Source: Sanderia malayensis
Lineage: Eukaryota > Cnidaria > Scyphozoa > Semaeostomeae > Pelagiidae
Direction of reading: 5' to 3'
NCBI GenBank assembly: GCA_013076295.1
Contig: RQOL01000536.1
Coordinates: forward strand, 1 to 64,000
DNA: 64,000 nucleotides
The notes beneath the pieces were generated by a model. That model did not search any database. It saw only the letters and a program-made list of their open reading frames with translations, and was not told the DNA's origin. Shown here one piece after another: positions 1 to 64,000 of this stretch (position 1 is its first letter; each line of letters opens with the position of its first letter). The translations under genes were made by a program, and so were the position numbers.

Positions 1-1800
1 AAATCGCTTTCACCAATCACCACAGAATAAGGTTATTCTGTGCTTTCACCCTGCACCCCGTACTCCGAACAGCCGACCTGCAGCAAGACAACGACTGTGC
101 GAAGGAGCTTCTCCTAAACTTCATCCGATTTTACCCATAATCATTAAAATCAGAGACATTTGTGGGTTTTACGATAATCGTTAAAAATGACATCGTGTAT
201 ATGTTGAATTGTTTGGGGGCCCTTGGTTTATGCAAAGGTGCACACCGTACGTTTCCCACTGTCCCGTTGTTGCATCGAAATTATACCATTTATCGAAGTT
301 ACACGGGTTAAATTTATTTGTTCTAATATATTCCATATCCCTCTTTCATCCAATTTGATTGAAACGTTTCAGTTTATCGAAACGAAAGTTTCGATAAACT
401 GAAACGAAAAGACCTGCGATCAAATTTGCAATACCCTTGAAAATATCTACATTTTCTAAATAGTCTTCCACCACAAAAAGTGAACTGCTTAATAAGCTCA
501 TTGAATGGGCTGGAACACGAGTTAAAATGTAAAGACGCGTGCCAAACCACGGCACGGGTCCCATGCGGACAAGAATGGGACACCATGTCACAACGCTTGT
601 TTTTATTATTATTGTAAGCATAAATAGAGTAATGTGAGTAGAGAAGGATTGGGAGAGCAAAACAGTCCGTCAACCTCAGAGGGTTAAAGAGAAGACAAGT
701 GCTAGCTACAGTGGCGGCCTTGGGCCAGCCGTACCGCACCTTACGACAAAAACTCGCTGTCGTGTCTAGGTTGTTTCGTCACTATTCAATAGTATCTCTG
801 AAATTTCTTGGAAAAGTCTTGACGAGAGTGGTTCTGAAACAAACAAGTGAAAAAAACTTACAGAGTGTCTTCGCAACATCAAAAATGTTCGCCAATGCAA
901 ACTTGATCCATCTTTGTTTTTCGTTTTTGACTTCAATCTCTTTAATGCTGATTTTATTCTCCGGTTGGCAGCTGGGATTCAGATCACTCGTGGCAAACAA
1001 AATTTATCAAACAGAAATACTATGTACTACGCTACAGTGTACTTACAAGTTACATCAGTTGCGGCGGGAAATTTCGAGTAATCCCGTGTCTCTGCTGGGA
1101 ACAGAGTGAAAAGAACAAGAAGGAAGCAAGTAAGGATAATTAATTTGGAAAATTTTGGTTCTGGTGCTGCTGAACCTTGAACTGTTATTGTCTCTATCAT
1201 TGCACTCTATCATGCCTAACGTCACTCCAATCTCGCTATCCTGAATCCTTATTAACATGATATTCAATGCTCACACTCACATCTCCAGTGGAATCAGTTT
1301 CAAGAAAAAGAAGGTATTTGGGTCATTTTCAATTATTTTAGATACTTTAATTTCAAAAAGCAATGAAAATCAATAGCGCGACAAAAGAGAAAAGCAGCCA
1401 AGCAAACCATCTGAACATTAATGTTGATGTAAGATCAAAGGAACCTTGAGGTGACTCGCGACAGATGGCTTTTATTTCACTGTATTATCCAGAAAGTGAA
1501 GAAAGTAATATTAAATTAAAGGGCTTATGTAGCCTGAAATGACATATCGATTTTTCACGGAGATGGAGAGAAAAAGATCTGAGTATCACTATGAACCTAT
1601 TTTGAGTGTTTTCTGACGAGTATAAGTATAAGTATATTTTTTCCAAGCTCAAACACAGCCAGGTCTGTGCGATATTTTCCTCACATTATGAGTCAATTCT
1701 CGTTGCTTTCAATTAAAAACAGAAATTTTAACAAATTTTGAAAAAAATAAAACTTTCAAGATTTTGATTCAGTGTGACGTTAGAATGAACCGAGCTATTG
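1..1800. other. Intergenic, no gene seen
   Basis: No stretch reads like conserved protein on either strand. Short open frames here lack a domain, codon bias or splice context. Two perfect hairpins are the only structure noted: a small one at 21-42 (10-bp stem, 2-nt loop) and a larger one at 366-405. The segment is AT-rich and may be the distal flank of an unseen gene or decayed repeat. Confidence 0.5.
366..405. repeat. Perfect 18-bp hairpin
   Basis: Arms 366-383 and 388-405 are exact reverse complements around a GAAA loop. No flanking target duplication was seen, so it is not assigned to a transposon family. GAAA is a GNRA-type tetraloop, so an RNA copy would fold stably. No gene around it explains it. 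Confidence 0.8.
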
Positions 1801-1869
1801 TTCTTCAGCTATTGTTCTCTGAGGAAGAGCTCCCCGGCCTGTGTTGAAACAGTGTCTGGCTATTTCAAA

Positions 1870-2104
1870 ATGTCGGATTGCGAAAGTTCAAAACAAATTC
1901 CTCTGACAACGAAGGAGGAAGTCTTCCTGAGGATAGCGAAGAAGACGAAGACTACTATTCAGTAGTCAGTTCGTATAGTCGAAACTCGCAAGAAGACCCA
2001 GAGCTTGGTACGGCAGTGATGATAAAGAACCGGGTTGTGAAGGCCTACCTATCTCTGAAAGAGCTGGATGCCCGTTTTGAAAATAGAACTTATGTTGATA
2101 ATTG
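1870..2104 (+). CDS. Candidate acidic first exon (unknown protein)
   Basis: An ATG at 1870 opens a frame (MSDCESSK...) that dies after 31 codons, while the frame offset by one base continues as a clearly biased acidic sequence (NEGGSLPEDSEEDEDYY) followed by a helical-looking stretch ending at TYVDNW. A GTTAGT splice donor follows at about 2105. A single-base indel near 1885-1895 would join the ATG to the acidic frame. No downstream exon can be placed with certainty. The protein is not recognised; it could be the start of a gene, a decayed exon or chance. Confidence 0.3.
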
Positions 2105-2980
2105 GTTAGTTCATTTGTTATTTAATAAATTATTGGCAACTGTTAAACATTAATTCTATGGAATCATATGATTTTCCAAAACAAAAATGAAATACTATAA
2201 TTGTTGTATTAGTTGCATAAGCATATAGCTGGAAAACTTTCTTCTTTTCACCTGATGCTTCCAACGAGTCAAAAATGCTCCCCGACCCCGTCTCCGTGCG
2301 TGATCGTGCTCGTGGTCCCCCCCTGCCACAGCGTGCCCAGCATCTAGTATGGTACGTCATGTTGTTTGTTATTTCAACAAGTTTACATTTTATCCAATGA
2401 AAAACTTGCAAAGTGATATCATACTTGGTAGCCTCACTTCAAATCAAAAGTGAACGTTTGAATCTGAGGCACATACCTTATATGGGCAAGTAAAAGTCTA
2501 CACAGACACAGACACAGACACAGAACACAACATTTTTCCCCACTCACCAACATATACTCGCTTGCGCATGCGCGTCGCGAGTCAAAAACCAGAGAAACCA
2601 GAAAAATCCCAAAATTTTTGCAATCACAAAATAATGTTCATCTGGTAAATCAAAATTGAAAACAAATAAAAAAACCATAAATTTCATTTAAGAACAAACA
2701 AGCTTAACCAACTGTTAAAACTTAACCGTTTACGAAATCAATAGAATATGAAAAACAAAACTTAAGAAAATACAGACAGAAAATGTGCATGATTATCAGT
2801 AAAAGAGTAATCGTTACAGATTGTTATTAATTGGATCATATGGCAATAACATAACAATCAACAAATTAAAATAATTTAGAGATTCTAGACTTGAGTATAA
2901 AACATCCAATCCAATATTATATTTAAGGTAATGTGATTGGATATGCTTCTCCATCTTGAACTACATATGCATTTCCATTC
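2105..2980. other. Non-coding, low-complexity stretch
   Basis: No gene seen. Contains a short CAGACA-type tandem array near 2500-2525 and otherwise AT-rich sequence. It could be intron if the acidic exon before it is real. Confidence 0.4.
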
Positions 2981-2986
2981 TCCACA

Positions 2987-3214
2987 ATGAGATGTGATGT
3001 AGAAGAAGCACCAGGTGGAGAGAAAATGATAATAGAAGAAGAGACAGAAGTTGTTAGTAAGGAAACTGAAGGTTTTGAAGAAATAGCAGCAGAAGAAAAA
3101 CCAGTGGTTGAAAGTGAAGAAATAGAGGACTTTGATAAAATGACACAAGAAGAAGTAGAAGGCCTTGAAGATGTGATAGATAAAGGAGACGAAACAGAAG
3201 AAAAAAAAGACTGA
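2987..3214 (+). CDS. Candidate acidic Glu-rich ORF
   Basis: A 75-codon open frame beginning MRCDVEEAPGGEK, dominated by Glu, Asp, Lys and Val and ending KGDETEEKKD. Length and composition suggest either part of an acidic low-complexity protein or simple GAA/GAG-rich DNA. No domain or splice junction links it securely to the acidic exon at 1870-2104. It stops 38 bp before a Tc1-like MITE. Function unknown. Confidence 0.25.
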   Translation: MRCDVEEAPGGEKMIIEEETEVVSKETEGFEEIAAEEKPVVESEEIEDFDKMTQEEVEGLEDVIDKGDETEEKKD

Positions 3215-3252
3215 GAATGAGAAACTGATGGTATTATAATAGAAGATACCTA

Positions 3253-4327
3253 CACTGGGGTTCCAAAAGTATTGCAACGCCTGATGAAAAATGGCGTCTA
3301 GAAGTGGCCCTAGGCCTGAGCGAGAAAATTCAAATAATAATATAAAAATACCAAACGGGTTTCAATAGCGAATATATTTAGCATAAATATACTCAAAATT
3401 TCATACATTTTTAAGTGAAAACATCATTTAAACTATATCATATTGTTTCGCAATAATATTTAAAGAAAATTGCGAAGAGGTCCTTTAAAAAATGTTTACA
3501 AAAATTTATCGAAGTGGAGTAATTAAAACGCCAATAATTATAATTTCTGTCACTCAAAGCCACGCAAATTCCCTCTCATTTAAAAGAGAATGTTGTGAAA
3601 TTTAGAAAAATGCAAAGATTTGTCATGTAACTGTCTTGACCTTTATAATTTTCAGTTTCAGTCTTTGTTTATCATTTTAGGAATGCGATTTGACAAAACC
3701 TATTTTTCCGTAATTTTTTTTCCAGAGTAAAAAAAAAGAAGGTTAAGCGCAATAACAAAAAATCTGACATGGATATTCCTATAATTTGTTTCAAATACTA
3801 TAATTTGATGTAATTTTCAAGGGCTTCATACTTTCTGAAGTTAACAAAATTTTATTTTTTAAAACCCACTCTGAAATTTGAAAAACAAAACATGCGCTTT
3901 CCAAGTGGTAAACAAAGACTGAAACTGAAAATTATAAAGGTCAAGACAGTTACATGACAAATCTTTTCATTTTTCAAAAATTTAAAACATTCTCTTTTAA
4001 GTGAGAGGGAAATTGCGTGGCTTTGAGTGAAAGAAATTATAATTATTGGCGTTTTAATTACTCCACTTCGATAAATTTTCGCAAACATTTTTTAAGGGAC
4101 CTCTTCGCAATTTTCTTTAAATATTATTATAAAACAATATGATATAGTTTAAATGATGTTTTCACTTAAAAATTTATGAAATTCTGAGTATATTTGTGCT
4201 AAATATATTCTCTATTGAAACCCGTTTTGTAGTTTTATATTGTTATGTAAATTCTCTTGCTCAGGCCTAGGGCCACTTCTAGACGCCATTTTTCATCAGG
4301 CGTTGCAATACTTTTGGAACCCCAGTG
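3253..4327. mobile_element. Tc1/mariner-like palindromic MITE
   Basis: The two ends are inverted copies beginning CACTGGGGTTCCAAAAGTAT, with TA on both outer sides (3251-3252 and 4328-4329). Inverted homology continues inward for several hundred bases (for example 3480-3600 mirrors 3970-4095), so the element is nearly one long palindrome with a short centre near 3720-3850. It has no transposase frame; open frames inside are mirror copies of each other. TA duplication and CACTG-type ends fit a non-autonomous Tc1/mariner element. Confidence 0.85.
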
Positions 4328-4329
4328 TA

Positions 4330-4825
4330 TATAACTTGAAAAGATTGGCCATTTTCGCCTTAGGGACTTCCAAATCTGAAAGCAATAAAAAGCTGACTTA
4401 TTGCTTAAAAAAGATTGCTTTCTGTATTACAAAATAGAGATCAAGTAAACTAATATGTGCCACTATCAGAATAACAGAATTCATGTAACAAAATGTAGGT
4501 AGAATTGTAGGCCTAAAAGTGATAAAAAATTGTAAAAAGTTCCTTGGTGATTTCGCTCAATATGTTAACAAAAGTTGTCAGAAATTAGATTTAAATAAAC
4601 TTTAACTACTAAGTAACTTACCGAGATTATTCTCATAATCCCGAAAAACAGTTGCATTTGGCTCCATCGTAGAAAAATTGTGAGTTGTGATCAATTATTG
4701 AGAGAAAAAGAGAATAAATGAGAAAGGAACTTGGTGTGCATTGCGCATGCGATGTGTATTACAGAAACACAACTAACAACAGCACTTACAACATAAACCA
4801 GATATGAACACAACGTTCATATCTG
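4330..4825. other. Intergenic left flank of element 2
   Basis: No gene seen. It ends with an 11-bp hairpin (4799-4809 with 4815-4825, loop ACAAC) that abuts the 9-bp target duplication of the next element, so the element inserted beside a small palindrome. Confidence 0.5.
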
Positions 4826-4834
4826 ATTGCAGAG
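4826..4834. repeat. Left 9-bp target duplication of element 2
   Basis: ATTGCAGAG here is repeated exactly at 10797-10805, immediately outside the two inverted ends. Confidence 0.85.
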
Positions 4835-4926
4835 TAGACTCATTACATTGCGTCCCTGTGCCTCGCTCGCAATTCGCTCAACACAAGGGACTTATGGACT
4901 TACTGTTCAAAAACTGTCCAAAAAAT
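4835..4926 (+). repeat. Left TIR of element 2
   Basis: Pairs with 10704-10796 in inverted orientation. The first ~35 bp differ at one position; the match then resumes after a small gap. Confidence 0.8.
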
Positions 4927-5436
4927 TAAAGCCTCGCTCTCATGTAATGCTACAAGATTAAAACTTGGAAAATGCCGGAGGACTCAAAATTTCAATATTT
5001 TGTGTTGCCGCCTCTGAGCTGAACAAGTTTTCATTTTATTTGAAACGAAAGATGCAAATGGATGCAATTCCAAGGTTTTTTATTTGAAAGTATAGAAACA
5101 GGTAAGTTTCATTTTTAGTTTCCAATTTAGTTCTTGTTGGATTTTGCAAATTACCAGCGGTTGTTTAATTTGATTTCATGTTTGATTTGATAAACATGTC
5201 TAGGCCTTTGACGAACCGAGAAATTCATTTTTTGGGTTATTTTATGAACAATGAAAAGTAATTATTTTCATTGTTACATTCACAGATTAAATCCCAGATG
5301 CATGGTCAGCTGAAGGACGAAGGGCTAGTATTTAACAGTAAATTAACACGCTTCAATGAACCATCTTTTCTGACTTTACTTTTGGTTATGTTGAATTAAA
5401 AAAAGAAACTTTGATATACTCAATATTTACTTTGAA

Positions 5437-5530
5437 TTAAGCTATCTCAAGAAATTGGGCGGTTAGCCTACCGGCCCGGATTGCTTGAGCAAAGAAAGGC
5501 ATTTACGGTCGGTGATTCCGACAAACTCCG
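5437..5530 (+). repeat. 94-bp direct repeat X, copy 1
   Basis: Repeated at 5903-5996 with no difference noticed. Together X1, a 101-bp spacer, repeat L1 and X2 form a nested direct-repeat block whose origin is unclear. Confidence 0.85.
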
Positions 5531-5631
5531 GCCGGTACACCAGGCAGTACTAACCGAATGGTCAAACTACAGAACAATGACTGAAATCATAATGCAAATC
5601 AATAAACAATAATAAGGAGAGGGAGGGTGGG

Positions 5632-5905
5632 AGAAATTGTGCTAGCTCTCTGAGTTCCAACGAAGAATGATTAGAAATGCTACACTCTGTACTCCTATAT
5701 GCCCCAAGGATTTAATCCCTACAAAACGTGCCGCGCTAGACGCGTGGATAAGGGTCTCCCTAGTGCCCCAATATTTAGGGTGTGTTAATGAACTTTGCCT
5801 AAGGATTTATATCCGTGTCGCGACGGTAACACGGATATGGTTGTCAGCGAGCGATGCAATTTCTTTCAACCTTAACCATTTTTAAATTGCATTTAAAATC
5901 ATTTA
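5632..5905 (+). repeat. 274-bp direct repeat L, copy 1
   Basis: Appears identical to 9903-10176, 4.27 kb downstream in the same orientation. Contains a 10-bp inverted repeat (5809-5818 with 5829-5838). The core starts TG and ends CA, as LTRs do, but there is no matching target duplication, primer site or polymerase frame between the copies, so an LTR element is not supported. The 72-codon open frame it contains is not called a gene. Confidence 0.8.
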
Positions 5906-5996
5906 AGCTATCTCAAGAAATTGGGCGGTTAGCCTACCGGCCCGGATTGCTTGAGCAAAGAAAGGCATTTACGGTCGGTGATTCCGACAAACTCCG
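5903..5996 (+). repeat. 94-bp direct repeat X, copy 2
   Basis: Second copy of the repeat at 5437-5530, overlapping the last three bases of repeat L copy 1. Confidence 0.85.
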
Positions 5997-6170
5997 TCCA
6001 CAGAACACGTAGTGTGACCCCACGAATCCCGAACGTAAAGACTACAACTTATGATACTCATTTCTTAATTCTAACCTTATAGGTAATAGTGAATTAATCC
6101 TAGCTGGCTTGGGAGCTGGCTGGGAGCTAGCAATTCCTCCCATCTCCCCAAACAATAACCCTTAGCAAAA

Positions 6171-6359
6171 ATGGCAGATCAGGAACAAATGGCTAAGCTA
6201 AAAGTTAATATACGCAATCAAAAAATCATAATGGAGGCCCCTGCAGACGACACCACCGGGCAGCCGCCGGAACCTCCTAGGAAAACAAAAGCCAAAAAGG
6301 AAGGCTGCAGGCATAAGGCCACGCAAGCCCAAAGGCGTGGCATTTTTCATCGGTGGTAG
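6171..6359 (+). CDS. Small ORF in element 2 (unknown)
   Basis: A 62-codon frame starting MADQEQMAKLKVNIRNQKII with AAAA before the ATG, then a Pro/Lys-rich, basic C-terminal part. It is the best-formed start codon inside element 2. No domain is recognised. It could be the 5' exon of a captured or accessory gene (a GTGGTA donor-like site lies at its end) or chance. It resembles no known transposase. Confidence 0.25.
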   Translation: MADQEQMAKLKVNIRNQKIIMEAPADDTTGQPPEPPRKTKAKKEGCRHKATQAQRRGIFHRW

Positions 6360-6361
6360 CT

Positions 6362-6530
6362 ACCTTCAACGAGGCATTTAACAACTGCACCTTCAACGAG
6401 GTATACTTTATCACTGCAACCTCCGAGGAGGTATTTCAAAACACTGCACCTTCAGCGAGGTATTTTTATATTGCAACCTTCAGCGAGGTATTTTAATGTT
6501 GGAACCTTCAACGAGGTCTTTGAACACTGC
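6362..6530 (+). repeat. ~28-bp tandem array, six degenerate copies
   Basis: The core ACCTTCAACGAGG recurs at 6362, 6389, 6419, 6448, 6476 and 6504, each followed by T-rich spacer and usually preceded by CTGC or TTGC. The core is a weak palindrome (ACCT...AGGT). Subterminal repeat arrays of this kind can be transposase binding sites, but that is speculation here. Confidence 0.75.
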
Positions 6531-7496
6531 ATCATCAACAAAGCACTTGGAAATGATAGCCATTGAATTTCATCAAAGCAACGCATTTGTTTTTCCAGGG
6601 CTGCTGATAACATCGAGTCTGATAGTAATAGGTTCCACACGTGACGTTGGCTACAATTCAGAATAGAAATAAAAGGAATTACCCAGATGGTTAAATAGAT
6701 AGCAAGAATAATGACGAAGTATTAGTAACGGCGATTTAACTAGCTATACTTAACTCTCTTGAGCCCTTGTGACAACGCATAAGGGGCAGTGGTCAGCTGA
6801 CTTTGTGGTGGCTTTATGTGTGGGGTTCGTAAGCCGTGCTTGACCAGCGGCCAATAGCTTGGATCAGGTGGGCTGACAGGCCGACAGAAGCCGCGTAATC
6901 GCGGCCCCCGACCCAGAAGCTGTGTAGTCACCATGTTTTGGGCCCTTTATATTCGCGCAATATGACTGGAAATAATCATGCGATGCGAGGAAGACTCACT
7001 GTAAAGCTCGTTCCAAACTGGTTAGGTTTGAGACTGGTTGTCGGGTCGGAGAAATTGCAATTAAATTACTATTAAGAGCTACCCCTTTGATGAAGTACGA
7101 GAGAATGCTACAACTGCCACGAGGCAGAAAACAGCAACTGTAACGAAACACAAGCATTGTATCTGCAACGAGTGATTACCCCCATTTGCCGAATGTAAAA
7201 TGGCTTAAAGCAGCTGTATATACTGGACAAACATCGCGATTTGGTGGAATTTGCAATCAGTGTGACAAATTCAAATTCAAATTCGTGTAAATCAGCAACA
7301 ATCAAATAGTTTTGACTCACGGCACATGCGTCGTGTAGTCTATATGGCCAAGTTTCTAGGATAACAATGGTTCGATTGTCCGGACAAAATTCTTGTACCA
7401 TCAGGTATTGCGAAATTTGAAATTCTAAAATTTGCCCATACAAATCTCTCATAAAAGTCACGCGCAAAATTTTATTCTTATGCAAATTATGAGATC

Positions 7497-7838
7497 ATGC
7501 AGCTGAAAACAATCGCAAGCTGTCATTATTCTCAGTTGCTGGTTTGGTTATTAATATTTATTTGTGCGTGGCCAGAATCAGTAAGGCCCAAAAACGCCAT
7601 CCTATTCCGAGAAAGAACACAGGAGCTGCTTTCCTGTCGCGGGGATAAATCGACAAAAACCAACGCCCGCAAGCCAAGAGAAAAGCCGCGCGGAAGCACA
7701 GCAGGCCCCAAAAACCACTGCAACCATCACCTGCACCATCATTACGCCCCACTGCTTTCAGCAGGAGATAGTAAAGCAATCCCTGTCCAGCAAATCCCGA
7801 CTTCAGATCCCAAATTGTTGATGATTACGTGTATTTAA
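7497..7838 (+). CDS. Candidate small secreted protein ORF
   Basis: 113 codons. The N-terminus has a hydrophobic run (LLVWLLIFICAWP) after a short polar start, resembling a signal peptide, followed by a basic region and a His-rich stretch (HHLHHHY). No family recognised, no introns or neighbours to support expression, and it lies inside element 2. Could equally be chance. Confidence 0.2.
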   Translation: MQLKTIASCHYSQLLVWLLIFICAWPESVRPKNAILFRERTQELLSCRGDKSTKTNARKPREKPRGSTAGPKNHCNHHLHHHYAPLLSAGDSKAIPVQQIPTSDPKLLMITCI

Positions 7839-7839
7839 T

Positions 7840-8283
7840 GTAGTTTCCCTTCAATCTGAGGCTGTCCAAATCCACTCAGCCGCTTCTGGGTACTGCTCCG
7901 CCCCCATGAAGTCGCACCAACAAAGATTTGTTGTTGGTTTTCAAACTGAGTGTACTCTTCAAAACATATCGTTTTAATCAAATGCTAGATGCTTGAGTGT
8001 ATAGGCCGTGCACCCTGAAGGGTCACTTTCCTTTAATTTAGGTTGATAGAAAAACGGGTTAAAGAACAAAATAGGGTACAACATCATCTCTGGATATAGT
8101 TGCCTAGGACATTGGGGGAACCGAAACGGTTTGCGAGCCCAGCGCCCTAATTTTTCCTAAGGGATCAGTTTGGAAATTCTGCGAAGGTGGTATCAAACTA
8201 GGCCAGATTGAGAGGGAAGGGAAAGTATTCGAAATTTCAAATCAAGCCATTCCTGTCTGAAAGGTCGGCATGTGCATGTGCAG
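7840..8283. other. Element 2 interior, nothing recognised
   Basis: Non-coding on both strands as far as can be read; no repeat partner found in the window. Confidence 0.4.
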
Positions 8284-8291
8284 ATAACGAC

Positions 8292-8603
8292 CAGTGGCGT
8301 CGCCACGGGGTGGACTGGGGTGGACATGTCCACCCCAGTTTTCTCAGAGGTTGACTTTCTAATTTCTCGAAATCCGTTGAAAAAACTTTGGGGGGTGATG
8401 TTCATTCGCTCAGAACATCTGGGTGTGCAGCTTGCCTCTTTGATGCCCACTGTTACGAAGAATGCTGCTTGACAAAACTGCTTTTCCAAAATTTTCTAAA
8501 TGGTTCAAAAATGCTAAAAAGGGCGTTTCCCACGTTTTCCGAGAGTCTGGAAGGGCCCCTCGTTTTTGTCCACCCCACTTTTTTCGGTCTGGCGACGCCC
8601 CTG
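8292..8603. mobile_element. hAT-type MITE nested in element 2
   Basis: Ends CAGTGGCGTCGCCA and CTGGCGACGCCCCTG are imperfect inverted repeats of the hAT CAGNGGCG type. An exact 8-bp duplication ATAACGAC lies at 8284-8291 and 8604-8611. 312 bp, no transposase; insertion postdates the host element. Confidence 0.9.
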
Positions 8604-8611
8604 ATAACGAC

Positions 8612-9902
8612 AGAGCCCCAAATACTGTAGATATTTGAATGAAGCGCACACTCATCAGAATTGGCCCAATACTTATAAACGGAAACAGCGCCTCCGACAA
8701 ACAGCACCGAAATCATGCCCAATTTCAGATTATGCTAAATTTTACGCCAAATGACGATTACTGTTCAAAATATACCAAAGCATAATACTATGCTGGGTCT
8801 GGTCACTGTTTGGGATACTTATTGTGAACCTATTTGGTTTAGGGTGAACCTTTTTGTTTCTGTCCGCAGACGAGAACAAATATGGCCTTGAAATAAGGAA
8901 AATAAACCAATCAGAGACAGATACCCCTGTTGTTGCCACACCCTGGCGGCAAGGGCGATAGAATTATGATTTTCACGGATTATCACAAATACACCCTTTC
9001 CGAATTCGAGGGAAAAACCAGAAAACAAGCTACTGTAGCATGGCAAACAGCTAAGAAGGGTGATGCTAGTAGTAAAGTAACGAAAACTGTAAAGCTTTGT
9101 GTGATAATGACTTTCAGGCTACCGAACCTACAAAGGTGCTGGTGGGACATTTGTAATGCTCTAAAAATAATGCAGCCGTGCGGGGGCTAATTAGCATTGA
9201 GAATTGATATCGAGACAACTAATTGACATTGCAATCGCATGACAAGGGCCTAATGCCCAGGCTAAACGTCACAAACAAGCCTGAACGGACGTGCCCTTGC
9301 TTTGCATGGCAGAAATATACTTAGACTTTGTGCAAAATTTCCCCCCAGATGTTCTAGAATCAGCAGCACCTACTACCAACCTGGGATTCCTGGTCTAAAG
9401 CTATAAATACACAAGCCGTAAATATATAGCAAGAAGTGAGCGAAACTACAAGCAAGCAAACCCCAAACATGGAGTGGCGTTAAATGAAAACATATAATAG
9501 GCGTACAGTGGTGGGGGATATCAAGAGGAGGAGATGATAAAAAACCACCCTAGTGGCCATGGATAACAAGGAAGCAGAAAATCGGCCATCCCCAGTTAGT
9601 TACTCTTACAGACCTTGCAGTAAGAAGAAGCGAGGCGAAATCACACGCAAAATATGCTGACTAGATAAACAGCAAAGTAAGCTAAGCCTAGTTCAATGAT
9701 GCATGTGCAGGAAATAATTGGTACCTAAATACAAATGTTAAGAAACGACCTCACCGGAATAGCTTGTATATGGTTGTATATGTGGCTCTGAGAGGTAGTT
9801 ATGGAAGACATCGGCCAGTCGGGCGTCATATTGTGTTGTGATCAGCAGTAAACGACGAAGCTCCCAGAGCATATTTATCATATTTGAGAGAACACAACAT
9901 AA
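8612..9902. other. Element 2 interior, no confident gene
   Basis: One 86-codon frame (8930-9190) contains a readable stretch (FTDYHKYTLSEFEGKTRKQA) but no known domain, and another frame overlaps it in antisense. The rest is non-coding. Confidence 0.4.
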
Positions 9903-10176
9903 AGAAATTGTGCTAGCTCTCTGAGTTCCAACGAAGAATGATTAGAAATGCTACACTCTGTACTCCTATATGCCCCAAGGATTTAATCCCTACAAAACGT
10001 GCCGCGCTAGACGCGTGGATAAGGGTCTCCCTAGTGCCCCAATATTTAGGGTGTGTTAATGAACTTTGCCTAAGGATTTATATCCGTGTCGCGACGGTAA
10101 CACGGATATGGTTGTCAGCGAGCGATGCAATTTCTTTCAACCTTAACCATTTTTAAATTGCATTTAAAATCATTTA
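9903..10176 (+). repeat. 274-bp direct repeat L, copy 2
   Basis: Second copy of the repeat at 5632-5905; the lack of visible divergence implies a recent duplication or gene conversion. Confidence 0.8.
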
Positions 10177-10703
10177 TTTCGAGAAAACAATTTTTAATTT
10201 TGACATAGAACAATTTTTCTTGATAATGAGATTATTAGTATGTAGTTTTATATGTAATAATACATGAAATGTTTTTTGTTTTCTTAATTGGTGGTGAATA
10301 CACGCGTGTTGTTTTTCATAATCATGAATACAACAAGTCCTGATGAAATGTAATTCTCAAACGAAAAGCAGTTTTTACCTTAACTTGTGCAAGACCCATA
10401 TACAAAAACAAAGAATTGGTGAGGACTTTTTTGTAAATATTTCTCGGAAAAGCACGAAAACTTATTGAATTTATATCCATTTTAAATTTTCTCACAGCTT
10501 CGGCATTTTCCCGCCATTAAATTAAAAATTGACGCCACGCCACTTTTTATAGTCCAGATTGGTCCGTAAAATATGGAGTTAAACCTTATCTTACATGGCC
10601 TAAGTTGTGGTTGAACGTGATTGGTCAAAAAGAACAATAGCCATTGTTTAAAAGCCAAATGCTGCAATCTGATTGAGCCGACAAAAATTTGTCGGGAGAG
10701 GAG

Positions 10704-10796
10704 ATTTTTGGACAGTTTTTGACCTGAAAGTCCATAAGTCCCTCAAACGAGCGAGTAAAAACGAGCGAGGCACAGGGACGCAATGTAGTGAGTCTA
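10704..10796 (-). repeat. Right TIR of element 2
   Basis: Inverted partner of 4835-4926. It is followed by the second ATTGCAGAG duplication at 10797-10805. Confidence 0.8.
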
Positions 10797-10805
10797 ATTG
10801 CAGAG
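10797..10805. repeat. Right 9-bp target duplication of element 2
   Basis: ATTGCAGAG, identical to 4826-4834. Confidence 0.85.
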
Positions 10806-10861
10806 TGCATATGGTCATTATGTTCATATCTAGGAAGAGACCATGTTGGTTTTGTAACACG

Positions 10862-10950
10862 TACCGTATTTCCTCTATTAAGCGCCCGGGCGCTTATTAA
10901 ATATTTTGCAAAATTGAGTTGGCGCTTAAAAGAGGGGAGGAAGTACGGTA
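10862..10950. mobile_element. 89-bp MITE with TACCGTA ends
   Basis: The left end TACCGTATTTCCTCTATTAA and the reverse complement of the right end TACCGTACTTCCTCCCCTCT share the outer bases and an inner TTAAGCGCC. A related end type occurs at 51637-51906 and 59400 within UBR4 introns. It lies 80 bp before the Dok-like A start codon, so it is probably transcribed as 5' UTR or forms part of the promoter. Confidence 0.65.
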
Positions 10951-11030
10951 CTACGGTATACGTCATTTTTCAGTCAGTTTTAGTTTCGTGCCATTACATC
11001 TCAGGAACATCCTACTTCTCATCTTTCGAA

Positions 11031-14000
11031 ATGGATGTAATTCACAAGGTAAGTTATTCTGTGTTTGTAAGCCTTCTCTATTATAACCCTGAGTCCAAAC
11101 TTAATTGTCAGTCTCAAGAATGAGATAGGCCCATGCTCACCTCTCGTTTAAATCATGTCATTTTTCTCTGAAAAGGCTTGGTGGGTATATTTTTCTTCTG
11201 GTCAATTCTTTATTTTGAATATAGCACATTAAAATGGTCATTATTATTTTCAGTTTATTGTATTTCATAAAGTCAATGCACTGACATCATGCATTAATGG
11301 TCTAGATATAATTTATCACATTTTATCAAGCTTAAAATTTTCTGAAGTCGATATATCTATATAACGCACGCTAGTGTCAAAAACATAGGCGTAGAGTTAT
11401 ATTTTCTCCAGGCGGGGCTCAAGTGGAATTTTTTTTTAAACTTCATTCTGGGTTTCTTATGATACGGGAAACAAAAAAACAAGTAATATCAGTTTAAGCA
11501 GTAACCTTTCTACTTGGATACCCAAAACGTATTCTTTCTAAGAGTATTTTTATTTACAAAAGAATTCACAAGTTCTTATCTGCTAATTCATATCTACTTC
11601 CCAAAGCAACATCTAAAGGATACAGCAACAGCCAAATGATCGAATGGACCGTTAATTTCTCAGGGGGGGCTGCCCCCCCCTGAGAAGGACCCAGGAGGGG
11701 CTTGAGCCCCGGAGCCCCCCCAAAGTCTACGCCTATGGTCAAAAACATAAAGTGACAAGTAAGGTTAGGTCGGAAGATTGGAAAAAAAGAATTTTGTTTG
11801 TATTTGTATAGGTTCCTTATTTTTGTCGATGGTACTGAAGTCTCCTTAGTAGTTTTGAACAAACAGCCTTTTTAGGTTTGGCTATGTTTTGGCAATGGTA
11901 GTAGGTAAACTTTTTTGCCTACGAAATGAGTCATTTTCAACATTCAACATTCCAAATACCAAACTGGTTTTATAAGAAAGCAGAGCTCATCTCTTCAAAA
12001 AGTTAGAGAATTGAATTTTTGATTGAATAAAGTTGAAAAATTTGGATTTAGAAGCTGAAAAATTTAGATGTTGCTGTGCAAGTGTTAAATATTCATTTGT
12101 TTTTGTATTTGAGAAATATGGTATTTTATAGCAGTCTACTTTTTCTGTCTGTACACATGTTCAGTAATGAAATAATTTCAATTTTTGCCGAGAAAGTCTT
12201 AAGATGTTTCTGTACTTCAAGTATTAAGTATTAGTTTATGGGCTGCTGTTAGTCATGTTATAACATGTTTCCAAGCTCTGTGGGTGGCTCATATCTTGCC
12301 TCGGCTCTTATCAAGATTCTTTTTCACACTATTTACATTGTTGCAGTTAATAACATTGTCTGGTAACTTGTTTGTGATTTTCTGTGAGGAACAGTTCAAT
12401 CATTGCAAGGTCTCTACTCAAGGTTTTAGCAGTTTGAACCTGTGTCCTTTTCCCATTGTATTGGGCACATATGTACAATGTACAATATTTATATTGTGCA
12501 TATAATGTACCGGGCCTGAATTGTATGTTCTAAATGGCTTCTGTGATACGTTTTTGTATACTATGTTGAAGGCATCACAATCAATTATTTTCACACTACT
12601 GAGTACTGTGGAAGTTCTACTGATGGGCATAGCATACTGCTTGCTATACTTATGAATAAGGTACATTAGAAGTGTCCACCAACCATACCCTCTAAATCTT
12701 TCTCGTCTAGCTAATTTTAGCCTTTTCTCCACCTTTTTCCATATTTATTCATAGTTTTCTGATTTCCAACAGGCATTTTTCAATATTGAATGATGATAAC
12801 CACTCCACTTACACAATGTATCCAACTTTACCTGTTAGTAGTTTTTTATTTTTTTGTTTGCAGTCTTTTTTATTAATTCAGTTTCATCAACAGGGAGCTT
12901 TATGAAGCTGTGAATTTCCTCTTGTATATGATTTGTATAAATGATGAGGAGTATTAGTGTAATGATCTTTCACTGAGGCATTCCATTTGTGAAACCAGAC
13001 TGTGTAGAGACCCCTCCCCTCGCACTCACACTTGTCCATTTATCATGTTAGATTGTGAATGTGAGGGGAGAGTTCTTCAATTCATCTGCCCATGAATATT
13101 TCGCCCCCAAATCTATATCCATGGAGTTTGCCTAACAGATGCTGAAAAAGGACTGTATCCATGGCTTTACTGTTGTTCATTGATGGCTACTCCATAATTT
13201 TTGTCTGAGGCATTTGTCCAATACTCAAAGGTTTCCAGTAAATTTATTAGACAAGACCTCTGTTCTATGAACCCATATTGATCATTTCAATGCAGCTCAT
13301 TTACTTCCATGTGATTTATCAGTATCTCTTATCAGTTTCTCTATCAGCTCGCATATTCCCGAGAGTTTAAAGCGACAGGTCTGTAATTTTGTGGGCTTTT
13401 TTAGAACCATTCTTAAAGATGGGCATTATTCTATTCCAGCCAACTGGCAAAACAATCTAAATTAGAATGAAAATAAGTAGTTTCAGCTCCTTGGCACATT
13501 TTGTTTAGAACCATAGGACTATCTCATTCGGACCATGGTGTTTTATTGTTGGGAAATAACTATGAAAGTTCAAGTACTGAGTTGGAAAAAATGTTCTCAT
13601 AAAAGAAACGTGAAGGTGATTTTTTCATAAAAGAGACGCGAAATGCATGCCATTGAAACATTACTTTTTTTAGGGATGGCTTGACATGTCATCTACAAAG
13701 TCAAATTCCAAAAATTGGCTGAAGAAGACAGTCACGAAACCATGGAAGAAAAGATTATTTGTTTTCTGCAAAGAAGAAGAGAACAGTGAACATATCTCTC
13801 TTGTGGCTTATGAAAAAGAGGAACATGAAGCCAAGCAAAAAGCAAAAAGAGTTTTAAATCTTTACCCTAAATATAACGTAGCCAAGAAAAACGAATTGAA
13901 AGGACGAGAATTTGTTTTTCAAGTAAGCAATGACGAGGAGAGCTGGTTTCTTGCTGCAGATAACCAACGCATTCTTGACTTGTGGGTTATACAGATCCAG

Positions 14001-15545
14001 ATGCAAACCAAGCTTAGCAGAGCAATATCAGGTAAGCATGACACACGTTTTCAAGACCACCAAGGTCCCTACCCTATAACCCGTCGTTTTTCAACTCAAT
14101 TGGAATTTGGTTGGAATTTGGTCTCATAATTGTGAGATTGTTAGATTTCGAGACGGTTAGTTGTAACTTATCATTGAATTGATATGCAGAATTTCGTATT
14201 TTTAAGGGAGAATATTCAGTGTTAAAGCTGCCAACACCAGGCCTTTACAAAGAATTGGCGCAAAAGATCAACAATGCCTTTTGCATTTTACGAGATGGGG
14301 TCTCACTCTAGCATTACAAGAATCTCGATCAGTTTTGTCCTTGTGGCCGTTAGATACCATAAGAAATTATGAATGTACTGGTACTGGACAGTTCATTCTA
14401 GAAGCCGGCAGAAGGTCTCCAATGGGCGAAGGAAAATATGCATTTTTTACGAATGAAGGAGAAGACGAAGTAATGTTTAATGTTATTGATGTATTTGTGA
14501 CAGCAAGACTGGAATCAAAAGCTAATCTCACTCGCAATAAAGGCAATAGCGATGTAACGGATGACGATATTCTTGCTGCTTATGACAAACACCATGCCAT
14601 CGTTCTTGGTGCACCGCCTCCTGATTTATTTTCAGGTAATGCATTTTGATATAGAACAATGGATCTCGATAGCTATAACAACCTCCCTCATATATATCTT
14701 AAACACATTCCCAATGTAATGAAGCTTAGATATTTCTAAAACTAATACGTTAAAGTACAATTTACTTCATGAGTACATGGCGAAACTGTGCTTCTCTTGT
14801 GACTGAAATTATTCTTGGCTCCCTTGAAGGTTTACATATCAGGATTCCACTGTTGTCTTTAAAGATATTCTTATTTGCCAAGATGACATTTTGTTCGGAA
14901 TAATTCACTACCGATCTCCTATACAAATGAAGTTCTAAATGAATGATGACTATATTTTTTGGAATTTGTAGATGATAATGCTTATGACAGAATTGGTTCT
15001 CACGGGGTGACTAGTCCTGTTGCGATGAATAGCGAGAAACCGCCATCTTATGACCACCTTGCAAGGACCGGAGAGATAAGAGCGACCGCCGTCCCTTCGT
15101 CCGGTCCTTACAATCAACTCGACCGGTCAAGCAGTTTGACGAGTAAAAGTCTTAGCAGCAGTGAGGCCGGGTATAATACTTTTGACAGATCAAAAGATAT
15201 CTCGGACTCGTATGATCATTTCAGAAGATTTACCGCTGATCAAGGAGCCGGAGTTTTCCAGGTTAATTGTTCTTTTATATCTTTTCCCAGAAGTTATGCG
15301 ATATAGATTGACTAAATTTATCGCATTAGTAGTAGTACTACAGTCAACTCTGTCTAATTCGAACACCGCAGGGAAGCGTGAAAATGTTCGAATTACAAAA
15401 AGTTCGAATTATAGAGGTTTGTTTTATAAGAGATGGTTCATTAGTGATCCTTGAAGAGGCAGAGAATTTCGTTCGAATTAGATAGAGTTCGAATTACACA
15501 AGTTCGAACTATGCAGATTTGACTGTAGTACTAGTAGTAGTGGTA

Positions 15546-15611
<66 letters not shown>

Positions 15612-16235
15612 ATAGTAAGTAGTAGTATCAAAGCATCGATCCTGTTTGGTGTTTAATTCACTAATTCATCCATTTATTTATTGCAGGATAAGGGTCATTA
15701 CAATCGTTTTGGCAGCTACTCCGATGATAAAGCTTGCATTTCACCGGGTAACTATCCATTGACGCAACACGAACCGTCAATCCCAAATATTCTAGAAAGT
15801 CCCTGCGATAGGATGGGGTTTGAGCAGCGATTTGGCAGCTTCTCATCAACGAACAGCGACGTTGTTTACTCGAACCAAGTCAGTCCCGCCGATCAGCAGA
15901 ACCCTTTTCAACCAAGACACAATAGCACGGGCAGTGGACTAAAACAGCGGAAAACAACTCGAGAAGAAACCACAAAAGACGACGCACAATTACCACCGCC
16001 GGCATTGCCTGCAAAATCGAATTCTCAGCACAAAGGGTCACTGAGCTTGGCCAGGCCTGTGCCCACACCTGGCACGTCCCTAAAAGAACGGACAGGAACA
16101 ATTGTTGACAGGCAGATATCTGCTGAAACAACACATCCTGTTGACCAATCTACTGCTGATGAAGAGAAAGGAAAAGTTACTCCGCAAGCACCGAATGAGG
16201 AGAAATCTGAATATGCAACGATCCCAGATGTATAG
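11031..16235 (+). CDS. Dok-family adaptor A (PH + PTB), frame break in PTB
   Basis: Exons by splice signals and phase: 11031-11048, 13674-14031, 14190-14635, 14972-15261, 15687-16235; 1,661 nt, one short of a multiple of three. Exon 1 encodes only MDVIHK; exon 2 a PH domain (GWLDMSSTK... to WVIQIQMQTKL); exon 3 an IRS-type PTB domain (WPLDTIRNY, GQFILEAGRR); exons 4-5 a disordered tail with Tyr motifs (NAYDRIG, SYDHL, GPYNQL, SEYATIP). Dok proteins bind lipids via PH and phosphotyrosine receptors via PTB, then recruit SH2 proteins such as RasGAP or Nck. Inside exon 3 the frame must shift at or just before GGGG (14297-14300); one extra G restores a continuous PTB. This may be an assembly indel, an allele or an inactivating mutation. 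Polyadenylation signals lie at 16556 and 16568. Codons restored, the protein would be about 553 aa. A tandem paralogue follows. Confidence 0.85.
11384..11737. mobile_element. hAT-type MITE in Dok A intron 1
   Basis: Exact 12-bp inverted ends CATAGGCGTAGA and an exact 8-bp duplication GTCAAAAA at 11376-11383 and 11738-11745. 354 bp with G/C-rich inner arms, no coding capacity. Confidence 0.9.
12280..13500 (-). pseudogene. Degenerate LINE reverse transcriptase in Dok A intron 1
   Basis: On the minus strand, several frames separated by stops read like successive blocks of a CR1/Jockey-type reverse transcriptase. About 13200-13300 gives YGFIEQRSCLINLLETFEYW (the 'GF..gRSCltNLle' block). Nearby frames give a YRPVAL-like block, and 12840-12960 gives an IIYTNHIQEE-like segment matching the 'SVLGPLLFIIYINDI' region. 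Many stops and frame changes show it is long dead. Boundaries are approximate. The remainder of the 2.6-kb intron holds nothing else recognised apart from the hAT MITE. Confidence 0.65.
15341..15525. mobile_element. Pogo/Tigger-like MITE in Dok A intron 4
   Basis: The ends CAGTCAACTCTGTCTAATTC and (reverse complement) CAGTCAAATCTGCATAGTTC are inverted, both leading into TTCGAAC-type blocks, with TA on both sides (15339-15340, 15526-15527). The CAGT..AC..CT..TAATTCGAAC pattern is typical of pogo-superfamily ends. 185 bp, no ORF. Confidence 0.8.
15526..15628 (+). repeat. (AGT)n microsatellite
   Basis: Long, slightly interrupted AGT/TAG trinucleotide run directly abutting the pogo-like MITE in intron 4 of Dok-like A. 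Confidence 0.95.
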
Positions 16236-17978
16236 ACAGATAACCAAGCTGCTGTCAGCTCTGCTTCAGGTACACATGTTTGCAATGGGCTCATAGAATT
16301 GAAAGGTTTTCTACTAGCTCTATATCTTTGTAGTCTTCTGTTTGCTTTCTAAGGTATATTAACTTTTTCCATTAGAATATTTCAAGTTTATTAATCAAAT
16401 TTTTATCCATATTGCATGAAGAATTAATGTTAATTATTAAAGAGCTAATTATTGTTTATGGACAAAGTTGCAAACATGCCATGCTAATGTTTCTGCAAGA
16501 TAAGATAATAGAACCTTTATCTTACTTTCTGCTTTAGCTACCTTTAATAAATGGTGGAATAAAACAAATTATATTGAATTTGAATTGAGGAATTTAATTT
16601 ATCATTTATTATATTTAGTTTTGTTTCTTTAGTGATCCGATTCAAATATATCAATATCCATGGTATATTCATGGCATCTAATTGTTTTGATTTGAAAAGT
16701 CTTACTTGTTCAGTTATTTATTAGATATTTGTGCACATGCAATGTATATTAGAATTACCGCTTTATTTTTTGTAAAGTATTCGTACGTTTGAATTTTTTA
16801 GTTTTTGCAATTATATTTGTCCTTCTCTTGCCTTTTTTCCATGAATAAGCTAATGTAGCTTCTGTCTCGAGCTCGCAAAAGGGGCGAGGAGTTGATATAC
16901 TTTCACCCAGCCTACAACTACAAATATTTAATTCCCCTTTTAATAAGCGCCTGTTCTGTATAGATGTTGTATTTGCAAAGAGGCAACCAAATTTGAGACG
17001 CTTTGTGACAGAACTATTTGCTTGTTGTTCAGAGGTGTCCGTTAATAGAGGTTCCACTATATACTTATTAAGTATAATGATGATAATAAAAACATAATAT
17101 AATAAAAATAATTCCAATGCAGTTTAATAATTCAGTTTGCTGTTTTGCTATTTTGCTGTTTTAAGTAATTGTAGTTTTAGCCGCCGTGCTTGTAAGGGTA
17201 CATAGGGCAATATGGCATTAAAAAATCAAATTATAGTGGAATTTTCAGTAACGGTCTCAACTAAATAATGGACAAATGTTTTTGTACCAAAAATTGGTCG
17301 AAATTGCTCATCTCTTTGCAAAAGCAACCAAATACAACGGACAAAGTTATCGATCTCATGCCCTTTGGATGGAGGTTCCCCACTGTAATTTAAAGTCAAA
17401 ATTAACTAAGATAAATGTTTCTATTAACGGGCCCGAATGGTTCTTTTAAACCTTTGGACAATTAGAATGTGGGCCCAATGGCCCAAATTGTTTTCTGGCA
17501 AACCATTTTGACCAACAATGGGGACAATTCCTCATGCATGCAATGCACCGCACGCAACTCAAATTCAAACTCGCTCTCCATTCATGATAAAATATGCATG
17601 ATGACAATGGCATGATAGGTCATGGAATAAACAATAAACAGAACTAGTCATCACGTCTCTTTCTTTCTACTACTTCCTTCCTTGCCTTATTTTACATCAT
17701 GGCTTCCTAAATTACTTTTGAAAGTGCAATTTACTTTTGCGTTGTTTTGCATTTTGTGAAAGTCAACCTGTCTTGAAAAATTTACATCGAAATACAAGGG
17801 CGCTATGCTATAAAAAGAATTTGCAAAGTAAAATAAAGAGGACCAAAAGTTTTTATGAAGAGTCTCACAGCCCACAAACCGAAGGAAACAAAAGAAATAT
17901 CCTTGCTTCGTTTATCATGATAATTTTTTGCATTTTATGAAATAACCTGAAAGGCTCTAAAGTGTAAAGTTTTGGGAG
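16236..17978. other. Intergenic between Dok-like A and B
   Basis: Begins with the A 3' UTR (AATAAA at 16556 and 16568). Two related fragments resembling Tigger/pogo termini lie at about 16955-17059 (ending GGTTCCACTATA) and 17300-17395 (ending GGTTCCCCACTG); they share a TTTGCAAA..CAACCAAAT block and have no partner end. No gene seen. Confidence 0.5.
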
Positions 17979-20900
17979 ATGGACGTTCTCCACGAGGTTA
18001 GTACAATACATAATTCCGAATAATAAATCGTAATGTTTGATTATTCTGTTGAATTATTGTTATATTTTTTTCTACCCTACTTTTATTGGCCACTGCAAAG
18101 TTACACTATGATAAGGTGATGTAAATAGGCCTAAGCTAAAATTATTAGACAAGTCAGTACGCTTATCATCTCATCGAGTCAATTCTCAAATCAAATTTTA
18201 GAAGTCTAAAGTATCTATATATGTACAAAAATAATATATAAAGTAATGAGCTTCTGAATAAACAAAATTTATCTAATGGTTTGCTGTAAATATAATTTGC
18301 TTACACGTACGCAATAGCCACAGTGGGTTCTAATAATACAGTATTTTATGGATAGATAGATACATAGTTGGTAAATCAAATTATTTTTTAGGGTTATCTT
18401 GAGAAGTGTTTGAACCCAGATGAAAATAAGAGAGAATGGAAAAAGCGATATTTTGTTTTGAAGAAGGCAATTGGCAGTGGTACACAAACTTTTGAATATT
18501 ATAAGGAGAAAGAATGGAGAAAACAAGAGCCGAAAGGTGTCCTGACACTTTTTGCTGGTTACACAACAGTAAAGGTTAATGATCCAAAGAAGAAGCATAC
18601 ATTTGAAGTGAAAACAATTGATGGTTTTTTTACATTATCTGCTGGTACGGAAGAATCAAGAGATACATGGTTAGAAACACTTAGACAGCATTCTGCAGGT
18701 CTGATGTACAAAACATTTATTTATCTCTTGTGTGATATTTTGTGATTCATACAGTTGTCTTTGACAATGCAAACTTTCATTTGTTTAATTTCAGGCAAGA
18801 TTTTCAATATTACTTTGGAAGTAACAGCCAAATCAAAGGAACTTGACATAGCAAATGAACAATGTGCACTACAAATAACATCTTCAAGTGTTTTATTGCT
18901 TCTTGGCTCAGGTCCTGCAATCTCGTGGCCCTTTAATTGCATTCGGAGGTACAAATGCCATCCTGGCATCTTCTTACTTGAAGTTGGAAGAAAAGCACCC
19001 ACTGGAGAAGGGGAGTTTCGCTTTATTACTCAAGAGGGGCAAGATATTTTTGAAATTCTAGGAAAGGCAGTCTCCAATCGTATGAGTGCCAAAAGGGGAA
19101 ATGACTATCAACCTGATTTTATTTCTAACCCTTCTTCACAAGCTGCAGTAGACCAGGACACAAGTGGCTCTGCAGGTCAAGTGACAAATATTGCAAAAGG
19201 AAACATGTTTATTGACCAGGTAGGAAGAAGTGACAACATTAGGTTTGTTATGAAAAAGCGCAGCACATCATCGCCACCTACTTCTTTATCAGGAGAACAA
19301 GCCATGAATCAGGCTGTAGCACCCCCCAGTGCTGGTGCAGGTGAAAATTATTCTCATCTGAAATTTTCTCCGGACAAAGGCAGAACTCGATCAGAAGAAG
19401 ATCAAGACTATGACCAACTTGCTAGAGCCAAAGATTGCAATCGATTCAACAAGACAAGGGTGTCTGATAGCAGGAATCCCAGTGCTTCAAGCAACAAGGC
19501 ACTAAAGGTGCTTGGACTGCTGAGGTCAAATAGTGTGGATAGCTTACCAAGGACACAGACAGAGTCCGCAATGCCAGAAGCATCAGAAGGCTATGCTCAT
19601 CTGGAATTTAATGACAAAAAAATGAAGAAAAGTCAATCGTCTGATGTGCTAATGGATGAGCTAAAGAATGCTGCATCAAATCTAAAGCATCGGCCGGACA
19701 ATGTTTTTGATAAACAAGATGATGATGGTGTATTCCTTCAAAATGATAATGTCTACAATAAGTTGCATTCAGAAAGACCCAAAGCCGCTGATGTGCAAGT
19801 TGAAGATAATCTTTGCCAGGACGCTTTCGCATCTGAAAATGCTTATGATTGTCTTGGAGCTAAACAAAATGGTCATTCTCACCGACCCAGACCAGAGCCA
19901 ATCATCGTAACGGATGATGCTTATGATGCTCTATCTTTTGGTTTTGAGAAAGCGCTTCCAGACACCAAGGTGCAAAAGCCTGCAATATCCAACACATACG
20001 AAGAAGCCATACTCGTAAAACCAAGAAATGATAATTCCGTTAATGACAGGTTGGCCTCCGATTCAGGAATTGATAAAGCACGCAAAAATATTGAAGCTAA
20101 AATTATGGCAAAGCCTGCACCTCCAGTTGGCATGAAGCCTGCACCCCCAATTGCCACAAAACCTGCACCTCAGATTATGACAAAGCCATCGGTGGCTAGA
20201 AAACCAGCGAAGCCACCACGAAAGACAACCCAGCCAGCAAGTGAAGACATTTTGTATGAGAATACCGCAAATCAAAGCCCTGGAGGAGCAGTGCAGGATG
20301 TGGTCGGTGGTGACGTCAAAAGCAATCTCGTTGCTCAGTTGAAGAAGAATCTCCAAGGGCAAGGAATCTTATCAGGTGCTCGTCCATTAAGTCCGCCACC
20401 AAACGCGAAGAATAACCCAGTTCAGCCATTTTATGCAGTCTCTCCTTTCACCCGTGCAGGCAGTAATAAAGAAGCTCAGCACAGCGAATACAACAGACCA
20501 CCCGCTTCAAGTGAATACGCTGTACCGTCCAATAATCCTCCTTCGATGCCTAGAACAAGCCCCAAACAGATGGACTTCATGTATGCAGTGTCACCGTTTC
20601 ACGGTGGAGCCCAATTAGAAGCCAGTCATCATGAAGCAGAGAGTTTATACGACTCTCCAAAACAGCAACGGCCTATTCATGATGATGAAAACGTGTATGA
20701 TACACCCGTGCCGCAACGTTTTGACAACAACGAGAGTATTTACGATATGCCGGTTCAGCATCATCGTGGTGAGCACCAAGACGTCATCGGGAAACCTAGG
20801 CCTGCAGCTGTGGCGAGTACCAACAGCCCAAACTCCAATGCATCCGGTAAATTCATGTATGCCGTATCTCCGTTTGCTGCTTGTCATGCAATGCCTGACA

Positions 20901-21094
20901 GCCAACAAGGCTCTTATGACGATGTCGGTGGTGTAGTGGATGGAGGGTGCGTTGATGAGGCAGACTATTGCGAAGTTGGAACATTGGTGAGAAAGTTCCC
21001 ACCCGCTGACTATGCTGAGGTGGGAGAAACATTCAATTCAACCAGCCGAGATTCTGAGTCGATTTACAGCGTTCCAAGAGGCGAGCCAAGGTAG
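17979..21094 (+). CDS. Dok-family adaptor B (PH + PTB, long Tyr-rich tail)
   Basis: Exons 17979-17996, 18392-18698 and 18795-21094 give 874 codons with consistent phases. Exon 1 encodes MDVLHE, mirroring MDVIHK of the upstream gene with the same phase-0 junction, so the two are tandem duplicates. PH domain residues ~7-108 (GYLEKC, REWKKRYFVLKK, TWLETLRQ); IRS-type PTB ~109-205 (ISWPFNCIRRY, GIFLLEVGRKAPTGEGEF). The tail of about 670 residues in one exon carries YDSP, YDTP and YDMP (YxxP, SH2-type sites), three copies of YAVSPF, ADYCEVG/ADYAEVG and a KPAPP-type proline-rich repeat around residue 450 suited to SH3 binding. This is the layout of Dok/IRS docking proteins acting below receptor tyrosine kinases at the membrane. 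It lacks the frame break of its neighbour, so it may be the working copy. Confidence 0.9.
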
Positions 21095-22206
21095 ACGATC
21101 AGAAGAACACTTCTATATAGATAATTTTACACTATGTACTACTGTTTTGTCTTTGCAATTCGATGCGTCCGCGAATGGATGGAAACAGCTATATAAAACG
21201 TGTGCTATGTCGATACGATTTTTGTTTCATCTAGCAATTTTGGTCATCATTTGTTGATATAGGGTGCACATTTCTTATCAGCGAAGGTAAATTTATTCAC
21301 AGTCAACGTCAAAGAAGATATTAAAGTTGTTTTTTATAAAGTGAACTGTAGTTCAAGTCTAATACAGAAGCTTGCCAAAGTGAACTGGCATGAAGCTTGC
21401 TGTGCTGATCTTCATTTTCTATTTTTTTGTATTTCGAGTTCATTCCTTTATCAGGGACCAGTGGAGTCACGGAAAAAGGTAACGTTTATTATTCAGTAAT
21501 TAAAGTCGATTCGTTGCTACAAAGTCAATTAGATCCACGAGTTTTTCTTTTTGCAATACTAACGCATTTGATTTGTACATAATTGGTTAACAACTCTATT
21601 TTATCAATACATACACATATAAATGGTTCATATATTTTTGAAATTTCTAGTGTAATCAATATTTTGATTGTTGTGTGACAATAAATAGCTTCAGTAGCAT
21701 TTTTTATTAATATTGCGATCGTAATTTTAAATGTGTATGTTAATTAAATGCAATTCGGTGCTTCTTCTATCGATTCTATTAGTATTTGTTTTAATTTTAT
21801 AATTTTGATAGCAATAAAAGCAACATGGCCATATTATTTGATTTATCTTTATTAAAAGAGGATGATGATGTAAATTATTTCTAGTTGTTGCTATATTTTG
21901 AAGATGAATCTCCTGAACTTTTGGGTATTTTCTTTGCCAGTTGTCTTTTATTTATCATAATCATCATTTTCACTAGGTTTTCTTTATTCCCGGTGGAAGA
22001 ACCTTGTCTTTTTATCACCAGTGATAAAAGCATACGAATCATTTGCATCATGCCACAGCCAAGTGGAACCTCTGCCCCCTCCCCTTCGAAAAGAACTCAA
22101 CCTCTTTTGGTCTTGGTGGCTGGTGGCTGGTGGCTGGCTCTTTGGTTAATGCCTTTGCTTTGCTTTGCTTCGGCAAAGCGAGGCTCTCGGCTCGGCTTCA
22201 ATGACC
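21095..22206. other. Dok B 3' region and former UBR4 upstream DNA
   Basis: Contains the Dok-like B 3' UTR with AATAAA motifs around 21681 and 21812. The last part (about 22100-22206, with CTTTG and CGGCTCGG-type GC-rich blocks) directly precedes the element 1 target site, so before insertion it would have been immediately upstream of the UBR4 start codon and may hold its original promoter. No gene seen. Confidence 0.55.
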
Positions 22207-22215
22207 TTGAGAACT
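22207..22215. repeat. Left 9-bp target duplication of element 1
   Basis: TTGAGAACT, repeated exactly at 34711-34719. Confidence 0.9.
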
Positions 22216-22325
22216 TAGTCTCACTACATAATCCCCTTGCTTCCCTGTGCTCTATTTCATATCGCTGCGCTGCTTTTCAGGAATAAACCCTTCTTAAAAT
22301 AAGCCAGTTACCAACCAATTTTTTC
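22216..22325 (+). repeat. Left TIR of element 1
   Basis: Near-perfect for the first ~50 bp with the right end, then diverged in a 35-bp middle block, then matching again through TTAAAATAAGCCAG and ACCAACCAATTT. It lies ~140 bp before the transposase ATG and could carry its promoter. Confidence 0.9.
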
Positions 22326-22462
22326 TTACAACGAATGTCATTGCAACTCCAATGAACACGAAACCGAGGCCCGATCAAATATTTTAACTTGTTTTGTTTT
22401 GTTTAGGCCTAGTAGTGACTGAAAGTTTTAACATTAGTAACGACAAAGTTATAGGTATTGAA

Positions 22463-25400
22463 ATGAGCTCTGATGAAGACTCTGATGATATTTCGTTAAA
22501 AGATGAAAGTACAGGGTTACCAATACTCTTACTTGGAGCAGAGGAGCCAATTCCCAAGTATGAGCATGTTCTAGTTCCGTCACGGATTGCGACTGGACGC
22601 AAAAGGCCGGGAACTGTAATTCATCGCAGGAGCAGGACTGCTGTTGATGAGAGAGGACGCAATGTTTCTACCTCCGACGATGATGTGCATTCTCCAATAC
22701 TGTCAGAATCCGGGAGTGAGGGAGAAGTCCAAGAAAGTGGAACAGTAACTCCACTTCTTCCTGCCCATGAAACTGTTGCTGATGGTGGTATGTTCACATT
22801 TATTTATTGTCATATGCTGTGAACATTTAATTGTTGGTTATATATATTCTACAGCAGCTTTTTTTGTTATTTTTTTAGATGATACTAATCCACCTTGGGA
22901 GTTTGCAGATGATTTAAATGATGCATCAGATGTGGTGGTAAAGAGCAAAACAAGCTTGGCAGTTTTTTTGCCAAGCTTGTCAACCAAATTGATTTAGAGC
23001 ATAAACACTGTATAAAATGTCATACTTTTTCTGATTTGCAGGTCAGTAGTGAAGTGAGTGATCTATACTGCATAATGGTTTTGCAAGCAAAATCTTTTTT
23101 GAAAATTGATGCCAATGCAATGATATTTTTGATACAAGATTTTGATGTTGCACAAAAAATGCTGAAGGTAGACAAATTCATGCAGTCTCTACAGTTAAAC
23201 ATTTTTAGACAAATTTTTACATCTACATATTAATCAGCCAGACCAGACCCATAAGGCATCACACTGAATATAATTGATGTGATTTGATAAACTTATTATT
23301 TTATTTTATTAGATTCGTAGATTTCAAGTCCTTCAAAGAATTTTGTTTAAGCTTAACAGTGGTGATGCTTGGATACTTTCCTGCTCGTGTAGTAAAAGTC
23401 ACGAAAAATATGTAAATACTTTGGATAAAACATTAAATGTTGATTACGAGGGTATGACTTACTACTAATTGTTTTTATTTTATTGTTATGCCTTACATAG
23501 AAGCTTGCATTACTTCAAAATATATGTTTCAAATCTTTTCCTTTGCTCTTCTATGTTTGTAGGGTTGAGAAAGATTGTCAATGAGCATTACAAAGAATGT
23601 TTACATGTTGTTGTGGGTTATGACCTTATTAACATCTCTGACTCATTAAATGATGTTGATCCATTCCAAGTCATTCCAGGTGACTATTTTATAAAGTTGT
23701 ATTTTTGCATTTTTGTGTCTTCAACAATCCTATCATAGATTTTCTGATGACAATATTTTTTAGGTGCTGGTCCTGAACATGCATATGTCAAAGTAAATAA
23801 CAAGTTCTTCTGAGAGTTCTGATCGGTTACGGTTATTTAAATGTCTGATATCAATCAAATTTTTGTAGACTGTTGTCTTTAAAATTGTTTTTACGATTCT
23901 TGACTTTGTAGGAACTGCCAGTTGTTAGCGAATTGCCATTTTCTGCTGCAGAGCTCATATTGGTGAAGCCAAAAGATAAACCTTTTGCTGTTGTGGGTTG
24001 TGACAGGAAAGGGTTTGTTTGTTACCAGTGCAGTATAGGAAAGCATTCTTGTTTCCATATTAGCTCCTTACAGGCATACTTGAAAATTCACACAGAAAGT
24101 ATACCTGATTTTGTTCTTGAATTTGTGGACAAATGCAACCAGCTTTCTCAGTCTTGTATAAAGAGTAAATTTGTAAAGCCTCTGTCGCAAGGAAGGATTG
24201 CTTGGTGCACCACAGAGAGGCAAAAGAGGATTTATACACTGTCATCTCAAACAATGGAAAATGTTTTGGATGATGGTTCAATGGCTCTATTGCCTCTCGA
24301 TCATAACTGCATAGTTTGCAATGGTGAAATGTCCATTGTTCGGAAATTTGACACCTCTTCAAAACAACTTCTACTTTGGGCAAATGTAATTAAAGTTACA
24401 GGTGATTTTTTGTGATATTTCAATAACTCAGACAATATTGCTGTATCTTTTGTTGAACAAAGTTGAATCTAAATTTGCAAATCATTCTTTTGTATAGTTT
24501 TTGCTCGTGAATGTACTGTATGTGGACATGTTAGGATTTACGATGGCTCTGCCAATGGTATTCGAAATATGGGCTCTTTCTTGATTGGCCATGATGTCTT
24601 GAGAGATTATCTAAACATTTTCCTTACTGGAAGCAGGTAAATTATATCTGGGTTACTTGTGTAATATTCTTGAAACCACAAATTACTTCATTGATTTTTT
24701 ATAATGTTATCAGTTGTAGCATGGTTGGTTTTCATGAAAAGTGGAAGCTAAATTACGATGCGGCAGGTCAATCACAAAGTTTTATGATTAATTATCATCA
24801 ATTGCGCTTTTCCTGGTATGCATACCTTAGTCTGCTCGATATTGACTACAGCAGTGGCTTTGTTTGTGACAAATGTGGTCAATTCCCTGATGTAATCACT
24901 TGCGATGCAACGTCTCTTGGGTTCCGAAGGATATTTAGCCGTAGTCAATTTGTTTCATCTGCAGCAAGGATTGGACCAAGAAATGCTTTAAAAGGAAGAT
25001 AAGTAGCTCTTGATGTTTTTTTATACCATTATTCGACGAAGAATAGTTTTTTTACTTTTATAGTTACGAGACTGACCAATCTATACTCGCATTTACGTTT
25101 ATCTAAACTCGACTTTATTTGGCTTTACTAGTTTTAAAGTGAGAGTTTTGTTGGACAATAAAGAGTGCAGAGACCTTTTAACAGCCTATGCAGAGGGCAA
25201 TGATAAGATGTTGCAAGTTGCCCGTATGAAAGCACTGCTTCAACAGCATTGTCGTCCAGTTGCTGTATTTGTCACCTGGTGTGAAGAAACATTTGAGAGA
25301 CCTGACCTTTTCCCGCTACCAATAAAGAACTTTTTGCAGTGTATAGCGTCAGTGTCGCCAGTCTGCTCTTACTTCCCAGAAAGTAATGTTTTTAGTGACC

Positions 25401-26595
25401 TCTTGCAGGACATCAAGTCTGGGCTTGATATAACGAAATTCCCAGACAAGTTACATCGACTGCAGTGTTCTGCCCCTATTATCTTTGGCGTTATTTCGCA
25501 TTTTCCAGAGAGAACTCCCCCTGTGTCCGCATTGCAACTATTTGCCATGCTAGAAGAAAAGGTGGAGAAAACTTTTCAGCGACAACCCCATTTTCTTGAA
25601 CCAGCCAACGAAGAAGAGCAAGGTACAGAATTTTCATTTTTGCCGAAATGGCCGAGAAAAACGCAAAGAGGAATCTATTTTCAGGATTTGCAGGGTTCCA
25701 AAAAGCACGATAGTGTCACCTGTAATAAAGATTATCGAGGTCACCCTACTCTCATGCCAGGAATTTTCACTTTGTATTGTAAACATGGTATGGTTTACTT
25801 TTGTCATTTTACATTTGCCTTTATGTTTAGCAGTCAGTAGCAGATATTTTCAAATAATAACTTTACTGGTGTATGTTGCAGATATATGCTATGGATTTGA
25901 CGTGCTAGAATCACAGGAATCTCCAAACGTGCCATTCACGATATTTCGTACACGCTTCCCAATTGGTTTGTTAAATTTTGTCAACAATGTGTGGGTTTTA
26001 AGATTATTTTGTGCAATGTCCATTTCCATTATTGATCATAAATTGTTGAAATTTGTTTTTCCAGCACCAGAAACTGTTATTTATGACAATAGTTGTCATC
26101 TCCAGGATTATTGTTTAAACCGCGATCCTGGCTTCTTTAAAAATACAATATTTCTAGTTGATCGATTTCATTGGAAGAATCATAAAGGTTAATTTTTTGC
26201 ATATCCAATTTATAATTTCATTTCCATGTTTTAAGTCGATAAAAGAATGTAGAATCGAAGGCTATCAAAAATTGCTCTACATTATGTTTTATTATATTTC
26301 AGCTTGTGCCAAGAGCTTCCAATTGGATATCTATCCTCAATTTGACCGTCTTAACAGTCAAATTAACGAACAAAGAAACGCGCAACTAAAACATGTTAAG
26401 GGTCAACTCAGTTACATGAATCCGTCTAATTTCGTACACCATTGTAGATTAATACTTTGGTATTGTAACATGAAAACCATAAGTCCGCTCATGCATCCAA
26501 TAACTGAAAACACTTTTTTCAATATTTCAATTCATTCTTTTTTAGTTATATTATCTTATTTTTTATTGTTTTGCTCGAATTTTTCAATGTTGTAA
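22463..26595 (+). CDS. KDZ/Zisupton-type transposase (one broken splice donor)
   Basis: Thirteen exons: 22463-22787, 22879-22937, 23042-23167, 23313-23451, 23563-23679, 23764-23792, 23912-24401, 24498-24636, 24714-24998, 25132-25787, 25882-25965, 26065-26187, 26303-26595; 2,865 nt = 954 aa, all phases agreeing. Ser/Asp-rich N-terminus; Cys/His clusters (SCSCSKSH; CYQCSIGKHSCFH, SWIM-like; CIVC; CTVCGH); then the transposase fold with candidate catalytic Asp in TCDATSLGF, Asp in VIYDNSCHL and Glu in NSQINEQRN, plus VDRFHWKNH and HHCRLILWYC. These match the KDZ-type transposase core, also found in HMGXB3-like host proteins. It would cut at the TIRs and integrate the element. The donor after exon 9 reads AG|ATAAGT rather than GTAAGT; without that splice the frame ends in TAA. 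The start could lie upstream in an unseen exon. A domesticated host gene is less likely because target-duplicated TIRs enclose it. Confidence 0.8.
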
Positions 26596-27790
26596 ATTGT
26601 TTTTTTATTACATTTAACTTGAGGTTAATTTTTGAATTGGAAAGCAGTCGCTTCTCGCAAGACTTGATTGCTGATAACTAATTGGATTCTCGATTTGCTT
26701 TTTTATTTGTTTTGATCTGACTCAATGGACTCTTTATTCAAAGATAACTCTCATTATACCACCACAAAGTATGGTTACTATCGCAACCAAAATGGGTGAA
26801 CCCGTGCGTATAAATTGGAGTTTTATCTGAACCCGATGAAGATTTGTTGTTGTCTCGGCATTATGGTGCCAAGTCTAAGCTACACGTGTTTGATTTGTTT
26901 GGACTGAATTTATCATGGATAACTGCAAAGAAGTATCAGAGCGGTAGGACATATGAAATATTCTACTTTCCCTTTAAATATTGTAGACAATATATTGTTC
27001 GATGTAATGTATATTTTATTCAATTGGAACCATGCGCTTAGCAACCCGGTTTTTTAAATCATTTTTGCCACGCCACGGCCATGCAAATAGTGGGGTTCGT
27101 TCAGGAAGGCAACATTGCATAAAGCCCAAAATGTCAGAAAATTATATGAACTAAATAGAAATTTACATTTGATGATAAATTCGGAAATGATGCAAACAAT
27201 CATGAATGTTTAATGATACACTGACGAAAGTAAACCCCCAAAATATTGCATGAATACACCTTTTTTATTTAGGACTTACCTCATGTCTATTTTTTCAAAG
27301 TTCCATATATTTGGACTTGCCTTGACCACATTGAGGTTCTTCACATATGATGACCAAGAATAGCATCTATGCAACAGCAGCTTTGATGCTCACACTTTAA
27401 AAAAAAGAATTGTGGTTGAGTACAATGACTTCGAAAGCGAGAAAGTTTATCTAAAAATTACAATGTGCAGTTTGGCTCTAAATTGCTAGCACATATGTGA
27501 TTTTAAGTTTTTGCGGAGATAAAATTATTCAATTTCAAAGAGTTTTTCAACAACAATTCCGTTTTCAGTACTATAAATTCTTTAAGATTGTGTATATGCA
27601 GATGTTTACAATATGCTCTCCACATGCAGACCTTCTTCAACAAAGTTTTTTTCCAAAAAAGTACGTTTCTGAGTTATAGCTACTTATAATAAAGCTACTT
27701 TTATATTTTAATTTCCTGCTTTCTAGTTTGTGTCGTTTTAATTATCACTAACAATAATTTGAGAGGCAATAAACCCAGAATAGCTATATT
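26596..27790. other. Non-coding interior of element 1
   Basis: Transposase 3' region. AATAAA motifs near 27685 and 27769. No coding sequence seen. Confidence 0.5.
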
Positions 27791-27793
27791 GCA

Positions 27794-27831
27794 TTAGGGT
27801 TAGGGTTAGGGTTAGGGTTAGGGTTAGGGTT
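27794..27831 (+). repeat. Interstitial telomeric repeat (TTAGGG)6
   Basis: Six perfect TTAGGG units plus TT. It is the standard metazoan telomere sequence, here internal to element 1 and 8 bp before a pogo-like end at 27839. Confidence 0.97.
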
Positions 27832-27838
27832 GGCATTG

Positions 27839-27915
27839 CAGTCGAACCTCGCTATCTCGAACTTGCACAAGAATTGAAAATTTCTTCGATATGGCGGGAG
27901 CTCGAGATATCTGGA
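27839..27915 (+). mobile_element. Pogo/Tigger-like terminus fragment
   Basis: CAGTCGAACCTCGCTATCTC followed by further CGAGATATC-type blocks matches pogo-superfamily ends. No opposite end was found, so this is a fragment. Confidence 0.5.
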
Positions 27916-28127
27916 CTATTACCATCTCAACTTACCCAAACTCTGGGCGAAACGTTACACTTGTTGATGTTGTTCCTCCCACCTTTATTATTATGTATAT
28001 ACAGAAAACGCACTAAAATTGCATCTAATGTCCCAAGAACATTGCATTACACTTTAATCACTTCACAAAGTTAATGAATCCAGTTCATATTATTGCTTTT
28101 TACGTAAACATGAATGTAAGTCATTTT

Positions 28128-29500
28128 CAGTGGCGTAGCCAGAGCGGGAAGATTGGGGGGGGGCAAACAGGTAAGAAAAATAGCAGGGGGTCCGGGAATC
28201 TTCCCCCGGAAAAATTTAAGACCTCGCCTCTTAGAATGCTGGAAAACGGCTCTTTTTAGATGACTTATAATGAGCTATGCCATTTGTATATGTCGAAGTT
28301 TGGTTAATCAAACGTCAAAACAAAAATTTTTGCATTACCATTCCTCTCAAGTATTATTTTCTGATGAATCTTATCAGGCGAGAAATTTCTATGTTGAAAA
28401 ACTGTTTTCCAAAGACGCAAGTAAACGTTTATATATATCAATTATATATATATTATATAAAGTCTTAAACTAAGTCCATTCTCCTAGGAGCACACCGCAA
28501 AGCCTTTAACTTTCTTTCCATGGTAGACTGACGGAAACATGAGAGAAGATTTTCAAATAATATACAGTGGAATCCCGCTATAACGAACTCTGTAGGGACC
28601 GAGAAAATAGTTCGCAATAGCGGGAGTTCGTTGTACAGAAGGGACATTTTTATGAAGAATTCCAAACACAAATGGGCCAGAATGTCTGTTGGACCCTCCC
28701 TCAAGTATTCGCGCTTAAGTGGCACTTCCAAAAAACAGTTTACAAGATGACAACAGTTATTGCTCTGATAGATTGCAACAGGAAAAAACGCTCAAGCATG
28801 TTTGACAATGAAACATCACAAAGCAAAGTCGATATTACCACTTAATGTCAATTTTTGCATTACTATTTCTATTTTATCTACTATTATTTCTTTCTGCTCT
28901 GTTAAACAAAAAATATCAGTGATATGTTTTCTTTCCTTTTTGTTTTTACGTTTTGTTCCTACGTCATATAATTTCGAAAGGGTATTGATCTTCTTCGCAT
29001 TTCGTTCCCTATTTCCGCACAAAAAAGGCTTGATGTTTGAAGTCCACCCAGAGCTTGAAAAACTTCACCCTTGAGCTTGAAAAGCTTCACCCTTCGCGAT
29101 AGGTTTTCGCAAAATTGGTTATACCGAGGGTATTTGTGGTCAGGGGATCGGAAGCTTGGTTCGTAATAACGAAAGTTCGTTATATCCAGGGTTCGTTACA
29201 CAGGGAGTATTTACAGTAGGATTCACTTCCCAGAATCCAAGGGACCGGAGTTTTACTTCGTAATAGCGGGAAGTTCGTCATAAGCGGGGTTCGTTATAGC
29301 GGGATTCCACTGTACTGTTTTCTTTTTCTGTTGTTTCATTGTATGTTTCATATATTATCAATTTTTTGGCAAATGAAGCCTTGTTTTTTTGTTGTACCCC
29401 CCTACAAATTTTATTGCAGATTTGAACTTTTCTCAGAGACCAACTTTCTGCGAATTGGGGGGGCGGCTGCCCCCCCTTGCCCCCCCTCGCTACGCTACTG
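28128..29500. mobile_element. hAT-type element nested in element 1
   Basis: Ends CAGTGGCGTAGCCAG and, reverse complemented, CAGTAGCGTAGCGAGG, with an exact 8-bp duplication GTCATTTT at 28120-28127 and 29501-29508. G-rich blocks lie just inside both ends. 1,373 bp, of which 748 bp is a second, pogo-like insertion. No transposase. Confidence 0.9.
28565..29312. mobile_element. Pogo/Tigger-like element nested in the hAT element
   Basis: Inverted ends CAGTGGAATCCCGCTATAAC with TA on each side (28563-28564, 29313-29314). Inner parts repeat the TTCG..ATAGCGGGA-type motif several times on both arms. 748 bp, no complete ORF. Three-level nesting (pogo in hAT in KDZ). Confidence 0.88.
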
Positions 29501-29514
29501 GTCATTTTCCGAAT

Positions 29515-31245
29515 CACATTTCCAATAAAATGAAACTTGTTACATAGTTCACAACTAGCAGCAAAGAGTTCAGAATACAAAGAAAACATAATTTTGTTGG
29601 TACAGTCATTATCTAGACTGCCCCTTAGCTCTAATGTTTATGTTTTCAAACCAATCTCTTTATTTTCATTGCAAGACTTAAAGTTATTTGGACCATTCTT
29701 TTTTTGCAAACATTTTCGTTATCTTCAATTTTTCTTTAGTTTAATATAGCAAATGTCGTCTTCGTGTATCCAAATAATAAAATAGTATTTTAATACATGG
29801 TAATACAATGTTATGTGACTTACCACTTATCTTTCTTTAGCAAAGTCTTAGTCTTGTAGTCCATCGGCGTGACAAATACCTTTAACAAATGCCGTGTATT
29901 CTAAAAGTCGCAATGCTTAAATCTACCAGTCATGTCCCAAGACACACGCTTCCATGATTTCACTGGAATGTATAATTGGGTTGAATCCCGAGAAAATTCT
30001 AAACGTAAATGATGATATTGAATAGCCCTTCATAAAAGTCATTTGTGTACCCTTGTATAACTGAATTATTTTACTTCTCAAGAGGCTGTGGCATTTATAT
30101 GCAGTGAATTGTCAAAGGATCGGCAAAGGGGTCAAATAATGAGTAAAACACAATTAAATTTCAGATTTATTTGTAATTATGTGCATAAAACCAGACAATA
30201 TATTATTACATACTTGTAATTATGTGCACAAAACCAAACAATATATTATTATTAGATTAATGTATACCATATCTCTCACAACCATCGGAAAGTTGAAATA
30301 AAATCAAAGTAATATTTATTAGGTATTTATCAATATTAATAAATTTCTAAATATGAATAAAAAAACATTATCTGAATATATTATGATGTAATCTGGAATA
30401 AAATAATTAAAGCAACCATATATTTGATTAATTAAATATAGGCTATAAAATGCTAGTTTAAAAAATATAAAACTACGATAGCCAAAAATTTAACAAACTT
30501 AGTACTAAGCTCGATGAATTTTATAAAACTGTAAAAGTTTTGTTCTCGAAGACAAACACATTGACTTGAAAAAGGCATGGCCTCGGTAATATCAAAGATT
30601 TTGTTGATTTTTGTCGGAAAATAATTATATTTAAAGATATCGATTCGGGCAAGCAATTTAACAATGAATAGTATCACCAGAAGCTTCATGTTAGGAAAAC
30701 ATGAGAACACTTAAACGTTTTCCTAACATGAAGCTTCTGGTGATACTATTCATTGTAAAATAATTATAGTTTTCAAATCTGAGCTGCATGTGCTTCTTCT
30801 CAACGATTTGGGATTTTTATCAATCCAAATATGGTCAGCTGTAAAGAAATGAGGCAGTTTTAAATCCGGAAAATAAAAAGCCGATTAAGAAACATAACTA
30901 CCAAAACGCTATAATTGTCGTGCCAAATTAAGAAAGTTGAAAGTGCTGAAAATGCTGATCCGAAAATCTTATGAAAAATGGGTGTATTTTATAAGAAATC
31001 AGTCCCTACCAGGCCAGTTGATGTCAAAATATAGCTAATATTATGTGATGCATTTTTCTTCAAAATTATGGAGTATTTATAGCATTTCAGCATCTACGTT
31101 AAAGTCGATCTCAATAGCTAATGTTTTGAGTAAAAAATGTTTTTTATAATAAAATTATACTGTATTGATACTCCTTCTTCACAAACAATGTAGCTAATGT
31201 TTGACATATTTATTCTAGTATTGAGTATTCTTACCAGCACTTCTT
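29515..31245. other. Non-coding interior of element 1
   Basis: AT-rich, no coding sequence recognised apart from a weak minus-strand frame at 30453-30710 beginning with a hydrophobic stretch (MKLLVILFIVKLLA), not accepted as a gene. Two copies of a GTGCA.AAAACCA.ACAATATATT block occur at about 30180 and 30220. Confidence 0.45.
30661..30756. repeat. Perfect 40-bp hairpin
   Basis: Arms 30661-30700 and 30717-30756 are exact reverse complements around a 16-nt loop. Too perfect to be old. Possible sources are a recent local inverted duplication, a hairpin RNA precursor or an assembly fold-back artefact. Confidence 0.9.
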
Positions 31246-33940
31246 CTAATGTTCCTGAACAGAATTCTTCTGCATAATAATACGCTTGGCGCAAATTAGC
31301 GGCACTTTCTCCTCAAGATGCAAAAGAAATGCCAAAACCTATGAAGAATGAGGATGGAAATACACGAAATGATATCGATAGGAAAAATTGGCAGAGATAC
31401 AGGTAATTGGAAACAAAATGTAACAGTCTATTTACCTCAGCGAACAGGACAATTTTGACGAGATATGAGTACTTGTCTGCTGCAAATCCTGTGGCACTCG
31501 GTATGCCAGCAGTTGCATCCAAAAAATATCTCATAAAGCTTCTTTCCTAAAATTTGAATTGACGTTGTGCTGCTACATAATACTCAAAACATCAAATAGA
31601 ACAATATATCAATAGATCAATATAAAGATCAATTATGCAAAACAAGTAAATACTCCTACCATGTCGTCACTACCAAGAAGCCAATAGAAATTAAAAAAAC
31701 CCTCGAAAAATAAATCGTTCTTTCCAATTTCAAAGATATCCATTCTTTTCGATGGTACCTTTCTCTTCACAATCCCAACAGCGTATTTCTAAAAAAATGC
31801 AATTGGAAGATATATAAATTGAACACGCACGTCACTTGCAACATGCTATTAACTTTATTTCCCTTACAACATACCTTAATTTCTGCATCCCATCGTCGAA
31901 ACATCTCTTTTAAACTTTCATCCGATCTAAACTTTTGAATTCTAAAAATGAAAACGTAGTTATAAATCATTGAGTATCGAATATTGCTATCGAAGTATGT
32001 GGATGTCACACATGACAGAAACTGTATAGATAGGATTGCAACAGGATTTACCCTTGCATCTCACTAGATTTGACATTGCACCCACACTTCCAAGTTCCCG
32101 GAATTTGTGAGACACTTTCTGAAACGCAAGCTTTATGAAAATGTGACTTGCAGTCAACACAACCAATACAAGATAGGTCCATCTGGAAAAGTCGTTGCAA
32201 TATTGCCTGGGGAAACACAACACAATTCAACCCAGCTGAACATGTTTCTGTCTTTGAACAAGTACAATCAGTAGTGCTTTGAATGCCTTCGCCTATCGGC
32301 ACGACAACTGTGTTGTCAATGTTGGGCTCAGCAAGCTCTGGTGGCGCTACTGCTCCAATGAATTGGATGCATGAATCCAAGACATGATCCATCTCATCAA
32401 CTCTCATTGATGGATTTCTACAATTTGGACTGCGAAATAAAATTTTGGGTTCAACATCAGGCCACCATGCTGGTTTCTTAGCTTCTTTCCAATTCGCTTG
32501 ATTCTTCATATCTAAAATTACAATATAGATTGATTAATGAATGACATGGGCATAGGAACTGGAGGGTGGGGGGGGGGGCTTTTTTGGCAAACTATGCAAA
32601 GCTGTTTTTTCAAACCCAAAAGTGCCTCCTCTAAGTTCAAAAGTAATTGGCCTCGGAGTGGTTATGTGCCCCCCGATTTGACCTCGGTTCCCACTTTCCC
32701 ACTTTTTAAATGCTTCTTGTGTCCCTAATATAGCACAGTATGGGTTGTATAGCAACATTAATGGTGCTCATGCCCAAATACAACCAAAACATACCAATTC
32801 CAGTGATGATTTGTGAGATCAATTTTCGCTTTCTGCCAATTGAAAATGAATGAACATTCTGTGTTGTCAAAACGTCCACAATTTTGTCATCAATACCTAT
32901 TTTGAATAAAAAAATAATTTACAATCCTGTGTACACTATCCAAATCACATTCAACCTGTTCAGTAAGGGATTCCAAAATGTCTTGAAGGTTCAAAGAAAG
33001 TCAATGGCAATATCATAAATTAAAGTAAGTGAAATAAAAAGTTCTGTTTCTACCAGATTCCTCAGCTATATCATCTTCTTCTCCTTCATCGTTAAAATCG
33101 ACACCATCAGCTTTCATTCCCTCAAGTACAATGGAGGTAAACTTCTTTGCCACACTCTTACTTTTGCCAAAGGCTTCAAACTGTTTTGGACCTTAAATCA
33201 ATGAAAATCAAATTTAGTTTACCAAAGACCCTATCTTCACATTACTAACATCTAATAATTTAGCAATATAAATAATAGAGCAAATTTAAAATTTGGAAAC
33301 TACAATTCAATTTAACAAGAAGAGTTTCTACTAACCTGAATACTTTACACACAATTGGCCATCATTTGTTTTTACTAGTGTCAATGCCAGAGTTGGTGTT
33401 TTTGTTCTGTTATACCACTTTGTGAGCTTTAAATTATAATAAAATCAAAACCGTAAACTTACTGCTTGGAAACAGTATCACTGATATAAATTTAATGTCT
33501 TTTGCACCTGCACAGTGTTCTAAAGTAATAAATTAACTCACCATAGCATTCAAAGAGGACATTTTAGAAGTATCAAGCTTTCTTCGTGCAGATCTATTCT
33601 TGATAAATTCATTATCTGTTCTAATTCTCTGAAATGACAAGACAGTAATGAAAAGTTAAACCACATCACAATGATTATAAATAAAACAACAATTACAACA
33701 ATACAATGTAAACATATTATAATATATAAACATTAGTAATAAAAATGATAATAAAAAATTATGGAAGGGGTATTTGAACCACATGGGACATGTTGAAAGA
33801 ATATCCACAATTTATCATCATATCATACATACCCTTTTCTTTTGAGGTGCTGAAATTATATCAACATCAACAGATTGTGCATTTTCATCAATAGTTACTT
33901 CAGATTGCACATCGTGATGAAAGGTCGAACTTGAAGCCAT
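31246..33940 (-). CDS. Accessory gene of element 1, PHD-like zinc finger protein
   Basis: Minus-strand exons (high to low): 33940-33833, 33628-33542, 33426-33336, 33191-33054, 32896-32795, 32511-32052, 31941-31875, 31788-31660, 31546-31436, then a possible last exon 31338-31246; phases agree and give ~461 aa. ATG has A at -3. Basic N-terminus (PQKKR; NRSARRK) suggests a nuclear protein; a conserved-looking W..AKKPAWWPDVEP block starts exon 6. Cys-rich region: CTCSKTETC, then CIGC-x2-C-x3-HFHKAC and GTWKCGC, the spacing of a PHD finger, which reads histone tails or DNA-bound chromatin. The C-terminal part (FEGFFNFYWLLGSDDM; RYFLDATAGIPSATGF) is not recognised. The end is uncertain: another frame at 31315-31240 reads more like protein. 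Position inside the TIRs, convergent with the transposase, suggests an accessory transposition factor. Confidence 0.65.
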
Positions 33941-34600
33941 TGTTGTTAACTCGAATATATATAAAACTGTACACTACTGAACACTGATAATGCTAACTGT
34001 ATAATAAAATAATAATATGTAACTTGTATATACACTGATTTTCTGATAAATACGCTAATCTGATCAAAAACACTCACAAAACAGATGCAAAAATGCAATC
34101 ACAAAATACCAAGCAAAGCAAATAGATTACATGGTCGTCTTTGGATGAAATAATTCTAATCTGAATGACCCAATGCAGAAGAACATTAGTAAAACGTGCG
34201 AGCCTGATATTTTTTGCACGGAAGGAAGTTCCAAATGATAAAGTTTCCCGCCAAAAATTCACTGAAAATAAAATATTTTATATTTCTATAATAGGCAAAC
34301 ATGCATGCAACTGTAACTAATTTCTTCAATTTAAACTGCACTTTAAAAATATCATATAAATTACTACTTCTTATGCCTTACTGTCTATTCTTCAACCTTT
34401 CCCTACCCCTTGTTGGGCGCCGTGCCACGTGTAGGTGGGGTAGAAGAAGCAAGTTTCAAATTTTTCCCGCTAAAATTTTCGAAATAATTTTGCTCTGCAT
34501 CCCCTAGCCCGTCAAACTGCGGCTCCACGGAACTTCCTAAACCATGTAACCTGAGGCCCCTTTTGTGCCAGCGCTCATGCTCATAACGAGTATTTGTCAA
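33941..34600. other. Non-coding between accessory gene and right TIR
   Basis: Upstream region of the minus-strand accessory gene; likely its promoter and 5' UTR. No other gene seen. Confidence 0.45.
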
Positions 34601-34601
34601 A

Positions 34602-34710
34602 GAGAAATTGGTTGGTAGCTGGCTTATTTTAAGAGTGATTTATACCTCTGCTTTTCCGTAGCGATATGAAATAGAGCACAGGGAAGCAAGGGGATTATGT
34701 AGTGAGACTA
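34602..34710 (-). repeat. Right TIR of element 1
   Basis: Inverted partner of 22216-22325. Its outer end is 40 bp from the UBR4 ATG, so it now forms the UBR4 promoter-proximal or 5' UTR sequence. Confidence 0.9.
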
Positions 34711-34719
34711 TTGAGAACT
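34711..34719. repeat. Right 9-bp target duplication of element 1
   Basis: TTGAGAACT, identical to 22207-22215. Confidence 0.9.
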
Positions 34720-34750
34720 GGGCTGGGAGAAGAAAGAAACTCCGAGAAAT

Positions 34751-37700
34751 ATGGCGGACGAGGAAGGCAGTCATCCTTCCATCCTCACTGCCAGTGAAAA
34801 TGTTCTGAGTTGTAAAATTAGTCAGCTTTTACGAGTTGATAATGAGACATCAGAATATGGTAAAGACATTGATGCAGATGCTCTTCAAGTACTGTGTAGC
34901 TTCATAGTGGAAAGGTAAAAGCAAGCATTCTATGATTTCTTGACTGCGGCCTCTCTTCTCTTCTCAGTTAGCAGATGCAGAAGCACATGAACTAAAATAG
35001 CCGACGATTGGTCTATAAGAAATTGAATCCCATGCATGATTGTTTGCATAACTGGCGAAATATTTCGATTTTTTCAAGAATTTAAATAGTCACCTATTGC
35101 CGCGAGGTTGGGGGCATGCATGTGGTAAGATCACTGCAGTGCAAGCAAAGCAGTGTGGCATCGGCAAGGAGGGGGCGCCCCGCCCCCAATGTATTTCACA
35201 GCCTGTATTAATGTTATATTGCGTGTTTGTTCCGTTATAATTCTTTAATAACCTTATCCTCCAAATTTTGTTTTGACTTTTTGCCCCCTCTTCAAAATTG
35301 TTACTGGCAAAGTACCATTAACTGCAAATAAACATTTGTCAATGCTATTAAGTTGTTTTTTCACACTCATGCTTTTTATGGATTCCTTTTCAGAAAAGAA
35401 GATATCCTTGCATGTGATGCTGATGATGAAGAGTATTTCTCAGTGTTTATTGCAGTAATTGGGCACAAAATTAGGGAGCTGTTTGATACTTGTAAGCTTT
35501 ATAAAAATCAATGGAAATATGCTATACCAAATTGTGAAGTGAACCCCAAACTACTTTTTATGTTAAACTTTTACCAAGCCAAAGGTAAATTCTGCCTGGA
35601 AGCAGCTCATAAAACAGAATGATTCATTTGCTATTTGGGAAGTTCATTATGGAGATTGTAATGCTTTTTAAGTGTACAGCTGTACAACAGTTTTTAAGCA
35701 GTTTTCCATTTCTTTATTATTATGTGTACTCACCATTTACTACTTTACTTGTCTTATCCAACAAATGGTAAATTAAAATCATGCCATTTTGCAAATAAGA
35801 CCTCATTTAGGATTGGGCATGTCATGCTCTGGAGGCTGGAGCATATGTTGCCTGCCACGACTTTCGGGTGTTGGACCAAAGAGATCGATTAAGAAAACAG
35901 CTTATCAACTTTCAAACAACATGAAAAATAACTTAAAAACTCTCGAAGAATATCAGCAAGCGAATATTAGAATCCTAACATTGACCACGCGGACCAGACA
36001 CCATGGGCTGTTACCAGACTCCCTATCTGACTGCGCAGCGGCACCATGCCCAAGAGCCTGATAATTGGGTGTAGGCCTTTGTATGGGGGGTGTGGAATTA
36101 CCACAAAATACAAAAAAAGTTAAATTTATCAAAAGTTTAGCATTCTTCACACATATATTGTTCAATTGTCACTTAATTGTTTATTTAACAAGAGTTTTGG
36201 TAGATGAATGCACACATTATGATGTTTGCTTCAACCATTTAAATTAGCTATCACTAAGTAATAGCTCTCAATAACAATGGCATGAAATAAAAGATGTCTA
36301 AAAATACTTGCAGTATATGCTGTTATTTTGCAACGTTATTGTCATGCAATTTCAATTGTCTTTGTAGGTGAAGCATTTGCAGATATAACTCTGAAAGCCA
36401 CTGATGTGATAATTCACTTTTGTCTGAACAGAATTAAACATGAAAGAGAAAAGTCATTTATTTCACAGGTAATTTTGGATTTTCTATTTTGTCTTAGCAA
36501 ATGAGTCTTTTCTCAAAGGTCACTTTGGAACTTTATATTTGCTTAAGGAATAATCCATGCATATGTTCTTTCTAATGCTATTTTACAAAACATTGCACAC
36601 AAAGCAATGTTTTGTTGTGAAAAATATTCATTGTTTGCAAAAACATCTGTATTGCATGTGATGGAAATAGGAAATAGTGTGCAAGAAAGAGTTTTGGCTT
36701 CTGTGATTATCTTGGAGATCAAATGTATTTGGTATTTGTCTTTGTTATTTCACTTTATTTCCATTTCAGCTTATGTATGTCAAGGTTTTGGATATTATCT
36801 ACAATGGACAGGAATGCACAGAGACATCTGAATTAAAGCCATTTGAAAAGGCCCTCAAGAACATTCCCATGCCTCAGTCAATGAAGGATTACAATTTTGA
36901 AATTGGAACTCAAAGCAGTCAGTTTGGCTTGATATTTGCATCTTGTCTAAAACAAGTGAAACACGAACTCAGGTAAAATTATACATTGTTTGTTAATACG
37001 ATGAAAGAAATTGATTGGAAAATTGAGTTATGAGCAGTTGCAACATTTTGAAATGAGACCATGTTGTTTTGACCTCAGATCCAAACTGGCTCTTGACAGG
37101 GTTATAGGAGTAATTGATCCTATTGAATCAGTCCCCACTTTGGAAATTAAATTATAAGTAAGCCATCATCATTAAGCCATTATAAGTAAGCAAAAAGCCC
37201 CTACTAACTCTTAATAGATCTGCCTTTCATTCTATTTTGGATATGATTGAATTTTATGTTTATATGCTGATATATGCCTGGACTTTGCACTATTTTAAGG
37301 GAATTTCAACTGGTAGCCACCTTTTTCAAACAGCCAATCTTTTGTGGCCTTTTGGTAAATGGGTTAAAAAGGTTTCACTTTACTTTGTTGTACAAACTGA
37401 TTTGTCATTTTAAAAGCGATTTGTATTGTGAGTTTCAGATACTTGGTAATAGTGATCTTCCTTCCAACTTTTTATCAGCCCCGATAAAAGGCGTGGCAAA
37501 TTAGTAATTTCCCAGGGGGTAAATCCAGGAGCTATGATATGTCTAGTACATCTGGTACTTGACATATCATGTATCACTCAGTACTGTTTTTTGTTGATTT
37601 TCAGCTTGAAGCAAGCAAGACCATCGTCTGATTGGCCTGAACAGTTCAAAAGCAAATGCAGTCAAAGCTTGCGTAGATTTGGTGCTGGGCCAACATTGCT

Positions 37701-40700
37701 GGAATTTGCATTGCATCTGCCATTCCTTTCACTTTTCAATTGCTACTTTGAAAAGAAATTGTCACCAGAAGAGAAGATCAAGCCACAAGTATCTACAAAT
37801 AGGTATGCAGATCGCCAAGCAAGTTTATATTATGCTGTAGGGCTGGGTGAAAACCAGACATTTTTGTAACTGTCATGTAGTTCTGTTCTTATGCGAGTCA
37901 GTTGATTTTAAAGGCATTTTATGTATACCATATGGGTAAGTATCCAGTGAAGTCCATTTGAGATCTTCTCCATGTACCTGTTGACAAATACACTTCAACA
38001 TTTTTCTTACAGCATTGAACAATTTTCCGAAGAACTCTCCGCAGTTAACCGTATAGCTGGATTGCAAAACGTAATTACCTTGAACCGTGAACAGCTCCTA
38101 ATCCTGACTGAAGTAGTGCGCGGGAGCTTGAAGGCCGCCTTTTTCATTGCAATTGGCTGCTACGAGGTACCTGATGCCAACTATAACGAAGATTCTTGTA
38201 GGAAATTTGCATGGAGAGCCACAGAATCTTGTGTAAGTTGATTTTTTCGTATTATTCAAGGTAGGATTACACGATTAGATTTTTTTGGAAAAGCAGATAC
38301 ATCGTATAATCCAGTTAAATTGTGATGGATTGCAGATGCGTGCGAATAAGCAATTTCTTCGAGTTATTTGTGCCTCGAACTATCGAAGGCTTGAAGCATG
38401 CATAGCTATAAGGCGAGCTTGAGCCAAAGGTTTCCATGTCTACGCAGACTCATTAACACCTTTTAAACGAGAAGCAACATTTGATACCTCCTAGATTTAG
38501 TTATTATTATTATTTTCAAATCAATGAATGCCAGCGTATGATATACTTATAATAGCATGAAGCTTTAACCTTTTAAATTTGGTTTAGAACTGCGAGGCAA
38601 TGTTATCATTTGCCATTCTTTAAACAATCTTTGTTATTGTCAATGTAACAATAATAGGTAAACGTATATGTATATTTTGTGCACATGTTACGTTATTGAT
38701 TAAAGGCGAATTCCTCTCTTGTAGCTTTCGATCTTCCGAACTGCGCTACTTAATTTGGACGCATCGTCTCAATTCGGTTGTTCTGTTTGCCAAAACCTTC
38801 AAGCGATTGCAATTGATAACATTCTTGTTGGATTTGATTTGGCCCTTCAAGGGGCAGCTAACACTGACGATGCCGCAGAGCAAGCCAATGAGGCACGCAG
38901 AAAATGGAAATGGTAAGTTTATCATAGGCATTATTTATTGCGGTATGAAAATGAAATATCCGAAATGCGAGTGAGTCAACGAGTTAATTTAAAATGGAGC
39001 TACGAGGCACTGAAATTGGAAAGGAAGCCAACAAGTTTATGTAGTTAATTGTGCTCTGAAGCTGTTCACCAAGTAACTAGGTATTCAGTTCGTTATGCAT
39101 GAAGTTTATTATATGGGGTGCGCGCTATATCGAAATTCCACTGTTTGCTAGGTCAACACGAGCTCTAAGTAGTGTAAAGCCGTATCAATCATTTAGAGTT
39201 AGTTGAGAAATAGGACTTTTAATATTGATTTGCTGTTTGCAATGCCTGGCAGATGTGTCTGAAACTATAGTCAGAATTTGAGCTTTAAACTTTATGAAGA
39301 ACATCTTGGAGTTTGCTAAGCGAAGCCTGAGATTAACAATAAATTTCATACGTCATTAATTCTGTCTACCAACTTTATTCGCATTGTTTTCATGTGAATA
39401 GACAATATTCGATATACTCAATTGTGATGAAATTATATTGCATTGTTTATATTGTAATAATTGTAACCTGTTGAACTTGTCTCTTGACTCCAATGTGAAC
39501 TTTTGCATATTTTTTATTCATCAGGTTTTCTGGCCTGAACATCATGCTGGTAACGATGGCTTCTAAGCTTGTGATGCTTATATCAACATTATCAGACAAC
39601 CTTTGTCTTGAAGATGAACCAACGACTGAACAGATTGAACAAGATGTAATTAAAGGTGATTTGTTGGTCGATAGAAATTACTCTGCTTGGCATCGAAGCA
39701 AGTGGCTTTTGACCAAGAATAATATACCTTTGCAATTGTGGAAGCTTTTCTGTGCTTCTTACTCAATGGTAAGTTAAATAATGATCCGAATAGCATTAAC
39801 ATGTAGGCACTTTTTTAATATTTGGGTGCACTTTATCGTCATTGAAAACGTTTATTATTTTGGTCACAGAAATTCATAGGAATAGAAGTTGAATGCGTGT
39901 CATTCAGGGCCGGTTCCAGGAAATTTTCTTCGGCGGGTGTAAGCTCTTATGTACCGAGTAATTTAAAAAAAAAACAATACCACAAAACCATATATGTAAA
40001 TTTTCGTAACATAATTTTACCGACCAAAAGTCGAACTTTACCGAGTAAATCGCCAAACTCAATTCTTTGGGGGTGTCACACCCCCACCCCCCCATGGAAC
40101 CGGCCCTGGTGTCATTGTTTTGTTGATTATTTCAGGCTAACAGCGTCAAGTCTTTGAAAACGGCCTTACCAGTACAGGAAACCGAAGAATACCAAACCGA
40201 TGCAAACGAGACTGCTAAGATGCATAGCGAGGAAAATAGCGAAGGTAAAAAGTGGCAACTTGAATGGTTTGGCTCAACCTCGAACCCAGGGCCCTTCCAG
40301 CTTCGCTGACATGGCCCTGGTACCTACCTCGCAATAATGGGCTGTGATTGGCTAACCAATTAACAATAGAAATTGCATAAGTTAGTGACCCGGGGAATTT
40401 CAAGAATTAATTTTCATGAAAGGCAAGGAAAATGTGCCGACAATGTGAGAGAAAACGTGACCCTGCATTGTGGTTATTTACTATGCTTCACGAGTAAAAC
40501 CCTAACAAGAATTTTTAAAACTTTTCGATGATGACAGGAGAAAATTATAAACAGGTGATAGCTTCATTTCTTTTTTTGAATCCGAGATATTTTCAAATTT
40601 ACTTCGGCCTGTCTGCAGCGCCTAGGCCCAGCAAAAACGTATGATTTTGGACTGATTTGTTGTTAATTTTGAGGCTTAAAGTTTTGAAAATTATTATTAA

Positions 40701-43700
40701 CATCAAGTTTAAAGCTATATATAAATTGTACGTTTAATTCAGGCATTATTTTGCTTTTTACACGTCTGAAAACAAATAGTTCGGGGGCATAGGTGAAGGT
40801 CAATTTTGCTCAACATAAATAATTATTGTACTTCTCCAAAATGAAAGTTTGCTTTGTCAATTTATGAAATTCAGTTTCAAACACTTTTGATAAATATCCT
40901 TTCCGGTCTAATCTTCAACTTGAAATGTTATTTTTAATTATGTGAATTTACACGCACCTGTTGCTCAAAAATTACGATTGAATTCGGATAAAACCGATAT
41001 AATCATTTCCAATTTTCGTGTGTTTTGATTTTTGATAAAAAATTCGCACAGCAATATGCTCGGAGGAATTCAGGAATTAAAAAAAGGACTCTCTGACAAA
41101 CATTAATCCCAAATAATTCCAAAATTGTCACAGAAAACGAAATTGCAGACGAAACAAAATGGCGTGGAGGCACGAGCGACGCTAATTATGTTATAATTAC
41201 CCTGATATTTGAACTTCATGTATGTTTTTGCATAATTACATGGAATAAATTCCCAACAAATCTGGAGGTAGGTACCAGGGCCATGTCAGCGAAGCTGGAA
41301 GGGCCCTGGGTTCGAGGTTGGGTTTGGCTTTATTCGATTGGTGAAGTCGAGGCTACTTATAAGGGGCTTTTAGGCTTGGCTGTACAACAAAATGCAGAAG
41401 TCAATGACAGTCTGTGTAGAAATGATTTTATTTTGCTGTTTTAGAAGAGGGCTCTTTACTTGGCAAATGGCTGGAAAACATATTGTCAGAGTCGATAAAG
41501 TTGAGGCCAGAGAATAAGGAGGTGAAAGGAGAAGAAAGCAAATCAGAATCTGCCTACAGCCAGTCATTTGATATTGTAAGTTTAAGCATAGTTTTTTATT
41601 ACCACATTTTGTTATATCTAACTTCAAATGCTTACTTATAACCACGTCTTGACTGCTCCCTCCCTTGCTCCATCCATGCTTTCGTTAACTTGGACAAATT
41701 TTTATTTATCCAATGACATCCCATTCATATTTCATGCATGCCATGAAGTAAATATGTAGGTTGTATATATGTGCTTTTTGTCCGCAGTTTGTCTTGTTGG
41801 CGAACAGCTTGCTAGATCTCTGTGTAAAGCTCTTTCCGACCTTGATAAAGTATAACCTTGGAGATGTTGTGAAGAAGAATTTCGGAAAAGATGGAATCGA
41901 GTCACTGGCCAAAATGATCGTAGAAATTGATAAAACCGCCGAAGATCTTGGCTCAAAAGAGGATCTTATCTATTACATGTTCAGCTTCATTACAATGCTG
42001 CAATCATCGGAAATAATCAACGGTGAAAAGCTGGTATGCCTTTGATGATTTTTATGATATTGTATCTTTGATATTCCGAAGTTTTTCTTCCACGTATCAC
42101 AAACCTCCCAATGTCTGCGTAAATTGTTTCATCGCAATTTAGTTGTGCGAATTCTCAGTAACTAAATGTAGTTGGGCTGTCTTAAAAGGTTATATTAAGA
42201 TACAATTTTAACATGTCTTGCATCATTGGAAAGGCTCTTGTACTATTATAATATTTTCATCACTTTTTGATTGTTTTTTTCTATAGGAGCAACTTCTCAC
42301 AGAGTTGGGGCTTTGCGCGACCACTGATGGCAGTAAATGGCCTTTATACATACCGAAATTGTCATTGTCATTGTTCGGTAGACTGGCATTGTCGGAGCAA
42401 GAACGCTGCTTGCGTGATGAGCTTGATAGTGCAGACACCCCGAGGGTTATCAATGCATGGGAGATGCTGATAGACAGACTTGTTTCACAGGATGAAGCAG
42501 TGCTGGCTCATACACTCACGCATGGTAAGTTGCCGTCGCAGTAATTTTTTTACCGCTGTCGGATTTGAAGCATTATCGTTGTTCCTCTGTTGAGCCTTGA
42601 AAAAATTCGCTGAGCACGTATTCCAAGTTCGCAAAATGCCAAGGAAGTACGACGTTTGGTGTAGTTACAGAATCAATTAGGTCCATTACTTTAGATGGTT
42701 TATTTACTTGTATTATGAACCATTCTTTGTGGGGGGGGGGAGGTTAAAGTTTGTTTAATACATTTTATAGGGTTGTTAATTTCGGATGGGTGGTTAGAAA
42801 AGGGTGGATGCTAATTAGAGATAATGCTGGAGTTGCTCCACTTTACGAGATTTTTCATAAATCAGGAAGTCATTGTAACGTGTTCCATTGTTCATTAACT
42901 AGATTAAATTTGTCAGACAGGGCAACTGAAATATGCTTTCTGCAACATACATGTTTTTCTGTTGTAGATCTCAATGTTGAGCATTTGCAATTAATGGCCT
43001 TGCTATATGTGAATCTTTCAAAAGAAACCAAGGCAAAATTGGTGCGAAAATGTTTTGCTGGACTCAAAGGAATTGGAGGGCCGCTGCTTGGCTCACGCTT
43101 GGTACTAATTGCCGATTTCATGATTCGCGGATTCACAGAAGTACCAGAACAACTTTTTCATCAGGTATCCAGTTGCGTTTGTAAAGAACGTTTCTGATTT
43201 CCCTTAAGATTTATGTATAAACGAATCCTGATAACTCGTGAAGCCAGGTGAACAAGATATATCGAATGTTAGATCTGAGGCATGGGTCAAACTTAACGTA
43301 AAGCAAGACAACCTAACATCAGGGGAGATAGATACATGGATGATTTTGAAGTCAACTTACCGACAACTTTCTCGTCTATGTTGATATTTCTCTTGTTCTT
43401 AACGTAAGTTCCATATGGATCTCTTTTCAGGTTGTAAAAAATATCCTGAGCATTCCAATGCAAAAGTGGGAGGGAGCATCGACGACTGATTTTATCAGCT
43501 GCACTTTCAAAGAGGAAGAAATATACCGAAATCTTACGAAGAAGTTAAACCTCACCAACCCACAGATGTTATCTATGCAAATGCAGCCTCGTTTCTATGA
43601 GCTGCTTCCTGAGAACTTCTGCAAGCGGCCATCACACGCAACGGTAAGCGGATATTCTGCATCGAGGTAGAGGATTCCCAGTTTTATGAAAGAAATAGTT

Positions 43701-46700
43701 TAAGCTATCTCTTCCACCCACCATACTGATTTTTCTTCAGACGAACACTGTCTTTGCTATGCTATTCACGTAGATGCACACGATATGATTCCCGGGTGCC
43801 TGTTATTTAAATGTATTGAATCACTGCTTCTTTGTTACGTGTCATGCACAAGGGCGTCGACGGCCGTTTTTTTGCAAACTACTAGATAATATAAATAGCG
43901 ACAGTAAGTCTGTCAAGCACACTGTTTGCTCTATAGTTCCAAGTAATAACTCTTTTTTCTTGCCACATGTGTTTATATCCCTTGTATAAGTTACTATGCA
44001 TATACTAAGGCAAGTTCCTTCATGCATTGATGGGTTTCTCCGAAGGATACGCCATAATGATATCGCTTCGGGGATACTTTCAATACAGGCTTCATGCCAC
44101 AATAACGGCGCAACGCAGACTGATGACTTTTGAAACCTAAATTGTGTTTTGTATTGTTTCCGTCAGGTTTTACAAGCTTTGACCGATGCAAGCGACATTA
44201 CAAGTGATTCTTACAAGCAGTTTTATACTACGTTTCTTGCACTTTGCTGTGACATGTTGTCCTTCATTGAGTTGCATCAAGCGAAGGATGAGGAAATAAT
44301 CGAAGTCATGGGAGCTCGAAGCAGCTTTTTGCATCTCTGGAAATTTTTACTCTGTCTGCCTACACCTTTGTCGCTTCTGAATGAAATTGTGAATCCTAAA
44401 AAGGTTGTTACTCGCTGACACTTCATTTCGTTATCTAGGTTAATTAAAACCTATGCATTATCGTATGCATCTGACTACTTAATGTTACCGATACCGATCT
44501 TCATTGTTGCAGGTATTGGAATCTCCTGAGTTGTTGCTGTTTTTTTTACGTGTGATGCCATTCATGTTTGTCAAAGTAAACATTTCCAGACAGGATCTTG
44601 TTAAGGTAAAAATGTTTTGCCAATTGTTTAATCAATGCAGTGGAGTGGATTTGATATTGCATGTCTTTATACCTTTAAGCATATCTGGAATGTATGAAAC
44701 ACGAAACACCTTGTTTCTTTAGACTTTACTGTCTATTGTTATAATATTCAGATGTTTTTAAGTGGATGGCCTTTTACCAACGTGATTTGTGAACCGTGCT
44801 TATGCGATTCTGTTCAACCCATGAATGATTTCTTTTGCCATCATGAAAAATATTTTTATCATTAATTGTTGCAACGTGTGTTGAGGAGAGGTTCAAAATA
44901 TTCCCACTTACTCTATTGATATATTCGGTTTTGCGAAATAGAAAAATTACTAGGAACTTCAGATGACCTTGTAGACTAGTTATTCTCTCTTGATTATTAA
45001 ATTTTTACCTTGCATTAATGCCAGGCATTTTTTCATTTAGGAACTCTTAATTTTTGATGAACTCATAACAGAAGAAGCGACATCGATAATCAACGAAGTG
45101 ATGGAGGAATGCTGCAAAACATCTTACATATGCGAGCTTGCATCTTGTTTCGAACCAACCGAGACGGTAAAGAACTGGTCGCATCTGCTGCTATCTGATG
45201 GAATAACATCGTTTATCCTTGTCATGTTGGAAAGGTTTGTCATGGACAAAGAAGAGCAAGAACATGACAATTTGAATATCGGCAAATTGGCTTCCGTCAT
45301 ACTAAAAAACATTGCCTTGTGTCATCAGAAGATTAAGTAAGTTTCAGTTGCCTGTTTGTGTATCTTTTTTATGCAAGTTTATGACTTTGCTTTAATGGCG
45401 TATTCTTTGCAATGAAAATTGTAACCCATTGCACAAGGATATTGCTACCCTTACCCCCACTGCCAAACACGCCATAAATACACTCATTTTTTACATGAAG
45501 CTCATTTATAAGAAGCTCAGTACTGACACCAATTTTTGTTAAGAAGCTCTTGATGCACAAACAAAAATCGTCAAGACATTTTTCTGGCTTTTAGAATGTT
45601 AAATATTGATGATAATATTGAAAAATATTTACCTACCTTCAATGTGTTGGTCCTTCAATAAGAAACTTTCAGTAGAAAATTTTGCGAGAAATGAAGAAAC
45701 TTTTTATTTTGGTACCGACAAAATCTTAAAAAGTATTGAGTGTATACCAGTGCACAACTCTTTGATAGCTATATAAGTTCATATGACGAAGCATAAGAGC
45801 GAACGGCATGTCTTTCAGTTGTAGTCACATTTTTGTACTTTTTTAGGCTGGCGATAATTTCTCAGCAAAAAGAACCAGTAAGCGATGATATTCTGGGCAT
45901 CTATGCCAAGATAATTGATGTGCGTGTTTCACATTTGGTCAAGGATGTCGTAGAAATTGACTTCACTAATGGTATGGTGTCTTTATGATTTACACTATTC
46001 ATGTTTTTTAGCTTCACCGTTAGATAATTAGCCACTTCATGCTGATAGTATCACGGTGTCTGCTCATTGAATCGTCATTGTGGCGTACTTCTATGATAGA
46101 ACGACGGTTTATGCTTACTTTCCAAGACGCTCTGTGTACTCTTAAGGCTGTTCATATATGCTTACCATGGTCGTATTAAGAAGGTTCGTCCATACTGCAT
46201 ACTTTAACAGTCTTTTCATTTTGTGCCAGGTTTGCCGTGTGAAATCAGAGAGGCCACTGAGAGATGGAAAGATATTTTATTGACACAATTTCCCGTTCCG
46301 AAACCAAAGACTGAAGATTGCAAGGGGCTGGAGAATTTTGAATTTGCATCCTTTATTGATGGCCTACTTGCTGCTCATGTAACTGTGTTCGCGACTGGTA
46401 CGTGTCTGTTTCACTTATACGAGAGAGAGAGAGAGGAAGCTTGAAATCTTTGTTACATTATTGCATTAGTTTCAGGCGATTTGTGTGTAATTTGCTATAT
46501 TTTTCAATTGCTTGAAGGTAAATCGTTTCCTGGTGTTGCCTGCACATTGAAACACCTATTGAAATCATTGGTTGATCTGTTCCAAGTTGTGCTTGATTGG
46601 CTGAAATCGCGATCATCAGATCAGTTTCAACTCATTCAAGTTGAAGTCATCACAGTGTTTATAAATTTGATAACGGACGTCACAGTAGACCATGTTTCAC

Positions 46701-49700
46701 AGACAGTCACTCATGTCCTTGAGACTGCAATTGGTGACGATGAAGCTGATAAAATGCAACAGATTCTCCATTCGCATCTTCTTTCGCTTTGCTTCTTTGT
46801 TGTTGAGGAAGAAATCATACACGAAGACAGGTTTGTTTTGTCATGAAGTCAATTTTACTATGTCGGTATTTTCTTTTGAGGCACACACACTTGCTATCTT
46901 TGCAGTGTGCTGTACTGTACACAAGGGGCCAATTGAATAGCTGGACTGCAGCCTTTCTTCTTGATGTTGCTAAACCTGCGATTCCTTTTTGGCAGTTGCT
47001 GTTTCTTTCATCCAAATTTTCTACACGAAAATTACATTTGAATCTAGCTAGAAAATTACATTTACAATTAACAGCTGAATAGTAGAATACTTTGATCCCT
47101 TCAACATTTTTCGGTCTTCCCTAATTTCAGCTTCGGGCCTAGTGTCCAGACCTTATTAACTCAAATTTTGTTTTTTCTAATTTGTCTTGATTTTGTTTGA
47201 TTTTTCTTGCTTCAATTGTATATTTAACTTCCTTTCACTAAATCATCTCTATTGTATTTTAGATTTGTTACTAATGAGCAGACAGTGTTGCAATGTTTAA
47301 GTTACATCGAAGCATCGTTGCAAAGATCAATCGATACCAGCTCTGCTGCTAGTTATTTTAGTTCAGAATACCATCTGAAGCTGGCATCAATATTGCTGTC
47401 TATACGACTTGAGAAGTTCAGCAAAAACTACGTATCCAAAGTTTTACAGATGTTTTCTAATGTGCTCGCATCGGGTGTGTATACCAAATATGTTCTCGTA
47501 AAGTTGATATACCACCTATGTAACATATGTTATTCACCTTTATGTACGAAGATCTAAGGCTGATATCGAGAGCCATTGAATGCTGTACTGAGAACATCGG
47601 ACATTACAATTGGTACAATGATAGTCATCAGGCAAAATGTCATAAAAAATGAACTGCTAATTTGTCCGTGAACTCAAAAATTAATCAGAAGTTCTTTTAC
47701 TAAGTACTTGGATTTGGCAAGTCTTCAAAGTTAATATGCAATAGGGCATTTTTTTGATTCACTCGTGAACTTGTACCCTGCAAATAAGTGATGATTATTG
47801 CAGCAAGCAGTTGTAGCCTTGTAGCTGCATTATTTCTGCTATCATTTTAGGCTGTTGTATTTGTATATGTTCTGTTATAAACATATCCCATTATTGTTTT
47901 CTCTTATCAGGTGACAATGCCCAGCGTGGAAGTGTTCGCCAAGCAATTGTGCATATATTTAGTCTGAGCTCTAGTGATCTTGAAGATTGGCTGTTCAGAG
48001 AAGTCATTTCTGATGTGGGCAGCGATTCATCGACCAATGGAAGCATCACATCTCTGCAAAAATTCGTCAACTGTGTTATCCAGGAGAAAACGTAAGTGCA
48101 CTATAATTGGTCTCATGTTTCCTGGCTGTGCTCTCAGACATTCATGCAACATTCATTCTGATGTATAATCATATCAATGTTTAAAATGCAATGTGAATGA
48201 GAAGCACACCTTGCACTGCATTCTACACGAATATGCTTTTGTTATGAACTAGAAAGACGCATCAAGCTTATCAATTAATCCAAACTCGCTAAAATTTGCT
48301 GTTACAATTTTTCATATTTGCTTTTTATCCTCTCACAAAGTAAGTAATTCACCACGACAGTGAATGGACTATAAAAGTCATTCTATTTAGAATATGCTTT
48401 AAAAAGTTGACAAAATGCTGCAGTTTAAACTTACATACATTTGTGAATACTTTACTGGTTGGTAGGTTTTCTAGATTGTTGTTGATGGTGCTAAATGAGA
48501 TGATACTTTGACAAGTATTTAGTATGGCCCGAATAGTTTGCATCTTGTTTTTTATTAATTTTTAATCGCAGCTTTCTCTGTCTTCTGTCCCATAGTAATT
48601 TGTTGGAAGTTTTGACGTCGGCAGGAAGTGTTTATGGCAAACTCATAAACAGACATATCAGTGCGCCAGCAGAATCGCAAAATACACCATACGAAGAGTT
48701 TATGGATATTTTAATCAGCCTTGCTTCTGCAATTGGTGCAAAAGGACATGTCACATTGTTGAAGTCAGTTTATTCCTGCTGGAGGCCCGTTGCGTAAGTT
48801 TTTCTTCTCAATACTCATGCACATCATTTACTAATTAACTGGTAAAGCCATACATCTTTCATTCTACCCCCTTTTGCATGGTTATACAGTAGCTAAGTTG
48901 CATTGTGCATACTATCATATGTATATGTATATTACTATTATGTATATTATGTATATTACTATTATTAACACTTTTAACGTTGGAATATCGAAATGTGAAA
49001 GATTTGTTCTACTGACTAGTCTTTTGGATCATTTTTTAGCTGTTTATAACTTTTCTGTAGGCGTAAGGCTTCCATAGCTTATAATCATTTAGTTTTATAA
49101 TCTCGTCCCCTGTGTGATGCAATAAAATGTTGCATATAGGAACCAATGGAATAAGAACCCCAGGGTGACATTTTTGCTCAAGACAATAGAAGAAACAATA
49201 GCCTATTGTTTGTTAGAAATAAGCTGGATGCAAGTTCTTATATGCGGGCTTTTACTTTTTTCAGTTTGATCGACCTTTGCGAAAACCTCGTTTTGGCTTC
49301 TTCAAACGAGTCATTATTGGACGAAGATCTGGTTTCGTGTGTTACTTCTCTCCTGAGATACATCGTCATGATTTTGACTGCTATAAAAAAATACCGTGCA
49401 AAAGATGGCAGCTCAGTTGGATTACAGATTACTGATACGGATTCCGAATCCCCCAGTAGAGATCGACACGATCACGATTTCGATGAAGATGTCAATAGTG
49501 AAGATGAAGACTCAGGTGATGAATCGGTAAGTATAGTTTACAATTAATCCTAAGCTACGAGATTGTTTGTTGATCTCGAATAGGTGATGTTGTACATGGA
49601 TGGCATGTTGACTGTTTTTATCTACATCACTTTTGAGGAATATTATATTGATTATTCCATATTCGTTCTGTCATACCTACGTTTGACACTAAAGGCTGCT

Positions 49701-50327
49701 GGACCTATTCATATGAAATGAAAACAATTTAATGTTCCTGTGTTTGAAGAAGACACCTTGCCGAACAAAATCCTTGGTGAAACGTTACACAAATCTATAA
49801 CAATCGATGGGGAATTAAAGAGAGACACAATATGTAGGGATTTCGAGATATCTTACTGTTCTGGTAGTCATCATTTTTATTCGTGTTCTAGGACGACGAG
49901 TCTCTTTGCAACAAGCTATGCACGTTCACAGTAACACAGCGCGACTTTATGAATCAACACTGGTATCATTGCCACACATGCAACATGAATGATGGAGTTG
50001 GCTGCTGTTCTGTTTGTGTTAAAGTTTGCCACAAAGATCACAAAGTGTCCTACGCAAAATATGGCTCTTTCTTTTGCGATTGCGGTGCTAAAGACGATGG
50101 AAGTTGTAAGGTAGAGTGTTGATAGCAAGCAGGCTGCCTATTACACCAGTGTCTTATACTAAGGTTGTTGCATAGATTAGTTGCTGTCTATGTGAATGTA
50201 TAGCCAAATAGAATTAGACAGATTGACTTCTGTCGGAAATGATGAATTTGCTTTCCAAATGTTGTAGACTGGTTTGCATTTTCAAAAGATGTATACCAGC
50301 TCAATCTGTCAAATAATATTGTCGATG

Positions 50328-50363
<36 letters not shown>

Positions 50364-53300
50364 CTTTGCATTGAAATTTGTATAGCTATATTTCCTTGAT
50401 TGAGGGTGCACTCTGATCTTCCAAGGGTATAGTCTTATCAGTATGACAATGCACAAAAGACGTTTGTACGCAGTTCAATGTGTTTTAGCATGAGCTCATT
50501 TCACACCCTACATTGTAGGCAATGGTAAAGCGTGCCAGTGCTGTTGGTCCATCAGATCGTGGTGCGAAATCTGCTGCTCCCTTTACTGCTTGGACTAATG
50601 AAAAATCATCTGGAGACAGCAAGCACAACTCTACGCATGAATCTAAGGCATCATTAACCAAAGGCAAAAGCCTTGATAAAAAGACTCCCAGTGCAAATTG
50701 GACGAAAGGCAGTTTATATTCTCTATCAAGTGTGCTAGAAGTATGTCCTTCAAAGAATGGATATTGTATTTTTAATCTACTTCTTGAATAGTTTATAACA
50801 CGAGTGAACATGGACAGTATACCTGTTACTGTCACGTTGCAAGCATTGCCGGTATTGATGACATGTGATTTGCAAATTTTCATGTCTTTATTGCAGGGAT
50901 CTGAAGAGGAAATCATGGAAATACTACGCGAAGAAAACGATACTTGCGTCCCTGGTTATGTTCTATTGCTTCAGTCACTCTACGATTACTTGGAGAAATC
51001 AAGTAATAAGCTTGCTGGCGATCAAAGTTCATTGTCAAACCTTCAAAGTATATTGCAACAAATGTACACCAGTGACAAGGACGTACAAAGCTCCGAACAG
51101 CTAATGGTAAGTATCCAAACTATGTCATTTCGCATGCCTGTTCAGTATCATGACTGGAGCTTTGTGAGCAAACTTTTCCAGAAAATCATCTATTTTGTTC
51201 GTTCTTTTTTGTAAGCTCTGTGTTTCCCTTTGAGTTTCCCCATAGCACTTTGTGTCTAGTTCATTTTGAGCTATTTTTTCTAATTCATCAGTTTGCATTT
51301 GCTAATTTGTGGCTGGCTTATCTTTTTGTACAGATTCCAATCCTTGGTTCGCAAGAAGGTGCATTCGACAGTGTTCGTTTGAAATTCAGTGGTGAACAAG
51401 GTCAAACTATCAGACAGCTTATCAATGCTCATGTTTTACGTCATACTGCTATGTGCTTAATGGTATCGCAGAACGGAAAACGGCAACATCTTGCTGTTAC
51501 ACACGAGAAGGGAAAGGTAGGCCACTTTGATGTTGTTTGTACAAGTGGTTGATGATGCATGATGAGTCCATTTGGATTATCATGGTGTTTTACTGCGCTA
51601 TTAATGTTGTTCTTATATCAGTAAAAGTAAATAATTTACTGTAAATCTCCGAATAAGCCTCGAGGGGGGAGGGTATTTTTTGCAATAACGAGATTTTAGC
51701 TGCACTTCTATTCAATATTAAGCTTTACAAAAACTTTAGCCGCTATTTGCAATACACTCCCAACACAATTTCAATGTCTTAATACTTGGCCTCAATATTC
51801 TTGCGAATGGTTATCAGGATATGGGCTTATTCTGTGTGTGGGGGTTTATTCTGAGTGGGAGGGGTTTATTCTGTGTGGAGGGGGGCTTATTTGAGGATTT
51901 ACGGTATGTTTGTTTCTCCTTGTAGACGGTAAATATCTCCAGCATGAAATTTGAAAATAAGTAACTTTATAGAGTAAAAGTTTGCCTTGATGATCTTATT
52001 CACATTATATTCAGTTGTTATTGTTGCCAATGCTGTATTATTTTGAGTATCGCTGGAAAATTCTTTGTCGATTTACTCCCGCAGATCACCATTCTGCAAC
52101 TTTCCGGACTGCTAAAACAACCGGATACAACGAGTCGGAAACTTACGTTGAATCGCCTGTCATCTACCACTCTGCCTTTCACAGTTATTTCCATAAACAG
52201 CAATGTAGAAAGCGAAGATGTCCTTGCTGTGTGCGGATTAAAAGATTGCCACATCATAACATATGGACACGCTGGATCTGTTGCCAGTCATATTGCATTG
52301 CCTCTTCAATTGGAAACTGGAAATTTTGTCATCAAAACCGTCTGGGTTCCCGGATCACAAACTGAACTTGCATTACTCACCGCTGACTTTGTTAAAGTAA
52401 ATATCTATTCCGGTTTTTCTAATGCTTTGTGTCAGGAAGGACTCGTGGCACCAATTATTCAAGACGCCTTCTACAGTAGAAGTCAGATAAGGTTTTTTTA
52501 AGATTCAAATATCTTGAAAGTCTTGAAAGGATACTCGGAGTTTTACAAACCATCCCTAAGAACTGCATCAAACAGGTTGGATGTAGTTCTTATCTAAGAG
52601 TTTAGGAAAATTGCTTTAGAATTGCAAGAATTGAAAACACTAGTAGTTATGTGAGATATCTTTGAAGTTTAAAGGGAGGTAGATGTGGTGGAAAAAACAG
52701 AAATTTTATTTATACAATTTTGAGTTGTCTGGATTATGTTCGTGTCAACTCGAATTGTTTGGTTTTGAGAATCGTTAAAAATCTGAGTTTGGAAGAGTCT
52801 TCCTCTGTCTTGTTTGGTGCATTACAGATGAATAGAAGACACAGGGATTCAATGCTGCAGAATGAAAGCAACATATTTCTCACCGATTTAATAATGATCT
52901 CTTTCATAGGTTTACAATCTGGCCAAGTCAACTGGCTCACCAACACACCATTACATTCTTCCTGGAGGAAAAGTCCGTGACGTCACATTCATAAACGACG
53001 GCAACGTGTCGCGGATTGCAGTGATGTCATCGCATGGACATATTTACACTGAGACGATGAACGAGGCTAGCAGTGCAAGTGGTGGGCCTTTTTTCTTGAC
53101 TAACGTCATCAATGCATCTCATTCAAGCCTGAAAGATAGCAATGGCCAATTAGCTGGCGGTGGTGTCTCGTTGTATTATTCTCATGCGATGAAACTTATG
53201 TGCTTCAGTTATGTTAAGGGTATGTGTACACTTTCTGCATCTGCAACTTGACATGTAGACCACACTAAACAATTGCATGTAAGAACCCATCAATCCAACT

Positions 53301-56300
53301 TGCTGTTTAAATACAACGAGCTGCGGTTCCTGCTATGGTTGTGAGCAGTAGCCTGCAGCTTGTTAATTTACTGGTTCCTATATGCGGATTTTTACGAAGT
53401 GTTATTTCAAATGCCCATTTCATCAATGTGGGTATTTCACTTTCACATTGCATCGATGTGGATTCATCACTTGTGGCAATATAGCCCTAAACATCGAACT
53501 ACTTTGTCTACTGAATATACACGAGTTTTTCTTACTTTGTGCGCAACATTTACTTTGTTCAACTAATATATAATAATAATATGTTATATAAACATATGTG
53601 TTTATCTTTCACAAGGCAAAAGCTTTGTCGGTGTTTTGAACGATGATCTGTCAGGCATGGATAGAATATTCAGCATTTCATCTGCCGTTGCGAATCACGC
53701 TGCTCTGTGTAACTGGAATGAAATTGCCGGTCAACCTGGTTTATTGCATTGTGTTAACCAGACAACCGGTAATCCAGTTATGATCATGATCAGACCGGAT
53801 CGTATATTGGTAAATTTACCCCATTTCCATTGATGAATTTTAGTAGTTAGTTTAATAATTTATGTAGTTTTGTTTTTAGTTTTTAATCAGTATATGAAGA
53901 CTAACGAAACTGATCTTGGTTTTTGTTATTATTTTCCAGGTGCAAGATATCAAGACAACGCCTGCAAAATCCAAGATCCAAGATGCTGTTTGCTATTACC
54001 ATGTTTACCCGATCACACGAAATTGCGACACGACAATGCAACAGAAGACGGTCATGATCGTATTGCTGGAAGATGGCAGCTTGCGAATATACAATGCCAA
54101 CAAAGATGAAACCCAATACTGGCTACAACCGCAGTTTAAGCCGAAAAAGTATGTAGAAGGTGTATTTTGTACTCTGCTTGTTGTTGTCACTTATAAGAAG
54201 TACGCTGAGACGACAGATGCAGCGAGAGAGATCGTCCAGTTTAGCATTCTGCATACAAATCTCCGTCTCCTCGTTGCCGCTGCGAATAGTCTTCTCATCT
54301 TGTTGCATGGAGAATCCGAACATACACGTTCGACCCGTAGACACGCTATAATCTGTAAATGCAAACCGTGCATTCCCAGATTATAGTGTTGCGGATGAAT
54401 CATATGCAATGTTAACTTGCAGAATCATACATAGTGGAATACCGATACGTAAAGAGGTTTTAAGAGAGCCGCTAGCATTCATTGTTGCATCGAGAGCTCG
54501 CTAAGTGAATCAGTTCAATGAGCAAGAGTTGTACTCTGCTATACCGGAACATTTGTTATATGGGGACGGAGCTCGTCATACCAATTGTAGTTTCGTAGTT
54601 CTAACGGAGCTCTTTTGTTTTCCGACAAAGCCAAGAGTTAAAACTGAATTTGGTAGTATCAGCCAATTCTATCTTTCTGTTTCATATGCAGCTTTGTACA
54701 ACCGTGTCAAGTAACAAGAAAGGGCAAGACATCACGACCAGCTAATCCATCGGCCATACACACGAATGCAACTTCGTTTCCTATTGATTTCTTTGAGTAT
54801 TGCGAACCAACTGTGGATGTAGAGTTTGGTGGTGCAGACATCCTACACGTGTATAACAGCGCTCAGGCTAAAAATCGACTGTACACTGCTGGAATGTACA
54901 TTGCCAATACCAAGGTAGTTTCCATTTTATTTATTTGTCTATTTATTTATTTATTTATTTGTACCGTCGATTTTCAGTTTAAAGACATGATAGTAATAGT
55001 AAATTGAATGGAGATAATAAACTATTTTCAATTCTTTTCTGTTGAATTTTGCTAAAGTTTCGACATTTTCTGTAAAAATCATATTTTACTTGCCATAAAA
55101 TGCTCAAAAATCTCGTAGTTTTTATCCGATCTTATTTTTGCCTCAGCTAACCAATCGGTATTTTACGTTTGGCTGCATCATCCATAAAGTTAAATGGTCA
55201 TGTAAAATTTGGCTTGTTATGCCCTATCGAAACTCGTTATCATGATCCATTTGGTCTACTTTGAATCAGAAGTCTCAGGTCAACAGATAATGAATGTAGC
55301 AAATGCTTGAAAATTACAAAGTATTACCCTGAGCTTGTTTGAAGTTTGTTCTCTGTTGAAGCTATCGCTTCAACAGAGAACAAACTCAATGATATCGCTT
55401 TCACCCTTTAGCCGAGTGGTTTTAAAGTTGAAATCACAAACACAAACACGTCTAATGTTTTGGTTGGACTACGCATTCACGTTGGAGTGAGATCAGTTGA
55501 TAAGACGCCAACATACATTGAGGTCTTTGGCAGAATCATACCATTACGCCTGAGTCGACACAGATGGTTTGATATCCCGTTTTCAAGAGCAGAATCTCTT
55601 ACAGCTGATAAGAAAGTCACCGTAACTTGTAAGTATTTCATTGTAAATATTGCCGTAAATTCGCACAGGCAACCCCCTTGGAGAGCCAACTCGGGCCATT
55701 TCGCTATACGCGTCACGGGTTTTCTGTTGCTCCTAACAAGGGTCTTTTTTCCCGGGCGCCCGTTATATGCATCGGTTACCTCTTGACGGTAATGCGTACA
55801 TGCATCGTTGTAGGTTGTAGTAAAAGTCCAGCTTGTCCTGTCTCGTTATTGCCTTGAGAAGACCAGAGTACCCGCTTCTGAATTACAGATAGCAGGCAAC
55901 TACTGATTTGTCAATTGATTATGTAAATCTATTTATGTAGACAATGTTGTAGAAAATGTATGCTTTGATTGATTTTTGAAATGTTTTGATATTTGTCCTC
56001 TTTTTCTGTTTATAGTTGGTCCGTCATCTGACTCATCAGGAATAAGTATGGTTGATTCAATCAGCGTGTATTGTAAGACAAAAGAAGCGTTTGGTTGGCC
56101 AGAAGATGCGTCAGAGCCTGCAGCTGTCGGAAGTCCAGTTCATTCTCCACATGACTCAAGAACCTTGCCAGCCACAACTGAATCAGTACAGGCAGTTGAA
56201 TTATCAACAGCAGAATCGTGAGTACTTCAATGTTTTGTTGTTTTGTAGTTTCAAAAACAGAGTTGAGTTTTAGTGATAAATCCAATACCCATGGAATATA

Positions 56301-59300
56301 CGAGCATTTCTCGAGTTGTTTCAGGGTTTCCAGTTATCAAGGGGCAAGTTCCAAGGAAACTTGACGAAAGTTGGAGCTTGGGGAAACGGGGAAAATGCTC
56401 AGCTTGTCAAAGAATTCGATATCATTCCATGTTGAGCTGTGTATATATATATAGGGTCTTTTAATCTTTATCATTTTTGGGAATATATCAATTAAGTGAC
56501 AGGAAGCATGGTTTGTGTTTTTTGTGACATTTATTTGAATTTTTAAATCAGAACTCCATAAATTTTGTCCATGAAGCAAGTCTCCATAACTTTTCCTTGA
56601 AGGTCAGATGAATTTGGTTTTAAGATAATGTATTCTTTTTTGTTTTTTGTCGTAGGCTTTTGGGTAAATTACTTGAAACTGTGATTGAGAACATGGCCTG
56701 TTTCCCAATTACTAACAGCCACAGTGAATTACACGACAAGCTGTTGTCGTTTGCAACAAAACTGGTCACTTCCAAAAGGCATTCACTTATACAATCTCAA
56801 GCCAAGTCGCTCTTAGCATCTTTGTTTAGCTCCAAGAATGAGTTTTTTGATAAAAAGGTATGAGTTGCCTTAACTGACCTTATATTAGATTCAGAGAAGA
56901 CAATAGGAATCAGGAAAGGCAGGTTTTTGTATCTTTGATTTTTCGTTTTAGGATGAAGCGCAGTTGTTCCATGCTCTTGAGCAGTTCAAGTCAAGCAACG
57001 AAGTGGACCAATTGGTAATTGGGCCCTCTTATGCTGAAATTGTATTGGATGTACTAAGTGTGGCTAGATCTATTGCTAATGCAAGACCAAACAATCTGAT
57101 CAGATTGTTAAAAGGTAATAATTCAGCTCTTGCTGAAAGGTAATAACTGAGCCCTTTCTCAATAGGACGTTATCTGCACCATATTTAACTCATTGGGGTT
57201 TAAACAAGCCATGTTTTGCTTTAAATAACAGAATGTCGGTACAAGAATACAGCGAGCATGTTGGAATTTACTCATTATCTTTCCTTATACCGCAAACTTT
57301 TCACTATGAAAAATATTTATATTTGAACTGCTTAAAATACAATTCACCGCCAATTCAACAAACTCCAGACACTTTGCTTTTCTCTAAATTTATTTATGTC
57401 GGATTCAGTTTTATCAGTTGTGTTTATTCGTGGAGTCGTTGTATCCATCCCGCCATCTTTATTTCAATACAACCGTCAATTTTAATTGCAAAGAACTAAT
57501 GACAGAATAAATTGTGATTACTTGCTTTTAGATTTCGACAAGGAAGCAAACACGTTAAATGACATTATGTCAGCCTTTTGGAAATTGTACAAGTTAAGAC
57601 CCGTAAACTGCTTTCTAGCACCAATCTCAACCAGAGGTATGTATTACGGGATTGTAATTGTTTTCAAAGGTTTTCATGTTATTTATGGCGAGTTCCCACA
57701 CGTTGCTATTATGTTTATGTCATGAAAAGAGTAACTCTCAGATTCCAAAATGCAAGTTTCTTTCAATATGGTTGATAATAGGTGGGATGTCTCTAATTTT
57801 TGCCTGCTTGAATTCCTAATTTGTGACATCTCCATGTATGATGCTGTCTTTCCTAGCGATCGGAACTCTTGATGGTACAGTAGAAGCACTTGTCGAGATT
57901 CTCTTCGCTGTATTGCTTGCTGACAGTGAGAATTTCAAAGATATCGCTGAGATTATAATCTCCTTGCTTCTCAAACAGGTATATATATATAATAACAAGT
58001 TATGATTTCAGCATTTTACCATGATAACAAGAGTCTTTCTCTATTAATTCAATGCACTAAGAATCGCCAACTTTCTGCCAAGTTAAGTTTCCTCACATAT
58101 TGCTTTTTGGTGGCCATTAGCTTTGTAACAACAGAGGCTATTTTTTTCGTTCAAGGATCCTTCTGTAAGCTTTGCTACAAAACAAGGGATTTCTCAAGCG
58201 CTTAAAATACGCAAAAAAGTAAATGTGGTGGCTGAGCAAATTCCAGATGCTCCATCACCTTGTCCAGCACCACCAGTGCAAGAAGCTGCCACTGACCAGG
58301 AGAACAGTCAAGTTCAACCTGCGCAAGAGAGTTCACCAGCGGTATGTAGAACTTTCGAAGTAGTCCTCACGTATCCCCCCGCCTCCTTTTTGCATTCATT
58401 CATGTACTAATCTATGTACGAGATCTCATTCCTACTATGAATATTGTCTACATGTTAACTACACAGGCCATATATTTGGTATTATTTTCTTACTCAACTC
58501 TATTTGTTGTCATATTTAGTCTCCTTCTGAACTCCAAGACAACTTAAACAATTTACGGCTTAAAATGCCGTAACCGTGCCACATGGCCGAATCTAATTGC
58601 ACTGATCTAATGTTCTTCTTAGCCCGATGAAATAGAAGTCATACCCGAGTCTTATGCCGATCCGTATATGGATCTCGAACCCCAGCAAAGTGGACTGCAA
58701 GCTTTCCTTGGAGGTAAAAATTAATTTTTTGTTTTTCCTGAGTTTCAGTTGAATTTGACTAATGTGTCCACCACGTTGTTCTCAAAGAAACGTGCGTGGC
58801 ATTTCATTAAATCCTGAGTTCGTCTAGTCTACAAATAAGTTGTAATATGGGCTCAGATAAAAGTTTAGTCGACTATTGGTATCTTGAAGATCTTGCAATC
58901 TCGAGCATTGTTACATTACATCATGCCAGTTAATTTAATCAACAGCAAAAGCACAGGAATTTTTTCGTGCATGTAAATTACGTGTGCGTGCATATTTGTC
59001 CGATGAGAATGGTTGTGATTTTGAAAGGTTTGTTGTCTCAGGAGATGATGCAGTCATGGAGCTTGCGCTGGCCTTGAGCTTACAAGACCAAGAAAACGAT
59101 CGTGATGATGATGAAGATGACGATGAAGAAGATGATGAAGAAGATGATACCGATTATTACCGACGACCAACGCCAGATGCAATGGATGAAATCATGTTCC
59201 AGGAAGAATCACAACTGATGAGTAAGAATATGCTCCTCATATTCCCAGCGTAGCTTCAGTATTAAGTGCAGTATAGAGTACAATATATAACGTTGCATGC

Positions 59301-62300
59301 GAACGCACCTTGAAAGGTATATGCATCTTTGCACGAAACTTGCAAACACTGCATTGGTACATTGTTTGTCACTGGGGATACGTTGATACGCGATTTGTAT
59401 ACCGTAAATCCTCGAATTATTTGTTTTCAGTATATTTGGATGGGGGCTTATTTGAGAGTGGAGGTTTAAACGAGGGGGCTTGTAAAACTATTTCAAACAT
59501 GGCACGTAAGAAACGGATACAACACGATATTTCATATCATATGTATGATATTCTCGAATTTCTAATGCGAGGACATCATTTGTATAAGGAAACATGGTGC
59601 CCGAAGGTACGAGAAGACCCGGTGCATCATTAGGACATATGGTTGCAAAGATCAACATGTTTGGTCAGGTCAGGTCAGGTCACACCCGTAGCCTACTGGC
59701 CGTTGGGGCACTGGCATGTTTTTCTCCAATTGTCTCTATCCTCCGCCATCCGCACACAGACACTGACCGGTTCGTTTGTCCAGATCTTCACATCTTCCAC
59801 CCAGCTTCTCCGCGGTCGACCTCTTCCCCGTTGTCCATCAACCCTTCCGTGCATTACTGTATGTGCAAGAGTGCCGGGTCTCCTCGTGACGTGTCCAAAC
59901 CATTGAAGTTTCCTCCTCTTTACCGTGTCCAGCAGTCGTTCAAACATGTTTGGGGTGGGGTCTTATTCGATGGGGGGGGGACGTATTAAGAATTTGTAGT
60001 CTCAGGCCAGGGGCTTTTCTAAGGGCGGGGGGCAATTTGAGGATTTGAAGTATGTACCCTGTAAGATATTGAATAAAGCGATTTGAAGTGATATGTTCAT
60101 AGCTTTATCTTCTACTTATGATTTATCCTGTAATAGATTCACTTTCCGTGACAGCTGAAGAGGTTGACACGTTCAAAGAAGATCAAGATTCACCCCGTGA
60201 GAAATCGAATGAAGCCACCACAAGCAACGATGACAAGCAATCATCAATTGCCAAACAGAAACAGACAGTTATTGAAATCACAGACTCAGCTCTCCAAGCT
60301 TGCTGGCAAAAATTGTTCTCTGTTTTCGTCGATCATCTGCCCGATATTCGTAACGTTCATGGCGTGCAAGCCATACCATATCTTCAGGCAAGCTTCCATT
60401 CTTTATTCCATTTGCTCGACTTTCATTATATATCAGTTACTCTTAAATACCAATTTGTTGAACCCGAGGTGTTGTAGACGGGAACAGCAGATTGGCGTGA
60501 CCCTCTCGGAGTTTCGAAGATATCAGTTTTTTTTCAGAACTAGTTTTCTGTAGCAAAATCTTTATCTTTTAGTCATATTCTTTGATAAATTTTTGATTGG
60601 ATTTAATTTAAGGTTCTGTTGATGTTCTGTTCGAACTTGAGTGATTCTGAAGAAGATCGAAAGAATCTCGAGAAAGTCATTTTTGAATGTTTGAAACAGC
60701 TGGATCCAGCCGAGGATGTAAGTTTGTTCATTACGTAATTAAACATATACACAACTAGCTTTTTTGTTTTGAAGCGATATTTGTTGCTATTTGTCTCCAG
60801 CGGGCCGGCTGATGCTGTTTGCTGGGTCTTCACCTTCATCCGGCACCTTAAACTTTGACCTTTAACGTCGATCTTCGATTTTGACCGTTAACCGCATTTC
60901 ATGTGATTTCAGACTTTCAAGAACGTATCAGATAGAAGTGCAAAGAAAGAAGTTCATCTTATCATAATACGCTTCTTTAGCATTCTCATGTCTCAGACAA
61001 GATCACCAAAAGAAGCTAAACAGACAGACGAGGTATGCAATGCTACTACCTAAAAGATAACACCCATTCAATTATTTTGCGATTGATGTTGATTTTCATT
61101 GCCTAATGGCAGTTTAGTTTATCTATGTTCACGTAGGTGATCTGTGTGGCTCGGGTAACGAGAAGCCCTGCTATTAAAAACGACTTAAGTTGATAAAAAG
61201 CAAGCGATAAGCATTGCCCTGTCAGAAATACTTGGAATAAGCTAATTTCGCTTATTTTTGAGAATTTAAGAAATTTGGAATTTGTAGTCTACTGGCTGTA
61301 AAAATTAACTTGTTTCTGAGACTAGCCACTCAGCCACTTATGCTGGTTGATGTGTAGTGCTGCCCAGTCCGAAAATATTCAATTTTTAGCACACGTATTT
61401 TATTTTAACGTTTGTCATAGCTCTTCATTATTCCTTTGCTTTTCTTGCAGTCAAAATCTGTTAAAGGGAAGTTGAAGCCAAGCAAAACTGTTGCAAAAAT
61501 ACTTGCAAATGAAGGAATTTTGAAATACTGTTTGGATATTTTGAAGAATCTTCTTTCATACTGGCGTCAGCTTAGATTCTTATCTTCGGTATGTGACGAT
61601 GTTTTTCTTATTTATTGTGTTAAATTGCTTCTTGTCATTTTTGCTTTCTTCTTTTTTTCTGTTTCATTCTTTTTTGTTTTGTTTTGTTTTCTAAGTTCTA
61701 ACTGTGATATTCTTGGTTATAATCAGGTTTTCAATTTTGGTTCTTGTACCTTGGAGCTGTCAAAATCTCTTTGAATCAGCTTCCATTATCAGTATTATTT
61801 CCATTTTTTTACGAATGTTGTTTCTTTTTTGTATAGGCTGATCCTTCAAGCGAAGCCGAAGTTCTTCTAAAATCACACGGGCCTCATTCTACTCCAGACA
61901 TGTCTCCATTCTTCCTGAAACAATACGTAAAGGTACATATTCCCAATCACTCTTTTTCCTTCTCTATTCAATTTGTTTCTTCTCATTACGTCCACTATAT
62001 ACTATACTAGCTTAATGTACGTTTTCGGCTTATCAGAAAGACACAATGCCACATCTGCACTAACTACGTTATTTACATAGAGCTGGTATAGCTATGTTTA
62101 TAAAAGGCATGACATTCATAGTGTTATTTTTCTTTGTAGAGTCATGCAAATGATTTGTTTGAAACCTTCCCTCAATTAGTCACAGAGATGGTGCTGCGCA
62201 TTCCTTATCAGGTAGAAAAGCAATGATTTCAATCCATATTTGATTTCATTTCTACACTTGTATTTGTGTAGCCGTTTGTTTTATTCAGCATCTCATTGTT

Positions 62301-63950
62301 GGTCAATTCAAGGCGACTAGAAATTTTAGTGCTCACAATTTTACAGATACGCAAGAGACTTGAAGGAGTAAGTGATTTCGAGATATCTCATTTTGGACAA
62401 GAATGGATAGAGATATTGTGTGAGGTATGCTTATCGTAACTGTGTTATCAGTGAATCAACGAGTAGCATTGCACAATAGAGCACATAGAGCACATGTTTT
62501 GCCAACCTAGACTTGAATTTTCATTCGAGCCAACTCCTTGAAGTACCATCTTTATCTTAATTGGTGCAAATCCTGTATGCATTTGTATGTAAGCTCACTT
62601 GTTTTTCACTTGAAAAATGTTTAATTTTATGGTTATGTTGAGGTACTTCTATGTGAGCTGCATATGTTATGTGTGATACGTCCTCTTAAGTTTGAAAGCC
62701 TCTCACTAAGGCATTTTTGCTTTTTTCGGTGGACGCTATATATACTAAGCAATAGTGATAACACCTGCTCTAAGAACCAGGCAACATGAATAGACATGTT
62801 CTTTATTTTAATGGAGTTATTATAAGTCTTTGTAGCCACCAGAATTTCATAACAATGCGAATTATTTTTCTTATAGTATATGATTGCTACTGATGCTCCA
62901 TTTGTTCGGCGCCATGTGCGAAAGGTAAGTCAAATTACTATTACCGTATATGCCGTCTACTGGGTAGTGAAAACCCACGTACATGCGTTTGGACAGAAAT
63001 ATTGATCTGGGGTTATTATCCACTAATTTTTTTATCCGGGATTTTACTTTGTCATAGAAAACTTATGTTTGCGTTATAAAAAAATTGTATCGCTTTCTTT
63101 ATTTTTGCTTTCAGTTGTTGCTTGCCTTATGTGGTTCCAAAGAGCGATATCGCCGTGTTAAGGATTTGCACACATTGAAATCTTACACTGATATTATACG
63201 GTAAGTTCGATTAGTTACCCATATATTCTATGATAAAGAATGTTTGCGAAAGTTACTTATTGTTAAATTGTTTCAAGTATTGATAAATTGAACAACCAGT
63301 GGAAGCGTGGAGTTTGATATACCGTAAAAGCTCTACTAAGCCCCACCTCTTGCGGAGGGGGGTGGTTATTTAATTTTCAATGTTAGAGGGTAACGAAGTT
63401 TGAAGTTATCGATGTTAAAACGTACTACATACACTGATCAAGGTTAAGACTGAGTTCATAGGCTGACATTTGAATTGAAGCTAATGTCATGCTAATTTCT
63501 TTTCATAATTAGAGGTATCATCAGTATAACACAAGCTGCCGATAGACCTGCAAATTTCCCGTATGAAGAGACAGTTAAGCTGGTAGGTGAATCCTAACTA
63601 CTCGGGAAATCAAGCACTCGGGAAATATGTTGTTTTCTTTGATTTATTCATGTTTTGGGTCGTCGATACTCCCCACAGCAATATACAATCGTAACCTGGG
63701 GTACACACAAAGCATGTAAATATCGCCGGTAGATGCAAAGTTGTTCAAGATTTTATGGGTTTTGTCCAAAACCGATGTATTCTTGTCAGATTTATTAGCA
63801 TGTTGTGAACTAAATGCTTACTTATTCATGCTAACCTATCCCAACTCAACCAAGCTTAAATTACTCTTTAGGCTGACAATGCAAAAGCTTGTGTTGACAT
63901 TGCCATGATTAGAAACAATAATTGGCAAATCTTCTGCAGACAAGAAAAAG
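34751..63950 (+). CDS. UBR4: E3 ubiquitin ligase UBR4, 5' part (cut by window edge)
   Basis: 53 exons, 9,463 nt, ~3,154 codons, no frame conflict: 34751-34914, 35394-35584, 36368-36468, 36770-36972, 37605-37802, 38013-38232, 38725-38912, 39525-39768, 40136-40244, 41445-41575, 41788-42033, 42287-42524, 42968-43164, 43431-43643, 44167-44403, 44513-44605, 45041-45336, 45847-45971, 46230-46397, 46476-46830, 47263-47474, 47911-48091, 48596-48793, 49265-49526, 49892-50110, 50519-50740, 50897-51106, 51334-51516, 52085-52396, 52910-53219, 53616-53809, 53940-54148, 54692-54914, 55412-55628, 56016-56217, 56656-56857, 56952-57114, 57532-57636, 57857-57978, 58156-58341, 58623-58713, 59042-59221, 60137-60387, 60613-60717, 60913-61032, 61451-61588, 61837-61932, 62140-62211, 62347-62424, 62877-62924, 63115-63200, 63513-63582, 63872-63950. 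UBR4 (p600, pushover/BIG) recognises N-degrons and ubiquitinates substrates with KCMF1 and UBE2A. Seen here: a helical-repeat N-terminus (MADEEGSHP start, A at -3), UBR box at residues 1591-1663, propeller-like region ~1810-2230 ([18 protein letters not shown]), UIM-like LALALSL ~2720. The catalytic C-terminus lies beyond the window. Exons 20 and 38 have alternative edges. Confidence 0.95.
39905..40108. mobile_element. hAT-type MITE in UBR4 intron 8
   Basis: Inverted ends CAGGGCCGGTTCCAGG/CAGGGCCGGTTCCATG and exact 8-bp duplication GTGTCATT at 39897-39904 and 40109-40116. 204 bp. Ends 27 bp before exon 9, so the 3' splice region follows it directly. Confidence 0.92.
40275..41320. mobile_element. 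Mutator-like MITE with perfect 56-bp TIRs
   Basis: TIRs (40275-40330 and 41265-41320) start CAACCTCGAACCCAGGGCCC and are identical over 56 bp. An exact 9-bp duplication GGTTTGGCT lies at 40266-40274 and 41321-41329. Nine-base duplication with long TIRs fits Mutator-like elements. 1,046 bp, no ORF. Perfect TIRs suggest recent activity. In UBR4 intron 9. Confidence 0.9.
49892..50110 (+). other. UBR-type zinc finger exon of UBR4
   Basis: One exon, phase 0 at both ends, encodes the whole UBR box: [18 protein letters not shown], then [34 protein letters not shown]. The Cys/His ligands and the GVGCCSVC and FFCDCGA signatures are intact. The fold binds N-terminal Arg/Lys/His or aromatic residues in canonical UBRs; UBR4's own specificity is less sharply defined. 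Confidence 0.95.
50329..50362 (+). repeat. (CA)17 microsatellite
   Basis: Perfect dinucleotide run in the intron after the UBR-box exon. Confidence 0.97.
51637..51906. mobile_element. MITE with TACYGTAAATC ends in UBR4 intron 28
   Basis: Left TACTGTAAATCTCCGAATAA, right reverse complement TACCGTAAATCCTCAAATAA; G-rich blocks inside. 270 bp, no ORF. Same end type as the copies near 10862 and 59400. Confidence 0.7.
55343..55386. repeat. 20-bp hairpin just upstream of a UBR4 3' splice site
   Basis: Arms 55343-55362 and 55367-55386 are exact reverse complements with a TATC loop. The AG of the acceptor for exon 34 lies 24 nt downstream, so in pre-mRNA the stem would cover the likely branch-point zone. 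Confidence 0.9.
59042..59221 (+). other. UIM-like plus acidic exon of UBR4
   Basis: Encodes [13 protein letters not shown], the ubiquitin-interacting-motif pattern (A-x-x-x-S core after acidic residues) also found at the equivalent place in vertebrate UBR4, then a run of Asp/Glu of about 17 residues. May bind ubiquitin; not tested. Confidence 0.55.
59400..60056. mobile_element. Degenerate TACCGTAAAT-end element with LINE insertion
   Basis: The left end TACCGTAAATCCTCGAATTA matches the 51637 family. The right end is decayed (GGATTTGAAGTATG). G-rich inner blocks are present on both sides. A LINE fragment interrupts it. Lies in UBR4 intron 42. Confidence 0.5.
59693..59947 (-). pseudogene. LINE ORF2 C-terminal fragment
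   Basis: The minus strand reads [18 protein letters not shown], then [17 protein letters not shown] and [11 protein letters not shown]: the conserved C-terminal tail after the reverse transcriptase in many non-LTR retrotransposons. Only this 3' part is present (5' truncation is normal for LINE insertions). It is antisense to UBR4. Confidence 0.8.
60388..60612 (+). other. GC-AG intron in UBR4
   Basis: Exon 43 ends CTTCAG followed by GCAAGC; the next exon starts after TTTAAG with phase 0 preserved. Protein reads AIPYLQ|VLLMF across the join, matching the UBR4 pattern. No GT donor gives the frame. Confidence 0.8.
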
Positions 63951-64000
63951 GTCAGTATACGATTCAAAACATTTGAATTTCTTCTTTATCCACTAATTTC

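Follow-up and report, generated by a model that had tools for sequence, protein, structure and literature searches.

The stretch of DNA analysed here (the window) covers positions 1 to 64,000 of contig RQOL01000536.1 from Sanderia malayensis (assembly GCA_013076295.1), and all numbering refers to it. Two convergent genes, a spliced transposase gene and a second gene on the opposite strand (gene 2), lie between the ends of a KDZ-type transposon. An initial annotation described 22216..34710 as one 12.5-kb transposon with matching ends of about 110 bp and a 9-bp duplication. We find that this region consists of two elements, the KDZ-type one being nested in a palindromic repeat. The features are as follows:

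22207..22215: TTGAGAACT, the 9-bp duplication that flanks the outer element on the left, 9/9 with 34711-34719
22216..22269, + strand: left arm of the outer palindromic or fold-back repeat, the target of the inner element; 54 bp, 98% against the right arm
22271..22277: TGCTTTT, 7 bp, target duplication to the left of the inner element (literal match 9 bp, 22270-22278)
22278..34648, + strand: inner KDZ-type transposon, CAGG...CCTC, 12,371 bp (12.4 kb) including later insertions
22279..22321, + strand: left TIR of the inner element, 43 bp, 88%
22463..26595, + strand: KDZ-type transposase gene, 13 exons, spliced
Exons 1-7, + strand: 22463-22787, 22879-22937, 23042-23167, 23313-23451, 23563-23679, 23764-23792, 23912-24401
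Exons 8-13, + strand: 24498-24636, 24714-24998, 25129 (or 25132)-25787, 25882-25965, 26065-26187, 26303-26595
24999..25128, + strand: intron with AT donor (AAG followed by ATAAGT at the junction), probably AT-AC
28128..29500: later insertion, a hAT-like non-autonomous element beginning CAGTGGCGTAGC, with 8-bp duplication GTCATTTT
28565..29312: TA-flanked element nested in the hAT-like one, with inverted repeat CAGTGGAATCCCGCTATAACGAAC
31246..33940, - strand: gene 2, 10 exons, 461 aa, convergent with the transposase
34605..34647, - strand: right TIR of the inner element, paired with 22279-22321 (43 bp, 88%)
34649..34655: second TGCTTTT, 7 bp, target duplication to the right of the inner element
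34657..34710, - strand: right arm of the outer repeat, inverted match to the left arm
34711..34719: second TTGAGAACT, the 9-bp duplication that flanks the outer element on the right, 9/9 with the left

A transposon nested in a palindromic repeat

The inverted arms are real, but they form two separate pairs (54 bp at 98% and 43 bp at 88%), with a second duplication, CTGCTTTTC, placed between them at 22270-22278 and 34648-34656. Hence, there is no single 110-bp TIR, because the outer and inner arm pairs are the ends of two different elements. The duplication TTGAGAACT is exact, but it is not that of the KDZ element, since it belongs together with the outer arms to the other element. The boundaries 22216 and 34710 had mixed a nested insertion with its target; the KDZ element runs from 22278 to 34648, and for this inner element the description as a full-length two-gene transposon with TIRs holds. 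Read literally, its duplication would be the 9 bp of CTGCTTTTC, however comparison of copies gives the 7 bp TGCTTTT. The longer version was dropped because independent ends show that the flanking C is element sequence, and one copy of a diverged family (family B) has a duplication of exactly 7 bp.

The outer repeat is a 117-bp palindromic element, copies of which are found elsewhere in the genome with their own 9-bp duplications. Twelve fetched loci have both outer ends, and here the arms form elements that are short or of fold-back type and lack the inner part. The family ranges from 108 bp to 1.8 kb in size, with one span of 4.1 kb. Fold-back and MITE-type repeats with 9-bp duplications are a known kind of element, which the outer repeat resembles in its palindromic structure and its duplications. 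A difference is that no encoded protein was found in five long members: a search of these for the repeat's own transposase gave no tblastn match to the proteins compared and no open frame above 127 aa.

Other copies with the same ends were recovered for the outer arms and for the inner arms separately, and none of those fetched carries both. The near-continuous symmetry of the arms and the exact outer duplication would be in line with the initial description of one 12.5-kb KDZ element (TIRs of ~110 bp, 9-bp duplication) if its outer 60 bp had been gained from a short repeat through an exchange of ends. This is hardly tenable, since the arm pairs are separated by the second duplication, copies of the inner element elsewhere have their start or end at the inner arm (stopping at CAGG/GAGG), next to unrelated flanks, the outer arms elsewhere make up elements of 108-134 bp with flanking duplications of 7/9 to 9/9 (L028, L032, L036), and joining the flanks in the window without the inner element yields an element of 117 bp that resembles the outer-only copies. 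Points against our explanation are the two C616 copies, in which the right tip is altered in the same way (AATTATAAATC) and the terminal C is missing, and five copies that have a left flank in common and no left tip. The end of the family-G element was compared on one side only. For the nested arrangement, the 117-bp repeat would have inserted first, giving the 9-bp duplication, and a cut-and-paste DNA transposon of the KDZ superfamily (22278-34648) would have inserted into it with duplication of TGCTTTT. The hAT-like insertion is absent in 5/5 other copies covering the place.

The transposase and its relation to KDZ elements

KDZ denotes the Kyakuja-Dileera-Zisupton transposons (PF18758). The inner element is assigned to this superfamily through the homologues of its transposase and through the D-D-E and C/H ligand residues. 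We found 38 homologues, and among the 24 that were scanned 12 match PF18758 (best 3.3e-10) and 15 match the CxC4 family PF18717, both at E<=0.01. The putative catalytic residues D539 (24904), D825 (26085) and E881 (26368) and the metal ligands C828/H853/H857/C860 are identical in 9/9 aligned sequences, and the same D-D-E/C-H-H-C columns are invariant in 24 homologues, with at least 90% for the last C. A cysteine pair precedes the first D and the metal site has the spacing C-H3-H2-C. The element thus resembles KDZ transposons in a homologous transposase, the cysteine cluster, D-D-E and metal-ligand residues, and copies elsewhere in the genome add to the initial identification as KDZ-type. However, in profile searches the membership is carried by the homologues: the window protein itself reaches no Pfam family above cut-off, has no KDZ match even at E<=1 and none to CxC4, a Pfam scan of seven single ORFs of the window gave no KDZ match, and none of the 140 PF18758 matches in the genome lies at the window element, which speaks against our explanation. 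Foldseek on the transposase returned nothing with E below 0.4.

Within the superfamily, the narrower label Zisupton is not supported. Zisupton and Dileera are described with 8-bp duplications in PMC12730594, while copy comparison gives 7 bp here. Two Kyakuja families are described in the same paper with 7-bp duplications, CA..TG ends and no TIRs; the inner element shares the 7 bp, but has TIRs and CAGG..CCTC ends.

The proposed 954-aa protein is encoded by a spliced gene that is indeed present, however, to read it this way, a donor other than GT is required at 24999; with AT-AC splicing the protein has 955 aa. The AT donor is also found in 4/4 other covering copies and in two family-B copies, and on these grounds a fresh donor mutation after exon 9 was rejected. 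The AC acceptor is kept in 3/4 other covering copies and is AT in C630a. The intron is probably of the AT-AC type and common to the diverged family; it is also unusual that mobile genes so diverged should have retained an AT-donor intron. An apparent frameshift in exon 2 was discarded once the exon 2/3 splice was recognised.

A putatively NRF1-like second gene that recurs beside the transposase

The gene 2 protein is identical to P0039 (EukProt gene6453-7185_t) and consists of a putative NRF1-like DNA-binding half at the N-terminus, a PHD-like finger and a C-terminal region. The N-terminal half had been missed in the initial annotation and appears NRF1-like by sequence: it is collinear with NRF1 over ~165 residues and has the KPxWWP motif. 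Base contacts of NRF1 are made by R206, N242 and R244 according to PMC10810270; with numbering by hand, the positions of R206 and R244 are R in the window protein, N242 is not conserved, and family-B gene 2 has K at the R244 position. Compared with NRF1/Erect wing (PF10491, PDB 8k4l), gene 2 thus shares the collinear half, the motif and both arginines, but it stays under the Pfam cut-off, lacks conservation at N242, has the PHD-like finger and an additional C-terminal region, and resides in a transposon. The scores are low: gene 2 reaches 17.4-18.1 bits to PF10491 against a curated cut-off of 23.5, only 1/4 gene-2 sequences reaches this family at E<=1, the PHD matches are also under the Pfam cut-off, and a 71-residue NRF1 stretch against a short gene-2 profile gives 9.7 bits, equalled by 1/2000 shuffles and not clearly above them. 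The AF2 model of gene 2 has a pLDDT of 34. These weak direct scores, and a match of the same stretch to PF11001 (YDR124W-like, E 0.004-0.03), would also suit an unrelated helical DNA binder of the YDR124W type in which KPxWWP is a short convergent motif. We consider this unlikely, given the collinear alignment, which includes the base-contact positions R206 and R244 (contacts as in PMC10810270), and given intermediates that match both the gene 2 and the NRF1 sides. PF11001 and PF10491 may moreover be related to each other, as the related exon L078 matches both, with 25.5 bits to PF10491 and hence above the cut-off, while L076 (21.6) is below.

The opposite-strand gene is real and convergent, as first described, but it is not a one-off. 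At 14/31 places with a related transposase, a gene-2 relative lies within 14 kb, convergent in 14/14 cases, although in several of these pairs gene 2 is represented by one or two short, weak matches (E 1e-6 to 1e-3), and one family accounts for several of the pairs. Two further pairs were found directly, outside the 14. In the same search, no gene-2 relative lies within 20 kb of 16/31 places, which argues against our explanation; two of them (C726 and C569) have one by direct alignment, and at a 17th unpaired place, C350, the relative is 15.9 kb away and in same-strand orientation. Absence of a family from the VIA-align list does not exclude it. Further points against are a gene-2 first exon (C675:4842374, +) that has same-strand PF18758 matches at a distance of ~3 kb and is not convergent, and 12 extra PF10491 places, of which by eye only two have a KDZ match at 10 kb or less, in neither case in convergent orientation. 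Nevertheless, the pair recurs in diverged families of this genome, and the opposite-strand gene is common to several diverged KDZ families.

Both gene models are open, and between copies dN/dS is below 0.5 for both genes (~0.3 for the transposase and 0.2-0.5 for the second gene), values that are not independent because the other copies have lesions in common. Gene 2 could still be host DNA that was caught between the ends and is no working part of the transposon: it resembles a transcription or chromatin factor, the genome also contains the host's own NRF1 gene (C479:2475304-2475936), and gene-2 relatives were found almost only in this genome, with P0041 the only one from other sources in protein searches. 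A mere passenger is improbable, however, in view of the convergent relatives beside the 14 transposase places and in two family-B copies, of paired transposases that go down to 34-45% identity to that of the window over the matched exon, and of the dN/dS below 0.5 between copies.

A candidate two-protein transposition system

The best reading is a KDZ lineage with two genes, the second of which encodes a DNA-binding partner protein. Taken as a whole, we regard it as likely that a KDZ element moving by cut-and-paste, with a transposase and an NRF1-type/PHD-like DNA-binding partner, is nested here in a palindromic repeat. The D-D-E transposase, with its cysteine pair before the first D and its C-H3-H2-C site, would cut and join, while the gene 2 protein, as an NRF1-type binder with a PHD-like finger, may bind the ends or promoters of the element and might guide, assemble or protect it, by analogy to the second protein of other two-gene transposons. 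PIF/Harbinger elements are such two-gene transposons and encode a transposase and a Myb-like DNA-binding protein. The likeness lies in a transposase combined with a separate, here putative, DNA-binding protein; to our knowledge, the proteins themselves are unrelated to those of the inner element. Among KDZ elements, PMC12730594 reports a TET/JBP dioxygenase in fungi as companion gene, whereas the second gene here is NRF1/PHD-like. The pairing of a transposase with an NRF1-like gene was not found in the literature searched and may have been mentioned earlier by Iyer et al. (2014). With a different kind of second gene recurring in an animal genome, a two-protein transposition system becomes open to testing.

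We know of no explanation for the origin of NRF1, an animal transcription factor. It is tempting to speculate, though we hold it only as a tentative idea, that the NRF1 DNA-binding domain descends from, or shares ancestry with, a KDZ partner protein, the elements described here being living members of the donor lineage. If true, such a link between NRF1 and a transposon protein would bear on the origin of an animal transcription factor.

Recurrent pairing of two convergent genes

We consider it probable that the window holds, in a nested insertion, an animal lineage of KDZ elements in which an NRF1-like partner gene recurs. Confidence in this reading is lowered by the altered tips of the C616 copies, a same-strand case on C675 and the single outside relative of the partner gene. 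The features concerned are the following.

22216-22269 and 34657-34710, outer inverted arm pair (98%)
22279-22321 and 34605-34647, inner inverted arm pair (88%)
22463..26595, plus strand, gene 1, transposase of the inner KDZ-type element
31246..33940, minus strand, gene 2, convergent gene
28128-29500, hAT-like non-autonomous insertion, 8-bp duplication GTCATTTT
28565-29312, TA-flanked element within the hAT-like insertion

Genome matches, merged by hand, gave 31 transposase places and 28 gene-2 places. A gene-2 place lies within 20 kb of 15 of the 31 transposase places, and a transposase place within 20 kb of 15 of the 28 gene-2 places. At 14 transposase places gene 2 is found within 14 kb, convergent in every case (14/14); at C350 it is 15.9 kb away on the same strand. 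The window family supplies five of the 14 convergent pairs, and the pairs at C571 (two), C655 and C478 seem to be copies of a single family. Family B, a diverged relative that the pairing search overlooked, shows the same order of the two genes at C726 and C569. Counted by eye, about five or six independent families carry the pair, family B included. Several gene-2 places are supported by one or two short matches (E 1e-6 to 1e-3), and, as the searches scored the top candidates only, an unpaired place may still have gene 2. Convergence is not universal, since KDZ (PF18758) matches lie about 3 kb from the gene-2 first exon at C675:4842374 on the same strand. The PF18758 search of the assembly returned 140 exon-level matches at E<=1, suggesting many further KDZ lineages in this genome.

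Transposase and putative NRF1-like partner

The 13 exons of gene 1 encode 955 aa with an AT-AC intron or 954 aa with an AT-AG intron; the remaining eleven introns are GT-AG in the window. The AT donor is present in the window, in all four other copies covering that intron and at the same position in two family B copies. An AC acceptor, lost in the decayed copy C630a, yields LKGSSFKVRV, which aligns without gaps to LKGSDFSDRV of the homologue P0001, a modest argument in its favour. Among 38 homologues, the best is from Rhopilema esculentum (42%); of 24 scanned with Pfam, 12 matched KDZ and 15 CxC4 (PF18717), and P0001 matched neither. The D-D-E and C-H-H-C residues are conserved in the window transposase. 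The predicted model of P0001 places D548 on a strand, D832 immediately after a strand and E888 on a helix, with a helical insertion following the first strand; structure matches fall in the RNase H transposase/integrase class, at middling strength. Judging from homology, the transposase would do the cutting and joining.

The ten-exon model of gene 2 equals the EukProt protein P0039 letter for letter; P0039 is a gene prediction, probably from the same species, so that this identity is no proof of expression. Direct matches of gene 2 to NRF1 are weak, and the 91% among them was obtained by comparing one pair rather than by searching a library. A genome search with the NRF1 family PF10491 found the host NRF1 and 12 further short matches, seven of them over the cut-off (one only jointly with neighbours). 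Three of these 12 places were retrieved (L076, L077, L078) and two tested: the exons at L076 and L078 match PF10491 at 1.9e-4 and 1.3e-5, and score 35 and 27 bits against a gene-2 profile, values that none of 2000 shuffles attained. The NRF1 stretch itself showed no clear win over shuffles against a gene-2 profile (1/2000 equal). The link of gene 2 to NRF1 is thus firmer through intermediate exons than through direct matches. The L076 exon (C483:66380-66780) is NRF1-like and multicopy, with 18 matches, eight places being 91-100% alike and the rest 36-48%; it perhaps belongs to another mobile element or KDZ branch. By eye, a KDZ match lies within 10 kb of only two of the 12 places (C483:66458 and C784:148605), neither convergent.

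In its central part gene 2 is PHD-like, with scores under the Pfam cut-off. Its domains and the constancy of the pair suggest that the partner may bind ends or promoters and read chromatin. The most interesting consequence is the question of NRF1's origin. In two protein searches P0041 was the only relative of gene 2 from another kind of source, the others being named in the EukProt style of P0039. P0040 fuses pieces of a gene-2 relative to other sequence including PF00076, an RNA-recognition motif, and is probably a merged gene model.

Both genes are open in the window. Compared with the window copy, dN/dS is 0.27-0.35 for gene 1 (five copies; C317 without data) and 0.22-0.47 for gene 2 (five copies; C120 without data); three pairs of non-window copies give values of about 1 or more in both genes. 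Those copies carry frameshifts and stops, and since several lesions are common to more than one, the five values mostly repeat a single comparison.

Element ends and nesting

The assembly searched comprises 918 contigs and 184,004,477 bases. The outer arm pair also occurs elsewhere without the inner element, with both ends in 12 of 20 loci examined. Lengths range from 108 bp to 1.8 kb, plus one span of 4.1 kb; long members are inverted duplicates, and no encoded protein was detected in L029-L031, L037 and L038. Thirteen outer loci (these 12 and the window) include eight with an exact 9-bp duplication; inexact ones agree at 8/9 (L031), 7/9 (L032, L033) and 5/9 (L038) positions, and L039 at 0/9 in register, a one-base shift giving an 8-bp match. 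The L034 and L035 duplications are each other's reverse complement and may reflect a single event, not two. The inner arm pair is the start or end point of other coding-element copies with unrelated flanks, CTGCTTTTC lies between outer and inner arms on both sides, and joining the window flanks without the inner element gives a 117-bp element resembling L032 (108 bp) and L036 (113 bp). Together with the outer-only copies, this places the inner element inside the outer one.

The literal match of the inner duplication is 9 bp. On the left, three independent ends have a C in front of AGG (the window, C686, and C675/C289 counted once for their common flanks); on the right, four independent ends have a C behind the tip (the window, C630, C317, C303). 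As exceptions, the left tip up to 22291 is missing from five copies with a common left flank (C616 twice, C630 twice, C120), and the two C616 copies have in common a changed right tip that lacks the C. In family B, which is about 8.6 kb long and represented by C726, C569 and C571, the terminal C stands at 4/4 left and 3/3 right ends, with exact duplications ATTTCAA and GTTTCGC and a third, CAAACTG, displaced by one base. In family G, another family, GAGC begins both gene-2-side ends examined. On this evidence the best reading of the inner element is CAGG...CCTC, flanked by a 7-bp duplication. Among the copies examined, both ends are intact in the window copy only.

The nesting is four elements deep: outer repeat, KDZ element, hAT-like insertion and TA-flanked element. 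The window also holds a 45-bp hairpin repeat (98%; 30656-30761), absent from two other copies, L019 and L021, which align on both sides. A short run of TTAGGG-type telomere-like repeats (27794-27832) lies within the KDZ element. A long open frame with many tyrosine motifs (18746-21094) resembles a docking-protein (DOK/IRS-like) host gene.
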